Part shown: positions 1-64,000 of the stretch, one piece after another
How positions within the stretch are numbered: position 1 is the stretch's first letter
Layout of the letters: each line of letters begins with the position of its first letter
NCBI RefSeq assembly: GCF_030063475.1
Contig: NZ_JASIRT010000012.1
Span: 1-64,000 of the forward strand
Reading direction: 5' to 3'
Source: Roseomonas sp. E05
Lineage (GTDB): Bacteria > Pseudomonadota > Alphaproteobacteria > Acetobacterales > Acetobacteraceae
DNA length: 64,000 bases
Translations under genes and position numbers: made by a program
Notes under the pieces: model-generated
Databases searched by the model: none
Told to the model about the DNA's origin: nothing
What the model saw: the letters and a program-made list of their open reading frames with translations, nothing else

Positions 1-115
1 TCATCGCGCAACGCATCCGGGTCCGCGCTCATCCAGGCCAGCCTCCAAAAGCCAGCCTTGAATCACGCCCCGCTCAGCAGCGGAATCCCTCAGATCAGGA
101 AATCGTCACCACCGC
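1..115. other. Edge sequence without a recognisable gene
   Basis: This short leading stretch lies downstream of the SH3-domain lipoprotein gene, which runs on the minus strand. I see no open frame with family features, no clear hairpin with a T-run and no RNA gene. It may hold the 3' region of a gene outside the window. Confidence 0.4.
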
Positions 116-898
116 CTAGGGTGTCACCAGGCTTTCATGCAGCCAGCCCCAGGGCTCCGTGTCGCCAACCTGCAGCCATCCGCCCGGCGCCTCGGCGAAG
201 ACGCGCAGCGTGAAGCCCTGCTCCACCACCCGCAGCACCATGCCGCCACCATTGGGATGCGCGCGCACGTTCCCGTTCTGGCGCAGCGTGACGCGACGGC
301 CGCCGGCTGCGGGAGAGGGAGCGGCCGTCTCCTGCGGTGCCGCCGCTGCGGACGGCGAGGGCATGGGCATCGGCTCGCGCTCGGCGCGTGGTGGCGGGGC
401 GGGCGGTGCCGGCGTGGCCTGCGGCATCCGGTCCGGCACGGGGGGCATCAGCGGCGGCGCGCCTGGGCGCTGGCCGGGCTGCGGCCCACCACCGTCATAG
501 CAGCGGCTCACCATCTCGACGAAGACGCGCGAGGCGGTTGTGCTCGAAGTGGCGACATGCTGCTCGACGGTGGGACGGCCTTCGCCCTCCGCCGGCGTGA
601 CGATGGCGACGAACAGGGTGAACAGGCTCTCTCCCCCGCCCGGCTGCAGGTTCACCTGGCCGCAGACGGCGCTGCTCCGCCCGACGGCCTGCCGATAGAC
701 CTGCACCCCCCGCATGGCGACAGCGCCGCCGGCCGTGGCCTGCAGCGCCGCTTCGGCCGCGCGCCGCGCGGGGCCCGCCTCGGCGGCCTCGGACGTCTCC
801 CTGGCGGGCTGGTCATCGCAGGCGGCGAGCGCGGCGAGCAGCGCCAGCCCGGCGCCGCAAAGCCACGCCCGGCCCTTCGCCCGCTGTCGCCGCCTCAC
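116..898 (-). CDS. SH3-domain lipoprotein
   Basis: A 260-residue exported protein of unknown specific role. The N-terminus has Arg residues, a hydrophobic stretch and a lipobox-like LAALAAC, so it is probably lipid-anchored with Cys27 as the modified residue. The middle (about 135-200) is a Pro/Ala/Met-rich, low-complexity linker. The last 60 residues resemble a bacterial SH3 domain (NVRAHPNGGG, then WLQVGD and WGWLHESLV), a fold usually used to bind peptidoglycan or protein partners in the periplasm. The start is GTG at 898, overlapping the stop of the upstream SWIB gene as GTGA, so the two are translationally coupled. The function is inferred from the domain only. Confidence 0.75.
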   Translation of the reverse strand: MRRRQRAKGRAWLCGAGLALLAALAACDDQPARETSEAAEAGPARRAAEAALQATAGGAVAMRGVQVYRQAVGRSSAVCGQVNLQPGGGESLFTLFVAIVTPAEGEGRPTVEQHVATSSTTASRVFVEMVSRCYDGGGPQPGQRPGAPPLMPPVPDRMPQATPAPPAPPPRAEREPMPMPSPSAAAAPQETAAPSPAAGGRRVTLRQNGNVRAHPNGGGMVLRVVEQGFTLRVFAEAPGGWLQVGDTEPWGWLHESLVTP

Positions 899-1188
899 TT
901 CAGGTGGTTGGAGAGATGCTTGTTCATCTCGAACATGGTGACGCGATCCTTGCCGAAGACCTTGCGCAGCTTGTCGTCGGCGACGATCTCGCGGCGGTTC
1001 TCCGGGTTCTGCAGATTGTTCGCCTTGATGTAGTCCCAGACCTTGCTGACCACGTCGCCGCGGGAGAGCGGCTCGGCCCCCACGATGCCGGCCAGTTCCG
1101 GCGAGGGCTTCAGCGGCTGCTGCAGCGCATTCGGCTTGTTGCCGGGCTTCGGCTTATCGACAACCTCTTTGTCCTTTTTCGCGGGCAT
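895..1188 (-). CDS. SWIB/MDM2 (BAF60b) domain protein
   Basis: A 97-residue protein made almost entirely of one SWIB domain. A Lys-rich basic tail (residues 1-20) precedes the domain core with LSRGDVVSKVWDYIKANNLQ, NRREIVADDKL and VFGKDRVTMFEMNKHLSNHL, which match the family's conserved helices. In eukaryotes the domain belongs to chromatin remodelling factors. Stand-alone SWIB proteins occur in chlamydiae and many alphaproteobacteria, where a nucleoid or DNA-condensing role has been suggested but not proved. It is the first gene of a two-gene minus-strand unit with the SH3 lipoprotein. The family call is very secure and the role is open. Confidence 0.9.
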   Translation of the reverse strand: MPAKKDKEVVDKPKPGNKPNALQQPLKPSPELAGIVGAEPLSRGDVVSKVWDYIKANNLQNPENRREIVADDKLRKVFGKDRVTMFEMNKHLSNHLK

Positions 1189-1330
1189 CTTCCAAGCTCC
1201 GTTAAGGTGACGGCAGGGGAGGAACGCCGGGGAGGCGGGTCGGATGCAGCTTCCTCTCCATCTCTACACCGCGGAGGTGAAGCGCGGCCTTTCTCGCCTT
1301 GCCCCGCCGGCCGTGATACGCTCGCCGGCC

Positions 1331-1759
1331 ATGCCCATCCGCCCCGAGTTGCGCTGGCTCTACCCGATCGATTGGGCCCAGCTCAGCCATGCCATCCGCT
1401 TCGGCCGCGCCGGAGGGCGCTGCGAGCGCTGCCGCCGTCCCCATGGCGCCACCGTCCGGTGCCTGCCCGACGGCCGCTGGCAGGAGGCGGAGGGCGGCCC
1501 CTGGCGTGACGGGGACGGCCGCCGCTGCGCCGCCGTGAAGCCGGAGGAACTGGCGGCCGCCCGGACCAGCCGCGTGGTGCTCGCCACCGCCCATCTGGAC
1601 CATGACCCGACGCACAACCATCCGCGCAACCTGCGCAGCCTCTGCCAGCGCTGCCATCTGCTGCACGACAGGCCCCACCACCTGGCGCAGCGCCGCATCA
1701 CCTACCGCCTGCGCTGGGCGTTGGGCGACCTCTTCACCGGGCCGTATCGGCGGCCCTGA
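1331..1759 (+). CDS. HNH-family nuclease-like protein
   Basis: A 142-residue protein with an HNH-type zinc finger core. A first Cys pair (CERCRRPH, near residue 32) is followed by a central stretch, then HLDHDPTHNHPRNL and LCQRCHLLHD, which give the His-Asp-His, Asn and second CxxC plus His of the betabeta-alpha-metal fold. Stand-alone small HNH proteins of this kind are annotated as endonucleases, but targets are rarely known. I chose the ATG at 1331, since an upstream in-frame ATG at 1244 would add 29 residues with no family likeness. The gene converges on the MocR gene, with a palindromic half-element between them. No restriction or phage genes are adjacent, so the biological role is unknown. 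Confidence 0.75.
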   Translation: MPIRPELRWLYPIDWAQLSHAIRFGRAGGRCERCRRPHGATVRCLPDGRWQEAEGGPWRDGDGRRCAAVKPEELAAARTSRVVLATAHLDHDPTHNHPRNLRSLCQRCHLLHDRPHHLAQRRITYRLRWALGDLFTGPYRRP

Positions 1760-1770
1760 GGGCGGCAAAA

Positions 1771-1810
1771 GGCTGGGGGAAGGAATTCCTCTCAAGGTCC
1801 TTTTTTCCTC
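1771..1810. repeat. Half copy of the GAATTC paired-palindrome family
   Basis: A degenerate single arm: CTGGGGGAAGGAATTCCTC followed by a T-run (TTTTTTCCTC). It lies between the convergent HNH and MocR genes. It has the same core and T/C-rich tail as the two-armed copies elsewhere in the window, but the second arm is missing. It may serve as a weak terminator for the HNH gene. Confidence 0.55.
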
Positions 1811-1815
1811 CGGCT

Positions 1816-3264
1816 TCAGGGGGAGGCGGCTGTGGGCGGCGCCGGCCCCTGGCCCGCCAGCAGCCGGCCGACCGTCCGGAGCTTCTCCTCCTGCGCCGCA
1901 TCCCAGGGAAAGGAGAAGTTCAGGCCGATGAAGTTCTCGAAGGCCTGCGTGACCGAGAATATCGGTCCCGGCGCCAGCGAGATGCCGAGTCGCAGCGCCT
2001 GGCGGGAGGCCGCCAGCGCGTCGAACTCGCGCGGGCCGCGGATCCAGCACATGAAGCCGCCGCTGGGCCGTGAAACGGCGCAGCTCGGCGGGAAGTGCCG
2101 GGCGATGAGCGAGAGCCCGTGCTGCATCCGCGCCGCCAGCGCCTGCTGCACCCGCCGCAGCCGCCGCTCGTACTGGCGCTGCAGGATGTAGTCCGCCACC
2201 GCGCGCTGCCGCGCCGCGTCGTCGGTCACCAGGCTGTTGAGGAACTGCTGCTCCAGCAATGTCCGACGGTGGCGGACGCCGAGGACCCAGCCCAGCCCGT
2301 AGCCCGCCGGCAGGGTGCCCGCGAAGCTGCCGAACTGCACCACCGTCTCCTCCGTGTCGTAGCGCTTCAGCGAGGGGGCCGGCTCGGCGCCATAGCCCAG
2401 CTCGCCATAGACGTCGCATTCCAGGATCGGCACGCCATGCCGCGCCGCGGCCGCCACGATCCCGCGCATCGCCGCCTCGCTGTAGGTCACGCCCGTCGGC
2501 GAGTGGTGCGCCGGCATCATCACGCAGAGCCGCACCGCATTGCGCCGCAGCAGGTGCTCGAACTGGTCCGGGTCCACGCCGCTGCGCGGGTGCGAATAGA
2601 TCTCCAGCGCCTGCAGGCGGCGGCGGTGCAACGCGGCGAGCAGGGGAAAGAAGGAAGGGCTCTCGACCAGCACCACGTCGCCCGGCGCGGTCAGCGTGTC
2701 CAGGCAGAGGTTGAGCCCGGCCAGGCCGCTGCTGGTGGTCAGCACCGCGTCAGGGCTGACGATGACGCCGCGCCGCGCCGCGCGCCGCGCGATCATCTCG
2801 CGCAGCAGCGGGTCGCCATCCGGCGGGCAGGGTTCCACGCCCCGGTGCGCCGTGCGCCGCAGCACCCGGCAGAGCTGCCGGTGCAGGCCGGTCTCGTCGA
2901 ACAGGTCGCGGCTGGGCAGGGCGGCGCCGAAGGCTTCCTGCCCCTCCCGCTGCCCGGCGGAGGCGATGCGGAAGGCCAGCTCATCCAGATTCACCGGCCG
3001 CGCCCCGGGCCGTGGCGCGGCCTCGGCCTCCTGCGGGAATTCGGCAGGCCGCTGCGGCGCGGCCGCGACGAAGTAGCCGGAGCGCGCCTGCGCGCGGATC
3101 TCCCCGGCGCTTTCCAGCAGGGCATAGCCATGCTGCACCGTCACGGTGCTGAAGCCGGTCTGCGCCTTCATCTCGCGGATCGAGGGAACCCGGTCGCCGG
3201 CCTTCAGCGTGCCCGCCTCGATCTGCCGCCGCACCGTCCCGGCGACGGCCTCGTAGCGCCGCAT
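1816..3264 (-). CDS. MocR-type regulator (GntR HTH + degenerate aminotransferase domain)
   Basis: A 482-residue protein with an N-terminal GntR winged helix (residues 1-70, with VPSIREMKAQTGFSTVTVQ) joined to a fold-type I aminotransferase-like domain (about 120-470). Family members bind PLP and an amino compound to switch DNA binding. Here the usual SFSKTLAPG motif reads SFAGTLPAG, so the Schiff-base Lys is Gly316, and the usual carboxylate-binding Arg near the C-terminus is Gly447 (NFIGLNFS). PLP chemistry therefore looks lost, though the fold motifs (HHSPTG, ECDVYGEL, PSGGFMCW) remain. It is divergent from the dioxygenase operon, 109 bp apart, and is the natural candidate regulator of it. 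Ligand unknown. Confidence 0.85.
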   Translation of the reverse strand: MRRYEAVAGTVRRQIEAGTLKAGDRVPSIREMKAQTGFSTVTVQHGYALLESAGEIRAQARSGYFVAAAPQRPAEFPQEAEAAPRPGARPVNLDELAFRIASAGQREGQEAFGAALPSRDLFDETGLHRQLCRVLRRTAHRGVEPCPPDGDPLLREMIARRAARRGVIVSPDAVLTTSSGLAGLNLCLDTLTAPGDVVLVESPSFFPLLAALHRRRLQALEIYSHPRSGVDPDQFEHLLRRNAVRLCVMMPAHHSPTGVTYSEAAMRGIVAAAARHGVPILECDVYGELGYGAEPAPSLKRYDTEETVVQFGSFAGTLPAGYGLGWVLGVRHRRTLLEQQFLNSLVTDDAARQRAVADYILQRQYERRLRRVQQALAARMQHGLSLIARHFPPSCAVSRPSGGFMCWIRGPREFDALAASRQALRLGISLAPGPIFSVTQAFENFIGLNFSFPWDAAQEEKLRTVGRLLAGQGPAPPTAASP

Positions 3265-3288
3265 CCGGCCTCCTCCTCACGCCGACTG

Positions 3289-3324
3289 TACCGGTTCATA
3301 TTGCGGAAATCTGATACTACCGGT
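3289..3324. promoter_or_regulatory. Candidate MocR operator: TACCGGT direct repeats
   Basis: Two direct copies of TACCGGT (3289-3295 and 3318-3324) sit 29 bp apart, about three helical turns, in the 109-bp divergent region between the MocR gene and the reductase gene. MocR regulators such as GabR and PdxR are known to bind spaced direct repeats, so this is a good operator candidate. The assignment is an inference from position and geometry; ACCGGT is itself palindromic, so the orientation argument is limited. Confidence 0.4.
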
Positions 3325-3373
3325 CCAGGCGCTTCCGGCCGAGATTGCCTGCAAAGGGAGGCAGGACAACGCC

Positions 3374-4666
3374 ATGGACGCCGAGCGCACGCGCGCCGAA
3401 CCGCCGGACACGCCACGGAAGGGGCAGGGCCTGCGCCATGTGATCGTCGGCGCCGGGCTGGCCGGTCACCGGGCCGCCGTCGAGCTGCGCCGGCTGGACA
3501 CCACCGCGCAGGTGACGCTGCTCGGCGCCGAACCGGGCCTGCCCTATGACCGGCCGCCGCTCTCCAAGGAATTCCTGCTCGGCCAGATCCGGCCGGAGGC
3601 GCTGGTGCTCAAGGAGGCGGCCGACTATGCGGCGCTCGGGATCGCGCATCATCCCGCCACGCAGGTCGTGGAGATCGATCGCGCCGCTCAGCGGGTGACC
3701 GCCGGAGATGGCCGCCACTTCCCCTATGACCGCCTGCTGCTGGCCACCGGCTCGCGCCCGTGCGGCCTGCCGGCGGCCCTGGCGGAGGGCGAGGCGGTGC
3801 ATCTGCTGCGCAGCCTCGCCGATGCGGAGCGGCTCGGCGCCGCCTTGACGCAAGCGCGGCACGTCGCCGTGGTCGGCGGCGGCTTCATCGGGCTGGAGGT
3901 GGCCGCCGCCGCCCGGATGCGCGGCTGCGCCGTCACCGTCGTCGAGGCGGCACCGCGCCTGCTCGCCCGCGGGATGCCGGCGGCGCTGGCCGATTGGGTG
4001 GCGGCGCTGCACCGCGCGGAAGGCGTGGAGCTGCGCCTCGGTGCCTGTGTCGAGGCGCTGACCGGCGGCGGCGCGGCCGGCGCCGTGAGCCTGGGCTTCG
4101 CGGGCGGTGCGCTGCAGGCCGACCTGGCGGTGGTGGGCATCGGCATCCGGCCGAATGTCGAACTGGCGATGACGGCAGGCCTGCCGGTGCAGGACGGCAT
4201 CCTGGTGGACGAGGCCTGCCGCACCGCCGATCCGCTGATCTTCGCCGCCGGCGAGGTGACCTGCCATCCCGTCCCTGCCCTGGGCCGCCGCCTGCGTGTG
4301 GAATCCTGGAGGACCGCCTCGGAGCAACCGCTGACCGCCGCCCGCGCGATGTGCGGCCTGCCCGCGCGCTACGTGGAGCTGCCCTGGCTCTGGTCGGACC
4401 AGTTCGGCTGCAACATCCAGTCCATTGGCCTGCCGGATGCGGGGGTTGAGCTGGTGGCGCGGGGCGATGTGACCACGCGCAAATGGACGCTGGTGGCGCT
4501 GGACGAGGCCGGGCGGCCGGTCGGCGCGGTGGCGGTGAACAACGGGCGGGACATCGGCATGCTGCGCCAGGCGATCCGCGCCGGCCAGCCGGTGCCACGG
4601 GCGCTGCTCGCCGATCCGGCCGCGCGCATCCCCGTCGCGCACCGGGCCGAGGCGGCAAGCGGGTGA
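3374..4666 (+). CDS. FAD/NAD(P)-dependent ferredoxin reductase of a dioxygenase system
   Basis: A 430-residue flavoprotein that should pass electrons from NAD(P)H to the Rieske ferredoxin encoded at the end of this operon. The FAD-binding GxGxxG is in VIVGAGLAGHRAAVEL (about residue 24), the NAD-binding one in VAVVGGGFIGLEVAAAA (about 165), and a third conserved block (FAAGEVTC) is the usual GD-type FAD contact, with Glu in place of Asp. PYDRPPLSKEFL is typical of the rhodocoxin/putidaredoxin reductase family, and the C-terminal dimer-like domain follows the WSDQFGCNIQ block. It is the first gene of the operon and is followed 47 bp later by the TctC receptor. The start at 3374 is the first ATG after the divergent promoter. 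Confidence 0.85.
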   Translation: MDAERTRAEPPDTPRKGQGLRHVIVGAGLAGHRAAVELRRLDTTAQVTLLGAEPGLPYDRPPLSKEFLLGQIRPEALVLKEAADYAALGIAHHPATQVVEIDRAAQRVTAGDGRHFPYDRLLLATGSRPCGLPAALAEGEAVHLLRSLADAERLGAALTQARHVAVVGGGFIGLEVAAAARMRGCAVTVVEAAPRLLARGMPAALADWVAALHRAEGVELRLGACVEALTGGGAAGAVSLGFAGGALQADLAVVGIGIRPNVELAMTAGLPVQDGILVDEACRTADPLIFAAGEVTCHPVPALGRRLRVESWRTASEQPLTAARAMCGLPARYVELPWLWSDQFGCNIQSIGLPDAGVELVARGDVTTRKWTLVALDEAGRPVGAVAVNNGRDIGMLRQAIRAGQPVPRALLADPAARIPVAHRAEAASG

Positions 4667-4713
4667 GGCTTGCACAAGATCCCCCACGAGAAGGGGGCGG
4701 AGGAGGAAGGACG

Positions 4714-5694
4714 ATGACGACAGTGAGCAGGCGCGCGGCCCTGGCCGGCGCCGCGGCGGCGCTGACCGCCGGCCTGGTGCGCGGAAGCGTGGCGGCGGAG
4801 GCTTTCCCGGCGCGCCCCGTCCGCATCATCGTGCCCTTCGCGGCGGGCGGGCCGACCGACGTGATCGCCCGTATCGTGGCGGAGGCGCTGGGCGAGATCT
4901 GGAAACAGCCGGTCGTGGTGGAGAACCGCGGCGGCGCCGGCACCATCCTCGGCACCAACCTCATGGCCCAGGCGCCGCATGACGGCTACACGATCGGCGT
5001 CGCCACCAACTCCTTCGTCATCAACCCGGCGGTGCGCAAGTCGCTCTCCTACGACACGGAGAAGGATTTCGCCGCCATCGGCATGATGGTCACCTCGCCC
5101 TTCGTGCTGGTGGCCTCGCCGAAGTTCGAGGCCGATACGCTCGCCCGGCTCACGGCGCGGGCCACAGCGGAGGGCGAGCCGCTGGCCTATGCCTCGCCTG
5201 GTCCCGGCACCGGCGGCCACATGGCCGGTGAGCTGCTGAAGCAGCGGGCCGGCCTGCGGCTGGAGCACGTCCCCTACAACGGCAGCGCCCCGGCGCTCAC
5301 CGACGTGCTGGCCGGCCGCGTGCCGCTGATGTTCGACCTGTGGAGTTCGGTGCGGCCGCATGTCGAGGCCGGGCGCCTGAAGGTCGTTGCCGTCGCCAGC
5401 GCGGCGCCGCTGCCGGACGCGCCGCAGTACCCGGTCATCGCTGCCACCTATCCCGGCTTCGTCGTCTCGGCCTTCCAGGCCATGGTGGCGCCTGCCGGCC
5501 TGCCGCCCGAGATCGCGCGGAAGATCTCCGCCGACCTGCGGGCGGTGGTCGCCTCCGGCGCCTTCGCCGCCAGGGTGCGGCCGCTCGGCGTCGAGCCCGA
5601 GCCGTCCACCGCCGAGGAACTGCAGGCCTTCCTGCAGGCCGAGATGGCCAGGTGGCGCGAGGTGGCGAAGACCGCCGACATCGCGCTCGACTGA
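4714..5694 (+). CDS. TctC/Bug-type solute receptor
   Basis: A 326-residue periplasmic binding protein of the tripartite tricarboxylate transporter (TTT) receptor family. A Tat-like N-terminus (SRRAALAGAAAAL) leads into a mature protein opening with FPARPVRIIVPFAAGGPTD, the family's signature, and later TGGHMAGELLKQ and VPYNGSAPALTDVLAG. I chose ATG 4714, which has an AGGAGGAAGG ribosome site just upstream; an earlier in-frame ATG would give a long non-homologous extension. No tctA or tctB gene is adjacent, so it is an orphan receptor that must borrow membrane subunits or act as a sensor. Its place inside the dioxygenase operon suggests it binds the aromatic acid that the operon oxidises. Confidence 0.88.
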   Translation: MTTVSRRAALAGAAAALTAGLVRGSVAAEAFPARPVRIIVPFAAGGPTDVIARIVAEALGEIWKQPVVVENRGGAGTILGTNLMAQAPHDGYTIGVATNSFVINPAVRKSLSYDTEKDFAAIGMMVTSPFVLVASPKFEADTLARLTARATAEGEPLAYASPGPGTGGHMAGELLKQRAGLRLEHVPYNGSAPALTDVLAGRVPLMFDLWSSVRPHVEAGRLKVVAVASAAPLPDAPQYPVIAATYPGFVVSAFQAMVAPAGLPPEIARKISADLRAVVASGAFAARVRPLGVEPEPSTAEELQAFLQAEMARWREVAKTADIALD

Positions 5695-5727
5695 CGCGCC
5701 TCCGCACTTCAACCGGGAGATCCGCCC

Positions 5728-7065
5728 ATGAGCCTTCGCCCCAGGAGCCCGGCCGAACTGGTCGAGGACCGGCCCGCCGATGGCGTGTTCCGCGTGCATC
5801 GCGACATGTTCCGCGATCCCGCCATCTTCGAGATGGAGATGCAGCGCATCTTCGAGGGGAGCTGGATGTTCGTCGGGCTGGAGAGCCAGGTCGCACGGCC
5901 GAACGACTTCGTCACCACCCATCTCGGCCGCCAGCCCATCCTGCTGACGCGGGACGGGGAGGGGAAGCTGCACTGCTTCCTCAACACCTGCCGCCACCGC
6001 GGCGCCGTGGTCTGCCCCTTCCGCCAGGGACGGCAGAAGTTCCATGTCTGCCGCTATCACGGCTGGGCCTATGACAGCGGCGGCCGCAACATCCTGATCA
6101 CCGACCGCGAGGACGCGCAGTACCCCGCCGCCTTCGAGGAAGAGAGCCACGACCTCGTGGAGGTGCCGCGCTTCGGCAACTACCGCGGCCTGCTCTTCGC
6201 CAGCCTCTCGGCGGACGTGCCGGCGCTGGAGGAGCATCTCGGCGAGGCGCGCGCCATGCTCGACCTGGTGCTGGACCAGAGCACGACCGGCTGGGAATAC
6301 GTGCCCGGCCCGGTGACCTATACCTACGACGCCAACTGGAAGCTGCAGCTGGAGAACGGGCTGGACTTCTATCACTTCGCCTCCACCCACAGCTCCTATG
6401 TGGACGTGCTGCAGCGCCGGGCGAAGCGCGCACCCTCGCCGGTGCCGCTGCCGGCGGAACACGACCCGGAGGAACAGGGCAGCTTCAGCTTTGCCAATGG
6501 CCACTCGGTCATGTGGTCGATCCGCAACCCGCCGCGCGGCCTGCGCCCGCTCTCCTTCGACAGGGAACGGATGGCGGAGGTGCGCGCGCGGGTCGGCGAT
6601 GCGAAGCTCAAGTGGATGCTGCGCCAGCGCAACCTGACGATCTTCCCGAACCTGCAGATCATCGACATCGTCTCGCTGCAGCTCCGCACCTGGCGGCCGC
6701 TGGCGGCGGACCGCACCGAGATGACCTCGCACTGCCTGGCGCCGGCCGGCGAGGACGCGGCGGCGCGCCGCCTGCGCATCCGCAACTACGAGGACTTCTT
6801 CAACCCGACCGGCCTCGCCACCTCCGACGACAACGTGATGTACGAGTTCTGCCAGTCCGGCTACGCGGCGGACGCGGATGGCTGGACCCAGGGCTATGCG
6901 CGCGGCCTCGGCGGGACGCCGCGGGCGGAGGCGCTGGCCGCCGAGATCGGTGCCCGGCCGCTGGCGGAGGCGCGCGGCAGCCTCGCCTTCGGCGACGAGA
7001 CCTGCTTCCACGCCAGCTATCGGGAATGGCTGCGCCTGATGACGCGCGGCGCGCCGAGGGGGTGA
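5728..7065 (+). CDS. Aromatic ring-hydroxylating dioxygenase, alpha subunit
   Basis: A 445-residue catalytic subunit of a Rieske non-haem iron oxygenase. The Rieske cluster ligands are Cys88, His90, Cys108 and His111 (CRHRG and CRYHGW). The mononuclear iron site is in ENGLDFYHFASTH, with His216 and His221 as ligands and Asp213 as the bridging acid; a C-terminal Asp (SDDNVMYEF) can give the third ligand. Length and order of motifs match alpha subunits of benzoate, anthranilate or salicylate type. With the beta subunit, ferredoxin and reductase in the same operon this is a three-component system. The actual substrate cannot be read from the sequence. Confidence 0.93.
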   Translation: MSLRPRSPAELVEDRPADGVFRVHRDMFRDPAIFEMEMQRIFEGSWMFVGLESQVARPNDFVTTHLGRQPILLTRDGEGKLHCFLNTCRHRGAVVCPFRQGRQKFHVCRYHGWAYDSGGRNILITDREDAQYPAAFEEESHDLVEVPRFGNYRGLLFASLSADVPALEEHLGEARAMLDLVLDQSTTGWEYVPGPVTYTYDANWKLQLENGLDFYHFASTHSSYVDVLQRRAKRAPSPVPLPAEHDPEEQGSFSFANGHSVMWSIRNPPRGLRPLSFDRERMAEVRARVGDAKLKWMLRQRNLTIFPNLQIIDIVSLQLRTWRPLAADRTEMTSHCLAPAGEDAAARRLRIRNYEDFFNPTGLATSDDNVMYEFCQSGYAADADGWTQGYARGLGGTPRAEALAAEIGARPLAEARGSLAFGDETCFHASYREWLRLMTRGAPRG

Positions 7066-7070
7066 GCGCC

Positions 7071-7574
7071 ATGACCGATGCCGCGACCACGGCGCTCTGC
7101 GCCGAACTGCTCTACCGCGAGGGCCTGCTGCTCGACCGGCAGGACTGGGACGCCTGGCTGGACCTCTACACCGAGGATGCCGAGTTCTGGATTCCCGCCT
7201 GGATCGACGAGCACCGCACCACCAGCGATCCCGACCGGGAGATCTCGCTGATCTATCACGACAGCCGCGTCGGGCTGGAGGAGCGCATCCTGCGCATCCG
7301 CACGCGCAAGTCGGTCACCGCGCTGCCGCTGCCGCGCACGGTGCACATGGTGACCAACATCCTGCCGCTGCGCATCGCCGAGGACAGCATCGAATCCACC
7401 GCGAGCTGGACGGTGCACGACTACGACCCGCGCGTGGGCAAGCCGCATCTCTATTTCGGCCGCTATGAGCACCAGCTGCGCCGTGAGGCGGACGGGATCT
7501 GGCGCATCGCCCGCAAGAAGGTCCTGCTGGTGAACGACATGATCCCCACCGCGCTCGACTTTTACAGCGTATGA
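7071..7574 (+). CDS. Aromatic ring-hydroxylating dioxygenase, beta subunit
   Basis: A 167-residue small subunit of the oxygenase, of the scytalone dehydratase/NTF2-like fold. It keeps the family's early block (CAELLYREGLLLDRQDWDAW, LYTEDAEFWIPAW) and the late block (RREADGIWRIARKKVLLVND). Beta subunits are structural: they build the alpha3beta3 hexamer and sometimes tune substrate range. The ATG at 7071 lies five bases after the alpha stop with GGGGGTGAGC upstream, so the two are translated together. The size is normal for the family (about 160-180). Confidence 0.92.
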   Translation: MTDAATTALCAELLYREGLLLDRQDWDAWLDLYTEDAEFWIPAWIDEHRTTSDPDREISLIYHDSRVGLEERILRIRTRKSVTALPLPRTVHMVTNILPLRIAEDSIESTASWTVHDYDPRVGKPHLYFGRYEHQLRREADGIWRIARKKVLLVNDMIPTALDFYSV

Positions 7575-7609
7575 TGCAGGCCTGCCGCCACGCCTTAGAA
7601 GGATGAGAC

Positions 7610-7936
7610 ATGGCTGAGGAAACCGGGTCCTGGCACCGCATGATCGCTGCCGGTGATCTGCCGGACGGCGAGATCTTCGCCGCGAAGGTGGGCGACGTCC
7701 ATGTCGCCCTCTACAATGTCGACGGCGCCTTCTTCGCGACCGACAATGTCTGCACCCACGCCTTCGCGCTGCTCTCCGATGGCTGGCTGGACGGCACCAC
7801 GGTGGAATGTCCGCTGCACGGCGCGCAATTCGATGTGCAGACAGGAAAGGCGCTCAGCAGCCCGGCCGAGTGCGACCTGCGCACCTTCCCGACGCGGGTG
7901 AACGACGGGCAGGTTGAGGTATTGCTGGGGGAATGA
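7610..7936 (+). CDS. Rieske [2Fe-2S] ferredoxin
   Basis: A 108-residue electron carrier, last gene of the dioxygenase operon. The cluster is bound by Cys48 and His50 (CTH) and Cys67 and His70 (CPLHGAQFD), with the spacing of biphenyl/naphthalene-type ferredoxins. It should take electrons from the reductase encoded at 3374 and hand them to the alpha subunit. A ribosome site (GAAGGATGAG) precedes the ATG. The final codons (Leu-Gly-Glu-stop) are themselves part of the palindromic hairpin that follows, so the stop codon TGA is the loop of a repeat element. Confidence 0.93.
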   Translation: MAEETGSWHRMIAAGDLPDGEIFAAKVGDVHVALYNVDGAFFATDNVCTHAFALLSDGWLDGTTVECPLHGAQFDVQTGKALSSPAECDLRTFPTRVNDGQVEVLLGE

Positions 7937-7966
7937 ATTCCCCCAGACCCCCATCTTTTTTCTTCG
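7925..7966. repeat. Paired-palindrome family, single arm overlapping a stop codon
   Basis: A perfect hairpin (stem CTGGGGGAAT, loop GA, stem ATTCCCCCAG, 7925-7946) is followed by ACCCCCATCTTTTTTCTTC, the T/C-rich tail common to the family. It starts inside the ferredoxin gene and supplies its stop codon. It sits between the convergent ferredoxin and DUF1264 genes and is a likely transcription terminator for the dioxygenase operon. Confidence 0.7.
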
Positions 7967-7980
7967 AGTTTCCGGCGCCA

Positions 7981-8105
7981 GAGCAGATCCCGTTCCGATG
8001 GCATCATCGGAACGGGTGAAGATGCTCGTCAAAACAAACGGCCAGGGCGTTTTCCATGGGCCAGAGCGAACGGAAAGCGCTCTGGTCGCCAGCGCACGTT
8101 TTTTT
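7981..8105. repeat. Composite intergenic palindrome with two hairpins and a T-run
   Basis: Two strong inverted repeats lie in tandem. The first has 12-bp perfect arms (CCCGTTCCGATG at 7989-8000 and its complement at 8005-8016, loop GCAT). The second has 8-bp arms (CCAGAGCG at 8061-8068 and CGCTCTGG at 8078-8085). A run of seven T follows at 8099-8105. This is unrelated to the GAATTC-type arm just before it. It may be a second dispersed repeat type or a strong terminator; only one copy is in the window. Confidence 0.55.
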
Positions 8106-8113
8106 CGTCCGCC

Positions 8114-8917
8114 TCAGCGGCGTGGCGGCTGGCCCTTGAAGTCCATCTCTTCGAGCCGCGTCTGCACGGTCCGGCCGCTCTCCCAGGAATTGGCCCCCGG
8201 AACCAGATCCGGCATGGGGATGTCGGCCCGCTGCTGGCGGCGACGTTCCGAGGAGACGCCGAGCCGGCCGTCGCGTGCCCCGATCATCGCCGGGTCGGCC
8301 TGGCCATCCCCGGTGAAGCCCATCATCAGTTGCGGGATGCCGTAGGGGAAGTCATCCCGGTCGATCTGCCAGGTGTGGAAGGTTTTGCCGTAGGTGCTGA
8401 CGAGGTCCTTGAAGTAGGCGTGCTCCGCCAGCTCGGGGATGCCGGGAGCCATCAGCGTGCCGGACTTCACCTCGTAGTGGTGGCTGTGCCAGAGGCGCTT
8501 CTCCTCCTCGGGCAGGCGGCTGAAGCGCTCCTCGCTGATGATGTACTCGATGCCGATCAGCCGCGCGTCCGGCCGGTTGGAGTCGAAAATCACGCATTGA
8601 TGCAGGTCGTGCTGGAGGTGGATGCAGAAATGCGTCGCCTCGACCTGCCGCCCCATGTCGTCGGCATAGAAGTGGAAGCCGTTGAGATAGGTGCTCATCG
8701 CCTCCAGCGGGTATTTCCGCTGCATCGCGCCCGCCGCCGCATCAAGCAGGCGGTGCTTGAGCGGGTGGCCCTGGCCGACCTGTGCGGCCGTGACGGCCTT
8801 GCGGCCGAGCATCACGCCCGCGGCCGCGGCGACCCCGGCGGCCACGCCGAGGCCGATGGAGCCGAGCAGCCCCGTGCCGGAGCAGTGCGGGCAGGAAGCG
8901 CCGTGCAGACGAGTCAT
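8114..8917 (-). CDS. DUF1264 / oil-body-associated protein (OBAP) homologue
   Basis: A 267-residue protein of the DUF1264 family, known best from plant oil-body-associated proteins and also found in fungi and some bacteria. The conserved run is very clear: ATHFCIHLQHDLHQCVIFD, ARLIGIEYIISEERF, LPEEEKRLWHSHHYEVKSG, YGKTFHTWQIDR and GIPQLMMGFTGDGQ. The N-terminus adds a CPHCSG knuckle (residues 8-13) and a Gly/Ala-rich hydrophobic helix (about 16-40), suggesting membrane attachment. ATG 8917 is chosen because it starts just before the CxxC motif. It diverges from the fhuF-like gene. The biochemical function of the family is not established. Confidence 0.85.
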   Translation of the reverse strand: MTRLHGASCPHCSGTGLLGSIGLGVAAGVAAAAGVMLGRKAVTAAQVGQGHPLKHRLLDAAAGAMQRKYPLEAMSTYLNGFHFYADDMGRQVEATHFCIHLQHDLHQCVIFDSNRPDARLIGIEYIISEERFSRLPEEEKRLWHSHHYEVKSGTLMAPGIPELAEHAYFKDLVSTYGKTFHTWQIDRDDFPYGIPQLMMGFTGDGQADPAMIGARDGRLGVSSERRRQQRADIPMPDLVPGANSWESGRTVQTRLEEMDFKGQPPRR

Positions 8918-8995
8918 GGTCCGTCCCCCTTCAGCTCCCGGGGTAACGTGCGGCGCGCGGGAAGTTTGCCGGAGACCCCGATGGGGCTGGACGCA

Positions 8996-9013
8996 AATGC
9001 GAATTAATGTCAA
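8996..9013. promoter_or_regulatory. Possible degenerate Fur-type half site
   Basis: AAATGCGAATTAATGTCAA lies about 45 bases upstream of the FhuF-like start. The first half (AATGCGAAT) equals one half of the classical Fur consensus, the second half is poor. Iron control of an FhuF-type reductase would make sense, but the match is weak and an in-frame ATG overlaps it, so this is only a suggestion. Confidence 0.2.
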
Positions 9014-9056
9014 CAAACGGCGTGGCCCTGCCGCTGCGATTGGAGTCCCGCCGCCG

Positions 9057-9827
9057 ATGATTCCGGACCTCGCCCCCGCCCTCTCCGGACCGCTGGCCTT
9101 CGCCCGCGAATGCCTCGTGCCGGCCGATGACGGGCGTCCGGCGATCCCCTGCGCGGCCCTCTGCGAGGCCGAGACCCTGGCCGCCATCGCCACGCCCTTC
9201 ACCGAGCGCCTCTCGCGGCAGGAACGGCAGGCCAGCTTCTCCATGTGGAGCCAGTACTATTTCGCTCGCCTGATCTATCCCGTGCTCGGCGCCAGCCTGC
9301 TGCTCGGGCGCGACCTTCCGGTGCGGGCGGAGGATATGGCGCTGATCCTGGGGCCGGACGGCGCGCCGGCGGCCTTCCGCATCGCCCATGCCGGGCGCCC
9401 CTGCGCGCAGCCGCAGAGTTGCAGCCGCTTTGCCGGCCTGCTGCGCGGCCATCTGGAGCCGATCGTGCAGGCGCTGAGCGAGGCCAGCGGCGCCTCGCCG
9501 CGGCTGTTCTGGTGCAATGCCGGAATCCGCTGCGACCATGTGCTGCGCCTGCTGGAAGGCCAGGCGGATACCGCCCCGGCGCAGCGCCTGCTCTTCGGCC
9601 TGCCGCACTGGGCGGAGGAGGAGGGGGCGGAGGAGGAGGGGGCGGAGGAGGCGGGAGCGGAGGCCGCCTGGGCCAACCCGCTGCCGCAGACCGTCCGGCA
9701 TGTCGAGGAGGAGGGCACCCCCGCTGTCCGCCGCCGCGTCTGCTGCCTGCGCTATCGGCTGGCGGGCTTCGAGGCCGGCTGCCCCTCCTGCCCTCTGCCT
9801 GCGGTGCGCAAGCGCCACCTGCACTGA
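9057..9827 (+). CDS. fhuF: FhuF-like siderophore-iron reductase
   Basis: A 256-residue protein whose C-terminus carries the FhuF [2Fe-2S] signature: VCCLRYRLAGFEAGCPSC, that is CC-x11-C-x2-C, one residue longer than in E. coli FhuF. The middle block SMWSQYYFARLIYPVLGASL matches the family. FhuF reduces ferric iron bound to hydroxamate siderophores in the cytoplasm. Residues about 185-200 are an acidic repeat (AEEEG, AEEEG, AEEAG) encoded by 15-bp tandem repeats near 9612-9660, an insertion not usual in the family. The start at 9057 is preferred; an in-frame ATG at 8997 would add 20 residues. It diverges from the DUF1264 gene, and no siderophore receptor is in the window. Confidence 0.8.
   Translation: MIPDLAPALSGPLAFARECLVPADDGRPAIPCAALCEAETLAAIATPFTERLSRQERQASFSMWSQYYFARLIYPVLGASLLLGRDLPVRAEDMALILGPDGAPAAFRIAHAGRPCAQPQSCSRFAGLLRGHLEPIVQALSEASGASPRLFWCNAGIRCDHVLRLLEGQADTAPAQRLLFGLPHWAEEEGAEEEGAEEAGAEAAWANPLPQTVRHVEEEGTPAVRRRVCCLRYRLAGFEAGCPSCPLPAVRKRHLH
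9609..9665 (+). repeat. 15-bp tandem repeats inside the FhuF-like gene
   Basis: Three units close to GCGGAGGAGGAGGGG encode an acidic AEEEG-type repeat. The array keeps the reading frame, so copy-number change would lengthen or shorten the acidic linker without killing the protein. Confidence 0.7.
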
Positions 9828-9916
9828 GGGCGGCGGGAATGCCCGGCCCGGAAGGCGCACGGGCTGGCGCTTTGGCCTAAGCTGCCGCGCCGTCCATCAC
9901 CGGAGACGAGTCGCCG

Positions 9917-11737
9917 ATGCGCCGAGATGAGTACATGGTCCCCTGCCGCGACGGCGTGCGGCTGGCCACTGACGTCTATCTGCCGGAAGGCGCCGGGCCC
10001 TTCCCTGTCATCCTGGAGCGCACTCCCTACGGCAAGCGCGAGACCTCCCGCGCCGAGCTGACCGCCGCCGCGCCGAAGCCCGCGACGCGCGAGGCCGTCG
10101 CCGCCTTCTTCACCCAGGCCGGCTATGCCGTCGTCTACCAGGACTGCCGGGGGCGCTGGGGCAGCGAGGGCAGCTTCGAGAAGTACCTGGCCGATGGCGA
10201 GGACGGCTACGACTGCTGCGCCTGGATCGTGGCGCAGCCCTGGTGCAACGGGCGCATCGGCACCATGGGCCTGTCCTATGCGGCGCATACCCAGGCCTCG
10301 CTGGGATGCCTCGACCCGCCGGGGCTGGCGGCGCAGGTGCTCGACTCCGGCGGCTTCTCCGATGCCTGGAATGGCGGCATCCGGCGTGGCGGCGCCTTCG
10401 AGCTGAAGCAGGCGAGCTGGGCCTTCAACCAGGGCCGGCTGGCCCCCGAGACCCAGGCCGACCCGGTGCGCGCGGCCGCCTTCGAGGCGGAGGACCTGCG
10501 CGCCTGGTTCACCCGCTTTCCCTGGAAGCCCGGCCACTCCCCGGTGCGCCACGCGCCGGACTATGAGGCCTATCTCTTCGAGCAGTGGCGGCAGGGCGCC
10601 TTCGGCGACTACTGGAAGAGGCTCGGCCTCTACGCCAAGGGCTGGCACGGCCGCTATGCCGAGGTGCCGAGCGTCCACATGTCCTCCTGGTACGACCCCT
10701 ATCCGCGCACGGCGGTGGAGAATTACTGCGGGCTGCGCGATGCCGGGCGCGGCCGGCCCTCGCTGATCCTCGGCCCCTGGACGCATGGCAACCGCTCGCA
10801 GACCGCCTTCGGCGAGGTGGAGTTCGGCCCCGCGGCCACCATCGACTCCTGGGCCGGCGACTGGCGTCAGTTCCGCCGCCGCTACTTCGACCGCTGGCTG
10901 AAGGGCGAGCGCAACGGCGTGGAGGACGACCCGCCGGTGCGCGTCTTCGTCATGGGCGGCGGCTCCGGGCGAAAGAATGCCGAAGGCCGGCTGGAGCATG
11001 GCGGCCACTGGCGCAGCGCTGCCGACTGGCCGTTGCCGGGCACCCGCTTCACGCCCTTCCACCTGCACCGCGACGGCGGCCTGCGCGAAGCGAAGCCCGT
11101 CGCCGGCGCCGCGCCGCTCTCCTGGACCTCCGACCCGGCCAACCCCGTGCCGACGGTGGGCGGCGCCATCACCTCGATGGAGCCGGTGATTTCCGGCGGT
11201 CCCTACGACCAGCGCGAGCGGCCCGACATGTTCGGTCACCGCGCGCCCTATCTGCCGCTTGCCTCCCGTGCGGACGTGCTGGTCTTCCAGACCGAGCCGC
11301 TGGCCGAGGACATCACGGTGATCGGCCCGGTGGCCGCGCATCTCTGGGTGGCGACCGACGGGCCGGATGCCGACATCGCCGCCAAGCTGGTGGACGTGCA
11401 TCCCGCCTCGGCGGACTACCCGCAGGGCTTCGCCATGAATCTCTGCGAGGGCATCCTTCGCCTGCTCTACCGCGAGAACCCCGCCAACCCGAAGCCGATG
11501 GTGCCAGGGCAGGTGGAGCGCGTGACCGTCGAGCTGTTCCCGACCGCCAACCTGTTCAAGGCTGGGCACCGCATCCGGCTCGACATCGCCGCCAGCGAGT
11601 TCCCGCACTACGACATCAACCCGCAGACCGGCGAGCCGGAAGGCGACTGGCTGCGGATGCGGGTGGCGGTGAACACCCTCTGCCTCGATGCCGAGCGGCC
11701 CTCGCATGTCGTGCTGCCGCTGGCGCCGGCGGCGTAG
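9917..11737 (+). CDS. CocE/NonD-type alpha/beta hydrolase (X-Pro dipeptidyl-peptidase S15 fold)
   Basis: A 606-residue serine hydrolase. It opens with the family's DGVRLATDVYLPEGAGPFPV and ERTPYGKRE, carries the nucleophile in GTMGLSYAAH (Ser near residue 119) and the catalytic His region in ILGPWTHGN. The C-terminal half, from about 380, is the jelly-roll domain (PYLPLASRADVLVFQTEPL, DADIAAKLVDV). Relatives cleave esters such as cocaine, acylated beta-lactams or Xaa-Pro peptides; the substrate here is unknown. No signal peptide is evident, so it is probably cytoplasmic. It stands alone, with a two-armed palindrome after its stop. Confidence 0.88.
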   Translation: MRRDEYMVPCRDGVRLATDVYLPEGAGPFPVILERTPYGKRETSRAELTAAAPKPATREAVAAFFTQAGYAVVYQDCRGRWGSEGSFEKYLADGEDGYDCCAWIVAQPWCNGRIGTMGLSYAAHTQASLGCLDPPGLAAQVLDSGGFSDAWNGGIRRGGAFELKQASWAFNQGRLAPETQADPVRAAAFEAEDLRAWFTRFPWKPGHSPVRHAPDYEAYLFEQWRQGAFGDYWKRLGLYAKGWHGRYAEVPSVHMSSWYDPYPRTAVENYCGLRDAGRGRPSLILGPWTHGNRSQTAFGEVEFGPAATIDSWAGDWRQFRRRYFDRWLKGERNGVEDDPPVRVFVMGGGSGRKNAEGRLEHGGHWRSAADWPLPGTRFTPFHLHRDGGLREAKPVAGAAPLSWTSDPANPVPTVGGAITSMEPVISGGPYDQRERPDMFGHRAPYLPLASRADVLVFQTEPLAEDITVIGPVAAHLWVATDGPDADIAAKLVDVHPASADYPQGFAMNLCEGILRLLYRENPANPKPMVPGQVERVTVELFPTANLFKAGHRIRLDIAASEFPHYDINPQTGEPEGDWLRMRVAVNTLCLDAERPSHVVLPLAPAA

Positions 11738-11778
11738 GAAGGCCAGGGAGCGCAAGGCTGCCCTTGGACGAAGAAAGG

Positions 11779-11963
11779 TTGGGGGAGATGAACTCCCCCA
11801 AACCCCCTCCTTTTTCTGTCAGTTTCCAGTCGCGCCCGTGTCGGGGGCGGTTCTCGGCCGCAGTCGCCGGGGCTGTTTCAGCCCCGGCGCGGGCGCGCTG
11901 TGTCAGCGCGGCCAAACTGACGGGAAAGAAGAGGGGGGGCGGGGGAGAATTCATTCTCCCCCG
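11779..11963. repeat. Two-armed paired palindrome with a central hairpin
   Basis: The left arm is a hairpin (TTGGGGGAG and CTCCCCCAA, 11779-11801) followed by ACCCCCTCCTTTTTCTGTCAG. The right arm is the inverted form, with AAACTGACGGGAAAGAAG, a G-run and a hairpin (CGGGGGAGAAT and ATTCTCCCCCG, 11940-11963). Between them lies a third, perfect 11-bp hairpin (CGCCGGGGCTG at 11865-11875, loop TTT). It separates the convergent hydrolase and flavin reductase genes. Confidence 0.75.
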
Positions 11964-11993
11964 GTTCGACCTTTGGGCCGGTTCGGGAAAGGT

Positions 11994-12503
11994 TCAGGCC
12001 TTGGGCAGCGGCCGCAGCGTGGCGAGCTGGTGGTAGGCGCGGCGGAAATAGACCAGCCCGTCCGGCTCGCCCTCCGTCACCCGCAGCCCGACCACCTCAC
12101 CCAGGAAGATGGTGTGCGTGCCGGCCTCCACCACCTGGGTCACGCGGCAGTCGCAGCAGACCGGCGCCTCCTCCAGCGCCGGCGCGCCGGTGACGAGCCG
12201 CCCCCAGTGCCCCATGGCGAAGCGTGCCTCCATCTCCTCCCGGTTGTTGGCGAAGAGGCCGGAAAGCTCCTGGTGCGCGGCGGCCAGGATGTTCACGCAG
12301 AACACGCCATTGGCCTTCACCAACCCGTTCAGCCGGGCGGACTGGTTGATGCAGGTCAGCAGCGTCGGCGGGCTGTCGGTCACGCTGCACACTGCGCTTG
12401 CCGTCATGCCTGCGCGGCCGCCAGGGCCGTCGGTGGTGATCAGGTTCACCGCCGCCGCCAGGTGGGACATCGCCGCCCGGAATGACTGCTGGGTCACGCT
12501 CAT
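11994..12503 (-). CDS. Flavin reductase family protein (HpaC/RutF-like)
   Basis: A 169-residue FMN-binding split-barrel protein of the flavin:NAD(P)H reductase family, which supplies reduced flavin to two-component monooxygenases. Conserved segments include FRAAMSHLAAAVNLITTDG, GMTASAVCSVTDSPPTLL, NGVFCVNIL and a C-terminal HTIFLGEVVGL. I take the ATG at 12503, since GGAAGG lies seven bases before it; an ATG five codons upstream is possible. The window has several enzymes that would need such a partner (RutA-like, SsuD-like, SfnB-like), but none is adjacent. It is downstream of the MYG1 gene with an 87-base gap. Confidence 0.85.
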   Translation of the reverse strand: MSVTQQSFRAAMSHLAAAVNLITTDGPGGRAGMTASAVCSVTDSPPTLLTCINQSARLNGLVKANGVFCVNILAAAHQELSGLFANNREEMEARFAMGHWGRLVTGAPALEEAPVCCDCRVTQVVEAGTHTIFLGEVVGLRVTEGEPDGLVYFRRAYHQLATLRPLPKA

Positions 12504-12590
12504 GCTGCTGCCTTCCATTGCCTGCCGCCCCGCAGGCGGCGCGTCGTCATTATGCTGGAGCGGGCTGCCCGGTCTGCCAAGCCGCGGCGC

Positions 12591-13565
12591 TCAGCCATGC
12601 CCGGTCGCCATGGCGGCGCTCGCCATGGCCAGCGCGGCATCCCGCGTGCGGGCGCTGCCGATGAAGCGGCGCGCATGCACGAAGACCGCGCCGGGAATGC
12701 CGCAGACCGCCTCCAGCGCCGCGCCCTGCAGCCCGGCCCAGGGCTCGGGCAGCGGCAGGCGCTGGGCGAAGCTGCCGCGTTCCGGCGGCATGGCTTCCAC
12801 CATCCAGTTGCCGTTGGGCACCGGATAGATCGCGTAGAGCACCGGCCAGCCATGCCGGAAGACCGGCTCCTGCCAGGGCAGCTTGGCATCCAGCACCAGC
12901 AGGCGCGGGTCCTCCGCCGTGGCCTGCGCCGCGACCACCACCGCCTCGGCCGCCAGTCTGGCGCGGATGGCGGCTACGCGCCGCCGCAGCACCCCTTCCG
13001 TCAGCGCCGAGGCGGCCAGGAAGGCGGCGTCCTCGGTGGCGGCATCGCCGAGCGCGGGGGAGTCCCAGGCCGGGTTGAAGTCGGCCACCAGCCCGGCCAG
13101 GCCGAGCGCACCCTCGCGCGGGCCGATGCCGTTGTCGATGGCGTCCACCTTGCGGATCACCGTGGCGTCGATCTCGGCCGCCACGGCGGCGGCCATGCCC
13201 CCGGCGCCGAGCGGCGCCAGCAGGGCGCGCGTGGCGGCCTCGCCATGCTGCTGCCAGACCAGCCCCGCGGCGCTGAAGGGCAGCCCGTCCGGCCGCTGCG
13301 GCGCGCCGCGCTGGTGATGGTCGAAGCGTCCGGTGGCGGGATCGTGGATGCCGCCGACGTCAAAGGCGATCGTCGCCGCGGCGATCACCGCCGGGTCCCG
13401 CGTGCGGACGAGGCGATGGTCCTCCCCCGCGCGGCCCAGGCCGAGCGCCAGGCGCAGCACCGCATAGGCCAGCGCGTCGTCGCAGTGGAAGCTGCCGCTG
13501 TGCGTCACCAGCAGGGGCGCGGGGGCAGGGATCATCGTCTCGCTTTCATGCAGGGCGTCAGGCAT
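12591..13565 (-). CDS. MYG1 family protein (DHH-type phosphoesterase)
   Basis: A 324-residue member of the MYG1/UPF0160 family, distant relatives of DHH phosphoesterases. Metal-binding motifs are visible at the start (THSGSFHCDDALAYAVL, near residue 20) and as DVGGIHDPATGRFDHHQRG (near 70); later GLVWQQHG and EIDATVIRKVDAIDNGI are family blocks. Eukaryotic MYG1 is a 3'-5' RNA exonuclease; bacterial members are not well studied. The start at 13565 overlaps the end of the upstream flavin reductase gene by eight bases; an ATG at 13535 is a shorter alternative that keeps all motifs. Coupling to flavin reductases is unexplained. Confidence 0.85.
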   Translation of the reverse strand: MPDALHESETMIPAPAPLLVTHSGSFHCDDALAYAVLRLALGLGRAGEDHRLVRTRDPAVIAAATIAFDVGGIHDPATGRFDHHQRGAPQRPDGLPFSAAGLVWQQHGEAATRALLAPLGAGGMAAAVAAEIDATVIRKVDAIDNGIGPREGALGLAGLVADFNPAWDSPALGDAATEDAAFLAASALTEGVLRRRVAAIRARLAAEAVVVAAQATAEDPRLLVLDAKLPWQEPVFRHGWPVLYAIYPVPNGNWMVEAMPPERGSFAQRLPLPEPWAGLQGAALEAVCGIPGAVFVHARRFIGSARTRDAALAMASAAMATGHG

Positions 13566-14208
13566 CGGAGGCGTCGGCGCGGGCCGCGAATTCGGCCACG
13601 CTCATGGTCGGCAGGTCGAAACGGTCCCGCGTGCGGGCATAGCCGTGCCCGCCCATGCGGCCCACCGCGTCCAGCACCGCAGGGTCCACATGCAGGCGCC
13701 CGTCCACCGCATCGGCGCGGAGATGCGCGTGCACCACCTCACCCAGCACGATCTCGCGCGAGCTGCCGATCTCCAGGAAGGAATGCAGCCGGCATTCCAG
13801 CGCGGCCGGCGCGGCGGCGATGCGCGGGCTGGCCACCGCCATGCCGGGCAGCAGGGCGAGCCCGGCCTGCTCCAGCTCGTCCACCTCGGGCGGGAAGGGC
13901 ACGGCGCAGACATTCATCGCCTCCACCAGCGCCTCCGAGACGATGTTGACGGTGAAGCAGCCGCTGGCGCGGATGTTGTGCCCCGTGTCCTTCGGCGCGC
14001 CATCGGGGCGGAACTCGATGCCGAGCGCGACGATGGCCGGATCGGCCGAGAGGCAGTTGAAGAAGCTGTAGGGCGCGGCGTTCGGTCGCCCCTCTGGCCC
14101 CACCGTGGTGACCCAGGCGATCGGGCGCGGCACCACCGTGCCGATCAGCAGCTTGTAGCGGTCCCGCGGCGAGAGGCGGGTGAAGTCGAAGCCGACGCTG
14201 TCCGTCAT
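13558..14208 (-). CDS. Flavin reductase-like FMN-binding protein
   Basis: A 216-residue protein of the DIM6/NTAB split-barrel family. LIGTVVPRPIAWVTTVGPEG and NAAPYSFFNCLSADPAIVALG are the FMN-contact blocks, followed by DTGHNIRASGCFTVNIV and CRLHSFLEIG. This subgroup, unlike the shorter HpaC type at 11994, is usually about 200 residues and is often annotated as a flavin reductase of unknown partner. Its stop overlaps the start of the MYG1 gene. A two-armed palindromic element lies upstream, between it and the DadA-like gene, so it may have its own promoter. Confidence 0.85.
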   Translation of the reverse strand: MTDSVGFDFTRLSPRDRYKLLIGTVVPRPIAWVTTVGPEGRPNAAPYSFFNCLSADPAIVALGIEFRPDGAPKDTGHNIRASGCFTVNIVSEALVEAMNVCAVPFPPEVDELEQAGLALLPGMAVASPRIAAAPAALECRLHSFLEIGSSREIVLGEVVHAHLRADAVDGRLHVDPAVLDAVGRMGGHGYARTRDRFDLPTMSVAEFAARADASDA

Positions 14209-14250
14209 GTCCTGCCTTTGCCTTCCCGCCGGCGGGTCTGTCCAGAAGGC

Positions 14251-14367
14251 CGGGGGAAGGAATTCCCCCGGATCCCCATCTTCTTTCTGTCAGTTCTGGC
14301 GCGCGCGGGCCGCCCGTGCGGGAACCCGAAGAAAAAAGCAGGGGGCCTGGGGGATTCATTCCCCCAG
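14251..14367. repeat. Two-armed paired palindrome
   Basis: The left hairpin (CGGGGGAA, loop GGAA, TTCCCCCG; 14251-14270) is followed by GATCCCCATCTTCTTTCTGTCAG. The right arm reads CGAAGAAAAAAGCAGGGGG and then the hairpin CTGGGGGA, TTCATT, CCCCCAG (14347-14367). Here the neighbours are tandem, not convergent: the element ends the DadA-like gene and precedes the flavin reductase gene. Confidence 0.75.
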
Positions 14368-14371
14368 ATTT

Positions 14372-15481
14372 TCAGCGTCGCAGCGGGTCATAGGGCGCCA
14401 GGGAAATCTCGGCCTCGCCTCGCAACAGGTGTTGCGCCAGCAGGCGCCCGGCATAGGGGCCGATGGTCAGGCCGCTGGCGCCCAGGCCGTTGCCGATCAC
14501 CAGCCCCTCCAGACCCGGCACCGGGCCGAGCAGCGGCTTCAGGTCCGGCGACATCGGCCGCATGCCGATGCGCATCTCGTGCAGCGTCGCGGAGGCGAGG
14601 CCGGGGGCGACGCCGAGCGCCTGTTGCAGCACCTGCATCACGCCCCCGGCGGTCAGGCGGTGGTCGAAGCCCGAGCCGGTCTCGCGCGTCGCGCCCACCA
14701 CCACGCGCGAATCGTCGAAGGCCAGGAGATAGTGGCTGCTCATCGGCAGCAGCACCGGCCAGTCGCGCGTCTGCATGCCCGGCAGCACCAGATGCAGGAT
14801 CTGCCCGCGCTGCGGTACCACCGCGAGGTCGAGGCCAAGCGGCGCCAGCAGCGGCGGCGCCCAGGCGCCGGCGGCGAGCAGCACCGCATCGGCGTAAAGC
14901 TCGCGCCGCCCGGCGCGCACCCCCTGCACCCGCGAGACGGTGCCGATGAGGCCCGTCACGCCGTCCCGCTGCACCTCCGCCCCCCGCCGGATGGCGGCCC
15001 GCAGCAGGGCGGCGGCCAGCAGGCGGCCATCCACCCGCGCGGCGCCGCTCAGGTGCAGCGCCGGCTCGTCCGGGCGCAGCGGCGGGAAATGCCGGCGTGC
15101 TTCCTCGGGCGAGAGGCGGTGCAGCGTGCCGGCCTCGGGCGCGGTTTCCATGCGGGCGCGGATGCGCGCCTCGGCCTCCGCCAGCCCGCCATCCTCACCG
15201 GCGATGATCAGCGCCCCGACGCGGCGATAGCCCAGCTCCGTCTCGCCCTCCTCGGCGAGCTGGGCCGCCAGGGCGGGGTAGTCGCGCGCGCCGCCGCTGG
15301 AAAGGCGGTACCAGTCGGCATCGCTCACCGCCGAGCGCCAGGGGCAGACGATACCGGCCCCGGCGGCGGTGGCGCGGCCCTCCACCATCGGGTCGAGGAT
15401 GGTCACCTCGGCGCCGCCCGCCATGAGATGATAGGCGGCGCTGGCGCCCAGCACGCCTGCGCCGACAACGATCACCCGCAT
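14372..15481 (-). CDS. FAD-dependent amine/D-amino-acid oxidoreductase (DadA/ThiO-like)
   Basis: A 369-residue flavoprotein of the DAO family. The N-terminus is the Rossmann FAD motif (MRVIVVGAGVLGASAAYHL), with VTILD ending the second strand. AADAVLLAAGAW-type text (YADAVLLAAGAWAPPLL) and the C-terminal GPVPGLEGLVIGNGLGASG are the usual second FAD-contact blocks. Such enzymes oxidise glycine, sarcosine, D-amino acids or related amines to imines in the cytoplasm or on the inner membrane. ATG 15481 begins directly at the Rossmann strand. The gene is divergent from the SDR at 15641. The substrate is unknown. Confidence 0.86.
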   Translation of the reverse strand: MRVIVVGAGVLGASAAYHLMAGGAEVTILDPMVEGRATAAGAGIVCPWRSAVSDADWYRLSSGGARDYPALAAQLAEEGETELGYRRVGALIIAGEDGGLAEAEARIRARMETAPEAGTLHRLSPEEARRHFPPLRPDEPALHLSGAARVDGRLLAAALLRAAIRRGAEVQRDGVTGLIGTVSRVQGVRAGRRELYADAVLLAAGAWAPPLLAPLGLDLAVVPQRGQILHLVLPGMQTRDWPVLLPMSSHYLLAFDDSRVVVGATRETGSGFDHRLTAGGVMQVLQQALGVAPGLASATLHEMRIGMRPMSPDLKPLLGPVPGLEGLVIGNGLGASGLTIGPYAGRLLAQHLLRGEAEISLAPYDPLRR

Positions 15482-15640
15482 TCCATCCGCTCCTGTCACC
15501 CTGTCCGGTCTGGCGCGATCCTGCGCCGCGCCGCGCCCGCTGCAAACCCGTTCCGCCATCGTCCACTGTCTAGCAAGGGGCGGGCCAGCAACTCGCGCCG
15601 CGCCCTTCGGTTCACCCAGCAACCTTGCACCGGAGCGAGC

Positions 15641-16639
15641 ATGACCCAGCGGAACCTGGACGGCGCGACCGTCGTCATCACCGGCGCTTCCAGCGGCATC
15701 GGCCAGGCCACGGCGGAAGCCTTTGCCCGCCGCCGGGCCCGTCTCGTCCTGGCCGCGCGGGATGGCGCCGCCCTGGAGGAGGTGGCGGCAGGCTGCCGCG
15801 CGCTGGGCGCCGAGGCCATCGCCGTGCCGACCGACGTGACCGATGCCGAGGCCGTGCAGCGCCTGGCCAAGCGGGCGCGGGAGTTCGGCGGCCATGTGGA
15901 CGTCTGGGTCAGCAATGTCGGGGTAGGGGCCGTCGGCCGCTTCCATGAGACGCCGATGGCGGCGCATGAGCAGGTGATCCGCGCCAACCTGATCGGCCAC
16001 ATGAACGACGCCCATGCCGTGGTGCCGATCTTCCTGCAGCAGGGGCGCGGCATTTTCGTCAACACCATCTCGCTCGGCGGCTTCGCGGCGGCGCCCTTCG
16101 CGGCGGCCTACAGCGCCAGCAAGTTCGGGCTGAAGGGCTTCTCCGAGGCGTTGCGGGCCGAGCTGGCCGCCGAGCCGGAGATCCATGTCTGCGACGTCTA
16201 TCCCGCCTTCATCGACACGCCGGGCCTGCTGCACGGCGCCAACTACACCGGCCGCGCCCTCTCGGCGCCGCCGCCGGTCTATGACGCGCGCCGCGTCGCC
16301 GAGACGATCGTCGGGCTGGCGCGCCACCCGCGCGACACGGCGATCGTCGGCCAGGTGGTGCATCTGGTGCGGCTCGGGCACGCCCTGGCGCCCAACTGGG
16401 TCGGCCGCGCCATGGCGCGCTTCATGGAAGCCTATTTCCAGCGCGCCCGGCCGGCGCCGGTGACGGATGGCAACCTTTTCGCGCCGCCGAAAGTGGCAGG
16501 CGGCATCGATGGCGGGCTGCGCGCGCCGCGTCAGCGGGCGGCGGGACGCTTCCTGGCCGGGGCGGCGCTGGTGACGGGCGTGGCCGTCGCCATCGCGCTG
16601 CTCGACCGGCGGGGCTCAGGGGGGCTGCGGCTGCGATAG
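15641..16639 (+). CDS. Short-chain dehydrogenase with C-terminal membrane helix
   Basis: A 332-residue SDR. It has the cofactor motif TGASSGIG (residues 14-21), the NAG-like SNVGVG, a catalytic Ser in NTISLGG and Tyr-Lys in AYSASKFGLKG. The C-terminus from about 240 is unlike classical 250-residue SDRs: a stretch LGHALAPNWVGRAMARFMEA, a linker, and a hydrophobic segment (FLAGAALVTGVAVAIALL, about 305-322) ending in basic residues. This type is common in soil proteobacteria as an SDR anchored by its tail. The ATG is preceded by GGAGCGAGC. The substrate is unknown. Confidence 0.87.
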   Translation: MTQRNLDGATVVITGASSGIGQATAEAFARRRARLVLAARDGAALEEVAAGCRALGAEAIAVPTDVTDAEAVQRLAKRAREFGGHVDVWVSNVGVGAVGRFHETPMAAHEQVIRANLIGHMNDAHAVVPIFLQQGRGIFVNTISLGGFAAAPFAAAYSASKFGLKGFSEALRAELAAEPEIHVCDVYPAFIDTPGLLHGANYTGRALSAPPPVYDARRVAETIVGLARHPRDTAIVGQVVHLVRLGHALAPNWVGRAMARFMEAYFQRARPAPVTDGNLFAPPKVAGGIDGGLRAPRQRAAGRFLAGAALVTGVAVAIALLDRRGSGGLRLR

Positions 16640-16641
16640 GG

Positions 16642-16829
16642 GCGGGGGGAACAGGGTTTCCCCCGCGCCCCCCTTCCTTTCTTCGGGTCCCCGGGCGCCG
16701 ATGGTGCCCTCCGTGGCGGCTGGCAGTCGTCGGGGCTGCTTCAGCCCCGGCGCGAGCGGGTGCCGTCAGCGCAACCGAAAACCGACAGGAAAAAGAAGAG
16801 GGGGTCTGGGGGAGAATTCATTCTCCCCC
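16642..16829. repeat. Two-armed paired palindrome with a central hairpin
   Basis: The left hairpin (GCGGGGGGAA and TTTCCCCCGC, 16642-16665) begins two bases after the SDR stop and is followed by CCCCCCTTCCTTTCTTCGGG. The right arm has CGACAGGAAAAAGAAGAGGGGG and the hairpin GGGGGAGAA, TTCA, TTCTCCCCC (16808-16829). A central hairpin (CGGGGCTG, loop CTT, CAGCCCCG; 16731-16749) is nearly the same as in the 11.8-kb copy. It lies between convergent genes. Confidence 0.75.
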
Positions 16830-16836
16830 GGCCTTC

Positions 16837-18207
16837 TCAGCCCGCGGCATCCTGCTCGTCGCGCAGGCGCCAGAGCAGGCTGTCTGCCGGCGCCTCCACC
16901 ATGTCGCGCGTCAGCACCGTGCCGGCGGACACGGCCCGCCGCAGGCGGCAGCCCACCGCCATATAGTAGGGCAGCGGCGCGTCGGCGCCGGGCGCGGCGG
17001 CCGGGCGCAGCAGCGGGTCGATGCCGGGCACGGCGTGGCGGTTGCCCTCGATGCGCAGCTCGTGTCCGGCGGGCAGGTCCTGGGTGGCGCGGCCCAGCAG
17101 GTCCACGCGCTGGGCGTAGTCCGGGCCGAGAACCGAATGCTTCAGCCGCCCACCGGCCAGGATGGAGAGGGGCGCCTCGACGCCGAGCAGGTGGGAGGGG
17201 TTATAGATCAGCGCCCGCCGCCGGTCGGCCGAGACGGGGATGCCCTTGCCGGCGAAGAGCGCGCCGGTGCGCGTATCGGCCAGTTCCACCACGACATAGA
17301 CGCCGCCGGCGAAGCTCGTCTCGTCCGGCCGGCGCAGCACGTTGAAGACGTCCAGCTTGCCGGGGCCGGAGAGCAGGCCGCCGGCCTCGCGCGGGCCATA
17401 GATGTCCGGCAGCTCGACGGTGCGGGCGAGGGGGGCGTGGAAGTCCTCGCGGTCGGGCAGGATGCCGGTGGCATTGGCCACCAGCGTCATCTCGCAGAAA
17501 TCGGGCACGGTGCGCAGCGGCAGGCTGGCCAGCAGCTCCGCCCGCGCGGCGACGGTGGCGGCGACGTCCTGGCCGAGCTGCCAGTGGCGCATCATGCCCT
17601 TGGCCGAGGCACGGCGCTCCAGCCAGGTGACCTCCTCGGTCGCCGGGTCGATGACGAAGTCGTACTCGCTGCTCTTACCGGCGGCGACGATCGGCAGGCC
17701 AAGCAGCCGCGCCCAGGAGACCAGGCCGACCAGCAGCGCCGGCTGGTCGCCGTCCACCAGCGTATAGGGCACGCAGGCGGCGGCGGCGCGGCGGGCGAGG
17801 ACGGGGCCGACCACGCATTCGGCCTCCTTGCTCACCATGGCGACGCCGATGCCGGCCTCGATGGCGGCCACGGCATGGGCGGCGGCGGCCTCGGCATGGC
17901 CGGTGGCCTCGACCACCATGTCGAGTGGCAGGGCCAGCAGGTCCTCCATCCGCTCGCAGAGGGCGATGGCGCCGGCGGCGCGGGCCGCTTCGGCCTCGGC
18001 GCGGCTGGCGCAGCGGCGGTGCGGCACGCCCATCTCGGTCAGGGCCGCCGCCACCCGCGCCAGATCGAGGTCGAAGGCGGCAATGATGTCGAGGCCGCGC
18101 ATCCGGCGGGCCTGGGCGATCAGCGAAAGGCCAAACTCCCCCGCGCCAAGCAGCGCGGCGGCGACGGGGCGCTCAAGGGCGGGTTGGAACAGGGTCTGGA
18201 ACTGCAT
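16837..18207 (-). CDS. NAD(P)-binding homoserine dehydrogenase-like protein with SAF domain
   Basis: A 456-residue protein. The N-terminal half (about 15-150) is a Rossmann domain (VAAALLGAGEFGLSLIAQA, VVEATGHAEAAAAHAVAAI, VAMVSKEAECVVGPVLA) related to homoserine dehydrogenase. The C-terminal 90 residues carry the SAF fold (PYYMAVGCRLRRAVSAGTVL), seen in antifreeze, FlgA and sialic-acid synthases. Such fusion proteins are often misnamed FlgA or homoserine dehydrogenase and are found in sugar-acid catabolic clusters. Here it faces the gntR-pdxA-tct cluster, and a candidate GntR operator lies 38 bases upstream of the chosen ATG 18207. The reaction is not known. Confidence 0.78.
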   Translation of the reverse strand: MQFQTLFQPALERPVAAALLGAGEFGLSLIAQARRMRGLDIIAAFDLDLARVAAALTEMGVPHRRCASRAEAEAARAAGAIALCERMEDLLALPLDMVVEATGHAEAAAAHAVAAIEAGIGVAMVSKEAECVVGPVLARRAAAACVPYTLVDGDQPALLVGLVSWARLLGLPIVAAGKSSEYDFVIDPATEEVTWLERRASAKGMMRHWQLGQDVAATVAARAELLASLPLRTVPDFCEMTLVANATGILPDREDFHAPLARTVELPDIYGPREAGGLLSGPGKLDVFNVLRRPDETSFAGGVYVVVELADTRTGALFAGKGIPVSADRRRALIYNPSHLLGVEAPLSILAGGRLKHSVLGPDYAQRVDLLGRATQDLPAGHELRIEGNRHAVPGIDPLLRPAAAPGADAPLPYYMAVGCRLRRAVSAGTVLTRDMVEAPADSLLWRLRDEQDAAG

Positions 18208-18244
18208 GGCGTCTCTCCCCGGCGCCGTATATCCGGCGTCACGT

Positions 18245-18267
18245 ATTCTGCATACAGGATGCAGTAT
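18245..18267. promoter_or_regulatory. Candidate GntR operator, site 1
   Basis: ATTCTGCATACAG (18245-18257) followed by GATGCAGTAT forms an inverted repeat, CTGCAT-N5-ATGCAG. It is upstream of the SAF-domain gene. The same 13-mer occurs between gntR and the pdxA-like gene (19071). Two copies in the two promoter regions next to an FCD-type GntR gene make it a good regulon operator candidate. Confidence 0.55.
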
Positions 18268-18304
18268 CGCCAGCGCCGCCGTCAGCGTCCAGACGCTGCG
18301 CGCG

Positions 18305-19000
18305 TCAGTACGCCTCGCGGATCCGTTCCAGCCCAAGGTCGTGATGGCGGCCGATCACCTCCGCCAGCGCCTCGCCGTCCCGCCGTGCCAGGGCGGCTGC
18401 CATCTCCTCATGCTCGGCCATGGCGGCCGCCCATTTCTCCACCCCCTCATGCCCGATGAAGCGGATGCGCTTCATCTGCGCCTGCAGGATCTCGTGCATC
18501 CGCAGCAGGGTGGGATTATCGGCCAGGGTGACGATGGCGCTGTGGATGGCCTGATTGGTCTTGAAGTAGGGCAGGCGGTCGCCCGCCGCGTAGCGCTCCC
18601 GCAGCTCCTCGTGCAGCGCCAGCACATGGGCGATCTCCGCCTCGGTGGCGACGGCGCAGGCACGCCGGCCGGCGAGCTGCTCCAGCGCCTTCAGCACCTC
18701 CATGCTGTCGGCGATGTCCTTCAGGGAGAAGCTGCGCACCACCGCGCCGCGGGTCGGCACCAGTTCGACGAGCCCCTCTCCGGCCAGGGTCTTCAGCGCC
18801 TCGCGCAGCGGCGTGCGGGAGACGCCGAGCGCCTGGCCGAGCGCCACCTCGTTGATGCGCTGGCCGGGTGCCAGATGGCCTTCCGTCACCATGTCGCGCA
18901 GCCGCGTCACCACCTGCCCGTGCAGGCTCTGGCGGGGAATGGCGAAGTTCTCCAGGGGCGCGGCGCCGGCCTGAGGTTCGGTCGAGGCGATGCTGGTCAT
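18305..19000 (-). CDS. GntR-family regulator, FadR/FCD subfamily
   Basis: A 231-residue repressor-type protein. A winged helix (about 28-95: RLRDMVTEGHLAPGQRINEV, ALGVSRTPLREALKTLAGEG, LVELVPTRGAVVRSF) joins an all-helical FCD ligand domain with the metal-binding His pattern (NQAIHSAIVTLADN and VIGRHHDLG). Such regulators respond to organic acids. It lies between the SAF gene and the pdxA-tct genes and is divergent from the latter, which it probably controls together with itself. ATG 19000 is chosen; an upstream frame extension lacks homology. Confidence 0.9.
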   Translation of the reverse strand: MTSIASTEPQAGAAPLENFAIPRQSLHGQVVTRLRDMVTEGHLAPGQRINEVALGQALGVSRTPLREALKTLAGEGLVELVPTRGAVVRSFSLKDIADSMEVLKALEQLAGRRACAVATEAEIAHVLALHEELRERYAAGDRLPYFKTNQAIHSAIVTLADNPTLLRMHEILQAQMKRIRFIGHEGVEKWAAAMAEHEEMAAALARRDGEALAEVIGRHHDLGLERIREAY

Positions 19001-19070
19001 GGCACCCTGTCTTGTGATCACCCGAAGTATATGGCCCCTGGAGGGGCGGGCTGCGAAGCCTCTTGCGGCC

Positions 19071-19090
19071 ATTCTGCATACAGTGCACAA
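19071..19090. promoter_or_regulatory. Candidate GntR operator, site 2
   Basis: The 13-mer ATTCTGCATACAG recurs here and is followed by TGCACAA, giving TTCTGCA-N5-TGCACAA. It lies 71 bases before the gntR start and 51 before the pdxA-like start, in the shared divergent region, where it could control both. Confidence 0.55.
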
Positions 19091-19140
19091 AACTCTCAAC
19101 GCAGACTGGCCCGCAGGGCCGGCTTCCCCGGGAGAGATGC

Positions 19141-20205
19141 ATGCCGGACGCCCCCCTTCCGACCCTTGCCCTGGCCATGGGCGACCCCGCCGGGATCAGC
19201 CCCGAACTCACTGCGCGCGTCCTGGCGGACCCCGAGGTGCGGGCGGCCGCCGGGCTGATCGTCATCGGCGACCGCCGCGTGCTGGAGGAGGGCGCCCGGA
19301 TTGCCGGCGTCGCGCCCGCGCTGCGCACCATCGCTCCCGACGCCCCGCTGCCGCGCGATCTGGCGGAGCCGGTCTTCGTGGACCTCGGCACGCTCGATCC
19401 GGCCAGCATCCAGCGCGGCGCGATCAGCGAGGCCGGCGGCCGCTTCGCCGCCGAGAACTTCCGCTATGCCCTGGCGCTCGCCATGCGCGGCCATGTGGAC
19501 GCCGTCACCTTCACGCCCTTCAACAAGGCGGCGATGCGGCTGCATGTGCCGGACTATGACGACGAGATCTCCTTCACCGCCCGCTTCATCGGCTTCGACG
19601 GCGTGGCGAAGGAGTTCAACGTGCTGGAAGGGCTGTGGAACGCCCGTGTCACCTCGCATGTGCCACTCTCCGGCGTCGCGTCGCTGATCACCCGTGAGGC
19701 GATCCTGGGCAACCTGCGGCTGACCGACGCGGCGCTGCGCGATGCCGGCCTGGCGAAGCCGCGCATCGCAGTCGCCGGGCTGAACCCGCATGCCGGTGAC
19801 GGGGGCAATTTCGGCCGCGAGGAGATCGACATCATCGGGCCGGCGGTGGAGGAGGCGAAGCGCCAGGGCATCGGCTGCGACGGCCCCTATCCCTCGGATA
19901 CGGTCTTCGTCCGCGCCCGCCGTGGCGATTTCGACGCGGTGCTGACCATGTATCACGACCAGGGCCAGATCGCGATGAAGCTGATCGGCTTCGAGCAGGG
20001 CGTGACGCTGCTGGGCGGCTTCCCCTTCCCGATCTGCACGCCAGCCCATGGCACGGCCTACGACATCGCCGGGAAGGGCATCGCCCATCCCGGTGCCGCT
20101 CGCAACGCGCTGCTGCTGGCCGCCCGGATGGGCGCGGCGCAGCGGCGCCGGCGGCCGGACGCCTCCGGCTCGCTGCTTGAGGCAAGGGCCGCCATGGCGG
20201 CCTGA
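19141..20205 (+). CDS. PdxA-family dehydrogenase (catabolic PdxA2-like)
   Basis: A 354-residue metal- and NAD-dependent oxidative decarboxylase of the 4-hydroxythreonine-4-phosphate dehydrogenase family. Visible motifs are MGDPAGISPEL (N-terminus), SHVPLSGV, LNPHAGDGGNFGREE and MYHDQGQIAMKLIGF, which hold the three metal-binding His residues, and TPAHGTAYDIAGKG near the end. Biosynthetic PdxA makes vitamin B6; family members in catabolic clusters act on threonate- or erythronate-4-phosphate, or on cis-diols such as terephthalate diol. Its position next to GntR and a full TTT transporter favours a catabolic role. No DUF1537 kinase is nearby, so the phosphorylation step of the threonate route is not explained. 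Confidence 0.87.
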   Translation: MPDAPLPTLALAMGDPAGISPELTARVLADPEVRAAAGLIVIGDRRVLEEGARIAGVAPALRTIAPDAPLPRDLAEPVFVDLGTLDPASIQRGAISEAGGRFAAENFRYALALAMRGHVDAVTFTPFNKAAMRLHVPDYDDEISFTARFIGFDGVAKEFNVLEGLWNARVTSHVPLSGVASLITREAILGNLRLTDAALRDAGLAKPRIAVAGLNPHAGDGGNFGREEIDIIGPAVEEAKRQGIGCDGPYPSDTVFVRARRGDFDAVLTMYHDQGQIAMKLIGFEQGVTLLGGFPFPICTPAHGTAYDIAGKGIAHPGAARNALLLAARMGAAQRRRRPDASGSLLEARAAMAA

Positions 20206-20287
20206 ACCCCCGCGGGCGCCGCCGCCCGGCGCCTGCGCAAGGCCCCGCAAGAGGGCTCGCGTACATTGTCAGGAGGAACAACGAAAG

Positions 20288-21286
20288 ATGCGGATGACCA
20301 TCGCGGCGCTCGGCGCCGCTCTCAGCCTCGCCGCCACGCTGCCGGCCGCCCTCGCGGAGGAGTGGAAGCCGACCCGGCCGGTCGAGTTTGTCGTCACCTC
20401 TGGTGCCGGTGGCGGCACGGACGTCTTCGCCCGCGCGGTGCAGGCGGCGATTGCCAAGCATGATCTGGTGCCGACCTCGGTCGTCGTCACCAACAAGGGC
20501 GGCGGCTCGGGCGTCGAGGGCTATATTTATGGCGCCGCCGCCAAGGCCGACCCGCACAAGGTGATCTTCGGCACCAACAATGCCTGGACCCTGCCGATGG
20601 TGGTCAAGACCAGCTGGCAGACGGAGAACTTCGTCCCGGTCGCCATCATGGCCTTCGACGAGTTCATGCTCTGGGTGAAGAACGATTCGCCCTTCAAGAC
20701 CGCGGCCGATTTCGTCGCCGCCGCCAAGGAGAAGCCCGGCACGCTGCGCATGGGCGGCAGCCAGACGCACGATACCGACCAGACGCTGACCGTACTGGTC
20801 GAGAAGGCCGCCAACATCCAGCTCAAGTACATCCCCTACCAGGGCGGCGGCACGGTGGGCACGCAGCTGGCCGGCGGACATATCGAGGCCAACACCAACA
20901 ACCCCTCCGAAAGCCTTGGCGGCTGGCGCGGCGGCCAGGTGCGCCCGCTCTGCGTGTTCCGCAAGGCGCCGATGCCGGAAGGCCAGAAGGTGGCGGGCGA
21001 CAAGGGCTGGGGCGACGTGCCGACCTGCGCCAGCCAGGGCCTGAACGTCACCGAGTTCAACATGCCGCGCACCGTCTTCCTGCCGCCCGGCACGCCGCCG
21101 GAGGCGCAGGCCTACTGGGTGGACGTGTTCCGCCGCGCCAGCGAGACGCCGGAGTGGAAGGACTATGTCAGCCGCACCAGCCAGAACGGCGAGCTCGTGA
21201 CCGGCGACGCCATGGTGAAGCGGATCAATGCGGAGGAAGCCGACACCCGCAAGATCTTCGAGGAAGCCGGCTGGCTGGTGAAGTAA
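20288..21286 (+). CDS. tctC: TctC-type solute receptor of the TTT transporter
   Basis: A 332-residue periplasmic receptor. A Sec signal peptide (MRMTIAALGAALSLAATLPA, cut after ALA) precedes the mature start EEWKPTRPVEFVVTSGAGGG. Family blocks are KIPYQ-like YIPYQGGGTVGTQLAGGHIE and NNPSESLGGW. This subgroup, with VEFVVTSGAGGGTD, is associated with full tctCBA operons. It is followed 25 bases later by tctB and then tctA, so this system, unlike the orphan receptor at 4714, is complete. It probably brings in the organic acid used by the PdxA homologue. AGGAGGAACAACGAAAG upstream of ATG is a good ribosome site. Confidence 0.9.
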   Translation: MRMTIAALGAALSLAATLPAALAEEWKPTRPVEFVVTSGAGGGTDVFARAVQAAIAKHDLVPTSVVVTNKGGGSGVEGYIYGAAAKADPHKVIFGTNNAWTLPMVVKTSWQTENFVPVAIMAFDEFMLWVKNDSPFKTAADFVAAAKEKPGTLRMGGSQTHDTDQTLTVLVEKAANIQLKYIPYQGGGTVGTQLAGGHIEANTNNPSESLGGWRGGQVRPLCVFRKAPMPEGQKVAGDKGWGDVPTCASQGLNVTEFNMPRTVFLPPGTPPEAQAYWVDVFRRASETPEWKDYVSRTSQNGELVTGDAMVKRINAEEADTRKIFEEAGWLVK

Positions 21287-21311
21287 CCAGGGGCAGGGGA
21301 GGCCGCGCCGC

Positions 21312-21791
21312 ATGACACGCTACCACCTCGAACTGGTCTTTGCCGCCGTGGTGTTCCTCGTGGGCGCCATCGGGGTCTATGGCGCCACCGCGCTGGATTT
21401 CGGCTGGGGCGCGGATGGGCCGCAGGCGGGGTTCTTCCCCTTCCGCGTCGGGCTGATCCTGATGGCGGCCTCGGCGCTGGTGATGGCGCAGGCCGTCGCC
21501 AGCCGCGGGTCGCTGCGGCGCATCCCCGTCACCGATCATGAGGGGATGAAGCGGGTCCTCGGCTTCGGCCTTCCGATCATCGCCATGGTGGCGCTGGCGC
21601 AGTGGACCGGCCTCTACGTCGCCATGGCGCTCTACCTGTTCTTCACCATCTGCTTCCGGGGCAAGCGCCCCTGGCATGTCGCGCTCGGCGTCGCGCTGGG
21701 GGTATCCATCGCCACCTTCCTGATCTTCGAGATCTGGTTCCAGGTACCCCTGCTCAAGGGGCCGCTTGAAATCATGCTTGGGCTGGGCTGA
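21312..21791 (+). CDS. tctB: TctB small membrane subunit of the TTT transporter
   Basis: A 159-residue membrane protein with four predicted helices (about 5-25, 42-60, 80-110 and 122-145). The early block GADGPQAGFFPFRVGLILM is typical of TctB. The subunit associates with the large subunit TctA in the inner membrane; its precise role is not known. The coding sequence overlaps nothing, and tctA begins 13 bases after its stop. Confidence 0.9.
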   Translation: MTRYHLELVFAAVVFLVGAIGVYGATALDFGWGADGPQAGFFPFRVGLILMAASALVMAQAVASRGSLRRIPVTDHEGMKRVLGFGLPIIAMVALAQWTGLYVAMALYLFFTICFRGKRPWHVALGVALGVSIATFLIFEIWFQVPLLKGPLEIMLGLG

Positions 21792-21804
21792 GGAGTTCCC
21801 GCCG

Positions 21805-23328
21805 ATGCTCTCCAATATCGACTCGCTGATGCATGGCTTCGGCGTGGCGCTCTCCGGCTACCACATCATGCTGATGATGGGCGGCGTGCTGCTCGGCATC
21901 CTGGTCGGCGTGCTGCCCGGCCTCGGAGCGCCCAACGGCGTGACGCTGCTGCTGCCGCTGACCTTCGGCATGGACCCGGTCTCCGCCATCATCCTGCTGA
22001 CCAGCCTCTACTGGGGCGCCCTGTTCGGTGGCTCCACCACCTCGATCCTGTTCAACATCCCGGGCGAGCCATCCTCCGTCGCCACGACCTTCGACGGCTA
22101 TCCGATGGCGCGGCAGGGCCGCGCGACCGAGGCGCTGACCTGCGCCTTCCTCTCCGCCGGCTTCGGCGCGCTGGTCGGCGTCATCGTCATCACGCTGCTC
22201 TCCACCGCGGTTGCCAATTTCGCGCTGCGCTTCGGCCCGCCGGAATATTTCGCTGTCTATCTCCTGGCTTTCGCCTCCTTCATCGCCTTCGGTGGCGGCA
22301 CGCCGCTGAAGACCATCATCTCGCTCTGCCTGGGCTTCGGCCTCGGCATGGTCGGCATCGACACGGTGTCGGGCAACATGCGCCTGACCTTCGACTTCGA
22401 TCAGCTGGTCCGCGGCATCTCCTTCCTGGTGGTGGTGATCGGGTTGTTCGGCCTGGGCGAACTGCTGCTGACGATCGAGGAGGGGCCGGAATTCAAGGGC
22501 GCCAGCGGCCGTATCGACCCGCGCGAGATGTTCCGCACCATGGGGCGGATGCCCCGCTACTGGCTGGCCATGCTGCGCGGCAGCGCGGTCGGCGTGTGGA
22601 TGGGCATCACCCCGGGCGGCCCCACCGCCGCCTCCTTCATGTCCTATGGCATCGCCCGCCGCGTCTCGCGCAACCGCGCCAATTTCGGCAAGGGCGAACC
22701 AGAGGGCGTGATCGCGCCCGAGACCGCCGACCACTCCGCCGGCACGGCCGCGATGCTGCCGATGCTCTCGCTCGGCATTCCCGGCTCGGCCACGGCGGCG
22801 GTGATGCTGGGCGGCCTGATGATCTGGGGGCTGAACCCCGGACCGATGCTGTTCATCGAACAGCATGATTTCGTCTGGGGCATGATCGCCTCGATGTATC
22901 TCGGCAACGTCGTCGGCGTCGTGCTGGTGCTCGCCACCGTGCCGCTCTTCGCCGCCATGCTGTCGATCTCCTTCTCCATCATCGGACCGATCATCGTCAC
23001 GGTCTGCATGGTGGGCGCCTACACTGTCGCCAGCTCGCCCTTCGACCTGTGGATCGCGCTGGTCTTCGGCGCCGTCGGCTACGCGATGAAGAAGCTCGAC
23101 TATCCGCTGGCGCCGCTGATCCTGGCCATGGTGATCGGCGACAAGGCGGAGGATGCCTTCCGCCAGTCCATGCTCTCCTCCAACGGCTCGCTCAGCATCT
23201 TCTGGTCGAACTGGCTGGTGGGCGCGATCACCACGCTGGCCATCCTGTTCCTGCTCTGGCCGCTGACGATGCTGCTGCGCCGGCCGGCGCAGACGACGGA
23301 CCCCGATGCGGCGACGCATGCGCCCTGA
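21805..23328 (+). CDS. tctA: TctA large membrane subunit of the TTT transporter
   Basis: A 507-residue, about 12-helix permease. The TctA signature is very clear: GVLPGLGAPNGVTLLLPLTF near residue 33, FGGSTTSILFNIPGEPSS, and in the second half ITPGGPTAASFMSYGIARRV, HSAGTAAMLPMLSLGIPGS and GLMIWGLNPGPMLF. The start at 21805 follows GAGGAG by eight bases; an in-frame ATG within the tctB end is less likely. It uses the ion gradient to move substrate handed over by TctC. A two-armed palindrome follows its stop and probably ends the operon. Confidence 0.95.
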   Translation: MLSNIDSLMHGFGVALSGYHIMLMMGGVLLGILVGVLPGLGAPNGVTLLLPLTFGMDPVSAIILLTSLYWGALFGGSTTSILFNIPGEPSSVATTFDGYPMARQGRATEALTCAFLSAGFGALVGVIVITLLSTAVANFALRFGPPEYFAVYLLAFASFIAFGGGTPLKTIISLCLGFGLGMVGIDTVSGNMRLTFDFDQLVRGISFLVVVIGLFGLGELLLTIEEGPEFKGASGRIDPREMFRTMGRMPRYWLAMLRGSAVGVWMGITPGGPTAASFMSYGIARRVSRNRANFGKGEPEGVIAPETADHSAGTAAMLPMLSLGIPGSATAAVMLGGLMIWGLNPGPMLFIEQHDFVWGMIASMYLGNVVGVVLVLATVPLFAAMLSISFSIIGPIIVTVCMVGAYTVASSPFDLWIALVFGAVGYAMKKLDYPLAPLILAMVIGDKAEDAFRQSMLSSNGSLSIFWSNWLVGAITTLAILFLLWPLTMLLRRPAQTTDPDAATHAP

Positions 23329-23339
23329 AGGGAAAAGGT

Positions 23340-23473
23340 CGGGGGAAAGAATTCCCCCGGTCAAACCTATAGGTTTGCCCCTTCTTTCTTCTGCCAGTTT
23401 CCGCACGCGCTGACAGGCAGCGCCGCAAACTCGAAGAAAGAAGATGGGGGTCTGGGGGAATTCCTTCCCCCAG
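23340..23473. repeat. Two-armed paired palindrome carrying the CCTATAGG insert
   Basis: The left hairpin (CGGGGGAA and TTCCCCCG, 23340-23359) is followed by an inserted palindrome with centre CAAACCTATAGGTTTG (23362-23377) and then CCCCTTCTTTCTTC. The right arm has CGAAGAAAGAAGATGGGGG and the hairpin CTGGGGGAA, TTCC, TTCCCCCAG (23452-23473). It lies between the convergent tctA and arabinofuranosidase genes. Confidence 0.78.
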
Positions 23474-23482
23474 ACTTCTTCC

Positions 23483-25030
23483 TTATGCCGCTGGTGCCAG
23501 CCGGATCATGCACCAGGAAGCGGGTGGCAGCGAAACCCGCAGGCTTCCGGGCCCGCAATCAATGCCGCGCAGCGGTTCCGGCGCCACCTGGTCGGGCCGT
23601 TCCTTGGTGTTCACCGCCTTCAGGTCGTCGTGCCGGAGCTGCGTCGCCTGTTCCACGGCGAGGGGGCCGAAGCTGCGCAGCTCGGTCTCGAAGGCGAGCG
23701 CCTCGTCCAGGTGGCGGTTCAGCACGAACAGCGTGACATGACCGCTGCCCGCGTTATGCACCGCCGAGAGCTTCAGATAGGGCACTGCCGGCAGCGGGAA
23801 GTGCAGCTCCTGCGTTCCACGCGGGTCGTAGTAGTCGGTGGCGTAGGTGGGGGAGTCCACGAGGCCGCGCAGCACCCGGCCGCGGCCGAAATTGCTCATC
23901 TGCGCGAAGGGATGGAAGATCGTCTGCCGCCAGGCAGGTCCGCCATTCTCGGTCATGATCGGCGCGATGACGTTGACGAGCTGCGCCAGGCAGGCACTCT
24001 TCACGCGGTCGGCGTGGTTCAGCAGGGAGATGCAGGCGCCGCCGAAGGCCAGCGCATCCTCCATGTTGTAGATCTCTTCCAGGATCGGCGGCGCCACCGG
24101 CCAGCCCGGAATGGTCCGGCCCTCGCGCTTGCCGCGCGTGCGGTACCAGACATTCCACTCGTCGAAGCTCAGCATCAGCCGCTTGGCGGAGCGTCGCTTG
24201 GCCGCCACGGCATCGGCGATGGCGACGACCTCCTCGATGAAGCTGTCCATCAGGTCGGCCGAGGCGAGGAAGGCCTGCGGGTCGTCCTTGTAGTTGTTGA
24301 GGTAGGTGTGGAGGGAGATGAACTCCACATGGTCGAAGGTGTGCTCCAGCACCTCCTCCTCCCAGGCGCCGAAGGTGGGCATGTTGCGGGCGGAGGAGCC
24401 GCAGGCGGCGAGCGTCAGGCTCGGGTCCACCCAGCGCATCATCTTCGCCGCCTCGGTGGCGATACGGCCGTACTCCGTGGCCGTCTTGGTCTCCATCTGC
24501 CAGGGGCCGTCCATCTCGTTGCCCAGGCACCAGAACTTGACCCCGTGCGGCTGCGCCCAGCCGTGCTGCTTGCGCAGGTCGGAGAGGGTGGTGCCGCCGG
24601 GATGGTTGCAGTACTCGACATAGCGCCGCGCCGCGTCGGCGCCGCGCGTGCCGAGATTGACCGCCAGCATCGGCTCGATGCCGGTGGCGCGGCACCAGTC
24701 GATGAACTCGTTGGTGCCGAAGAGGTTGGGCTCGGTGGTCATCCAGGCGAGGTCGAGCCGGCGGGGCCGCTGCTCGACGGGGCCGACGCCATCCTCCCAG
24801 TCATAGCCCGAGACGAAGTTGCCGCCGGGATAGCGCATGATGGTGGGCGCCAGTTCCTTGACCAGGTCCAGCACGTCCTGGCGGAAGCCCTTCTCGTTCG
24901 CGGTGGGGTGCCCGGGCTCGTAGATGCCGCCATAGACGCATCGGCCGAGATGCTCGATGAAGGCGCCGAACAGGCGCGGATCGGTGTCGCCGACCACGAA
25001 GTCTCGGTCGAACAGGGCTTTGGCTTTCAA
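23483..25030 (-). CDS. Alpha-L-arabinofuranosidase, glycoside hydrolase family 51
   Basis: A 515-residue cytoplasmic enzyme that removes terminal arabinofuranosyl groups from arabino-oligosaccharides. GH51 hallmarks are present: GAFIEHLGRCVYGGIYEPG at residues 22-40, MRYPGGNFVSGYDW, the acid/base Glu172 in WCLGNEMDGPWQ and the nucleophile Glu291 in MLSFDEWNVWY. I chose a TTG start at 25030, overlapping the ABC ATPase stop as TTGA, since the protein then begins M-KAKALFDRDFVVG like its relatives; an ATG at 25078 would add 16 basic residues. No signal peptide is seen, which fits uptake of oligomers by the ABC system upstream in the same operon. It is the last gene of that operon. Confidence 0.9.
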   Translation of the reverse strand: MKAKALFDRDFVVGDTDPRLFGAFIEHLGRCVYGGIYEPGHPTANEKGFRQDVLDLVKELAPTIMRYPGGNFVSGYDWEDGVGPVEQRPRRLDLAWMTTEPNLFGTNEFIDWCRATGIEPMLAVNLGTRGADAARRYVEYCNHPGGTTLSDLRKQHGWAQPHGVKFWCLGNEMDGPWQMETKTATEYGRIATEAAKMMRWVDPSLTLAACGSSARNMPTFGAWEEEVLEHTFDHVEFISLHTYLNNYKDDPQAFLASADLMDSFIEEVVAIADAVAAKRRSAKRLMLSFDEWNVWYRTRGKREGRTIPGWPVAPPILEEIYNMEDALAFGGACISLLNHADRVKSACLAQLVNVIAPIMTENGGPAWRQTIFHPFAQMSNFGRGRVLRGLVDSPTYATDYYDPRGTQELHFPLPAVPYLKLSAVHNAGSGHVTLFVLNRHLDEALAFETELRSFGPLAVEQATQLRHDDLKAVNTKERPDQVAPEPLRGIDCGPGSLRVSLPPASWCMIRLAPAA

Positions 25031-25926
25031 GGGACGTCTCCGCTTCTTGCTGCCAGGCTTGCGCCGGCGGGCGACCATGGCTGCGCAGGGACGCCGGCCT
25101 CGGCGGCATCGGCCTCGGCGGCATCGGCCTCGGGCGGATCGGCCGAGAGCACGGACGCCCTGAGCAGGATGGAATAGGGGTGCTGCGGCGCCATCAGCAC
25201 GCGGCGCGCATCGCCGGCCTCCACCACCTCGCCGCGCTGCATGATGATGATGCGGTCGCTGATGTAGTAGGCGGTGGCGAGATCGTGCGTGATGTAGATG
25301 ATCGAGACGCCCAGCTCGTCGCGCAGGCGGCGGAACAGGTTCACCACCGTCATGCGCAGCGAGGCGTCGATCATCGAGACCGGCTCGTCGGCGACAAGCA
25401 GGGCGGGCCCGGGGATCAGCGCCCGCGCGATGGCGACGCGCTGCAACTGCCCGCCGGACAGCTCGTGCGGGAAGCGGCCGCGGATCTCGGCCAGCGAGAG
25501 GCCGACCTTGTGCAGCGCCTCGTCCGCCTTCGCCTCCTGCGCCACGCGGCCCTGCGCCCCGGTGAAGTGGTGCGCCGTGGCGTAGAGATAGCGGTCCACA
25601 CGCTTCAGCGGGTTGAAGGCCTCGAAGGGGTTCTGAAAGACCGGCTGCACCGCCTGCATGAAGGCGCGCCGGTCGGCGGCGCGGCGGATGGTGGCGAGGT
25701 CGCGCCCGCGGAACAGGATCTGGCCCTCGCCGGGCGCCGTGGCGTTCAGGATCATCCGCGCCAGGGTGGACTTGCCGCTGCCGGACTCGCCGATGATGGC
25801 GAAGACTTCCGGCCGGCCGGTCTCCAGCGTGAAGCTGACATCGTGCACGGCGCGGGTGCGGTGCCGCAGCCAGCCCCCGCCATAGCTCTTGCCGATGCCG
25901 CGCAATTCCAGAAGGGGCAGGCTCAT
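25027..25926 (-). CDS. ABC transporter ATPase, peptide/oligosaccharide class (DppF-like)
   Basis: A 299-residue ATPase. Walker A is GESGSGKST (about residue 48), the signature is ELSGGQLQRVAIARAL, Walker B LLVADEPVSMID, and the H-loop THDLA. In family-typical position Q-loop QPVFQNPF is seen. The normal Walker B ending is DEPTSALD; DEPVSMID is a common variant in oligosaccharide-type Opp ATPases. The C-terminus is a short Ala/Glu/Asp repeat tail (EADAAEADAAEAG). It overlaps the partner ATPase gene upstream by four bases and the arabinofuranosidase gene downstream by four. Confidence 0.9.
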   Translation of the reverse strand: MSLPLLELRGIGKSYGGGWLRHRTRAVHDVSFTLETGRPEVFAIIGESGSGKSTLARMILNATAPGEGQILFRGRDLATIRRAADRRAFMQAVQPVFQNPFEAFNPLKRVDRYLYATAHHFTGAQGRVAQEAKADEALHKVGLSLAEIRGRFPHELSGGQLQRVAIARALIPGPALLVADEPVSMIDASLRMTVVNLFRRLRDELGVSIIYITHDLATAYYISDRIIIMQRGEVVEAGDARRVLMAPQHPYSILLRASVLSADPPEADAAEADAAEAGVPAQPWSPAGASLAARSGDVP

Positions 25927-26966
25927 GACGCAAGCTCCTGGCGCACGGCGTGGCAGGCGACGCGGTGTCCGGGCAGCAGTTCCTCCATCGGCGGCGCCTC
26001 AGTCCGGCAGATGTCCATGGCGAGCGGGCAGCGTGGATGGAAGCGGCAGCCCGGCGGCGGCTTTGCGAGGCTGGGCGGCGTGCCGTTCAGTCCTGCCTTG
26101 GGCGCGTCATCCCCGATGCGCGGCAGGCTGGCGACCAGGTGCCGCGTATAGGGGTGCAGCGGCCGCCGCAGCAGGCTGCGGGTGGGCGCCTCCTCCACCA
26201 GCCGGCCGGCATACATGATGCCCAGCCGGTCGGTCAGGTTGGCATGCACCGCCATGTCATGCGTCACGAACAGCACGGAGGAACCCATTTCCTGCTGGAT
26301 GCCGCGGATCATCGTCAGCACGCTCTTCTGCACCACGACGTCGAGCGCCGTGGTCGGCTCGTCGGCGATGATGAAGGCCGGGCGGCAGACCGTGGCGAGG
26401 GCGATGGTCACGCGCTGCCGCATGCCGCCGGAGAGTTCGTGTGGATATGCATTCAGCACGCGCGGCTCCAGATTCAGCCGCGCCAGATGCCCTTCCACCC
26501 GCTGCAGGAAGACCGGCATCGGCAGGTGCATGTGGCGGAAGGCGAAGTCCAGGAAGGAGTGCCGGATGCGCCGCACCGGGTTCAGGACGTTCATCGAGCC
26601 CTGCATGATGTAGGACAGGTGCCGCCAGCGGATGGCGGCCAGGGCGTGCGGATCGAGCTTGTAGATGTCGGCAGGGCCTTCACCGAAGTCGAAGCGGACG
26701 CTGCCGTCCACCACGTTCAGCGGTGGCCGGATGGCGCGGGCGATGGTCTTGATCAGGCTGCTCTTGCCTGAGCTGGATTCGCCGGCGATGCCGTAGATCT
26801 CGTTGCGGCCGATCTGCAGCGTGATGCCGTCCACCGCGCGCACCTCGCGCGTCACGCCGAAGAAGCGCATCTGGTAGTAGGCGCGCAGCTTCTCCACCGA
26901 GAGGACCGGAGCGGGGAGGGCGGGCGTCGGGCGCGGCGGCGCGAGCATCATGGTCTCCTCCGTCAT
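25923..26966 (-). CDS. ABC transporter ATPase, peptide/oligosaccharide class (DppD-like)
   Basis: A 347-residue ATPase. Walker A is GESSSGKSS, the signature ELSGGMRQRVTIALA, Walker B FIIADEPTTALD, and the H-loop THDMA. The C-terminal extension has the Cys-containing oligopeptide-ABC motif (PPGCRFHPRCPLAMDIC and VACHAV), which in DppD/OppD types can hold an Fe-S cluster. ATG 26966 overlaps the stop of the permease gene as ATGA. It forms a heterodimer with the ATPase encoded downstream, powering the two permeases. Confidence 0.9.
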   Translation of the reverse strand: MTEETMMLAPPRPTPALPAPVLSVEKLRAYYQMRFFGVTREVRAVDGITLQIGRNEIYGIAGESSSGKSSLIKTIARAIRPPLNVVDGSVRFDFGEGPADIYKLDPHALAAIRWRHLSYIMQGSMNVLNPVRRIRHSFLDFAFRHMHLPMPVFLQRVEGHLARLNLEPRVLNAYPHELSGGMRQRVTIALATVCRPAFIIADEPTTALDVVVQKSVLTMIRGIQQEMGSSVLFVTHDMAVHANLTDRLGIMYAGRLVEEAPTRSLLRRPLHPYTRHLVASLPRIGDDAPKAGLNGTPPSLAKPPPGCRFHPRCPLAMDICRTEAPPMEELLPGHRVACHAVRQELAS

Positions 26967-27826
26967 CCGGCGCCTCCCGTGCGCGCCAGCCGGCTGCGCG
27001 GGTCGATGTACTCGTTCATGGAGACAGCGAGCAGGAAGAGGCCGACGAAGAGGCAGACCACCAGCGCCACCGGGAAGGCCACCCACCACCAGATGCCGGA
27101 GACCATCGCCGCGTGCTGGTTTGCCCAGTAGATCATGCCGCCGATGGTGGGCGTGTTGATGTCGGTGAAGCCGAGGACGGAGAGCGTCACCTCCAGCCCG
27201 ATCGACCAGTTCATGTTGTTCATGGTGGTGGAGAAGACGATCGGCAGCACATAGGGCAGGTGCTCGCGCAGCACGACCTCGGGCGCGCGCATGCCGGAGA
27301 ACACCGCCTGATGCGTGAACTCCCGCGTGCGCAGGCTCATCGCCATGGAGCGGATCAGCCGCGCGTCGTAGGACCAGCCGAGGCTGGCGGTGACCACGGC
27401 CAGCATGGTCCAGGACATGTTGTCGCGCATGACGAAGTAGAACAGCACGAGGATCGGGAAGAGCGGGATGATGATGAAGGTGTCGTTCACCGACATCAGC
27501 ACCCGGTCCACCGCGCCGCCGAGATAGCCGGCGAGCAGGCCGACGGTGAGCGAGATGATGCGGCTGAGCACGGCGACGGTGATGCCGAAGAGCAGCGTGT
27601 TCCGGATGGCCAGGGTGAGCTGCCAGAACACATCCTGCCCGCGCGAGGTGGTGCCGAGGATGAACTCGGCCGAGGGGGGCATATCCGGCGGCACGACGTA
27701 GACGTCGAGCGGCGGATAGGGCGAGACGGCGGAGAGCGCCGCCATCCCCGCCACCAGCAGCAGCAGGAAGCAGCCCAGGCCGAAGCCCCGGTTGTAGCGC
27801 AGCAGGTCTCGCAGGATTCGCAGCAT
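26963..27826 (-). CDS. ABC transporter permease (DppC-like)
   Basis: A 287-residue inner-membrane permease. An N-terminal helix (GFGLGCFLLLLVAGMAALSAV) is followed by a periplasmic loop with FILGTTSRGQDVF, typical of DppC/OppC, then five helices. The cytoplasmic EAA-type loop is around ALVV/SLGWSYDARLIRSMAMSL and TRGEFTHQA-like text (TREFTHQAVFSGM). It is three bases downstream of the DppB-like gene and pairs with it to form the channel. Confidence 0.9.
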   Translation of the reverse strand: MLRILRDLLRYNRGFGLGCFLLLLVAGMAALSAVSPYPPLDVYVVPPDMPPSAEFILGTTSRGQDVFWQLTLAIRNTLLFGITVAVLSRIISLTVGLLAGYLGGAVDRVLMSVNDTFIIIPLFPILVLFYFVMRDNMSWTMLAVVTASLGWSYDARLIRSMAMSLRTREFTHQAVFSGMRAPEVVLREHLPYVLPIVFSTTMNNMNWSIGLEVTLSVLGFTDINTPTIGGMIYWANQHAAMVSGIWWWVAFPVALVVCLFVGLFLLAVSMNEYIDPRSRLARTGGAG

Positions 27827-27829
27827 GGC

Positions 27830-28834
27830 TCAGCGCTCCCGCACGCGAGGATCGAGCAGCGGATAGGCAAGGTCCACCAGCAGCACCGCGGCCGAGACAG
27901 CAATGATCGAGACCGAGGTGACGCCGATCACCAGGCTGTAGTCGCCCGCATGCACCGCCGCGATCAGCAGCGTGCCGAGGCCGGGATAGCCGAAGACCTG
28001 CTCGGTGATGATGGCGCCGTTGAAGATGGCGCCGAGGGACATGGCGAGACCCGTCACCTGCGGCGCGATGGCGTTGCGCATCACGTAGGAGCGCATGATG
28101 CGCGAGCGCTTCACGCCCGCCAGCTCGGCATAGACCGTATAGTCCTCGGTGACGGTGTTGGAGACCAGCGCGCGCATGCCCATGAACCAGGTGCCGATAC
28201 CGACCAGGATCAGCGACATGGCCGGCAGGATGGCATGCTTCAGCACGCTCAGGACGAAGGGCAGGTTCAGGCTGCGCTCCACGCCGGGGTCATGCGCGCC
28301 GGTGATCGGCAGGATCGGCCAGAGAAAGCCGAAGACGATCAGCAGCACGAAGGCGATGATGTAGTAGGGGATCGGGTGCAGCCCCATGGCGATGACGCCC
28401 ACCGCCTTCAGCACCCGGCTCTCGCGGTAGTAGCCCGCCAGCCCGCCCAGCAGGTTGCCGATGGCCCAGGCGAGCAGCGTGGCCACGGTGAGCAGCCCTG
28501 CGGTCCAGGGCACGGCGCGGGCGATCAGCGTCGAGACCGGTGTGGGGAAGGCGGAGAGCGAGGGGCCGAAATCCGCGATCAGGATGCGCTTCCAGAAGGT
28601 GACGTACTGGTCGAGCGGGCTCCCCCCGACGCCGTAGAGCGCGCGCAGCGATTCCCGCATGGTCTCGATCGCCGCCGGGCTGGTCTGGCCGAAGGAGGTG
28701 GCGGCGGCGATGGTCTGCTCCACCGGGTCGATCGGCGTGGCGTGGGTGATGAAGTAGGTGACGTTGATGCCGATGAAGACGACCAGCACGAACTGCGCCA
28801 GCCGCTTCAGCAGATAGGAGCCGTAGGATGTCAT
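27830..28834 (-). CDS. ABC transporter permease (DppB-like)
   Basis: A 334-residue permease. The first helix (FVLVVFIGINVTYFITHATP) and a long periplasmic loop are followed by five helices; the EAA loop is at YAELAGVKRSRIMRSYVMRN. The order DppB then DppC with a three-base gap is the standard peptide-class arrangement. It lies 73 bases after the binding-protein gene. Confidence 0.9.
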   Translation of the reverse strand: MTSYGSYLLKRLAQFVLVVFIGINVTYFITHATPIDPVEQTIAAATSFGQTSPAAIETMRESLRALYGVGGSPLDQYVTFWKRILIADFGPSLSAFPTPVSTLIARAVPWTAGLLTVATLLAWAIGNLLGGLAGYYRESRVLKAVGVIAMGLHPIPYYIIAFVLLIVFGFLWPILPITGAHDPGVERSLNLPFVLSVLKHAILPAMSLILVGIGTWFMGMRALVSNTVTEDYTVYAELAGVKRSRIMRSYVMRNAIAPQVTGLAMSLGAIFNGAIITEQVFGYPGLGTLLIAAVHAGDYSLVIGVTSVSIIAVSAAVLLVDLAYPLLDPRVRER

Positions 28835-28907
28835 GCCGGGCGTCCCTGTCCGATCCGGGGAGGCGCACGGCGCGGGCGCGCCGTGCGGGCGTCGGGTGGC
28901 TGGTCGC

Positions 28908-30794
28908 TCAGGCCTGGCGCGGCTTGACCCGCACCATCATGTAGCGGGAGTTCGACCAGTTCGGCACCGGATTGGCGTAGGGCTCCTCCGATGTGGGGAA
29001 GCCGGTCCAGTAGGTCTCGTCCATCACCGTAAAGACATTGTAGGCCATCAACGGAATGGTCGGCATCTCGCGCACCGCGAGCTTCACGTACTCGCGCCCC
29101 AGTTCGACGGTCTGCGGGTCCTCGAAGCTGACTTTGCGGATCTTCTCGATGATCGCGTCCAGCTCCTTGCTCGACCAGCGCTGGTAATTGCGCGGTGGCT
29201 GCGGCTTGCCGGGCGGCGCCACGTATTGCGAATGCCAGCTGTCGAGGAAGTAGGAGAGGTCGGGGTGCCCGCCATAGGTCTCGACGCTCCAGAACACCAT
29301 GGCCTCGTAGTCGCCGGCGTTGCGGCGATCGACCAGGCTGCTCTGCGCCACCTCGGTGCGCGCGTCGATGCCGAACTGCCGCCAGTTCTGCACGATCATG
29401 GTGCCGGCGCGAGTCATCACCGGGCGCGCCTCGCCCTCCACCAGCAGGCGGATGCTGAAGGGCTGGCCATCCGGCGTCTGCCAGCTGCTGCCCTGCTTGC
29501 GGAAGCCGGCGCTCTCCAGCAGCTCCTGAGCCGCCTGCGGATCGGCCTTCCACCAGCCCAGGCCAAAGGACTTCGCCACCTCCGCAGGATCGGTCGGCAC
29601 GTCGTCGTTGGAGCGCCTGACCATATCGGCGATCTGCCTGCCGAGCGTCGCGTCATAGGGGCGGATCTTGCGCTTGCCGGTGTCCAGCTCGAAAGCGGCA
29701 AGCCAGTCCTGCAGCGGCTCGTGATAGTCCTTCGGGTGTGTGCCGGTCGGCGGCACGCCGATGGCGGAGATGGTGGCGGCGCCGCGATAGGAGGCCATGG
29801 CCACCGCACGGATGTCGATCAGCAGCGCCAGCGCCCAGCGCACGCGGCGGTCCTGGAACAGCGGGTTCTGGTTGTTGAGCAGCACCGCCGGCAGCGTCGG
29901 GTCCGGATGAGCGTAGGGGAAGCGCGGAAACCAGGAATGCGACACCTTCGACTGGCGGGCGATGGTGAACATCCCCTCCGGCGCGACGTCATGAATGACG
30001 TCGAGGTCGTGGTTGAGCTGCGCGATGACGCGCTTGTCCGGCGGGCCGGGGTCGATGTAGCTGACATAGCGCGGGCCGGGCTGGCCGAAGAGGCCGAGCG
30101 TGGTGCGCTGCCAGTCCTCGCGCCGCTCCCAGGTGAAGCGGCGGCCGTCCGGGTCGTAGCTGTGCAGCACATAGGCGCCGAGGCTGACCGGCTTGTTGAA
30201 GTCGAACCGCATCGGGTCCGGCTGCTTCTCGAAGACATGCTTCGGCATCATCCAGATGCCGCTGAAGCGCACGGTGAACAGCGAGTGGAAGCGGGAATTC
30301 GCCCGCTTCAGCCTGAAGTGCGCGGTATGGCGGTCGGGGGTCGTCACTTCCGCGACGTTCAGCGCCAGCAAGGCGCCCCAGCGCATCGCCGTGTTCTTCA
30401 TCTGGGTCTCGACGGTATAGGCGAGGTCGGCGGAGGTGAACTCGACGCCGTCGCTCCAGAAGATGCCCGGCCGCAGCTTCACCGTCATCTCGTTGAAGCC
30501 TTCGTCGTAGATCGGCTTCTCGGCGGCGAGCGCGTTGTACCAGGGACCTTCCAGCCCCTGCTCGGGGTCCATGAACCACAGCGTGTCCATGGCGAGCTGG
30601 TGCAGGCCGGTGTACTGGCCGCCGGCATTGATGGTCCAGATGTTGAACCAGCCAGGGTTGCGGATCGTGCCTTCCGGGTTCTCCAGGATCAGCGTCTCGC
30701 GCCGCGCCGGGCTGGCGGCGGGCGCCTGCGCCAGGACGGGGGCGGCGGCGAGAGCAAGCGGTGTCGCCAGCAGGCTTCTGCGTGTGATCTCCAT
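28908..30794 (-). CDS. ABC transporter substrate-binding protein, family 5
   Basis: A 628-residue periplasmic binding protein. The signal (MEITRRSLLATPLALAAAPVLAQA) carries twin Arg and an AQA cleavage site. The mature part shows family-5 blocks such as VKLRPGIFWSDGVEFTSADLAYTVE, AHFRLKRANSRFHSLFTVRF and RWALALLIDIRAV. Family-5 proteins bind peptides, nickel or oligosaccharides; since the operon ends in a GH51 arabinofuranosidase, arabino-oligosaccharide is the likeliest ligand here. AAGGAGA lies six bases before the ATG. The upstream 119-bp gap holds a TTGACC-type -35 candidate. Confidence 0.88.
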   Translation of the reverse strand: MEITRRSLLATPLALAAAPVLAQAPAASPARRETLILENPEGTIRNPGWFNIWTINAGGQYTGLHQLAMDTLWFMDPEQGLEGPWYNALAAEKPIYDEGFNEMTVKLRPGIFWSDGVEFTSADLAYTVETQMKNTAMRWGALLALNVAEVTTPDRHTAHFRLKRANSRFHSLFTVRFSGIWMMPKHVFEKQPDPMRFDFNKPVSLGAYVLHSYDPDGRRFTWERREDWQRTTLGLFGQPGPRYVSYIDPGPPDKRVIAQLNHDLDVIHDVAPEGMFTIARQSKVSHSWFPRFPYAHPDPTLPAVLLNNQNPLFQDRRVRWALALLIDIRAVAMASYRGAATISAIGVPPTGTHPKDYHEPLQDWLAAFELDTGKRKIRPYDATLGRQIADMVRRSNDDVPTDPAEVAKSFGLGWWKADPQAAQELLESAGFRKQGSSWQTPDGQPFSIRLLVEGEARPVMTRAGTMIVQNWRQFGIDARTEVAQSSLVDRRNAGDYEAMVFWSVETYGGHPDLSYFLDSWHSQYVAPPGKPQPPRNYQRWSSKELDAIIEKIRKVSFEDPQTVELGREYVKLAVREMPTIPLMAYNVFTVMDETYWTGFPTSEEPYANPVPNWSNSRYMMVRVKPRQA

Positions 30795-30913
30795 CGGACG
30801 TCTCCTTGCGGCCCCTCTGGTGTGGGCTTTGGAGGGGACGCTAGGATTCGTTCCGCGAGCAGGTCAACGAAAATAGCGGTATAGACCCGGAAATCTGATA
30901 TGAATGCCGCAGT

Positions 30914-31855
30914 TCAACGCCGCAGGTGCATCCGCAGCAGGATGTCCTGGTCGTGGTTGCCGAAGTGCCGGCCGAAGATGTTAACGCCGCCCGGGTGGCG
31001 CGCGCCCTCCTCGATGCCGATACGCAGCCGGATGGAGTGGTGGCTCTGCAGGTCGAGCTGCGCCAGGTTGACGGAGGAGAGCTTGATGCCGTCGAGATAG
31101 GTGCCGCGCTCGGTGACGCGCCAGTTGGTGAGCTTGCCGTATTGCGAGCCTTCGAGCTTCCACCAACGCGGCGTGTAGGTGCCGCGCTTGTCGCCGTAGT
31201 CGCCGGGCGAGGTCCAGGTGCCGATCTTCACGCCGTTCACCCAGAGGCTGATGTCGGAGGGCCAGTTGACGTTCGTCCCCGGCACTTCCGAGGACATTTC
31301 CAGGCTGAACTCCAACGCCTCGATCTGCGCCTTCATCAGCTTGGCGTTGTTGGGGAACTTGTACTCGACATAGCCGCGCGAGAACCAGATCAGCATCGCC
31401 TGCATGCGCGCGGGGTCGAGAAAGAAGTCGGGCACGTCGAGCAGCCCGATGACGCCGTCCTCCGAGCAGAGGCCGCAGGGAGCGCTGACGCTGCAGCTCG
31501 TGTAGAGGCCGAGCGGCATGGCCACCTCGATGAGGTCCTGCTTCCGCTCCACCGGCGGCCGCGCCAGGCGGATGACGATCTCGTCGAAGGGCGTGCTGCA
31601 GATCTTCTGCTGACCCTTGCTGGCCTTCACCGTCTCGGTGCGCAGCAGCGCGCTTTTCTCCAGGATCTGCACATTGGTCGCCACGGTGGACTGCGGCAGG
31701 CCGAGCGCCTTGCCGATGTCGTTGACATTCAGTGGCCCGCGCTCGCGCAGCAGGCGCAGGATGTGCAGGCGGACAGGCGAGGCGAGACTGCGGACGGTCT
31801 CGCCATTCTCCTCGGCCACGACCATGACGAAGCTTCGGTTTGAAAGGCTGCTCAT
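30914..31855 (-). CDS. ArsR-like regulator with a C-terminal carbohydrate-sensor-like domain
   Basis: A 313-residue protein at the head of the arabinofuranosidase/ABC operon. Residues 15-85 form an ArsR-type winged helix (LASPVRLHILRLLRERGPLN, LPQSTVATNVQILEKSALL). A Cys-rich stretch follows (SCSVSAPCGLCSEDG, about 120-134). The last 150 residues are a beta-rich domain (DISLWVNGVKIGTWTSPGDY, RWWKLEGSQYGKLTNWRVTE) that I do not recognise as a classical ligand domain but which resembles a jelly-roll/lectin-like fold. Regulators of this type, near glycosidases and ABC genes, are annotated simply as ArsR. The likely inducer is an arabinose-containing sugar, by context. ATG 31855 is chosen; upstream in-frame sequence has no homology. 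Confidence 0.78.
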   Translation of the reverse strand: MSSLSNRSFVMVVAEENGETVRSLASPVRLHILRLLRERGPLNVNDIGKALGLPQSTVATNVQILEKSALLRTETVKASKGQQKICSTPFDEIVIRLARPPVERKQDLIEVAMPLGLYTSCSVSAPCGLCSEDGVIGLLDVPDFFLDPARMQAMLIWFSRGYVEYKFPNNAKLMKAQIEALEFSLEMSSEVPGTNVNWPSDISLWVNGVKIGTWTSPGDYGDKRGTYTPRWWKLEGSQYGKLTNWRVTERGTYLDGIKLSSVNLAQLDLQSHHSIRLRIGIEEGARHPGGVNIFGRHFGNHDQDILLRMHLRR

Positions 31856-32011
31856 CCGCCGCACTGTGTCAGGGGTGGCGGAGCATATCCAGATCTTTGA
31901 TAGGCTCCGCGGCGGCCTGCCGCAGCGCCGCGGCAAAGGGTGGAAGCCGCCTGAGCCGCCCCCCGGTTTTCCCACCGGCCTGTCCGTGCGCTCCGGGGAT
32001 CAGAACCGCCT

Positions 32012-32066
32012 CCGGGAGGGGTGCCATCCCTCCCGGTCCCTCCCCGTTGGGAGAGCTGAGCTCCCC
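32012..32066. terminator. Tandem hairpins between two minus-strand genes
   Basis: Two hairpins stand in a row: CCGGGAGGG-N7-CCCTCCCGG (32012-32036) and GGGAG...CTCCC (32050-32066). They lie in the 267-bp gap between the ArsR-like gene and the gene ending at 32123. A related pair of hairpins occurs at 40651-40702. They may stop transcription from the upstream gene at 32536. Confidence 0.45.
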
Positions 32067-32122
32067 CAGGCTCCCACCTGCGCTTCCCAAGCGGCGGCGG
32101 GGGCCGGAGCTGCGCCCCTGGC

Positions 32123-32536
32123 TTACTGCGCCAGCGCCTGCCGCAGGTCGCTGACCGTGACGCGCAGGGCGGCCGTCTTCGCCGCCACCTCAGGGCGGAG
32201 CTGAAAACCCTGCAGCCGGGCATGGATCTCGGCCGAGGCGCCATCGCCGCCGCCCTCGACGAGGTGCAGGGCATCGGCCAGGAAGCCCTGCATCGCCTCG
32301 GCGGAGGGCGTGGCGCCCTTGGCTCCGGCCTCGTCGATCCGCAGCATCAGGTTGCTGAAGCCGCGCAGCCAGGCAAAGTCCGGGTCGTGCATCACCGCCT
32401 GCAGCAGGGCGTAGGGGTTGCTGGCGAGCGGACTGCCGGCCGCCTGGGCGTTCAGCAGGGTGCGGTGCAGGTCGGCCAGGGCGGCGCTCAGGCGGCGGTG
32501 CGGGGCCGGGGCGGGGCGGGAAGAGGTCTGGGGCAT
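32123..32536 (-). CDS. Conserved-looking hypothetical protein
   Basis: A 137-residue, probably helical cytoplasmic protein. It opens with a Pro/Ala-rich segment, then a compact block (DLHRTLLNAQAAGSPL, NPYALLQAVMHDPDFAWLRG, LMLRIDEAGAKGATPSAEA) which looks like a real, constrained sequence. The end is an amphipathic helix (VAAKTAALRVTVSDLRQAL). No signal peptide, membrane helix or metal motif is present. I do not recognise the family. Codon use is like its neighbours. It lies 58 bases downstream of the inositol-phosphatase stop, on the same strand, and may be co-transcribed. Confidence 0.7.
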   Translation of the reverse strand: MPQTSSRPAPAPHRRLSAALADLHRTLLNAQAAGSPLASNPYALLQAVMHDPDFAWLRGFSNLMLRIDEAGAKGATPSAEAMQGFLADALHLVEGGGDGASAEIHARLQGFQLRPEVAAKTAALRVTVSDLRQALAQ

Positions 32537-32594
32537 CGGGGACCACCTTGTCGGAGAGAAGGGCGGGGCTGCGGGATGCCTAGCCGGCCCGGTG

Positions 32595-33428
32595 CTAGGT
32601 GGCCAGTTCGCAGAGCTGCCGGACCGCTTCCGGCCGGCCCAGGATCACCGGGCGGCGCCATTGCCCGGCATCGCCATCCGGCGTCCCGGCGGTGAAGCGC
32701 GCGAAGGGTTTCCAGCCTTCCGGCCCAAGGGTGCGGATCTCGCCGCCGGTGGCGCGCACCAGCGCGAAGCCGCCGGCCACGTCCCAGGCGTTCGGCCGCT
32801 CGAAGCGCGCCACCTCCATCAGGCCGGCGGCGATGAAGGCGCATTCGATCGCGGCCGAGCCGGTCCGCCGCGCCTCCCAGGCCTGTGGCGAGCGTGGCGA
32901 GGCATCCACGAAGCCGCCCAGCCGCCGCCGCACCGAGGGGTTGAAGAGCGGCTGCACCGGCTCTTCCTCGAAGAACAGCCCGCCGCCGCGCACCGCGTGA
33001 TAGACGCCGGCGCGCAGCGCATGGCTGGCGGCGCACCAGACCGCCCCGGCGATCGGCTCGCCGTCCAGCAGCACGCCCACCGAGCCGGCGAAGAGCGGAA
33101 AGCCGTTGATGTAGTTGGCGGTGCCGTCCACCGGGTCCACCGCCCAGAGGAAGCGGCTGCCGCGCGCCGGGCGCTCGCCGGATTCCTCGCCGAGCACGTC
33201 ATGGTCCGGGAAATGCTCGGCCAGTCGGGCGCGGATCATCGCCTCCACCGCCTGGTCCACCTCGGAGACCGGGTCCTTCAGGCTCTCCCCGCCATGGCCG
33301 CCCGGCTTGTAGTGGACCTCTGGCGCGCGGCGGAGCCCGGCGGCCATCTCTCGCCCCGCCAGCCGGGCGAGGTCGAGCGCCATCGCCCCGATCCGCTCCA
33401 GGGTTTCCTGCGGCAGCGCATCGTTCAT
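32595..33428 (-). CDS. Inositol monophosphatase family protein
   Basis: A 277-residue Mg-dependent phosphatase of the IMPase/FBPase/CysQ fold. Metal-binding motifs are visible: LGEESGE (near 78-84), DPVDGTANYINGFP (about 95-108) and NAWDVAGGFALVRATGGEI near 215. The family acts on inositol-phosphate, fructose bisphosphate or PAP/PAPS. ATG 33428 overlaps the stop of the lipid-kinase gene as ATGA, so the two are translationally coupled, which suggests a shared role, perhaps in polyol-phosphate or lipid headgroup metabolism. The substrate cannot be told from motifs alone. Confidence 0.9.
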   Translation of the reverse strand: MNDALPQETLERIGAMALDLARLAGREMAAGLRRAPEVHYKPGGHGGESLKDPVSEVDQAVEAMIRARLAEHFPDHDVLGEESGERPARGSRFLWAVDPVDGTANYINGFPLFAGSVGVLLDGEPIAGAVWCAASHALRAGVYHAVRGGGLFFEEEPVQPLFNPSVRRRLGGFVDASPRSPQAWEARRTGSAAIECAFIAAGLMEVARFERPNAWDVAGGFALVRATGGEIRTLGPEGWKPFARFTAGTPDGDAGQWRRPVILGRPEAVRQLCELAT

Positions 33429-34309
33429 GGCGAACTCCTTTCTGCAAGGCCCATGGCGGGCGGAACCAGGACCTGCAACGCCTCCGCCTCGATCTCCATG
33501 GTCGCGGTGAAGGGCTGTTCCTGCGGGAGACTTTCGTCGTCCAGGCGGATCGGGCCACGCGGCCAGTCCACGCTGATCCGCCGGCCGCGCCAGCTCTCCG
33601 TCGGCGGCGGGCCGGCCTCGGGGGCGTCGAGCCAGGCCAGCATGGCCTCGCGGCGGTCGGGGGGCAGGCTGATGGCGTCCAGCCAGCCATCGCCGGGCTC
33701 TGCCTGCGGCGCCAGCGGCAGGTTGGGGCCGAACAGGCCGATGTTCATGACCTCCAGGAACAGCGTCTCCACCTCCCGCCCGGTGCCGTCGATGGTCAGG
33801 CAGGCGCGGAGCGGCTCCGCGGCGGAGAGAATGGCGCGGAAGGCGGCCCGGCCGGCCTCCACGCCCTTCAGCCCCTTGCGGTCGGCCCGCTCGACGGCGC
33901 GGGCGAAGGCGCCAAAGCCGGCCGCCTCGACGATGCGGCGCCGTCCCCACGGCCCTTCGGCATAGGCCAGGTTCAGGGGGCGGCGCGCAGCCATGCGCCA
34001 GCCGGCCGCGAAGGCTTCCGGCGACTCCCAGCTTCCCAGCGCGCGCGCGAGGTTGTTGGCTGTTCCGAGCGGCAGGATGGCCAGGGGCAGCCGGCGATTC
34101 TCCAGCCGCGTCGCGACCTTGCCCACCGTGCCGTCGCCGCCGGCGACGACCAGCAGCCCGGCGGCGGCTTCCAGCTCCTCGCGGAAGCTGTCGCCTCTGG
34201 TGTTGCAGGCGCGTGCCGTCAGCCCGGCACCCTGCAGCAGTGCCAGGAGCGCTTCCGGCGAATGCCCCTCATCCCCGGCGGAGGGATTGTGAAACAGTGT
34301 GGTTTCCAT
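33425..34309 (-). CDS. Diacylglycerol kinase-like (DAGK catalytic domain) lipid kinase
   Basis: A 294-residue protein of the DgkB/YegS family. It begins with FHNPSAGDEGHS, has the nucleotide-binding GGDGTVGKVATRL (near residue 57) and PLAILPLGTANNLARALG, and a C-terminal beta-rich half. It should phosphorylate a lipid or sphingoid base on the inner membrane. The start ATG lies at 34309, with a 103-bp gap to the divergent small gene at 34413. It is coupled to the downstream inositol-phosphatase gene. Confidence 0.9.
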   Translation of the reverse strand: METTLFHNPSAGDEGHSPEALLALLQGAGLTARACNTRGDSFREELEAAAGLLVVAGGDGTVGKVATRLENRRLPLAILPLGTANNLARALGSWESPEAFAAGWRMAARRPLNLAYAEGPWGRRRIVEAAGFGAFARAVERADRKGLKGVEAGRAAFRAILSAAEPLRACLTIDGTGREVETLFLEVMNIGLFGPNLPLAPQAEPGDGWLDAISLPPDRREAMLAWLDAPEAGPPPTESWRGRRISVDWPRGPIRLDDESLPQEQPFTATMEIEAEALQVLVPPAMGLAERSSP

Positions 34310-34412
34310 GCCGGCATGAACACCTGCCGGCGCCAGGCGTTCCCGGAATGCGGCGGCTGCATGATTCGCGAAGTGGCGGTTAAGAAACGCTTAACCGCAT
34401 GGCCTCACCATC

Positions 34413-34697
34413 ATGGCCGCAACTGACTTGAAATGGCATCCGGCCGTGGAACAAGACGTCTATCGTGAGCCTTCCGCCGAACTCAGCGCGGCACTTGCCG
34501 CCGCGGCGGCCCGCAACGCGCCGGAGGCCATTGAGTATGTCGCCTACTGGATTGCCGACCATGCCCGCATGGCGATCGAGGGCAGCGTGGAGCTGCTGCC
34601 GCAGGACCTGGCGCTGACGGCCGGCGTGCTGCTGGCGATCGCGCAGGAGATGCGCAACTCCAGGGTGGCGCCGCTGCGGCTGGTCGCCTCGCGCTGA
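34413..34697 (+). CDS. Small hypothetical protein
   Basis: A 94-residue, mainly helical acidic protein. I do not recognise the family. It has no signal peptide, no Cys pair and no DNA-binding motif; an Ala-rich helix (SAELSAALAAAAARNAPEAI) is followed by YVAYWIADHARMAIEGSVEL. The frame has normal codon bias and is followed by a good intrinsic terminator, both of which support a real gene. It is divergent from the lipid-kinase gene. Confidence 0.65.
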   Translation: MAATDLKWHPAVEQDVYREPSAELSAALAAAAARNAPEAIEYVAYWIADHARMAIEGSVELLPQDLALTAGVLLAIAQEMRNSRVAPLRLVASR

Positions 34698-34718
34698 ACG
34701 CCTGAGCCTCCGCGGAGG

Positions 34719-34748
34719 GGCCGGGGGAACTCCTCCCGGCCTTTTTTT
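34719..34748 (+). terminator. Intrinsic terminator between convergent genes
   Basis: A GGCCGGG...CCCGGCC hairpin (34719-34741) is followed at once by seven T. The downstream text CTTTTTTTCTTTCCGTCAG resembles the tail of the GAATTC paired palindromes, so it may be a diverged single arm. It ends the small gene at 34697 and faces the SDR stop. Confidence 0.75.
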
Positions 34749-34775
34749 CTTTCCGTCAGCCGGTCTGGCGGGCGA

Positions 34776-35543
34776 TCAGGCGCCGCCCCAGTTCATCATC
34801 AGGCCGCCATCCATCACCCAGGTCTGGCCGGTGACGTAGTCGCCCGTCTCGGCGGCGAGGAACAGCGCGAGCTGCGCGATTTCCTCCGGCTGGCCGGCTC
34901 GGTGCCAGGGAATGGCGGCGAAGGAGGATTCGCGTGCCTGCGGGTCATCGATCCGCTTCTGGGTCATCGGCGTCTGGATCATGCCGGGCGCGATGTTGTT
35001 GACGTTGATCTTGTCCTCCGCCAGCTCCCGCGCCAGGCTGCGGGTGAGCGAGCCGACCGCAGCCTTGGCCATGCCGTAGGGGGCGCTGTCCGGCGTGGGC
35101 AGGAACTGCGCCACCGAGCTGATGTTGACGATGCGCCCGCGGCCGCCATGCTGCCGGCGCAGCCGGATGAAGGCGCGGCAACAGAACAGCGGCCCCTTCA
35201 TGTCGGTGCGCAGGACGCGCTCCAGTACGTCGTCGTCCATCTCGGCGACGGGCATGTCATGCATTCCGGTGCCGGCATTGTTCACCAGCAGCTCGGGCGC
35301 GCCGAGTTCCGCCGCCGCCCTGAACAGCGCCTCCACCGAGGCGGGATCGCCGACGTCGCATTGCGCGACCACCGCGCGCCGGCCGGCAGCCCGCACGCGG
35401 CGCGCGGTTTCCTCGCCGCCTTCCCGGTCCTGGAAGTAGCTGAGGCAGACATCCGCGCCCTGCTGCGCGAAAGCCTCCGCGATGGCGCGGCCGATGCCGG
35501 AATCCGCACCGGTGATGATGGCGAGCTTGCCCTGCAGTCTCAT
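34776..35543 (-). CDS. SDR-family oxidoreductase
   Basis: A 255-residue classical SDR, the glucose-1-dehydrogenase/3-oxoacyl-ACP reductase type. Motifs: TGADSGIG (cofactor), NNAGTG, catalytic Ser in NISSVAQF, Tyr-Lys in APYGMAKAAV, and the C-terminal DYVTGQTWVMDGGLMMNWG. The final GGA is normal. It uses NAD(P) to oxidise a sugar or hydroxy compound in the cytoplasm. Glucokinase and PfkB genes are close by but on the far side of a small gene, so a role in sugar metabolism is only suggested by context. Confidence 0.9.
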   Translation of the reverse strand: MRLQGKLAIITGADSGIGRAIAEAFAQQGADVCLSYFQDREGGEETARRVRAAGRRAVVAQCDVGDPASVEALFRAAAELGAPELLVNNAGTGMHDMPVAEMDDDVLERVLRTDMKGPLFCCRAFIRLRRQHGGRGRIVNISSVAQFLPTPDSAPYGMAKAAVGSLTRSLARELAEDKINVNNIAPGMIQTPMTQKRIDDPQARESSFAAIPWHRAGQPEEIAQLALFLAAETGDYVTGQTWVMDGGLMMNWGGA

Positions 35544-35639
35544 GCGATTCTCCTGCCTTTGCGGATCAACCGGCGGGCAGGGCGGCGGTCGCGCCGGCGC
35601 GGGTCACATCCCCCGGCGCCGGCCGTGCCGCGGGGAGGG

Positions 35640-35804
35640 CTAGCGGCGTTCCCAGTCGCTCTCGTCCTCCTGGCTGGGCAGGTCGGTCACCGCCTCCGAG
35701 ACGACCACCGAGAGCAACTGGTCGGGCGTGGTGCCCAACTCGCTCGCCCGGCGCTCGATCTCCTCGGCAAGACTCTCCGGCAGCTCGATCCTCATCTCCG
35801 TCAT
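35640..35804 (-). CDS. Small ribbon-helix-helix-like protein
   Basis: A 54-residue protein whose first 35 residues (MTEMRIELPESLAEEIERRA, SELGTTPDQLLSVVVSEAV) resemble the ribbon-helix-helix fold of CopG/MetJ-type regulators: a short strand then two helices. Its tail is acidic (PSQEDESDWERR). No toxin gene is beside it, so it is not clearly half of a toxin-antitoxin pair. An upstream in-frame ATG at 35879 is less likely. A DNA-binding role is inferred from fold only. Confidence 0.6.
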   Translation of the reverse strand: MTEMRIELPESLAEEIERRASELGTTPDQLLSVVVSEAVTDLPSQEDESDWERR

Positions 35805-35904
35805 CGTGTTCACCCTGGTCCCCGGTTGCACCGGAACAAGAACGTCCGGCGCGGCCGCCGGATGCGCACCCGTCGGCAATCTGGGGCGGGCGCGTCGTTG
35901 CGCC

Positions 35905-36855
35905 TCAGCCGGTCATCAGGCGCGGACGATAGGCGGCGGCACCCAGCAGCCCGGTATGCGGCCGCAGGACCTGCACCACCGGCACCGCCTCCAGCAGGCC
36001 GGCGAAGCGCCCCTTGGCGTGGAAGGCCGTCAGCAGCGCCTCCTGGTCCAGCAGCGGCCCGAGGCCCCGGCAGAGCCCGCCCGTGATGTAGACCCCGCCC
36101 CCGGTGAGCAGCGTCAGCGCCAGATTGCCGGCCGTGGCGCCCAGGATGGCGGAGAACAGCCGCACCGCCTCGGCGCAGATGGGGCAGGCGCCCGAAGCGG
36201 CCCGCTGCGACACGTCCGCCGGGCTTTCCACCGGGACCGCCGCCCCGCGGATCTCGCCCAGGATGCGGGTGAGCTGCAACAGGCCGGGCCCCGAGAGCAG
36301 CCGCTCCGTGGAGACATGCCCGCCATGAAGCGGCCGCAGCCGCTGCAGGATTTCGGCCTGCAGCGCATCCTGCGGCGCGAAGGAGGCGTGGCCGCCCTCG
36401 CTGGGCAGGATATGGGCTGCGCCGCCTTCCCGCAGCACGAAGGCGACGCCCAGCCCGGTGCCCGGGCCGAGCACCACCTGCGGCCGCTCCGCCTGCGGCT
36501 GCCCCGGCTTGAGCACCCGCAGGTCCTCCGGCGTCATCAGGCTGATGGCGGCGGCCTGGGCGACGAAGTCATTGATCACCGTCAGCCGCTCCAGGTCCAG
36601 CGCCTGCTGCGCCGCACGGATCGAGAAGTGCCAGGTATTGTTGGTGAAGGTGACGGTGTCGCCGCGCACCGGCGTGGCAACGGCGAAGACCGCCTCCTCC
36701 ACCGTGCGGCCGGCCAGATAGGCGCGCGCGGCCTCCACCACGCCGGGATGGTCGGCCACCGCGAGCTTGCGCTCCTCCTGCGGCGGCCCGCCCGCCTCGC
36801 TCAGCGCGAAGCGGGCATTGGTGCCGCCGAGATCCGCCAGCAGCCGCCGGGTCAC
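35905..36855 (-). CDS. glk: Glucokinase
   Basis: A 316-residue Glk-type hexokinase (the non-ROK bacterial family). The ATP-binding phosphate-1 motif LLADLGGTNARFAL is at the N-terminus; VINDFVAQAAAI contains the catalytic Asp, VVLGPGTGLGVAFV is phosphate-2, and LPSEGGHASFAP holds the sugar-contact Glu/His. It makes glucose 6-phosphate. ATG 36855 overlaps the pfkB stop as ATGA. In acetic-acid-type bacteria the fate would normally be the Entner-Doudoroff or pentose route, so the coupling to pfkB is notable. Confidence 0.93.
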   Translation of the reverse strand: MTRRLLADLGGTNARFALSEAGGPPQEERKLAVADHPGVVEAARAYLAGRTVEEAVFAVATPVRGDTVTFTNNTWHFSIRAAQQALDLERLTVINDFVAQAAAISLMTPEDLRVLKPGQPQAERPQVVLGPGTGLGVAFVLREGGAAHILPSEGGHASFAPQDALQAEILQRLRPLHGGHVSTERLLSGPGLLQLTRILGEIRGAAVPVESPADVSQRAASGACPICAEAVRLFSAILGATAGNLALTLLTGGGVYITGGLCRGLGPLLDQEALLTAFHAKGRFAGLLEAVPVVQVLRPHTGLLGAAAYRPRLMTG

Positions 36856-37808
36856 GGCAGGGCCCCGGCCATCTGCGGCACCGAGGTGATGCGGGCGCGC
36901 AGGGCGCCCACCTCCGCCCGCGTCGGATGCGCCGTGCCCGCATTGGAGACCGCCGCCGCGCCGGCCGCGACCCCCCAGGCGAAGGCGTCGGTCGGCGTGT
37001 CGCCGCGCGCCAGGGCGAGGGTCATGGCGGCGAGGAAGCTGTCCCCGGCGCCGACCGCGCCGCGCACCACCACGTCGAGCGCCGGCAGGCGCAGCGTGCC
37101 CTCAGCCGTGGCGAGCAAGGCGCCGTCGCCGCCCAGCGTCACCGCCACCATCCGCGCGCCGCCCGCGCGGACCACGTCCATCGCCGCCGCCTCCAGCGCC
37201 GCCGGCTCGCGCAGCGGGCGGCCCATCAGCGCCTCGAACTCGCCAAGGCTCGGCTTGATCAGCTCCAGCCCGCCCTGCCGCAGCGCCAGCTTCAGCCCCT
37301 CGCCGGAGGTGTCGAGCACGCAGCGCAGCCCCTGCCGGGAGGCCTGTGCCGCCAGCCGGGCGTAGAAGTCGGACGGCACGCCGGGCGGCAGGCTGCCGCT
37401 GGCGACCAGCCAGCCCTCGCGCAGCTCGGCGGCGGCAGCGAGGGCGGCTTCCCATTCCGGCGCGGAGACGGTCGGCCCCTCGGCGACGAAGCGGTATTCC
37501 AGCCCCGTCTTGCGCTCCAGCACCGTGTGGCTGATGCGGGTGCGCCCGGCGATCGGGATGGTGCGATGCGGCACCCCGCCTTCCTCCAGCAGCTCCTCCA
37601 GGAACCGCCCGGTGACGCCGCCGGCCAGGATGATGGCCTGCGTCTCGCCGCCCAGTTCCCGCACCACGCGCGCCACGTTGACGCCGCCGCCGCCGGGGTC
37701 CTGCCGCTCGCCGTGCGTGCGGATCTTGCGCACGGGATGCACCGTCTCCGCCTCGCTGGCGAGATCGATGGTGGGGTTCAAGGTCAGGGTCGCTACGAAT
37801 GAGGACAT
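36852..37808 (-). CDS. pfkB: 6-phosphofructokinase II-like sugar kinase (PfkB family)
   Basis: A 318-residue ribokinase-fold kinase. It matches E. coli Pfk-2 along its whole length: LTLNPTIDLASEAE at the start, PGGGGVNVARVVRELGG, VASGSLPPGVPSDFYARLA, and the catalytic GAVGAGDSFLAAMTLALA. The likely reaction is fructose 6-phosphate to fructose 1,6-bisphosphate; 1-phosphofructokinase or tagatose-6-phosphate kinase are alternatives. The first ATG that gives this start is 37808. It is the first gene of a two-gene operon with glk. Confidence 0.87.
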   Translation of the reverse strand: MSSFVATLTLNPTIDLASEAETVHPVRKIRTHGERQDPGGGGVNVARVVRELGGETQAIILAGGVTGRFLEELLEEGGVPHRTIPIAGRTRISHTVLERKTGLEYRFVAEGPTVSAPEWEAALAAAAELREGWLVASGSLPPGVPSDFYARLAAQASRQGLRCVLDTSGEGLKLALRQGGLELIKPSLGEFEALMGRPLREPAALEAAAMDVVRAGGARMVAVTLGGDGALLATAEGTLRLPALDVVVRGAVGAGDSFLAAMTLALARGDTPTDAFAWGVAAGAAAVSNAGTAHPTRAEVGALRARITSVPQMAGALP

Positions 37809-38040
37809 CGTGCCGGCACTCCTTGCTGGCCCCGACATATGGCGCGGGACGCGGGGCATGTCATGCCATGCGGTGGCGGAAGCCTGGCGGATTGCTCCGC
37901 CGCCCCGTCACCCCATCTTTACGAAGCCCTGGCCGCGCGCGGATATTGATGCGGTTCAGGCAAGCTTGTGAGGAAGATCCGTTGCGAAACCGCGTCTGCC
38001 CATCCGTTTCGGTTCCGGCCATCGGCTGCCGGTGCGCACG

Positions 38041-38874
38041 ATGACGGGCACACGGCGCTTCGCGGGCGTGCTCCAGCCCTGGACCGATATCTGGTCCCGC
38101 TCGGGCTGGCGCGTGCAGACGCATTGCAAGACCGGCCTGGGGCGGGCGGTGGACCCCTTCGGCGGCGTTGCCATGACCGGCCCGGCCGAGGCCTGTGTGG
38201 CGCATGCGGCGCGGCGTGCCCGTCCCGCCCGCTGCCGCCGCGCGGTGGTGGTGCTGCATGGCCTCGGCCACCATCCCGGCGGCATGGCGCGGATGGCGGT
38301 GGCGCTGGCCGATTCCGGCTGGGCGGTGGCGAATATCGGCTATGCCAGCCTGCGGCAGTCACTGGAGCATCATGCGCGGGCGGCTAGCCGCGTCGCCGCC
38401 GCGCTGGCTGAGGATGGCGCCGCCGAGATCGCCTTTGTCGGGCACAGCCTGGGCGGGCTGGTGGCGCGGGCCGCCATGGCGCGGGCGGCGGAGGATGGCT
38501 GGCGGCCTGGCCGGCTGGTGCTGATCGGTTCGCCGGCGCGGGGAGCGAGCATTGCCGAGGTTGCCGCGCGGGTGGCCGCCTACCGGGCGCTGACGGGCAG
38601 CTGCGGCCAGACGGTGACGCCTGCCGGCGCCGCCTCGGTGCCATTGCCGGACTGCCGGGGCATGGCGGTGATTGCCGGCGGCACCGGCGGGCGCGGCTTC
38701 AACCCGCTGCTGCCGGGCGACAATGACGGCATCGTGACAGTCGAGGAAACCCGCCTGCCCGGCTGGGAGGACGCCTTCACCCGTGTGCGTGCCCTGCACA
38801 CGCCGCTGGCGGCCAGCCCGGGCGCCGTCATTTCGGCGCTGAGCTTTCTCGAAAGCGGCCGGATGGCGGCCTGA
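38041..38874 (+). CDS. Lipase/esterase-like alpha/beta hydrolase
   Basis: A 277-residue hydrolase. VVVLHGLGHHPGGMARMAVA is the oxyanion-region HG motif, and the nucleophile elbow is FVGHSLGGLVARAAM (Ser near residue 135). The catalytic Asp/His could be in NDGIVTVEE and ALHTPLAA (DG and H). The family (PGAP1-like/lipase class) often cleaves esters; a GTG three codons upstream is an alternative start. No signal peptide is evident, although the N-terminus is basic. It is divergent from pfkB and converges with the amidase. Confidence 0.82.
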   Translation: MTGTRRFAGVLQPWTDIWSRSGWRVQTHCKTGLGRAVDPFGGVAMTGPAEACVAHAARRARPARCRRAVVVLHGLGHHPGGMARMAVALADSGWAVANIGYASLRQSLEHHARAASRVAAALAEDGAAEIAFVGHSLGGLVARAAMARAAEDGWRPGRLVLIGSPARGASIAEVAARVAAYRALTGSCGQTVTPAGAASVPLPDCRGMAVIAGGTGGRGFNPLLPGDNDGIVTVEETRLPGWEDAFTRVRALHTPLAASPGAVISALSFLESGRMAA

Positions 38875-38888
38875 GGCGACGCATCAAG

Positions 38889-39000
38889 GCCGGAGGAATT
38901 CATTCCCCTCAGCTTTGCCTTGAGTTCCCGGCGCCTGCGGCCTGCGCAGGTCAAAACCGATCAAAAGAAGATGGGGGTTCGGGGGAATTCCTTCCCCCGA
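38889..39000. repeat. Two-armed paired palindrome, left arm degenerate
   Basis: The left arm (GGCCGGAGGAATTCATTCC, CCTCAG) keeps the GAATTC core with a broken stem. The right arm is intact: CAAAAGAAGATGGGGG and the hairpin TCGGGGGAA, TTCC, TTCCCCCGA (38979-39000). It separates the convergent hydrolase and amidase genes. The decay of one arm shows how copies diverge. Confidence 0.65.
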
Positions 39001-39010
39001 CCTTTTCCCC

Positions 39011-40423
39011 TCACCCCAGGGCTTCCAGCGCCAGCGGCGGATGCCGCGGCAGGCCGGCGGCGCGTTCCCAGGCGGCGGCCGCACGCAGCAGGGTTCGCTC
39101 CTCGAAGGGGCGGGCCACCAGCTGCAGCGAGAGCGGCAGGCCGGCGGAGGAGAGCCCCGCCATCATCCCCACCGCCGGATGCCCGGTGACGTTGAACGGC
39201 GCCCGCGCGTGCAGCGGATAGGTGCGGGCGACCTCCGCCGCATCCTCGATGCGGGCTGGCGTCACCACCGAGCTGGCGCAGAGCAGCACGTCCACCTCGC
39301 GGAAGGCATCGTCCACCGCCGCTGTCAGCAGGCGGCGCAGGCGCATGGCCTGCATCAGGTCCTCGGCCGAGAGGAAGGCGCCGGTAAGCAGGGCGGCCCG
39401 GGTCAGCCCGGCATAGTCGCCGGGCCGGCGACGCAGCCAGTCCCCGTGGATGGCAAAGGCCTCGGCGGTCAGGATGACGCGGTTGACGGCGGCGAAGCGC
39501 TCATGCGGGGGCAGGGTCACGTCGCGCAGCGTGGCGCCCTGGCGGACGAACTCGGCCGCGGCGGCCTCCAGCGCGCTGGCAACCTCAGGATCGGCGGGGA
39601 GGTCCGCTTCGTGGAAATGCCGCACGAAGCCGATGCGCAGCCCCGCCACGCCGCGCGCCAGGTCGGCCGCCGGATCGGTCCAGCCGGGCGCGGCGGCGCT
39701 GCCGGGATCGGCGGGGTCGTGCCCGGCCAGGGCGCGGGTCAGCAGCGCCACGTCCTCTACGCTGCGTGCCATCGGCCCGACATGGTCGAGCGTCCAGGAA
39801 AGCGGAAAGACGCCGGTGCGCGGCAGCAGCCCATAGGTCGGCTTCAGCCCGACCAGCCCGGCGGCGCTGGCGGGGTTGCGGACGGAGCCGCCGGTGTCGC
39901 TGCCGAGCGCCAGCGGGAAGAACCCGGCCGCCAGCCCGGCGCCGGAGCCGGAGGAGGAACCGCCGGGATGATGGGCCAGGTTCCAGGGGTTGCGCGCCGG
40001 CGGGAAGGGCAGGTCGAAGCAGGGGCCGCCGACGGCGAACTCGTGTGTGGAGAGCTTGCCCAGCAGGATGGCGCCGGCACCCCGCAGCCGCGCCACCACT
40101 GTGGCATCCCGCGCCGCCACATGGTCCAGCCGCAGCTTCGAATGGCAGGTGGTGGGCTGGCCGGCGACGTCGATGATGTCCTTCAGCCCGACCGGTACGC
40201 CATGCAGCGGCGAACGCGGGCCGGCCGCCGCGATTTCCCGCGCCGCCTCCGCCGCCGCGGCGCGCGCGCCCTTCACGTCCAGGCGAATGAAGGCATGCAC
40301 CCGCCCCTCCTGCGCCGCGATGCGGGCCAGCAGCGCCTCCACCACCTCCACCGGGGATACGGCGCGGGCGGCATAGGCGCGGTGCAGTTCCGCCGCGCCC
40401 AGCAGGTGCAGCGGGCGGCTCAC
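39011..40423 (-). CDS. AtzE-like amidase
   Basis: A 470-residue amidase-signature enzyme. The Ser-cisSer-Lys triad is visible: Lys in VGLKDIIDVAG (about residue 80) and the Ser pair in HPGGSSSGSGAGLAAG and GSDTGGSVRNPASAAG. A small AtzG-like gene lies immediately upstream with a GTGA overlap, so this is most likely the catalytic partner of an AtzE-AtzG-type complex (as with GatA-GatC). AtzE hydrolyses 1-carboxybiuret; the substrate here may be another amide or ureide. The start is GTG at 40423. The RutA-like gene upstream suggests work in uracil or other N-heterocycle nitrogen use. Confidence 0.87.
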   Translation of the reverse strand: MSRPLHLLGAAELHRAYAARAVSPVEVVEALLARIAAQEGRVHAFIRLDVKGARAAAAEAAREIAAAGPRSPLHGVPVGLKDIIDVAGQPTTCHSKLRLDHVAARDATVVARLRGAGAILLGKLSTHEFAVGGPCFDLPFPPARNPWNLAHHPGGSSSGSGAGLAAGFFPLALGSDTGGSVRNPASAAGLVGLKPTYGLLPRTGVFPLSWTLDHVGPMARSVEDVALLTRALAGHDPADPGSAAAPGWTDPAADLARGVAGLRIGFVRHFHEADLPADPEVASALEAAAAEFVRQGATLRDVTLPPHERFAAVNRVILTAEAFAIHGDWLRRRPGDYAGLTRAALLTGAFLSAEDLMQAMRLRRLLTAAVDDAFREVDVLLCASSVVTPARIEDAAEVARTYPLHARAPFNVTGHPAVGMMAGLSSAGLPLSLQLVARPFEERTLLRAAAAWERAAGLPRHPPLALEALG

Positions 40424-40614
40424 CGGGCCCCCTCGATGCGCTGCGCCGGCGCGGGCTCCGCCTCCGGCGGCAGCGCATCGGCCAGGGCGGCGCGCAGGGC
40501 GAAGGCGCGCCGCGCCGCCGCCAGCAGCGCCGCCTCATGGTCCCGCAGCGCGATCTCCAGGCCCATCTGGCGTGCCAGCAACCGGATCAGCGTCTCTTCC
40601 TCGGCGGCGGTCAT
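40420..40614 (-). CDS. AtzG-like (DUF4089) small subunit
   Basis: A 64-residue helical protein. The layout (MTAAEEETLIRLLARQMGLE, then an Ala/Arg-rich helix, then ALPPEAEPAP) matches DUF4089/AtzG, which acts as a GatC-like partner that stabilises the AtzE amidase. The position just before an amidase gene, with a GTGA overlap, is diagnostic. ATG 40614 is chosen; an upstream in-frame ATG has no homology. Confidence 0.75.
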   Translation of the reverse strand: MTAAEEETLIRLLARQMGLEIALRDHEAALLAAARRAFALRAALADALPPEAEPAPAQRIEGAR

Positions 40615-40650
40615 GGCAGGACTCTCCTCCCTTGCGGTCCGACTGGCCTT

Positions 40651-40702
40651 GAGGGGCGCCGCCCCTCCCAAGCTCTCCCCGCCGGGAACCTGAGGTTCCC
40701 GG
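40651..40702. terminator. Two adjacent hairpins upstream of the AtzG-like gene
   Basis: GAGGGGC-GCC-GCCCCTC (40651-40667) is followed by a perfect CCGGGAACC-TGA-GGTTCCCGG (40682-40702). It is in the gap between the RutA-like stop (40711) and the AtzG-like start, so it may stop or dampen transcription from rutA into the amidase pair. It resembles the hairpin pair at 32012-32066. Confidence 0.5.
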
Positions 40703-40710
40703 ACCTCCCT

Positions 40711-41790
40711 TCAGATGGGCGCCAGCACATGGGAGCGCGACGTCATCAGCGGCTGGATGCGCTGGCCGAACTGCTCCATGCCGGTCAGGAAATCGTCGAA
40801 GGTCAGCATGACGCCCTGCAGCCCGTCGGTCGCCGCACATTCATCCAGCAGGCGCGCCACCGTGGCGTAGGAGCCGATCAGGCGCAGCATCGCCGTGGGC
40901 TGCTTCGCCCCCTCGTTCAGGAAGCGGCCCACCGTGGAGGTGGCCTCGGACTTCACATCCGCGGCGGCCTGCGCATCGCGCCAGGCCAGCGCCTCCAGGT
41001 CGGTGCCGGCCTTGTAGTGCTCCCATTTGGCCATCGCCGCCGCGTCCGTCTCGTCGGCGATGATCATCAGCAGTGCCAGCGCTCCCACCCTGCGGCCGGT
41101 GCGCGCGGCTTCCGCCTTCAGGCGCACCGCGTGCGGCGCGATGGTCTGCGGCGTGTTGATGCCGGTGCTGCTGATGAAGTTGTAGTCCGCATGCTCCGCC
41201 GCGAAGCGCATGCCGCGGCCGCTCTGCCCCGCCGCGATCACCTGGACCGGCGCGGAAGGGCGCGGGCTGAGGCGGCAATCCGCCATCTGGAAGAAGTCGC
41301 CCTGGAAGTCGGAGCGGCCCTCCGTCCACAGATCCCGCATGACCTGCACATACTCGCTGCAATACTCGTAGCGCCGCGCGAAATAGCCTTCGCCCGGCCA
41401 CAGGCCCATCTGCTCGTACTCCGCCTTCTGCCAGCCGGAGACGATGTTCACCCCGAAGCGGCCCTGCGAGATGCTGTCGATGGTCGAGGCCATGCGGGCG
41501 ATGATGGCGGGCGGAATGGTCAGCACCGCCACCGAGGCAAAGAGGCGGATTCGCTGCGTCACCGCCGCCAGGCCAGCCATCAGCGTGAAGGATTCCAGGT
41601 TGTGGTCCCAGTACTCGCTGGGGCCGCCGAAGCCGCGCAGCTTGATCATCGAGAGGGCGAATTCGAAGCCATACCGCTCCGCCTTCTCCACGATGGCGCG
41701 GTTCAGCTCGAAGCTTGGCATGTATTGCGGCGAGGTGGTGGAGATGAGCCAGCCATTGTTGCCGATGGGCAGGAAAACGCCGACGTCCAT
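40711..41790 (-). CDS. rutA: RutA-type flavin monooxygenase (pyrimidine oxygenase)
   Basis: A 359-residue LLM-class enzyme. Long identical stretches to E. coli RutA are recognisable: [98 protein letters not shown] and [20 protein letters not shown]. RutA opens the uracil ring with a flavin-N5-peroxide to give ureidoacrylate. None of rutB-G is in the window; instead an AtzE/AtzG-like amidase pair is next to it. A flavin reductase (11994 or 13558) would be needed in trans. The start at 41790 gives the family's [10 protein letters not shown]. Confidence 0.88.
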
Positions 41791-42119
41791 GTCACCCTCC
41801 GCAAACCCCTTGGGAGCCAACCCAGCAGCGGCGCATGTTCAAACGATATGCATTCTCCTGCAACCCTTTCCCATTATGGATTCAAATCGGGCGGAAAGAT
41901 GCTTGACGAGGCAGGCGGCATTGCGCGGTGGGGTGACGCTGCGGGGGAGGTGGCAATGATGGCGCTTTCCCTGGCAACCTCCTCACGGGGCCGCTGGCCC
42001 ATGGATGATGCGGAGGAAAAGCCGGGGCGGCCTTATGGATGCCCTGTCTCCGCTTCCGCCTTCCCCTCGGCGGCCGCCTTGCCGAGGGGAGGGGGCGCCG
42101 GAAGGGGGCGCCGATGGCT
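41791..42119. other. Gap between RutA-like gene and ABC cluster
   Basis: About 330 bases, both neighbours on the minus strand. There is an AT-richer stretch near 41830-41900 that may contain the rutA promoter (reading leftwards) and a GC-rich segment with two copies of GGGGGCGCCG around 42085-42110. No gene with family features is seen. Confidence 0.4.
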
Positions 42120-42917
42120 TCAGGCCGTCGCGAAGGTGTCCTGCTCGGCAGCGGGCCGATAGCCCGCACTGGCGGCGAGGAGGGCGCGGCTATACGGCTC
42201 CGTCGCCTGGCCGGCGCGCAGCGCCTCCACCGTCATCTCCTCGACGATGCGGCCGCCGTTCATGATGGCCAGCCGCTCGCAGAGATGCGCCACCACGGCG
42301 AGGTCGTGGCTGACCATCACATAGGTCAGGCCCCGCTCGGCCCGCAGCCGGTGCAGCAGGTTGAGGATTTCCGCCTGCACCGAGACGTCAAGCGCGCTGG
42401 TCGGCTCATCCAGCAGCAGGATCTTCGGCTCCAGGATCAGACAGCGGGCGATGGCGACACGTTGCCGCTGCCCACCGGAGAGCTGGTGCGGATAGCGGAA
42501 GCGGAAGGCCGGGCCGAGGCCGACCGCCCGCAGCGCCTCCTCCACCCGCTGCTGCGGCCGGTCCAGCCCGTGGATGGTCAGTGGCTCCAGCAGCACCTGG
42601 TTGACCATCTTGCGCGGATGCAGGGAGCCATAAGGGTCCTGGAAGACCATCTGCGTCTGGCGGAAGAAGGCCTTGTCCCGCACATGCGGCAGCTCATGGC
42701 CGTGCAGCAGGATGGCGCCCTCGTAGGTCGTGTTGAGCCCCGACAGGGCGCGCAGCACGGTGGACTTGCCGGAGCCGGACTCGCCGATCAACCCATAGGC
42801 CTCGCCGGGGGCCACGCGGAAGGCGACGTTCTGCACGGCGTGGTTGGCCTTGGCGCCGCGGCCGAAGGTGATGTTGAGGTCGATGACCTCCAGCGCCGGC
42901 GGTGTGGGAAGCGTCAT
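42120..42917 (-). CDS. ABC transporter ATPase, peptide class (DppF-like)
   Basis: A 265-residue ATPase. Walker A is GESGSGKST, Q-loop QMVFQDPYGSLHPRKM, signature QLSGGQRQRVAIARCL, Walker B ILLLDEPTSALD, H-loop VSHDLAVVAHLC. All motifs are intact. It is the last gene of the minus-strand importer operon but is separated from the DppD-like gene by a 139-bp gap that holds a two-armed palindrome. ATG 42917 is chosen from the family's start. It works as a heterodimer with the DppD-like ATPase. Confidence 0.92.
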   Translation of the reverse strand: MTLPTPPALEVIDLNITFGRGAKANHAVQNVAFRVAPGEAYGLIGESGSGKSTVLRALSGLNTTYEGAILLHGHELPHVRDKAFFRQTQMVFQDPYGSLHPRKMVNQVLLEPLTIHGLDRPQQRVEEALRAVGLGPAFRFRYPHQLSGGQRQRVAIARCLILEPKILLLDEPTSALDVSVQAEILNLLHRLRAERGLTYVMVSHDLAVVAHLCERLAIMNGGRIVEEMTVEALRAGQATEPYSRALLAASAGYRPAAEQDTFATA

Positions 42918-42942
42918 GCCGCGTGAACCCTGGCCAGAAAGG

Positions 42943-43044
42943 CCGGGGGAAGGAATTCCCCCGGACCCCCATCTTTTTCCTTCGAATTCGGCCGCTCTGG
43001 AACTGACAGAAAAAAGAAGGGGGTTTGGGGGAATTCCTTCCCCC
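42943..43044. repeat. Two-armed paired palindrome inside an ABC operon
   Basis: The left hairpin (CCGGGGGAA, GGAA, TTCCCCCGG; 42943-42964) is followed by ACCCCCATCTTTTTCCTTC. The right arm has GACAGAAAAAAGAAGGGGG and the hairpin GGGGGAA, TTCC, TTCCCCC (43027-43044). This is the most compact two-armed copy (102 bp). It lies inside an apparent operon, between two ATPase genes whose products must pair, so it cannot be a full stop for all transcripts. Confidence 0.78.
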
Positions 43045-43056
43045 GATCTTTCTTTC

Positions 43057-43935
43057 TCATGCCAGTTCCTCCAGCCGATAGGTCGGCCCGTCGCGCCAGG
43101 AGGGGTCGCGCGTCGGCACGGCCAGCTCCTCCACGGGGTGGTCGAGCCGCGGCAGGCTGCGCAGCAGCGCCTGGGTATAGGGATGGCGGGCGTTGTGCAT
43201 GTCCGCCGCGCGCAACTCCTCGACGATGCGCCCGGCATACATCACCAGCACCCGGTCGCAGAACTCCGCCACAAGGTTGAGGTCGTGGCTGATGAAGATG
43301 AGCCCGACGCCGCGCCCCATCACCAGCTCGTCCAGAATGGTCAGCACCTGCCGGCGGATGGTGACGTCGAGCGCCGAGGTCGGCTCGTCGGCGATGATCA
43401 GGTCCGGCTCGGTGATCAGCATCATGGCGATCATGATGCGCTGGCCCATGCCGCCGGAGACCTCGTGCGGATAGAGATCGAACACCCGCTTCGGGTCGCG
43501 GATATGCACCGCCTCCAGCATGGCCATCGCCTTGGCATGCGCCTCGGCACGGCCGACGCGCTGGTGCAGGCGGCAGGTCTCGGCGATCTGCTGCCCGACG
43601 CGCATCAGCGGGTTCAGCGAGTATTTCGGGTCCTGCAGAATCATCGAGATGCGCGCGCCGCGGATGGCGCGCATCCGGCGTTCCGAAGCGGCCAGAAGGT
43701 CAGTGCCCGCGAAGTCGAGCCGCTCGGCGGTGACGCGCGCCGCCTTGGGGGAGAGCTTCAGCAGCGCGCGCCCGGTCATCGACTTGCCGGAGCCGCTCTC
43801 GCCGACGATGCCGAGCTTCTCCCGCCCGACGTCGAAGGAGACGCCGCGCACCGCCTCGACCGGGCCGCTGGGGGAGGGGAAGGTGATGCGCAGGCCGCGC
43901 ACGCGGAGCAGGGGGGCGGTATCCGGATCAGCCAT
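43057..43935 (-). CDS. ABC transporter ATPase, peptide class (DppD-like)
   Basis: A 292-residue ATPase. Walker A GESGSGKSM, signature EVSGGMGQRIMIAMML, Walker B LIIADEPTSALD and H-loop ISHDL are visible. The C-terminus is short and lacks the long Cys-bearing tail of DppD. It overlaps the start of the DppC-like gene by eight bases, so it is co-translated with the permease. It pairs with the DppF-like ATPase downstream. Confidence 0.92.
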   Translation of the reverse strand: MADPDTAPLLRVRGLRITFPSPSGPVEAVRGVSFDVGREKLGIVGESGSGKSMTGRALLKLSPKAARVTAERLDFAGTDLLAASERRMRAIRGARISMILQDPKYSLNPLMRVGQQIAETCRLHQRVGRAEAHAKAMAMLEAVHIRDPKRVFDLYPHEVSGGMGQRIMIAMMLITEPDLIIADEPTSALDVTIRRQVLTILDELVMGRGVGLIFISHDLNLVAEFCDRVLVMYAGRIVEELRAADMHNARHPYTQALLRSLPRLDHPVEELAVPTRDPSWRDGPTYRLEELA

Positions 43936-44845
43936 GGCGCGGGTCCATGATGTCTCGCAGCCCGTCGCCGAACAGGTTGAAGGCGAGGCTGGTGAGCAGG
44001 ATGGCGCAGCCGGGGATGGCGGCGATCCACCAGCTCGTCATGACGAACTGCCGGCCGGTGGAAAGCATGGCGCCCCATTCCGGGCTGGGCGGCTGCGCGC
44101 CGAGGCCGAGGAAGCCGAGGCCGGCGGCGGTGAGGATGATGCCGGCCATGTTCAGCGTGATGCGCACGACGACGGAGGGCAGGCACATCGGCACCACGTG
44201 ATGCAGGATGATGCGCAGGCGCGAGGCGCCCTGCAGCCGCACGGCGGCGATGTAGTCGGACTTGCGCACCGTCAGCGTCTCCGCCCGCGCCAGCCGTGCG
44301 ATCGGCGGCCAGGCGGCGAGCGAGATGGCGATGATGGCGTTCTCGATGCCGGGACCGAGCGCGGCGACGAAGGCCAGCGCCAGGATCAGGCTGGGAAAGG
44401 AGAGAAAGATGTCCACCAGCCGCATCAGGATGGTGTCGGTCCAGCCGCCGAGATAGCCGGCGGTGGTGCCGATGATCAGCCCGAGCGGCGCCGCGATCAG
44501 CGCCGCCAGGAAGGCGATGTAGAGGGTGATGCGGGAGCCATAGACAAGGCGGCTGTAGATGTCGCGCCCGAGGTCGTCGGTGCCGAGCCAGTGCGCGGCC
44601 GAGGGCGGCTGCAGCCGCGCCGTCAGGTCCTGCGCGTAGATGTCATGCGTGGCGAGCAGCGGCGCGAAGGCCGCCACAGCGATCAGCAGCAGCAGGATCG
44701 TCGCGCCCGCCAGCGCCGGCGGGTTGCTCCGCAGCCGGCGCCAGCCGAGCCAGAGCGCCTGCACCCGCGCCTGGAAGGGCGAGGCGGGCACCGGCGCCCG
44801 CAGCCAGGCGCCGAGCGAGGTGGGGGAGAGGGAGGTGCCGGACAT
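43928..44845 (-). CDS. ABC transporter permease (DppC-like)
   Basis: A 305-residue permease with about six helices. The first helix (GATILLLLIAVAAFAPLLAT) and HWLGTDDLGRDIYSRLVYGSR are the DppC signature. The EAA loop is around SDYIAAVRLQGASRLRIILHH. It lies one base downstream of the DppB-like gene. Confidence 0.92.
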   Translation of the reverse strand: MSGTSLSPTSLGAWLRAPVPASPFQARVQALWLGWRRLRSNPPALAGATILLLLIAVAAFAPLLATHDIYAQDLTARLQPPSAAHWLGTDDLGRDIYSRLVYGSRITLYIAFLAALIAAPLGLIIGTTAGYLGGWTDTILMRLVDIFLSFPSLILALAFVAALGPGIENAIIAISLAAWPPIARLARAETLTVRKSDYIAAVRLQGASRLRIILHHVVPMCLPSVVVRITLNMAGIILTAAGLGFLGLGAQPPSPEWGAMLSTGRQFVMTSWWIAAIPGCAILLTSLAFNLFGDGLRDIMDPRHG

Positions 44846-44846
44846 G

Positions 44847-45914
44847 TCAGTGGGTCCGCGGATCGAGCAGGCGGTAGAGCAGGTCGGCCAGCAGGTTGAG
44901 CCCGACGAAGATGACGCCGACCAGCAGCGTGCAGGCGACCACCGCGTTCATGTCGCCGGCCAGCAGGGCGTTGGTCAGGTAGCGGCCGAAGCCCGGCCAG
45001 GCGAAGACCGTCTCGGTCAGCACCGCGCCCTCCAGCAGGAAGGCATAGGCCAGCGCCACCACGGTGATGACCTGCACCACCACGTTGCGGAAGGCGTGCA
45101 CCCAGACCGTGCGCATCCAGGAAAGCCCCTTCACCCGCGCGGCGATGACGTATTCCTGCGCCAGCTGCTCCAGCATGAAGGAGCGCGTCATGCGGCTGAT
45201 ATAGGCCAGCGCGCCGAAGCCGAGGATGGAGGCGGGCAGGATGATATGGCTGAGGACGTTCCAGAAGATCTCCCACTGCCCGGCCATGGCGGTATCAAGC
45301 AGCAGCAGGTCGGTCACCGGCTCGACGTCCCACTGATAGGCGGTGTCGATCCGCCCGGGGCCGCCGACCCAGCCGAGATTGGCGTAGAACAGCACCAGCC
45401 CCATCAGCCCGAGCCAGAAATTCGGCGTCGAATAGCCGAGCAGGCCGAAAACACGGACGAAATAGTCGAGCGGCGTGTCGCGATAGGCGGCGGCGAAGAC
45501 GCCCAGCGGGATGCCGAGCCCGGTGCCGATCAGGATGCCCATGGTGGCCAGCTCGATGGTCGCGGGAAAGACGCGGGCGACGTCCTCCAGCACGGGCTTG
45601 CCGGTGGTCAGCGCGGTGCCGAAATCGAGCCGCAGCACGTCGCCGACGTAGCGGGCGAACTGGATCCAGAGCGGCTGGTCGAGGCCGAGCTGTGCCCGCA
45701 TCGCCTCATAGGCTTCCTGGGTGGCGTTGTCGCCCAGGATGGCGGCGACGGGATCGAGCGGCAGCAGCCGGCCAATCAGGAAGGTGAGCGCCATCAGGCC
45801 GAACAGTGTGACGGCGATCGAGACGATCAGCCGCAGCGCCGTGCCGGCCCAGGCAGGCAGGGCGGGGGCGGCGCCCCCGCTCCGACGGGCGGATGTCGCC
45901 GCCGCCTCTGCCAT
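44847..45914 (-). CDS. ABC transporter permease (DppB-like)
   Basis: A 355-residue permease with about six helices. The first helix (IVSIAVTLFGLMALTFLIGR) and a periplasmic loop with AQLGLDQPLWIQFARYVGDV are typical of DppB, and the EAA loop is at YVIAARVKGLSWMRTVWVHA. A seven-base gap follows the binding-protein gene, and it is the first of the two permeases in this operon. Confidence 0.92.
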   Translation of the reverse strand: MAEAAATSARRSGGAAPALPAWAGTALRLIVSIAVTLFGLMALTFLIGRLLPLDPVAAILGDNATQEAYEAMRAQLGLDQPLWIQFARYVGDVLRLDFGTALTTGKPVLEDVARVFPATIELATMGILIGTGLGIPLGVFAAAYRDTPLDYFVRVFGLLGYSTPNFWLGLMGLVLFYANLGWVGGPGRIDTAYQWDVEPVTDLLLLDTAMAGQWEIFWNVLSHIILPASILGFGALAYISRMTRSFMLEQLAQEYVIAARVKGLSWMRTVWVHAFRNVVVQVITVVALAYAFLLEGAVLTETVFAWPGFGRYLTNALLAGDMNAVVACTLLVGVIFVGLNLLADLLYRLLDPRTH

Positions 45915-45921
45915 CGGGGCC

Positions 45922-47559
45922 TTACTCCTTGGAGGCGAGGTCGTAGTAGGCGGCGAAGCCGTTCCAGGTCCAGTTCTTCAGCGTGTTGCGCACGCCGGCG
46001 AGCATGATGGACTGGAACATGATGGCCGTCGGGCCGCGCTGCATCATGTCGCGCTGCAGCTCGTGGTACATCTCCGCGCGCTTGTCCTCGTCCTGCTCCA
46101 GCAGGGCGGCCTGGACCATCTTGTTGGCCTTCTCGTCCTGGAAGGAGTGGCGCCAGGACGGGTACTGCGTCAGCTTCGCCTCGGCGCGGTTGTCGGGGTT
46201 GTAGATCTGGCGCGAGGCATTGCCATGCGCGTCCGGAACGCTGGTCTGCCAGGCCAGCATCGCCGTCTCGAACTCGCGGCCGCGATGGCGGGCGAAGAGC
46301 TGCGCATTCGCCATCTGCTCCAGCTTGATGCGCACGCCGATCTTGGCGGCGTTCTGCTGGATGTGCTGCGCGATCGGCGCCGCATAAGGCAGGGTGCCGA
46401 AGATCATCGTCGCCTCGAAGCCGTCGGGGAGGCCGGCCTCGGTCAGCAGCTGCTTCGCCTTCTCCAGGTCGAGCTTGAAGGGCTGGCCCTCCTTCTCGTC
46501 CAGCGCGCCGAAGGCGCCGAGCTGCGCGAAGCTGGCGCGCGGCACGCCGTTATAGGCCATCACCGTCTTGCCCAGGCCCTCGTAGTCGATCAGGTAGCGC
46601 ATCGCGAGGCGCACCTTCTCCTTGGCAAAGATCGGATTGGCGTTGTTGAAGCCCCAGTAGACGATCTGCGGCTTCAGCGTGCGCGAGAGGGTGATGCCGG
46701 GCATCTTCTCGATGGCCTGCATGTCCTCCGGCGTCAGGTCGCGCGCCACGTCCACGTCGCCCTTCTCCAGCAGCAGGCGCTGCGTGCCCGCCTCGGCGAC
46801 GTGGCGGATGATGATGCGCTTCAGCTTCGGCGCCGGGCCCCAGTATTTCGGGTTGGCCTCCAGCACCACGCTCTCGCCGGCGTTCCACTGGCGCAGATGG
46901 TAGGGGCCGACGCATTCGGTGTGCGTCGCGAGATACTTGTTGCCGAGGTCGCCGTTCACCTCATGCTTCATCACCGTCTGGCGGTCGAGCAGGGTGGCGA
47001 CGCGGTTCGCGGCGACGGCCTGCAGCACGAGGTTGACGGGATAGGGCTTGTCCAGCTTCATCACCAGCGTCCGCTCGTCCGGCGCGGTGATGCGCTGCTC
47101 CACCGTGTCCTTGGTGAAGCCGTATTCGGTGAGCGTTGCCGAGTTGCCGAAACCGAGCTTGACCACCCGCGCCATTGACCAGGCGAGGTCCTGCGCGGTG
47201 GCCTTGGCGCCCGAGGGGAAGGCCAGGCTATCGCGCAGGTGGAAGGTGATCTGCTGCTTGTCCGGCGAGACCTCCCAGCGCTCGGCCAGTGCGGGCACCA
47301 GCTTGCTTTCGTCCTTCGGGTCGAAGGCCACCAGCGAGTCGCAGGTGTTCTGCAGCAGTTCGCTGGTCACCACCTCGCCGATCTGCGCCGGGTCGAAGGT
47401 GCTGATGGCGTCGATGTTCCAGGCCATCACCATCGCGTTGCCGGGCGTCGCGGCGCGCGCGCCCTCGGCCATCGCCGTGAGGCCGGTGCCGGCCAGAAGG
47501 GCCAAGGCGAGGCGGCGCCAGGACCGCCGGATGGCGGGGCCGGGGTGATGTTCGGTCAT
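45922..47559 (-). CDS. ABC transporter substrate-binding protein, family 5
   Basis: A 545-residue periplasmic binding protein. A signal sequence (RRLALALLAGTGLTAMAEG) precedes the mature part with MVMAWNIDAISTFDPAQIGE, typical of dipeptide-type family 5 proteins, and VSPDKQQITFHLRDSLAFPSG. I chose ATG 47559; longer upstream frames are not homologous. It is divergent (145 bp) from the serine hydrolase and M81 peptidase genes, which suggests that the importer and the two hydrolases act on the same peptide-like substrate. Confidence 0.9.
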   Translation of the reverse strand: MTEHHPGPAIRRSWRRLALALLAGTGLTAMAEGARAATPGNAMVMAWNIDAISTFDPAQIGEVVTSELLQNTCDSLVAFDPKDESKLVPALAERWEVSPDKQQITFHLRDSLAFPSGAKATAQDLAWSMARVVKLGFGNSATLTEYGFTKDTVEQRITAPDERTLVMKLDKPYPVNLVLQAVAANRVATLLDRQTVMKHEVNGDLGNKYLATHTECVGPYHLRQWNAGESVVLEANPKYWGPAPKLKRIIIRHVAEAGTQRLLLEKGDVDVARDLTPEDMQAIEKMPGITLSRTLKPQIVYWGFNNANPIFAKEKVRLAMRYLIDYEGLGKTVMAYNGVPRASFAQLGAFGALDEKEGQPFKLDLEKAKQLLTEAGLPDGFEATMIFGTLPYAAPIAQHIQQNAAKIGVRIKLEQMANAQLFARHRGREFETAMLAWQTSVPDAHGNASRQIYNPDNRAEAKLTQYPSWRHSFQDEKANKMVQAALLEQDEDKRAEMYHELQRDMMQRGPTAIMFQSIMLAGVRNTLKNWTWNGFAAYYDLASKE

Positions 47560-47704
47560 TCTGAGTGTCCCTCGCATGGCATAGGCGCTTGCGCTTGGCC
47601 GGACGGCCAGCAAACCATGTGCCAGACTTTTCCCGCCTGTTTTCCCTGGCGCCATCCTTGCATCGGTCAGGGCGCCTGTAAAATGGTCAAAAGGAACGAA
47701 GCCC
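47560..47704. promoter_or_regulatory. Divergent promoter region of importer and hydrolase genes
   Basis: 145 bases separate the ABC binding-protein gene (minus) from the beta-lactamase-fold hydrolase gene (plus). The region must hold promoters for both operons. A ribosome site (AAAGGAACGAAGCCC) lies before the GTG start at 47705. No clear operator palindrome is seen. Confidence 0.5.
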
Positions 47705-48709
47705 GTGCAGACAGCTCTCGGCGATGGTGGCGCGGCGGAGGCCGATGCCGGCTCCTGGCCGCGCTGGGACAGGCCGGAGGATGCCGGCTGGTCCTCGGCC
47801 GGCCTGCGGGCGGCGCTGGAGGATGCCGCGAGCACCGACACCGCGGCCCTGATGGTGGTGGCGCGCGGGCGCGTGCTGCTCTCCGCCGGCCGCGTGGCGG
47901 CGCGGTTCAACGTCCATTCCATCCGCAAGAGCCTGCTCTCGGCGCTGATCGGCATCCATGCGGAGGCGGGACGGATCGACCTGGAGGCGCGGCTGGAGGA
48001 TCTCGGCATTGACGACCAGCTCGGCCTGACCGCGCGCGAGAAGCTGGCCACGGTGCTCGACCTGCTCTGCGTCCGCTCCGGCATCTACCACCCGAGCGGC
48101 TATGAATCGCCCTGGATGGTCGCCATCAAGCCGGCGCGGCACAGTGCCGGGCCGGGCACGGCCTGGTGCTACAACAACTGGGACTTCAACGCGCTGGGAA
48201 CAGTCTTCCGGCAGTGCACGGGGGCCGACGTCTTCCAGGACTTCGCCGCCCGCATCGCCGCGCCCTGTGGCATGGAGGATTTCCGGCCGGAGCAGGATGG
48301 CAGTTACGTGCCGCTGCCCGAGTCGCGGCATCCTGCCTATCCCTTCCGCATGACGGCGCGGGACCTGGCGCGCTTCGGCCAGCTTTTCCTCGAGGGCGGG
48401 CGGGCCGCTAGCCGGCAGGTGGTGCCGGAGAACTGGGTGCGGATGAGCGTGCTGCCGGTCTCCGAGGCCGGGCATCACGGCGCCTATGGCTACATGTGGT
48501 GGGTCGGGCGGCAGGGGGTGATGTTCCCCAACGTCGTGGTGCCGGAGGGCAGCTTCGCCGGGCTCGGCACGCGCGGCCATGTGCTGCTGGTGCTGCCCGC
48601 GCTGCAGGCGGTGGTCGTCCACCGCGTGGACACCGACCAGCCCGGCCCTTCCGTCTCCTACGCCCGCTTCGGCCGCCTGCTGCGGCACCTGCTGGCCGCG
48701 GCTCCCTGA
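47705..48709 (+). CDS. Serine hydrolase, class C beta-lactamase fold
   Basis: A 334-residue serine hydrolase. The SxxK nucleophile motif is SIRK (Ser72, Lys75) and the YxN motif YNN (Tyr156-Asn158); a third motif could be TRG in GLGTRGHVLLV. Members act as D-aminopeptidases, esterases or peptidases; MlrB of microcystin degradation belongs to this fold. The start is GTG at 47705 with AAAGGAACGAAG upstream. No clear signal peptide is seen. It is 31 bases before the M81 peptidase gene, co-transcribed with it. Confidence 0.87.
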   Translation: MQTALGDGGAAEADAGSWPRWDRPEDAGWSSAGLRAALEDAASTDTAALMVVARGRVLLSAGRVAARFNVHSIRKSLLSALIGIHAEAGRIDLEARLEDLGIDDQLGLTAREKLATVLDLLCVRSGIYHPSGYESPWMVAIKPARHSAGPGTAWCYNNWDFNALGTVFRQCTGADVFQDFAARIAAPCGMEDFRPEQDGSYVPLPESRHPAYPFRMTARDLARFGQLFLEGGRAASRQVVPENWVRMSVLPVSEAGHHGAYGYMWWVGRQGVMFPNVVVPEGSFAGLGTRGHVLLVLPALQAVVVHRVDTDQPGPSVSYARFGRLLRHLLAAAP

Positions 48710-48740
48710 ACCGGCTTCCATCGGAAACGAAGCTCGACCC

Positions 48741-50288
48741 ATGCGCAACAATCCAAGGATCGCCCTGCTCGGCTTCATGCTCGAGGCGAACGGCTTCGCC
48801 CCGGTCGCCGAGGAGGCGGAGTTCCGGCAGAAGCTCTGGCTCGAAGGGCAGGACCTGCTCGACGACGTCCGCGGCGCCCGCTCGCGCGATCCCGGCGGCA
48901 TCAAGGGCTTCGTCGAGGTGCTGGATGCCGCCGGCCCCTGGCAGCCGGTGCCGCTCGCCATCACCTCCGCCGGCGCCAGCGGTCCGGCCGAGCAGGGCTT
49001 CTTCGACCGCTATCTCGCCCGCCTGGCGGAAGGGCTGAAGGCGGCCCTGCCGCTCGACGGCGTCTACATCGAGGCGCATGGCGCCGCCTCCGCCACGGTG
49101 GAGCCGGACCCGGAGGGCGCGCTCTATGCCATGGTGCGCGGCATCGTCGGCCCGGATGTGCCCATCGTTTCGACGCTGGACCTGCATGCCAATGTCAGTC
49201 CGGCCATGGTGCGGCACACCGATCTGCTGATCGCCTTCCTGACCAACCCGCATGTGGACATGCGCGAGCGTGGCCAGGAGGCTGGGCGGGCGATGCTGGA
49301 ACTGCTGGGCGGGGTGAAGACCGCCAAGGCCTTCATCAAACTGCCGATCCTACCCCCCTCGGTGTCGCTGCTGTCGGACCGCGGCCCCTATGGCGCGGCC
49401 ATCGCGCGCGGGCAGGAGCTGTGCAGGGGCAGCATCCTGAACGTCTCCGTGCTGGCCAATTTCAGCCTGGGCGATTCGCCGAAGAACGGCATGAGCGTGA
49501 TCGTCACCTCGCGCGGCGACCAGGCGGCGGCCGAGGCGGTGGCGCGCGAGCTGGCCCGGCTGCTCTGGTCCCGCCGGCAGGAGCTGGTGGCGCGGCTGCT
49601 GCCGATCGATGAGGCGGCGCGGCGCCTCAAGGCCGCCTGCGAGAACCCCGCTCTGCCGGCGCTGCTCTTCGCGGACGTCGCCGACAATCCAGGCGGCGGC
49701 GCGCGGGGCAACACCACCGACATCCTGCGCGCCTTCCTGGAAGCCGGCGTCACCGACACTGCCTTCGCCATCCACTACGACCCGGAACTGGCGGTGGAGG
49801 CGCATGCGCGGGGGGCGGGTGCCCGATTCCACGCCGTGCTGAACCGGGCCGAGACGCATTCCGACAGCCGGCGGCTGGAGGCCGAGGCGAAGGTGATGGC
49901 GCTGAGTGACGGCCATATCGTCGGCCGCCGCGGCACCATCGCCGGCCGTCCCTTCACCCTTGGCCCTACCGCCTGGCTGCGGCTGGAGGAGCGAATCGAC
50001 GTCGTCTTCGTCTCGATCCGCCACCAGTGCCACGATCCGGCGATGCTGGAGCATCTCGGCATCGACCTGCGCCGCCTGCGTGGCCTGGTGGTGAAGTCGC
50101 GCGGGCATTTCCGCGCCGGCTTCAACGACCTCTTCGCGGATTCGCAGATCCTGGAGGTGGACGGTCCGGGACTGGTGACCCCGGTGCTGACGAGGGTGCC
50201 CTTCCGGCATGTGCCGCGGCCCATCTGGCCGCTGGATCCGGACCTGGCCTGGGAGGTGCCGGCGGCACCGGTGGCCGGCGGGGCCTAG
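48741..50288 (+). CDS. M81-family metallopeptidase (MlrC-like)
   Basis: A 515-residue zinc metallopeptidase of the MlrC/DUF1485 family. Candidate metal ligands line up as in MlrC: His113 (EAHGAAS), Asp147 and His149 (LDLHANVS), His171 (NPHVD), with Glu15 at the N-terminus; the 34-, 2- and 22-residue spacings between them are those reported for MlrC from microcystin-degrading Sphingomonas. MlrC opens the linear tetrapeptide of microcystin. With the beta-lactamase-fold gene upstream this forms an mlrB-mlrC-like pair, but members of this family are common in soil proteobacteria and most substrates are unknown. Confidence 0.88.
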   Translation: MRNNPRIALLGFMLEANGFAPVAEEAEFRQKLWLEGQDLLDDVRGARSRDPGGIKGFVEVLDAAGPWQPVPLAITSAGASGPAEQGFFDRYLARLAEGLKAALPLDGVYIEAHGAASATVEPDPEGALYAMVRGIVGPDVPIVSTLDLHANVSPAMVRHTDLLIAFLTNPHVDMRERGQEAGRAMLELLGGVKTAKAFIKLPILPPSVSLLSDRGPYGAAIARGQELCRGSILNVSVLANFSLGDSPKNGMSVIVTSRGDQAAAEAVARELARLLWSRRQELVARLLPIDEAARRLKAACENPALPALLFADVADNPGGGARGNTTDILRAFLEAGVTDTAFAIHYDPELAVEAHARGAGARFHAVLNRAETHSDSRRLEAEAKVMALSDGHIVGRRGTIAGRPFTLGPTAWLRLEERIDVVFVSIRHQCHDPAMLEHLGIDLRRLRGLVVKSRGHFRAGFNDLFADSQILEVDGPGLVTPVLTRVPFRHVPRPIWPLDPDLAWEVPAAPVAGGA

Positions 50289-51127
50289 GGCCGGCCGGCG
50301 CATCTTGGGGAGGGGGCGGCGCTTGGCGGTGCTGCCCCGTCCGGATCATGGTGAAGGAGGCACGGCCTCCCGCCTTCGGGTAGGCACCGGCCTGTGGGGG
50401 CCGGCCCCGTCGAGGGGGGCGGCGGATGGTGGTGCAAACGATCATCCCGCCTGCCCGGCTGCGGAAGAACGCGTCCTCCGTGCTGTGTTGCCTTCAGGCC
50501 ACACTGCCGCCGAGCGGCAGAGAGCTTCCCCGTCTCCGGCCCTGATACGGATCCGGCCTCTCGCCCGCCGCCGTAAGGCGCATACCGCAAATGAGAGAAA
50601 CCGCAGGTTTCCCCAAAAAAAGATCATGCGCCCCCTCGCGGCGGGATCTGCTCACGGAACGAGAATAGGGTCGTATCCTGGAATGCCCCTGCGCGCGCCT
50701 ATCTCCGCCTTGCCGATGCAGGCGTGCCCTGCGCCGGACAGGCAGAGAAGCCCTTATAATCCATGCAGGTGAATGAAATGTGACCGAATTTCTGCCTCCG
50801 AGGCATTCTGGCAGGGAGCTGCAAACCGGCTGACTTCAACCATGGGTCTGGCGACCGTGCGCCGAGCGCGAAACAAAATCGCATATTTGGATGACGTCTA
50901 AAAATTGTACTAATCAGTCTTCAAATGGAGATTGTATCCTCAATCAAAATGACATCACTGTTGGAAGACCAGATATCCAAAAAGAATATCCTGTCTGGGG
51001 AAAAGTGCCCTGTTCTTTCAACCATGATGAGAATGTCTTGAGTATCACGGATCCGTGAGGTAGCTTTTCCTTGCCAGCGCCAAGAGGCTCTGACTTTCAC
51101 CGCCAGCGAAAATCGCAAGGACGGGCC
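50289..51127. other. Long non-coding stretch with an AT-rich island
   Basis: About 840 bases between the M81 peptidase gene and the CtrA-like gene. The first 300 are GC-rich with loose inverted repeats (for example GGGGGCCGGCCCC near 50395). From about 50740 to 51065 the base composition drops well below the surrounding level, with A/T-rich words such as CTAAAAATTGTACTAATCAG. No frame in it has homology-like features. It probably contains the regulator's promoter; it may also host a small RNA or be a relic of foreign DNA. A frame for 61 residues on the minus strand at 50699-50884 looks spurious. Confidence 0.45.
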
Positions 51128-51907
51128 ATGTACATTCTCCTCGCCAGCACCTTCGAGGATAACGCGCGGTTGCGGGACAGCCTTGTCCAAAAAGGACATG
51201 GCTGCGACCTCGCCCTCCCCTTCAGCGAGACCGCCGCGATCGCACAGCACAGCGGACCCTATGATGTGATCCTGCTCGAGGTGGATGAGATCCGCCTGCA
51301 GGCGCTCGCCATTCTGCGGGACATCCGGCGTCGCGGTGTGCAGGCGCCCGTCATTGTCCTGAGCGCTTCCCCCACGCATGACGAGGAACTGGCGGCACTG
51401 GAACTTGGCGCCGATGATGTGCTGAGCCGCGCTGCTCCCCTGGCGCTGCTGCATGCGCGGATGCAGGCCGTGCTGCGCCGCGGCTTCGGCCATGCCAGCT
51501 CCCAGCTCCGCTGCGGCAATGTGGTGCTGGATCAGACCCGCCGCACCGTCGCGGTCGATGATCGTTCCGTTCGTGTCACCTGCCGCGAGTTCGACGTGCT
51601 GGAGATGCTGATGCTGCGGCGGGGCACGCTGCTCACCAAGGAGCATTTCATGGCGCGTTCCTATGGTGCGGAGGACGGGCCGGACCAGCGCATCCTGGAC
51701 GTGTTCGTCTGCAAGCTGCGCCGCAAGCTGGCGGCCGCCGGCTCGGCCGAGATCGTGCGCACCATCTGGGGGCGCGGCTATGTGCTGGAGGAGCCGACCC
51801 CCTCCGCCCTGGAGGCCGCACGGATGCGCCATCAGGCCGCCGCGCCCCGGACGCGGCGGGCCCATCTCGGCCTCGGAATGGAGGGCGGGCTGGCCATGGC
51901 CGTCTGA
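51128..51907 (+). CDS. CtrA-like response regulator with a degenerate receiver (Glu51)
   Basis: A 259-residue protein. The C-terminal winged helix (about 125-225) closely follows CtrA: VTCREFDVLEMLMLRRGTLL, TKEHFMARSYGAEDG, ILDVFVCKLRRKL and IWGRGYVLEEP. The receiver domain (1-118) aligns without gaps around position 51, where the phospho-acceptor Asp of CtrA is Glu (YDVILLEVDE; codon GAG at 51278-51280). The acidic pair of the active site (EDD in CtrA) is missing (LASTFED), and the conserved Lys of TKPF is also lost (DDVLSRAAP). So it cannot be phosphorylated normally and may be constitutively active. It lies after an AT-rich region and before a strong terminator. Confidence 0.88.
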   Translation: MYILLASTFEDNARLRDSLVQKGHGCDLALPFSETAAIAQHSGPYDVILLEVDEIRLQALAILRDIRRRGVQAPVIVLSASPTHDEELAALELGADDVLSRAAPLALLHARMQAVLRRGFGHASSQLRCGNVVLDQTRRTVAVDDRSVRVTCREFDVLEMLMLRRGTLLTKEHFMARSYGAEDGPDQRILDVFVCKLRRKLAAAGSAEIVRTIWGRGYVLEEPTPSALEAARMRHQAAAPRTRRAHLGLGMEGGLAMAV

Positions 51908-51952
51908 GCGGCCCCTTCGCCCGCCCGGACAGCGCCTCCGCCCTGCCCTGAC

Positions 51953-51990
51953 GCGCCGGCCTTCTCCGCCCGGAGGAGGCCGGCGCTTCT
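51953..51990 (+). terminator. Intrinsic terminator after the CtrA-like gene
   Basis: A hairpin with a perfect 10-bp outer stem (GCGCCGGCCT at 51953-51962 and its complement at 51977-51986), extended inside by TCTCC/GGAGG, is followed by TTCTTTTC. It lies 45 bases after the stop codon. Confidence 0.8.
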
Positions 51991-52080
51991 TTTCTCTCCG
52001 CCTCACCGCCATGTGCCGCCACAGCCCGCCCGCGGGGGTCGCCGCGCCGGTTGAGCGTCGGCCGGACATGCCCGAGGCTT

Positions 52081-52170
52081 CGGCTCCTTCGGCTCCTTCG
52101 GCTCCTTCGGCTCCTTCGGCTCCTTCGGCTCCTTCGGCTCCTTCGGCTCCTTCGGCTCCTTCGGCTCCTT
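52081..52170 (+). repeat. Minisatellite: ten perfect copies of CGGCTCCTT
   Basis: Ten identical 9-bp units (CGGCTCCTT) run without any mismatch from 52081 to 52170, in the gap before the semialdehyde dehydrogenase gene. The unit length is a multiple of three, and a frame from ATG 52011 would read it as Ser-Ala-Pro repeats, but that frame has no other support. Such perfect arrays change copy number by slippage. Confidence 0.9.
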
Positions 52171-52316
52171 CGCGATCCGCAGCCGCGCATCGCGGTGAGG
52201 GGCGGCGCGCCTCGCCGGCCGCTCTTGCTCCCTCTGCCGAAAGCCTGTCCTATGACATCAGACAAGTGCGGCATGGTCCGAAGTGGCTTGCCGCCTGAAC
52301 GATGAGGAACGACCGC

Positions 52317-53897
52317 ATGTCCCTGACCGGCGAAATGCTGATCGGCGCCACGCGCCTGCGCGGGACGGAACGCCCGGTCCGCGCCACCAATCCCGCCACG
52401 GGCGAAACGATGGAGCCGCCCTATGGCGGCGGCACGGCGGCTGAGGTGGAGCGCGCCTGTGCCCTGGCCTGGGCGGCTTCCGACACCTACCGCGCCACCA
52501 GCCTGGAGCAGCGCGCCGCCTTCCTGGAGGCGATCGCGCAGGAACTGATGGAACTCGGTGACGAACTGGTCGAGCGCGCCGTGGCCGAAAGCGGCTTGCC
52601 GCGCGGCCGCATCGAGGGCGAGCGCGCCCGCACCGCCGGCCAGCTCCGCCTCTTTGCCCAAGTGGTGCGTGACGGGCTCTGGCTGGAAGCCCGCATCGAC
52701 CCCGCCATGCCCGACCGCAAGCCACTGCCGCGCCCCGACCTGCGCCAGCGGCAGATCCCGCTCGGCCCCGTCGCGGTGTTCGGCGCCAGCAACTTCCCGC
52801 TGGCCTTCTCGGTGGCGGGCGGCGACACCGCCTCCGCGCTCGCCGCCGGCTGCCCGGTGGTGGTGAAGGCGCATTCGGCGCATCCCGGCACCTCGGAACT
52901 GGCGGGGCGTGCGGTGCAGGCGGCGGTGCGGAAATGCGGCCTGCCCGAAGGCGTCTTCTCCATGCTCTTCGGCGCCGGCAACGTCATCGGCCAGGGGCTG
53001 GTCTCCGACCCGCGCATCAAGGCGGTGGGCTTCACCGGCTCCCGCGCCGGTGGCACCGCGCTGATGAAGACCGCCGCTGCCCGCCCCGAGCCGATCCCGG
53101 TCTATGCCGAGATGAGCAGCATCAACCCGGTCTTCCTGATGCCGGCCGCCCTGAAGGCGCGGGCGGAGGCGATCGGCAAGGCCTTCGTCGGCTCGCTGAC
53201 GCTGGGCGCCGGCCAGTTCTGCACCAATCCCGGCCTGGTGCTGGCGGTGGAAGGCCCGGACCTCGACCGCTTCGTCGCCGCCGCCGCCGAGGCGCTGGGC
53301 GCCGCCCCTGCCGCCACCATGCTGACGCCTGGCATCCTGAAGGCCTACCAGGAGGGCGTCGCCCGCCTCTCCGGCGCGCCGAAGGTGCAGAAGGTGGCGG
53401 AAGGGCTGCTGCACAATGGCCCCACCCAGGGCCAGGCCGCCCTGTTCATGACCGACGCCGCCAGCTTCGCCGCTGATCCGAGCCTCGAGGAGGAGGTCTT
53501 CGGCGCCGCCTCGCTGATCATCCGCTGCCCGGATCTGGGTGCCATGCGGGAGGTGGCCGAGAAGCTGGAAGGCCAGCTCACCGCCACCCTGCAGATGGAC
53601 AGCCACGACCTGGAGGAGGCGCGCAAGCTGCTGCCGGTGCTGGAGCGCCGCGTCGGCCGCATCCTGGTGAACGGCTACCCGACCGGGGTCGAGGTCAGCC
53701 ACGCCATGGTGCATGGCGGACCCTATCCCTCCACGGCGGACGGCCGCAGCACCTCGGTCGGCACGCTGGCCATCCGGCGCTTCCTGCGTCCGGTCTGCTA
53801 CCAGGACTTCCCGGCCGGCCTGCTGCCGGAGGAACTGCGCGACGACAGCCCGCTGCACCTGCTGCGGCTGGAAGACGGCAAGCCCGTCCAGCACTGA
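52317..53897 (+). CDS. Alpha-ketoglutaric semialdehyde dehydrogenase-like enzyme
   Basis: A 526-residue aldehyde dehydrogenase of the 2,5-dioxopentanoate dehydrogenase subfamily, which turns alpha-ketoglutarate semialdehyde into alpha-ketoglutarate with NAD(P). Subfamily blocks are [58 protein letters not shown] and [12 protein letters not shown]. Catalytic Glu265 ([10 protein letters not shown]) and Cys302 (GQFCTNPG) are present. GAGGAA lies seven bases before ATG 52317; an ATG 15 bases upstream is less favoured. The enzyme is the last step of oxidative L-arabinose, D-xylose, glucarate and hydroxyproline routes. Its partners are not next to it. Confidence 0.9.
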
Positions 53898-53901
53898 CGG
53901 G

Positions 53902-53938
53902 AAAAGCCCGGGGGAATTCCTTTCCCCCGGGCTTTTTT
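53902..53938. terminator. Strong bidirectional terminator with GAATTC-type core
   Basis: A perfect 15-bp stem (AAAAGCCCGGGGGAA at 53902-53916, complement at 53922-53936), loop of five, ends in a T-run and begins with an A-run, so it works in both directions. It lies between the convergent dehydrogenase and FAD-oxidase genes; the T-run overlaps the oxidase stop codon. The core is the G5AATTCC-type motif of the paired palindromes, which links that family to termination. Confidence 0.9.
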
Positions 53939-55232
53939 ACAGTCCCAGCCGGTCCCTGATCCGCCCCTGGGCTACTGCCGCCATCACGCCCAGCCGCCAG
54001 AAGCGATGGAAGGCAATTGGCCGGATGGGCAGCACCGGCATGTCCAGCTCCTCGACCGGCGTGCCGAGCAGGCGGCGCGCCAGTTGCCCGCCCATGGCAG
54101 TTGCCATCGCGACGCCGCGGCCGTTGTAGCCCAGCGCCGTGAGCAGGCCCGGCGCGGGTTCGTGCAGATGCGGGTAGTGATCGCGCGTCATGGCAAGCTG
54201 GCCATTCCAGCCATGCGTCCAGGCGACGCCTTTCAGCGCCGGCCAGAGGCGCTCGGCATAGCGCATCAGATACTGGACGGGGCCGGTGTCCTGCATGGGG
54301 CGTTGCGGGCCGCGCCCGCCCATCAGCAGGCGGTTGCCCTGGTCGAGCCGGTAATAAACGGTGATGTTGCCGCTCTCATAGACGGAACCGCGCAGCGGCA
54401 GGATGGCCTGCGCCACGGAGTCCGGCAGCGGCGCGGTGGCGGCGATAGAGCTGAAAACCGGCACCAGGCTGCGGCGCAGGCCGGGCCAGAGATCGCCGGT
54501 ATAGCCGTTGGTCGCCAGCACCACCTGCTCTGCCAGCAGGCTGCCCTGGGGCGTGGCGATGCGCCACCGCGCGCCTTCGCGGGTGAGCGACAGGGCCGGC
54601 GTGCCCCCATGGATGCGCGCGCCGAGCTGCGCCGCCGCCCGCGCCAGCCCACGCGCATAGGAGAGCGGGTTGAGGTCGCCACCGCGCCGGTCGAGCATCG
54701 CGCCGGCGTAGCGCCCGGTGCCGGTCAGGGCGGCGACGGCAGCGCGGTCGAGGTATTCCACCGGCATGCCGCGCCGGATGCACTGTTCGGCCGTGCGCTC
54801 GGCTGCGGCGGCGTTGGACAACATGATGGCAGCGCGCAGCGTGCCCTGCTGGCGTGCCTCGCAGGTGATCTGGTGGCGGCGGATGATGTCGAAGACGAGG
54901 TCCGGCGCGGCGTAGGAGAGGGCGATCATGCGCCCGCCCAGTTCGGGGCCGAAATCGGCCTCCACCTGATCCGGGTCCCATTTCAGCCCGGGATTGACCT
55001 GCCCGCCATTGCGCCCAGAGGCGCCCCAGCCCGGCTCCGAGGCCTCGATCAGCGCCGCCATGATGCCGTGTTCGGCGAGATGCAGCGCGGTGGAAAGCCC
55101 GGTGAAGCCGCCGCCCACGATGGCGACCGGCACGCGCTGCTCACCCTGGAGCGGCGCCGCGGCGGGCGCGGGCACGGCGGTGTCGGCGTACAGGGAAGGC
55201 GGCAGAGGGGCGGGGGTGGAAGGGGCGCGCAT
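53937..55232 (-). CDS. FAD-dependent oxidoreductase, PuuB/OrdL-like
   Basis: A 431-residue flavoprotein of the DAO family. After a Pro-rich leader (1-32) comes the Rossmann motif VPVAIVGGGFTGLSTALHLAE, then WGASGRNGGQVNPGLKWDPD, which is typical of gamma-glutamylputrescine oxidase PuuB and relatives, and a C-terminal GLLTALGYNGRGVAMATAMG. Enzymes of this group oxidise polyamine derivatives, taurine-like amines or sarcosine. The substrate here is unknown. A two-armed palindrome separates it from the ssu-type operon upstream. Confidence 0.88.
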   Translation of the reverse strand: MRAPSTPAPLPPSLYADTAVPAPAAAPLQGEQRVPVAIVGGGFTGLSTALHLAEHGIMAALIEASEPGWGASGRNGGQVNPGLKWDPDQVEADFGPELGGRMIALSYAAPDLVFDIIRRHQITCEARQQGTLRAAIMLSNAAAAERTAEQCIRRGMPVEYLDRAAVAALTGTGRYAGAMLDRRGGDLNPLSYARGLARAAAQLGARIHGGTPALSLTREGARWRIATPQGSLLAEQVVLATNGYTGDLWPGLRRSLVPVFSSIAATAPLPDSVAQAILPLRGSVYESGNITVYYRLDQGNRLLMGGRGPQRPMQDTGPVQYLMRYAERLWPALKGVAWTHGWNGQLAMTRDHYPHLHEPAPGLLTALGYNGRGVAMATAMGGQLARRLLGTPVEELDMPVLPIRPIAFHRFWRLGVMAAVAQGRIRDRLGL

Positions 55233-55303
55233 TCCAGGTCACCGGCTCCGAACGGTTGCGGTGACGATTGGGGCACGGTGACGCTGCGCCGGCAAGCAAG
55301 GCC

Positions 55304-55434
55304 GGGGGAATGAATTCCCCCAGACCCCGATCTTTTCCTTCAGGTTTCCTGCGCGGGCGGAAAGCGCAGCCGCCAACTGACAAAAAGAAGATGGGTCAAA
55401 CCTATAGGTTTGACCGGGGGAATTCCTTCCCCCG
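55304..55434. repeat. Two-armed paired palindrome carrying the CCTATAGG insert
   Basis: The left hairpin (GGGGGAAT, GA, ATTCCCCC; 55304-55321) is followed by AGACCCCGATCTTTTCCTTC. The right arm has CAAAAAGAAGATGG, then a perfect 22-bp palindrome (55394-55415) with centre CAAACCTATAGGTTTG, then the hairpin CGGGGGAA, TTCC, TTCCCCCG (55415-55434). The insert is the same as in the 23.3-kb copy but in the other arm. It lies between the ssu-type operon and the FAD-oxidase gene. Confidence 0.8.
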
Positions 55435-55442
55435 ACCTTTTC

Positions 55443-56408
55443 TCAGCTCGCCTTGAGCCCCGCCTGGATCGCGTCGTTGAAGCTGCGGTCCAGGATGTCG
55501 GCGGCCTTCACCGGCCGGCGCACCAGCTTGGCGCGGGTATAGAGGTCGATGTTCCACTGCTCGTCCCGCACCACCGCATCGTCGATCGGCACGACGCGGG
55601 TGCGGGCGCGCTCGAACCAGCGCTGCGCCACCGGCTCCGGGATGTTCATCAGCCCAGCCCAGGTGTTCGCATAGGAGGGGATGTTGTCGTTCGCCCAGGC
55701 GCGCGCCGCCGCCAGCCGGCGGACGAAGTCGGCCAGCTCCGGCCGGCGCGCCTTGATGGCGTCCTCGCGCGCCGCCTGGAAGCTCAGCCGCGCCATCTTC
55801 AGGGCGCCACTGTCCACCACGGCGCGGGAGCCGGCCAGCACCTCCTCCTGCGAGACATATGGCTCCCAGGTGGACCAGGCCTCCACCGCACCGCTGCTAT
55901 AGGCGGCCTTGGCGTCGGAGGGCAGCAGGAAGACGAACTCCACCGCATCCTGCGGCCAGCCCGCATGCTCCAGCGCCGCCAGGATGAGCTGGTGGCCGAT
56001 CGAGCCGCGCCCGGTGGCGATGCGCTTGCCGCGCAGGTCGGCGAAGCTCTGCGCCGGGCTGTTCTTCGGCACCAGGATGGCGAGGCCTTCGCCGCCCTCG
56101 CGCGTCGCGGCGATGGCCTTGATCGGCACGCCGGCGGCAGCGCCGAAGGTGAAGGGCGCATCGCCCACCAGGCCGGTGTCGATGGCGTCGGCGTTCAGTG
56201 CCTCCACCAGCGGCGCGGCGGCCGGGAACTCGCTCCAGGTGATGCGGTGCTCGATCTCCTTCAGCACGCCGGCGGCCTGCATCACGGCACGGGCGTTGCC
56301 ACGCTGGTCGCCGACACGCAGCGGGGTTTCGGCGCGCAGGATGCGCGGCGCGGCGAGGGTCAGCAGGCCGGCGGTGCCGGCGGCCAGGAAAGTGCGTCGT
56401 TGCAGCAT
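55443..56408 (-). CDS. ABC transporter substrate-binding protein, SsuA/TauA-like
   Basis: A 321-residue periplasmic protein, the last gene of the organosulfur operon. The leader (MLQRRTFLAAGTAGLLTLAAP) has twin Arg before the hydrophobic stretch. Family features are LRVGDQRGNARAVMQAAGVL, EFPAAAPLVEALNADAIDTG, SFADLRGKRIATGRGSIGHQ and EAWSTWEPYVSQEE, as in aliphatic-sulfonate-binding proteins. ATG 56408 begins three bases after the upstream stop; a GTG at 56414, which overlaps that stop, is an alternative. It feeds the SsuB/SsuC-like importer encoded at the other end of the operon. Confidence 0.87.
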   Translation of the reverse strand: MLQRRTFLAAGTAGLLTLAAPRILRAETPLRVGDQRGNARAVMQAAGVLKEIEHRITWSEFPAAAPLVEALNADAIDTGLVGDAPFTFGAAAGVPIKAIAATREGGEGLAILVPKNSPAQSFADLRGKRIATGRGSIGHQLILAALEHAGWPQDAVEFVFLLPSDAKAAYSSGAVEAWSTWEPYVSQEEVLAGSRAVVDSGALKMARLSFQAAREDAIKARRPELADFVRRLAAARAWANDNIPSYANTWAGLMNIPEPVAQRWFERARTRVVPIDDAVVRDEQWNIDLYTRAKLVRRPVKAADILDRSFNDAIQAGLKAS

Positions 56409-56410
56409 GG

Positions 56411-57523
56411 TCACTCCGCCGCCTGCAGGCTGTTGGTGCGGCGGGCGAGCCTCTCGGCCACCAGCCGCCTGGTGAGGGGCAGCAGCGTCCGCCCGTATTC
56501 CACCGCGTCCTCCAGCGGGTCGAAGCCGCGGATCAGGAAGGTGGTGACGCCGAGGTCGTAGTATTCCAGGAAGGCCTCCGCCACCTGCTGCGGCGTGCCG
56601 ACCAGCGCGGTGGTGTTGCCGCGCGCGCCGGTCTCGCGGGCGATGGCGGTGTAGAGCCGCCCCTCCGGCCGGTCGCCCAGCGCGGCCGCCTCCAGCAGGC
56701 GCTGCGAACCGGCATTCTGCGGCCCGGGGCCACGGCCGAGCGCCGCCTGGCCACGCACCGCGCGCACGCGCTGCAGGATGCCTTCGGCCCTGGCCCAGGC
56801 CTCCTCCTCGGTTTCCGCCAGGATGGGGCGGAAGGAAAGGCTGAAGCGCACCTCGCGCCCGTGCTTCGCCGCCTCGGCGCGCACGCGCGCGACGATCTCG
56901 CGCACCTGGGCATGGGTCTCGCCCCAGAGCGCGTAGACGTCGGCATGCCTGCCGGAGACGCGCAGCGCCGCCTCGGAGGCGCCGCCGAAATAGATCGGGA
57001 TGCGCGGCTGCTGCACCGTGCGCACCTCGGGCGAGGCGCCCTTGATGCGGTAGTAGGCGCCCTCGTGGTCCACCGGGCCGCTGCCGGTCCAGATGGACTT
57101 CAGGATGGAGACGTATTCGTCCGTGCGGGCGTAGCGGTCGTCCTTGCCGAGCCAGTCGCCGTCGCGCGCCTGGTCGGCGTCGTCGCCGCCGGAGATGACG
57201 TGGATGGCGGCGCGGCCGTTGCTGAGCTGGTCCAGCGTGGCGAAGGCGCGGGCGGCGTTGGTCGGCGCCTGGAAGCCCGGCCGGTGCGCGACGAGAAAGC
57301 CGACCTTCGAGCTATAGGCCGCCGCGTGCGAGGCGAGCAGCAGCCCGTCCGGCCCGTTGCTGTACCAGCCGATCAGGATGCGGTCGAAGCCGCCCTGGTC
57401 GTGCGCCTCGACCGAGGCGCGGAAATAGCCGGGGTCGATCGCCGGCCCCTGCGCCGGATGGATCTCGGACTGCTGGCGCGGCTGCACCATGCCGATGAAT
57501 TCGACGTCCTGGGACTTCGTCAT
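56411..57523 (-). CDS. ssuD: LLM-class alkanesulfonate monooxygenase
   Basis: A 370-residue FMNH2-dependent monooxygenase. SsuD-type blocks are FDRILIGWYSNGPDGLLLA, VAHRPGFQAPTNAARAFATL, IHVISGGDDADQARDGDWLG and YARTDEYVSILKSIW. It would cut the C-S bond of alkanesulfonates to give sulfite and an aldehyde. An SsuE-type reductase is not in the operon. The gene sits between the SfnB-like acyl-CoA dehydrogenase gene and the binding-protein gene, as in several sulfonate/sulfone operons. The exact substrate is unknown. Confidence 0.88.
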   Translation of the reverse strand: MTKSQDVEFIGMVQPRQQSEIHPAQGPAIDPGYFRASVEAHDQGGFDRILIGWYSNGPDGLLLASHAAAYSSKVGFLVAHRPGFQAPTNAARAFATLDQLSNGRAAIHVISGGDDADQARDGDWLGKDDRYARTDEYVSILKSIWTGSGPVDHEGAYYRIKGASPEVRTVQQPRIPIYFGGASEAALRVSGRHADVYALWGETHAQVREIVARVRAEAAKHGREVRFSLSFRPILAETEEEAWARAEGILQRVRAVRGQAALGRGPGPQNAGSQRLLEAAALGDRPEGRLYTAIARETGARGNTTALVGTPQQVAEAFLEYYDLGVTTFLIRGFDPLEDAVEYGRTLLPLTRRLVAERLARRTNSLQAAE

Positions 57524-57534
57524 GGCTTCCTCCT

Positions 57535-58677
57535 TCAGCTTTGGCCGAGGGCGAGGCGCCCGGCGGCGAGATGGGCGGCATCGGGTTGCGGGGTGTGGAT
57601 GCGGGCGCAGAGCACGTCGCGCAGGTGGCGCTCCAGCGGGTTGCCGCGCGCCAGCCCGTGGTTGCCGCAGAGCGCGATGGCCTGCTGCACCACCTCGATG
57701 GCGTTCTCGGCGGCGAGGGTCTTGACCAGCCCGGTCTGCGCGGCGGAGAGGCCCTCGCCGCGATCCTCCGCGGCGGCGGCATCGGCGACCAGCCGGTCAT
57801 TGGCCAGCAGCCGCGCCTCGATGCGGCCGACCGCCTCCTGCATGCGCGGCAGGGTGGCCAGGGCGGCGCCGAGATTGGCGGGCTTGCGCGCGTTCAGGAA
57901 CTGCACCAGCCAGTCCCGCGCGGCGCGCGCCACGCCGGTGTAGAGGGCGGCGATCAGCAGCGTGTTCCAGGCGGCCTGGGTGGCGTCGGGGCGGCCCCAT
58001 TCGGCGGGCGGGCGCAGGTCGGGCGCGTTCTCCGCCGGCAGGGTGACGCCCTCGAAGACCACGTCATGGCTGCCCGAGGCGCGCAGCCCGGCCTGGTCCC
58101 AGCTTTCCTCGATGCGCAGGCCGCGCGCATCGGCCGGTACGAGAACGAGGCCGGTGCGCGGCGACTCCTCCTCGGTGGCGGCGAAGACCAGCATCCAGTG
58201 CAGCCCCGGCGCCCCGGTCGAGTAGATCTTGCGGCCGGAAAGCACCCAGCCCTCGCCGTTGCGGCGCAGCCGGGTGGCCGGCAGGCCGCCGCGCGCCGGG
58301 GTGCCCAGCTCCGGCTCCACCCGCAGCGCATTGACCAGCTCGCCGCGCCGCACGGCGCCCTCGCCGAGCCGGGCGCTGAGCCCCGCCCAGGCTGCCTCGC
58401 GGCCGAGCATCCGGTGCTGGATGAACTGCATGGCCAGCACCAGGGCGGTGGCCGGGCAGCCCTCGGCGATGGCGCCGACCACGGCGGCGCTCTGCGCCAG
58501 CCCGGCGCCTGCGCCGCCATGCTCGCGCGGCACGGTCAGGCCGAGCAGCCCGGCCGCGTGCAGCGCGCGGAAGTTCTGGTGCGGGAAGCTGGCCTCGCGG
58601 TCGTGCCGCGCGGCGGTGGCGGCGAAGTCCCGCGCCAGCGTCTGGAAGGAGGGCGGGCGCAGCAGGACGCCGTCCAT
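57535..58677 (-). CDS. Acyl-CoA dehydrogenase-fold flavin monooxygenase, SfnB/DszC-like
   Basis: A 380-residue flavoprotein of the acyl-CoA dehydrogenase fold. Blocks are HAAGLLGLTVPREHGGAGAG (N-terminal domain), GWVLSGRKIYSTGAPGLHW, WDQAGLRASGSHDVVFEGV and a C-terminal ENAIEVVQQAIALCGNHGL. Within sulfur operons such proteins act as FMNH2-dependent enzymes on sulfur compounds (SfnB, DszC) rather than in fatty-acid oxidation. Its start overlaps the end of the SsuB-like gene by one base, and it is followed 11 bases later by the ssuD-like gene. Confidence 0.87.
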   Translation of the reverse strand: MDGVLLRPPSFQTLARDFAATAARHDREASFPHQNFRALHAAGLLGLTVPREHGGAGAGLAQSAAVVGAIAEGCPATALVLAMQFIQHRMLGREAAWAGLSARLGEGAVRRGELVNALRVEPELGTPARGGLPATRLRRNGEGWVLSGRKIYSTGAPGLHWMLVFAATEEESPRTGLVLVPADARGLRIEESWDQAGLRASGSHDVVFEGVTLPAENAPDLRPPAEWGRPDATQAAWNTLLIAALYTGVARAARDWLVQFLNARKPANLGAALATLPRMQEAVGRIEARLLANDRLVADAAAAEDRGEGLSAAQTGLVKTLAAENAIEVVQQAIALCGNHGLARGNPLERHLRDVLCARIHTPQPDAAHLAAGRLALGQS

Positions 58678-59423
58678 CAGGCCGCCTCCTCCTGGCCGAC
58701 GCCCAGCTCGGCCAGCAGCCGGCGCCGCAGCGCGGCGAAGCCGGCATCGGCATGGGCGCGCGGGCGCGGCAGGTCCACGGGGATGTCGGCGGCGATGCGG
58801 CCGCCATCCAGCACCAGCACGCGGTCGGCCAGCAGCACCGCCTCGTCCACGTCATGGGTGACGATCAGCGTGGTCGGGCCGTGGTGGCGCCAGAGATCCA
58901 GCACCAGGGCGTGCATGCGGATGCGGGTCAGCGCGTCGAGCGCAGCGAAGGGCTCGTCGAGCAGCAGCAGGCGCGGCTCGCGCACCAGGGCGCGGGCCAG
59001 CGCGGCGCGCTGCGCCTCGCCGCCGGAGAGGGTGACGGGCCAGGCATCCTGGCGGTGGCCGAGGCCCACCTCGGCCAGCGCCTGCTCGGCGCGGCGGCGG
59101 GCGCCGGCGCCGGGCAGACCGAGCATGACGTTCTGCCAGATCTTCTTCCAGGGCAGCAGGCGCGGCTCCTGGAACACCACCGCAGCCGGGCGGGGCAGGT
59201 CGAGCCGGGCATCGGGCGGGGCGTCGTCCAGCCCGGCGAGGGTGCGCAGCAGGGTGGTCTTGCCCGAGCCGCTGCGGCCGAGCAGGGCGGTGAAGCTGCC
59301 GGGCGCGAGGTCGAGGTTCAGCGCGTCCAGCACCGTGTTCTCGCCGAAGCGGCGGGTCAGGTTGCGGACGCGCAGCGCGTCATGCGTGGCGAGGGCGGGG
59401 GCGTGGATGTCCATGGGTCTCAT
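58677..59423 (-). CDS. ssuB: ABC transporter ATPase, SsuB/TauB-like
   Basis: A 248-residue ATPase. Walker A GRSGSGKTT, Q-loop VVFQEPRLLPWKKIWQN, signature TLSGGEAQRAALARAL, Walker B LLLLDEPFAALD and H-loop VTHDVDEAVLLADR are all visible and typical for nitrate/sulfonate/taurine importers. ATG 59423 overlaps the permease stop as ATGA. It powers the SsuC-like permease. Confidence 0.92.
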   Translation of the reverse strand: MRPMDIHAPALATHDALRVRNLTRRFGENTVLDALNLDLAPGSFTALLGRSGSGKTTLLRTLAGLDDAPPDARLDLPRPAAVVFQEPRLLPWKKIWQNVMLGLPGAGARRRAEQALAEVGLGHRQDAWPVTLSGGEAQRAALARALVREPRLLLLDEPFAALDALTRIRMHALVLDLWRHHGPTTLIVTHDVDEAVLLADRVLVLDGGRIAADIPVDLPRPRAHADAGFAALRRRLLAELGVGQEEAA

Positions 59424-60292
59424 GCCTTCAGCAGGCCGGGGCGCCAGGCCAGGGCGCGGCGCTCAACGAGGCGCACCAGCGCGTCCGCGCCGAGGCCGAG
59501 CAGCGCATAGACGACCAGGCCGACGACGATGACGTCGGTGCGCAGGAACTCGCGCGCGTCGTTGATCAGGAAGCCGATGCCGGCGGTGGCGTTGATCTGC
59601 TCGGCGATCACCAGGGAGAGCCAGGCGCTGCCGAGGGCGTAGCGCAGCCCGACCAGGGCGGAGGGCAAGGCGCCGGGCAGGATGACGTGGCGGATCAGCC
59701 CACGCCGGTCGAGCCCGAAGACCTTGGCCGCCTCGGCCAGCTTGGGATCGGTGCCGCGGATGCCGGCGAAGAGGGTGAGATAGACCGGGAAGGTGGCGCC
59801 GAGCGCGACGAGCGCGATCTTCGGCGTCTCGCCGATGCCGAACCACAGGATGAAGAGCGGCACCAGCGCCAGGAAGGGCATGGTGCGCAGCATCTGCATC
59901 GGCGCGTCCACCACCTCCTCGCCGAGGCGGGAGAGGCCGGCGGCGAGGGCCAGCGCCGCACCGGTGGTGACGCCGAGGGTGAAGCCGGTCAGCACCCGGC
60001 CGAGCGAGACGAGCAGATGATAGGGCAGCTCGCCGGTCTCGATCAGCTCCCAGGTGCTGGCCAGCACGGTGGTCGGCGCCGCCAGGGTGCGCGGCGAGAT
60101 CAGCCCGGCCATCGAGGCGGCCTGCCAGAGCAGCACCAGCAGCAGCGGCGAGACGAAGCGGCGCCAGCGGCCGCCAAGGAGCTTATGCCGGGGCTTGCGC
60201 GCGGTGGCCGGAAGGCGGGCGGGCGAGGTGGTGGCGGAGGCGCGGGGTGCCGCAAGCGGGCGTGGGGCGGCCGCCACTTGGGTATCGGGCAT
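59420..60292 (-). CDS. ssuC: ABC transporter permease, SsuC/TauC-like
   Basis: A 290-residue permease, the first gene of the organosulfur operon. A basic, disordered leader (1-40) is followed by about six helices (VSPLLLVLLWQAASMAGLI is the first). MLRTMPFLALVPLFILWFGI and LAEAAKVFGLDRRGLIRHVI, the latter the EAA loop, are the family's hallmarks. The 250-bp region upstream separates it from the Lrp gene and must carry the operon promoter. Confidence 0.92.
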   Translation of the reverse strand: MPDTQVAAAPRPLAAPRASATTSPARLPATARKPRHKLLGGRWRRFVSPLLLVLLWQAASMAGLISPRTLAAPTTVLASTWELIETGELPYHLLVSLGRVLTGFTLGVTTGAALALAAGLSRLGEEVVDAPMQMLRTMPFLALVPLFILWFGIGETPKIALVALGATFPVYLTLFAGIRGTDPKLAEAAKVFGLDRRGLIRHVILPGALPSALVGLRYALGSAWLSLVIAEQINATAGIGFLINDAREFLRTDVIVVGLVVYALLGLGADALVRLVERRALAWRPGLLKA

Positions 60293-60462
60293 GCGGGCTC
60301 CTTCGCGGCCGCAGCCGCGTTCAGGGCGGAAGGAAAGGCTGGGGCGGAGGCGGCGGGATCAGCGCCGACAGCGCATCCGGCGGCCGGTCCGGCCACGCGC
60401 AAGCCGGAGGTCCAGCAAGGCAACGGAATGGTGCATCGCCGGAAAAGCTAAGGATTGCAGGG

Positions 60463-60491
60463 CTTTGGTGAAAGAGTTGTGTTTTCCAAAG
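60463..60491. promoter_or_regulatory. Spaced inverted repeat upstream of the ssu-type operon
   Basis: CTTTGG (60463-60468) and CCAAAG (60486-60491) form an inverted repeat with a 17-base spacer in the gap between the Lrp stop and the ssuC start. It might be bound by a LysR- or Lrp-type regulator of sulfur genes, but its length is short and it could be chance. Confidence 0.25.
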
Positions 60492-60543
60492 TTCCGCCGT
60501 GCCGCAGCATGGCATTGTCGTCCGGCGGGCCGGAGGGGGAATT

Positions 60544-61041
60544 CTATTCCTTTGCCGGCTCCGGTGCCCCGCGCTCCCGGAAGGCGCCGCCCGCCAGCGG
60601 GTAGGCGGTGGTGTGCTTGATCCGCTCCATGGCGAATCGCGAGGTGACGTCGCGCATCGGTACGGCCTCCACCAGGCGGCGGTAGAAGGTGTCGAAGGCC
60701 GCCATGTCGGCCACCGCGACACGCAGCATGTAATCGACCTCGCCGGCCATGCGGTAGACCTCCATCACCTCCGGCATGGCTTCCACCGCGGCGCGGAAGC
60801 GCGCCATCCAGGCCGGGCTGTGCTCGCCCGCCTCGATGGCGACAAAGACATGCAGGCCGAGCCCCACCGCCTCGGGCGAGACCAGCGCCACGCGCCGGGC
60901 GATGACGCCCGCCGCCTCCAGCTTCTGCACCCGCTTCCAGCAGGGGGTGGGGGAGAGCCCCACCCGGTCGGCGAGCTGGGCGATGGAGAGGGTGGCGTCC
61001 TCCTGCAGCAGGGTGAGCAGCCGGCGGTCGATATCGTCCAT
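60544..61041 (-). CDS. Lrp/AsnC-family regulator
   Basis: A 165-residue regulator. An N-terminal winged helix (DDIDRRLLTLLQEDATLSIA, ADRVGLSPTPCWKRVQKLE) joins a RAM effector-binding domain (LGLHVFVAIEAGEHSPAWMA, EVYRMAGEVDYMLRVAV). LSPTPCWKRV is the recognition helix typical of the family. It could bind an amino acid and control neighbouring genes: the ssu-type operon downstream and the kinase gene divergent upstream. ATG 61041 begins the family's domain; an earlier ATG in frame has no homology. Confidence 0.92.
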   Translation of the reverse strand: MDDIDRRLLTLLQEDATLSIAQLADRVGLSPTPCWKRVQKLEAAGVIARRVALVSPEAVGLGLHVFVAIEAGEHSPAWMARFRAAVEAMPEVMEVYRMAGEVDYMLRVAVADMAAFDTFYRRLVEAVPMRDVTSRFAMERIKHTTAYPLAGGAFRERGAPEPAKE

Positions 61042-61240
61042 GGGCGGGGAGCCTCCTGTGGGTTCCGGGAGGGGGGCTGCGAGGGCGCGGCGACACGCCT
61101 CGGGAGCGCAATACGCGGTTCCGCCCGGTGCCGGCAGATCACAAGTCAGGGGCGGCAGCATCCATTGGTGGCCGAGGGGCAACAGGTATGCCGTCACCGC
61201 AGCCGCAAAGGGTTTATTCACTTTTTTGTGCTTGACGGGA

Positions 61241-61260
61241 TTGTGAATTGGAAATCACAA
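61241..61260. promoter_or_regulatory. Candidate operator: TTGTGA-N8-TCACAA
   Basis: A perfect inverted repeat with 6-bp arms lies in the divergent region between the Lrp gene and the kinase gene. It fits autoregulation by Lrp/AsnC or a CRP-type site with unusual spacing (CRP sites have six bases between TGTGA and TCACA, here eight). Confidence 0.35.
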
Positions 61261-61333
61261 GCATCACGCACTGTCGGCCAGTTCCCGGGATGCGCAGGCC
61301 GCCGGAGGGTGCAGAGCGGGGCGGGGCATTCGC

Positions 61334-63478
61334 ATGGGGCAAGGAGTGGGGAAGCTGCCGCAGCCAAAGCGCCTGCGTGGACTCTGGCTCCGGCTTCTTG
61401 TCCTGGCCCTCATCGTGCTCGTGCCGGCGCTGTCCGTCGGTGCGGCGGGCGCCTGGCTCGCCCTGACATCCTATGACCGTGCCCTGCAGGACCGCCTGCA
61501 GGACACCGCCCGGGCGTTGGGCCTCGTGGTCGAACGCGAGATGGAGCAGCATTTCGCCAGCCTGGCGGGGCTGGCGGCCTCGCCGGCGCTGGACGGCGAG
61601 TTGGAGGCTGACCTCGCGCCGTTCTACCGGCATGCGAAGCGGGCCGCAGAGGCCGTCGGAACGTCAGTCGCGCTGATCGGGCCGGATCTGCGCATCCGGC
61701 TGGACACCGACCGCCCCTTCGGCGCCGCGCTGCCGGCCACCCAGGCGGTCGCCGCGACGCGCCGGACCCTGGAAACCGGTCAGCCCGCCGTCAGCGACCT
61801 GCTGGTCAGCGCCGTGACCGGGCGCCCCGGCATCATGGTGAACAGCCCGGTCATGCGGGAGGGGCACATCCTCGCCGTGGTCGGCACCTGGGTCGAGCCG
61901 GCCAGCCTCTCCAGCCTGCTGGCGGCGCCGGACCTGACGGGGAACACTTTCGCGGCGCTGATCGACAGCCGTCACGTCCTCGTCGCGCGCTCGCGCGCCG
62001 CCGAGCGTTTCAGCGGCACGACCATCCCGGCCGGGCTGGTCCGGGTGATGCAGGGTCGCAGCATGGGCGGCGGCGAGGGGCGGGCGCTCGAAGGCGAGGA
62101 AGTCCTCTACGCCTTCCGCGCCATCGAGGGGCTCCCTGGCTGGAACATCGTCGTCGCCGCCCCGCTCGCCGCCTCGCGGGCGATCTGGAACCGGCCGCTG
62201 CTGGCGCTGGCCGGCGGCGGCCTGGCGGCGATGCTGCTGGCCCTGGCCGCGGCGCGGTGGCTCAGCCGGCGCGTGCTGGCGCCGATCGCGGCGCTGCAGC
62301 GGCAGGCCGAGGCGGTCGCGCAGGGCAGGGACCTGCTGCTGCTGGCGCCCCTGGCCGAAACCGCGGAGATCAAGGAATTCGCCGCGCTGCAGCGCGCCCT
62401 CGCCGCCGCCGCCGCCACGCTGCGGCGGCAGATGGAGGCCGAGCGGCACGCGGTGGATGCGCTTCTGGCCAGCGAGCGCCGCTACCGCGCCCTGGCCGAG
62501 GCCGGGGCTGTCGCGCTCTGGCAGGCCGATGCGGCTGGCAACATTCTCGAAAGCCGGGGCTGGGAACTGCTGACGGGGCAGGCGCCGGAGCAGCTCCAGG
62601 GCACCGGCTGGGCCGCCGCGATCCACCCGGAGGATGCCGCCACCACCCTGGCGGCCTGGCAGGCAGCCTTCCTCGAGCGTCGGCCGCTCAACGTGCAGTT
62701 CCGGGTGCGGCGGCATGACGGCGCCTGGCTCTGGGTCCGCAGCCGGGGTGTGCCGGTGCTCAGTCCGGACGGCCGGCTGGTGGAATGGGCCGGCGTCGTC
62801 GAGGACACGGACGCGCAGCGCCGCGCCGCGGAACTGCAGCGGCTGCTGGCGCGCGAAGTGGACCACCGCGCCAAGAACGTGCTCTCCATCGTGCAATCCG
62901 TGGTGCGGCTGACCCGGACCGAGGAGCCCGGCGCCTTCGTCGCCGCCGTCGAGGCGCGCATCGCCGCACTGGCCCGCGCCCATGCGCTGCTGGCCCAGGA
63001 GGGATGGGCCGGTGCCGATCTGCGCGCCATCGCCGAGCGGGAGTTCGCGCCCTATGCGACGGTGCGCTGCCATGCCTGCAGCAGCATCCGGCTTGAGGGG
63101 CCGCCGCTGCCGCTGGCCGCCACGGCCGTGCAGCCCCTGGCCATGGTGCTGCACGAGCTGGCCACCAACGCCGCCAAATACGGCGCCCTCTCCCGGCCGG
63201 ACGGCACGTTGACCCTGCGTTGGGCACTCGACCGGAATGCGGACCTGCTGGTGCTGGACTGGCTGGAAACCGGCGGCCCGCCCCTGCAGGGGGCGCCGGC
63301 CCGGAGCGGCTTCGGCTCCCGCATCATCGAGGCCACCCTGCGCAGCCAGCTGCGCGGGCAGATGGAGCGCCGCTGGGAGGGCTCCGGCCTGGCCTGCCGC
63401 ATCACCCTGCCGCTGGCCCGGACGGCTCTGGCCGAGCCCGCCGGCGAAAGCCGGCCGGCCTTCATGGTCACCGCCTGA
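61334..63478 (+). CDS. HWE-family sensor histidine kinase with PAS domain
   Basis: A 714-residue membrane kinase. Helix 1 (LRLLVLALIVLVPALSVGAA, about 18-40) and helix 2 (about 284-305) bracket a periplasmic sensor of dCACHE type (about 45-280). A HAMP-like linker leads to a PAS domain (about 378-494). The kinase has the HWE marks: H-box REVDHRAKNVLSIVQSVVRL (His511), N-box VLHELATNAAKYGALS and W-x-E in LDWLETGGPP. HWE kinases usually act with single-domain or PhyR-type partners in stress or cell-cycle control. No cognate response regulator is adjacent. The start at 61334 gives the basic N-terminus before helix 1. Confidence 0.9.
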   Translation: MGQGVGKLPQPKRLRGLWLRLLVLALIVLVPALSVGAAGAWLALTSYDRALQDRLQDTARALGLVVEREMEQHFASLAGLAASPALDGELEADLAPFYRHAKRAAEAVGTSVALIGPDLRIRLDTDRPFGAALPATQAVAATRRTLETGQPAVSDLLVSAVTGRPGIMVNSPVMREGHILAVVGTWVEPASLSSLLAAPDLTGNTFAALIDSRHVLVARSRAAERFSGTTIPAGLVRVMQGRSMGGGEGRALEGEEVLYAFRAIEGLPGWNIVVAAPLAASRAIWNRPLLALAGGGLAAMLLALAAARWLSRRVLAPIAALQRQAEAVAQGRDLLLLAPLAETAEIKEFAALQRALAAAAATLRRQMEAERHAVDALLASERRYRALAEAGAVALWQADAAGNILESRGWELLTGQAPEQLQGTGWAAAIHPEDAATTLAAWQAAFLERRPLNVQFRVRRHDGAWLWVRSRGVPVLSPDGRLVEWAGVVEDTDAQRRAAELQRLLAREVDHRAKNVLSIVQSVVRLTRTEEPGAFVAAVEARIAALARAHALLAQEGWAGADLRAIAEREFAPYATVRCHACSSIRLEGPPLPLAATAVQPLAMVLHELATNAAKYGALSRPDGTLTLRWALDRNADLLVLDWLETGGPPLQGAPARSGFGSRIIEATLRSQLRGQMERRWEGSGLACRITLPLARTALAEPAGESRPAFMVTA

Positions 63479-63487
63479 GGCGGCGCC

Positions 63488-63730
63488 TCAGGGGGTGGTG
63501 CGGAAATAGGGCTCGACCGGCCCCTGCAGCTTGATGGTCATCGGGTTGCCCTTGCGGTCCAGGGTGGTGCCCACGGTCAGGCGGACCCAGCCCTCGCTGA
63601 CGCAGTACTCTTCCACATTGGTCTTCTCGGCGCCCTTGAACCGCACGCCGATGCCGCGCTCCAGCAGGGCGGCGTCGTAATAGGGGCTGCGCGGGTTGCT
63701 CGACAGGCGATCAGGCGGGGTATCGGTCAT
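63488..63730 (-). CDS. DUF3297 family protein
   Basis: An 80-residue cytoplasmic protein of the DUF3297 family. MTDTPPDRLSSNPRSPYYDA, RGIGVRFKGAEKTNVEEYCV and KGNPMTIKLQGPVEPYFRTT are almost invariant in alphaproteobacteria. The family is small and glutathione-related functions have been suggested without proof. ATG 63730 starts the conserved region. It converges with the kinase gene, nine bases apart. Confidence 0.93.
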   Translation of the reverse strand: MTDTPPDRLSSNPRSPYYDAALLERGIGVRFKGAEKTNVEEYCVSEGWVRLTVGTTLDRKGNPMTIKLQGPVEPYFRTTP

Positions 63731-63825
63731 CGGGTGGCTCTTCCTCCGGCGGAACAAGGGCGGGCATGCCGCGTCGGGTGATAACCAAGCGGCGCCGCCC
63801 TGCCAAATCGGCCATGGCGCCCGGC

Positions 63826-64000
63826 TCAGGCCTCGCGGGCGATGATGCCGTTCACCGTGCGGCAGGCCGCCACCACGGCGAGCAGCAACAGGCCCTGCCG
63901 GATCAGCCCGCCCGGGGTGAACAGGTATCCGCCCGCCCGCAGCTGGCTGGGGACGTAGTGCAGGAACTGCTGCAGCTCCGGGTCGAGCGTCAGGCCGCCC
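63826..64000 (-). CDS. Hypothetical protein, 5' end outside the window
   Basis: The last 57 codons of a minus-strand gene, cut by the window edge. The visible part reads LQQFLHYVPSQLRAGGYLFT and then a hydrophobic segment (LIRQGLLLLAVVAACRTV) and NGIIAREA before the stop at 63826. This looks like a small membrane-associated protein; no family can be named from the fragment. Confidence 0.55.
   Translation of the reverse strand, partial: GGLTLDPELQQFLHYVPSQLRAGGYLFTPGGLIRQGLLLLAVVAACRTVNGIIAREA

Follow-up and report, generated by a model that had tools for sequence, protein, structure and literature searches.

A CtrA-derived regulator with a degenerate receiver in Roseomonas sp. E05, encoded within a second flagellar gene set in some of its relatives

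CtrA serves as a model for regulation by phosphorylation, and in Caulobacter the D51E replacement of its phospho-acceptor aspartate activates the protein. A locus in a stretch of 64,000 nucleotides from Roseomonas sp. E05 (hereafter the window) raises the question of what a CtrA-like regulator does when glutamate occupies this position naturally. An earlier note on this DNA had proposed that the glutamate is a phosphomimetic, making the protein a constitutively active relative of CtrA.

The gene lies on the forward strand at 51128..51907 and encodes a protein of 259 residues followed by a stop codon, which Pfam, NCBIfam and the family tree place as a CtrA-family paralogue with a degenerate receiver. 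Pfam recognizes the Trans_reg_C domain with 64.8 bits and the Response_reg domain with 30.0 bits, slightly below the cut-off of 30.2. The top NCBIfam model is that of CtrA (NF045991; 8.2e-50), with a score of 169.6 bits that falls below the 350-bit cut-off of a model which, going by its name, was curated for another order. The same genome (G000) encodes a canonical CtrA (G000:C8:92885-93553) that scores 368.9 bits and exceeds this cut-off, so that the second, canonical copy for which the earlier note had advised a search does exist. When the two proteins are aligned, Glu51 of the paralogue, encoded by the GAG codon at 51278..51280 (forward strand) in the context YDVILLE, falls in the column of Asp51, the CtrA phospho-acceptor, while E7, D8 and D9 of CtrA are replaced by Ser, Thr and Phe and K101 by Arg; the acceptor position and the loss of the acidic pair and the lysine are as originally read. 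The alignment had also been described as gap-free up to the acceptor: the column is right, but MAFFT inserts one compensating gap pair before residue 51, and the N-terminal match is weak, with 12 identities in the first 61 columns. The degenerate receiver (residues 1-120, boundary approximate; 51128..51487, forward strand) is identical to that of the genome's CtrA at 32 of 120 positions, and the OmpR-type DNA-binding domain (residues 124-223, boundary approximate; 51497..51796, forward strand) at 49 of 100; in a BLASTP comparison with S. meliloti CtrA the match begins at residue 45 and reaches 42% identity over 189 columns. An AlphaFold2 model of moderate confidence (mean pLDDT 68.8) predicts that the receiver keeps five beta-alpha units with Glu51 at the end of strand 3, and the top Foldseek matches of the model are OmpR/PhoB-type regulators. 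Judged by Asp51, the acidic pair and Lys101, the protein falls outside CtrA (E51, S7/T8, R101); judged by a receiver fold that lacks the acceptor aspartate and the other active-site residues, it belongs with the aspartate-less or pseudo-receiver regulators.

The recognition helix (DVF-I/V-CKLR-K/R-KL) and wing (T-V/I-WGRGY), which we take to be the base-reading parts in the OmpR-type family, match those of CtrA and have no counterpart in 13 further regulators of OmpR type compared from the same genome (the wing of one of these, L032, being uncovered); by these elements the protein would be classed with CtrA. Within the family, mean pairwise identity is 0.70 for the DNA-binding domain versus 0.44 for the receiver. 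Between G000 and G005 the dN/dS ratio (Nei-Gojobori, own script) is 0.05 for the DNA-binding domain, 0.13 for the receiver and 0.12 overall, which indicates that the gene is under purifying selection in these two genomes. At the level of sequence, the DNA-binding domain keeps the DNA-reading residues of CtrA, and we infer that the family proteins bind CtrA-type boxes. The receiver might instead dock CckA or ChpT and dampen the phosphorelay, in the manner of Osp, a response-regulator-like protein that is reported to inhibit CckA in Rhodobacter sphaeroides (PMC9430884), and the predicted retention of the receiver fold would suit such a role. We consider this quite improbable: Osp is a single-domain protein, and conservation in the present family resides mainly in the DNA-binding domain.

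Orthologues of the window gene are present in seven of 17 genomes of the genus (57-100% identity). Across the bacterial family, 37 of 397 genomes have a match at E <= 1e-45, 31 of them at <= 7.1e-55; of the six weaker matches, those of G098, G160 and G259 group with CtrA in the tree, and those of G161, G204 and G288 were set aside. In a draw from the class, the window's own genome was the only one of 385 to match at 1e-48, none of the other 384 doing so. Of the fifteen named loci found, the seven that belong to the family come from Pseudoroseomonas and Roseomonas. A tree of 60 rows (L118_G381q, L090_G110 and L059_G012p omitted for their long branches; L003 and L004 entered as L022 and L023; L065-L068 being duplicates of L038, L041, L039 and L040) recovers the family clade (34 rows) with support of 100/99 and the CtrA clade (12 rows) with 100/98, joins the two with 98/95, and leaves S. 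meliloti Rem and the other regulators outside. The kinship with CtrA that had been claimed extends beyond the helix-turn-helix, the window protein lying not inside the CtrA clade but in its sister; in a 50-row tree with fewer outgroups, support for the family clade (35 rows) is only 85/63. The window protein belongs to a Glu51 clade (G000, G005, P. oryzae and P. vastitatis; support 99/95), whose sister clade (G013, G015, G006 and G004) has Asp51 together with the same pocket losses and is 67-69% identical to the window protein.

Some genomes contain additional relatives. G396 (L109 5814-6590 and 15238-16014) and G208 (L119 14768-15544 and 5697-6512) each carry two family copies about 9 kb apart; the Glu51 copy of G396 is preceded by a PAS histidine kinase gene (Pfam), and a gene of the same cluster is found there in G208. 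G381 encodes one more relative of strongly diverged sequence (L118 1572-2318), transcribed away from the family gene and of unsure tree position. In G012 (L059, G012:C9) a second CtrA-like protein with Gly51 and Ala101 falls on the CtrA side of the tree.

Across 35 family sequences (a set without G381q, G012p, the CtrA-side rows and G385, which has an internal stop), position 51 takes eight states: Arg in 12, Glu in seven, Asp in six, Gln and Ser in three each, Val in two, and Leu and Ala in one each. An acidic residue is found at position 7 in none and at position 8 in 11 of the 35; Lys101 is kept in none, and Phe98 of CtrA has become Val or Leu in all. As read from the alignment of the whole family, the receiver of the window protein is devoid of the residues for normal phosphorylation. 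That Glu51 is a natural phosphomimetic locking the protein in an active, CtrA-like state might be argued from its sharing by four species, from its reappearance in G381 and in one of the two copies of G208 and of G396, and from the activation of Caulobacter CtrA by D51E. Glutamate is also the commonest residue at the acceptor site of aspartate-less receivers (PMC4395418, PMC12632262), and a review of pseudo-receivers presents it as an attractive source of activity, perhaps via the conserved Thr and Lys, that was disproved in some cases (PMC12632262). ChxR, for its part, is reported to have retained DNA binding after its glutamate was changed (PMC4395418). Because the acceptor varies through eight states and the partner residues are missing, Lys101 from every sequence, Glu51 is disfavoured as a source of activity, and the sister clade has Asp in the same degenerate pocket. 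We therefore find the weight that had been given to Glu51 as a phosphomimetic unsupported and such a role unlikely; the variation suggests that Glu51 is one of several tolerated residues. The earlier note had named, as refuting its reading, orthologues with Asp that would make Glu a strain-specific error. Part of this is observed: close relatives do have Asp, yet Glu51 is common to four species and is not such an error.

Control of the window protein by its level, as the earlier note had proposed, is plausible. Directly 5' of the start, at 51106..51122 (forward strand), lies a conserved leader, GCGAAAATCGC, followed by the Shine-Dalgarno-like AAGGAC. The leader stands at this place in 12 of the 33 family genes inspected, nine of which have AAGGA after it; among the loci inspected, its 12-base form, GCGAAAATCGCA, is confined to genes of this kind, and a 16-base form has a single mismatch-free occurrence in the genome. 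A stable hairpin in the leader was considered and rejected: the predicted fold of 51080-51160 is no more stable than that of shuffled sequences (z 0.16), and the stem is invariant among the motif-bearing genes, so that covariation is uninformative. Further upstream, at 51045..51058, the palindrome TCACG-GATC-CGTGA may be an operator; the form TCACG-N4-CGTGA is found 5' of the gene in all four members of the Glu51 clade. A strict sigma-70 scan found no promoter. Downstream, a terminator-like hairpin of 15 pairs followed by a T-rich tail is located at 51953..51986 (forward strand), one of three such sites in the window against 1.1 expected from shuffles. Also 3' of the gene, a perfect 9-base tandem repeat (CTTCGGCTC) of 10.6 copies spans 52078-52172, before the next ORF at 52302.

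We called genes in 33 stretches with our own simple gene caller and counted 27 neighbourhoods, the CtrA-side L122, L128, L129, L133 and L134 being excluded and L110 giving no call. In seven of the 27 (G013, G004, G002, G006, G015, G396 and G208) motA lies 3' of the regulator with other flagellar genes beside it. Within the genus, the regulator gene is inside a second flagellar system in five of 17 genomes, between fliX (or a small gene) and motB-motA. The order in G013, G004 and G002 is flgI, rod-binding gene, small gene, fliO, fliP, EAL gene, flgK, flgL, lytic transglycosylase gene (on the opposite strand), fliX or small gene, regulator, motB and motA. Pfam confirmed FlgI, the rod-binding protein, FliP, EAL, FlgK, SLT, MotB, MotA, FliF, FlgD and an FlgE-type protein among the neighbours, with FliO barely below the cut-off; the FliX slot holds one clear FliX, one below the cut-off and two small genes without a match. 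A flbT-type gene adjoins the regulator in four of the 27 neighbourhoods (FlbT being confirmed by Pfam in P. oryzae), and no flagellar gene was recognized in 16, the window included, where few neighbours were Pfam-checked. Neither in the window nor in G005 does the regulator lie within a flagellar gene cluster. G005 and P. vastitatis have four further neighbouring genes in common (79-89% identity), which suggests that their regulator occupies a common place outside such a cluster. A transglycosylase gene is near the regulator in 14 loci. In nine of these, all outside flagellar clusters (L111, L112, L113, L114, L116, L117, L120, L130 and L131), molybdopterin oxidoreductase and lytic transglycosylase genes flank the regulator on opposite sides (Pfam on representatives).

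The FlhA linked to the regulator and the other FlhA type are 49-52% identical over full-length genes. Typing, which left out G001, G007-G009, G011, G014 and G016, found both types in G003, G004, G006 and G015, one whole gene plus fragments in G013, the linked type only in G002 and no FlhA match in G012. An apparent absence of the regulator from the second system of G003 carries no weight, since 2837 N fill the relevant place between flgL and motB. G000 and its nearest relative, G005, each have a single FlhA, of the non-linked type; G000 is therefore without the second flagellar system, yet keeps the regulator. Over the bacterial family, FlhA is found in 30 of 31 genomes with the regulator versus 285 of 366 others, and two FlhA matches in 10 of 31 versus 22 of 366, where split genes can count twice; counted across genomes regardless of kinship, this co-occurrence is suggestive only. 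G297 (L071), which has the regulator and no FlhA match, is a case against a strict tie between the two. With the linked FlhA type absent from G000 and G005 and the gene solitary in both, it might be a relic decaying after the loss of the second system. We regard this as very improbable, given the open frame, the dN/dS of 0.12 between the two genomes and the retention of the leader and palindrome.

The CtrA consensus is TTAA-N7-TTAA. In 123,559 bases of the second system we found 10 such boxes with at most one mismatch, against means of 1.7 at 12 other spacings and 0.1 in Markov shuffles; the ten represent five positions in related genomes and are hence not independent. A box precedes fliF in G004 and G006, where the gene was called, and in G013 and G015, where the assignment is by sequence; the others lie 5' of the fliO gene (two), the EAL gene (two) and flgK (one), with one further box. 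The other flagellar type has 2 boxes in 166,764 bases, no excess over other spacings. These boxes would point to a CtrA-type factor, be it CtrA or its paralogue, and could belong to canonical CtrA alone. Genome-wide, G000 has no box enrichment (exact, 5 versus 4; at most one mismatch, 51 versus 106 for the reversed pattern), and as read by eye the genes beside its five exact boxes are not flagellar. One of these five is at 34380-34394 of the window, between divergently oriented genes. The flagellar contig C25 of G000 has two overlapping near-boxes at 60923-60948, with no gene start called within 300 bases. Autoregulation through a CtrA box was rejected, as no box within one mismatch occurs near the regulator gene in L001 (G000) or L038 (G005).

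Another idea is that the protein is a general modulator of the CtrA regulon, binding canonical CtrA sites genome-wide and competing with or helping CtrA, its flagellar position being incidental. Such a modulator would account for a recognition helix and wing identical in type to those of CtrA, for the presence of canonical CtrA in the genome, and for the 20 of 27 neighbourhoods outside the flagellar structural cluster. It would leave unexplained why two subgroups keep the gene next to motB-motA or flbT, and why boxes are enriched in the linked flagellar system and not in the other type. We consider it rather unlikely.

We give a probability of about one half to the following reading: a duplicate of CtrA acquired a switch-free receiver, retained CtrA-type DNA reading, took on a role with a second flagellum in relatives, and is kept here for other sites or another task. 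Following the duplication, the receiver would have lost its phosphorylation residues while the DNA-binding domain kept those that read DNA. In relatives the regulator probably serves the second flagellar system that houses its gene, the position being directly observed and the control presumed. Its activity would need no phosphorylation and would depend on the amount of the protein or on a partner, as has been reported for rhizobial Rem. In the Glu51 lineage the gene lies outside the second-system cluster. Because G000 and G005 are without the second system while the gene is under purifying selection, it may act there at other CtrA-type sites or in a new task. We counted for this reading the box enrichment in the second system, the flagellar neighbourhoods, the distinct FlhA type linked to the gene, the support of the 60-row tree, the CtrA-type helix and wing, the higher conservation and low dN/dS of the DNA-binding domain and the degeneration of the receiver; against it we counted the 16 of 27 non-flagellar neighbourhoods, G297, the unenriched boxes of G000, the lack of any near the gene, the mutual dependence of the ten boxes and their possible assignment to canonical CtrA, and the 85/63 tree. 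The gene looks less like a purposeful, always-on mutant than like a copy of CtrA that lost its switch and became a regulator tied to the flagellum. Only tentatively do we entertain the fuller version, in which the duplicate shed the phosphorelay and became a dedicated, level-set regulator of the second flagellum with its own conserved leader (Rem independently reinvented from another parent), outlived that system here and still reads CtrA-type sites, the relatives forming a natural mutational series in which activity is independent of the acceptor.

The link to the second flagellar system in relatives goes beyond the earlier note. In the open-licence literature on Roseomonas and Acetobacteraceae CtrA, flagellar clusters and pseudo-receivers, titles and the beginnings of abstracts carry no earlier description of the family. 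A 2025 review (PMC12632262) describes the on-off switching of pseudo-receivers as a mystery. A CtrA-derived family that has kept the DNA-reading residues and lost the switch, with eight natural acceptor residues and a clear flagellar setting in some relatives, allows two questions to be put to the test: does the residue at the acceptor site matter in a pseudo-receiver, and how are sites shared out between two regulators whose DNA-reading helices are the same?

Among known systems, CtrA is the sister clade and shares the recognition helix, wing and OmpR-type architecture; the window family differs in having lost the acidic pair, Lys101 and Phe98, in having Asp51 in only six of 35 sequences, and in the window protein scoring below the NF045991 cut-off. 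ChxR, RitR and HP1043 likewise have a receiver fold without phosphorylation residues, ChxR with Glu at the acceptor (PMC4395418, PMC12632262), whereas the window family is CtrA-derived and its acceptor drifts among D, E, Q, S, R, V, L and A within one family. The fla2 genes of Rhodobacter/Cereibacter sphaeroides are reported as a second flagellar set under CtrA-type control (PMC6180460, PMC11999139); there the regulator is CtrA itself, whereas in relatives of the window gene a CtrA paralogue lies inside the cluster. Rem, of Sinorhizobium and Agrobacterium, is an OmpR-type, aspartate-less flagellar activator reported to be active without phosphorylation (PMC9812332). In S. meliloti, rem has a transglycosylase gene on one side and flgE-flgK on the other, with motB nearby; a related arrangement is reported for ActR, which adjoins mltE and motB (PMC8639532). 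Some relatives of the window gene share with Rem the OmpR-type build, the switch-less receiver and a flagellar neighbourhood with lytic transglycosylase and motB genes. By sequence the window protein is no orthologue of S. meliloti Rem, the protein compared from the Rem/FtcR group: it matches Rem at 28% over 126 residues versus CtrA at 42% over 189, and Rem branches outside the clade that joins CtrA with the family and differs in its recognition helix. The window gene is a CtrA-derived pseudo-receiver regulator, flagellum-linked in some relatives and free-standing here; by analogy it would be closest to Rem in its working, its DNA binding, independence of phosphorylation and function being presumed, and in ancestry it is sister to CtrA.
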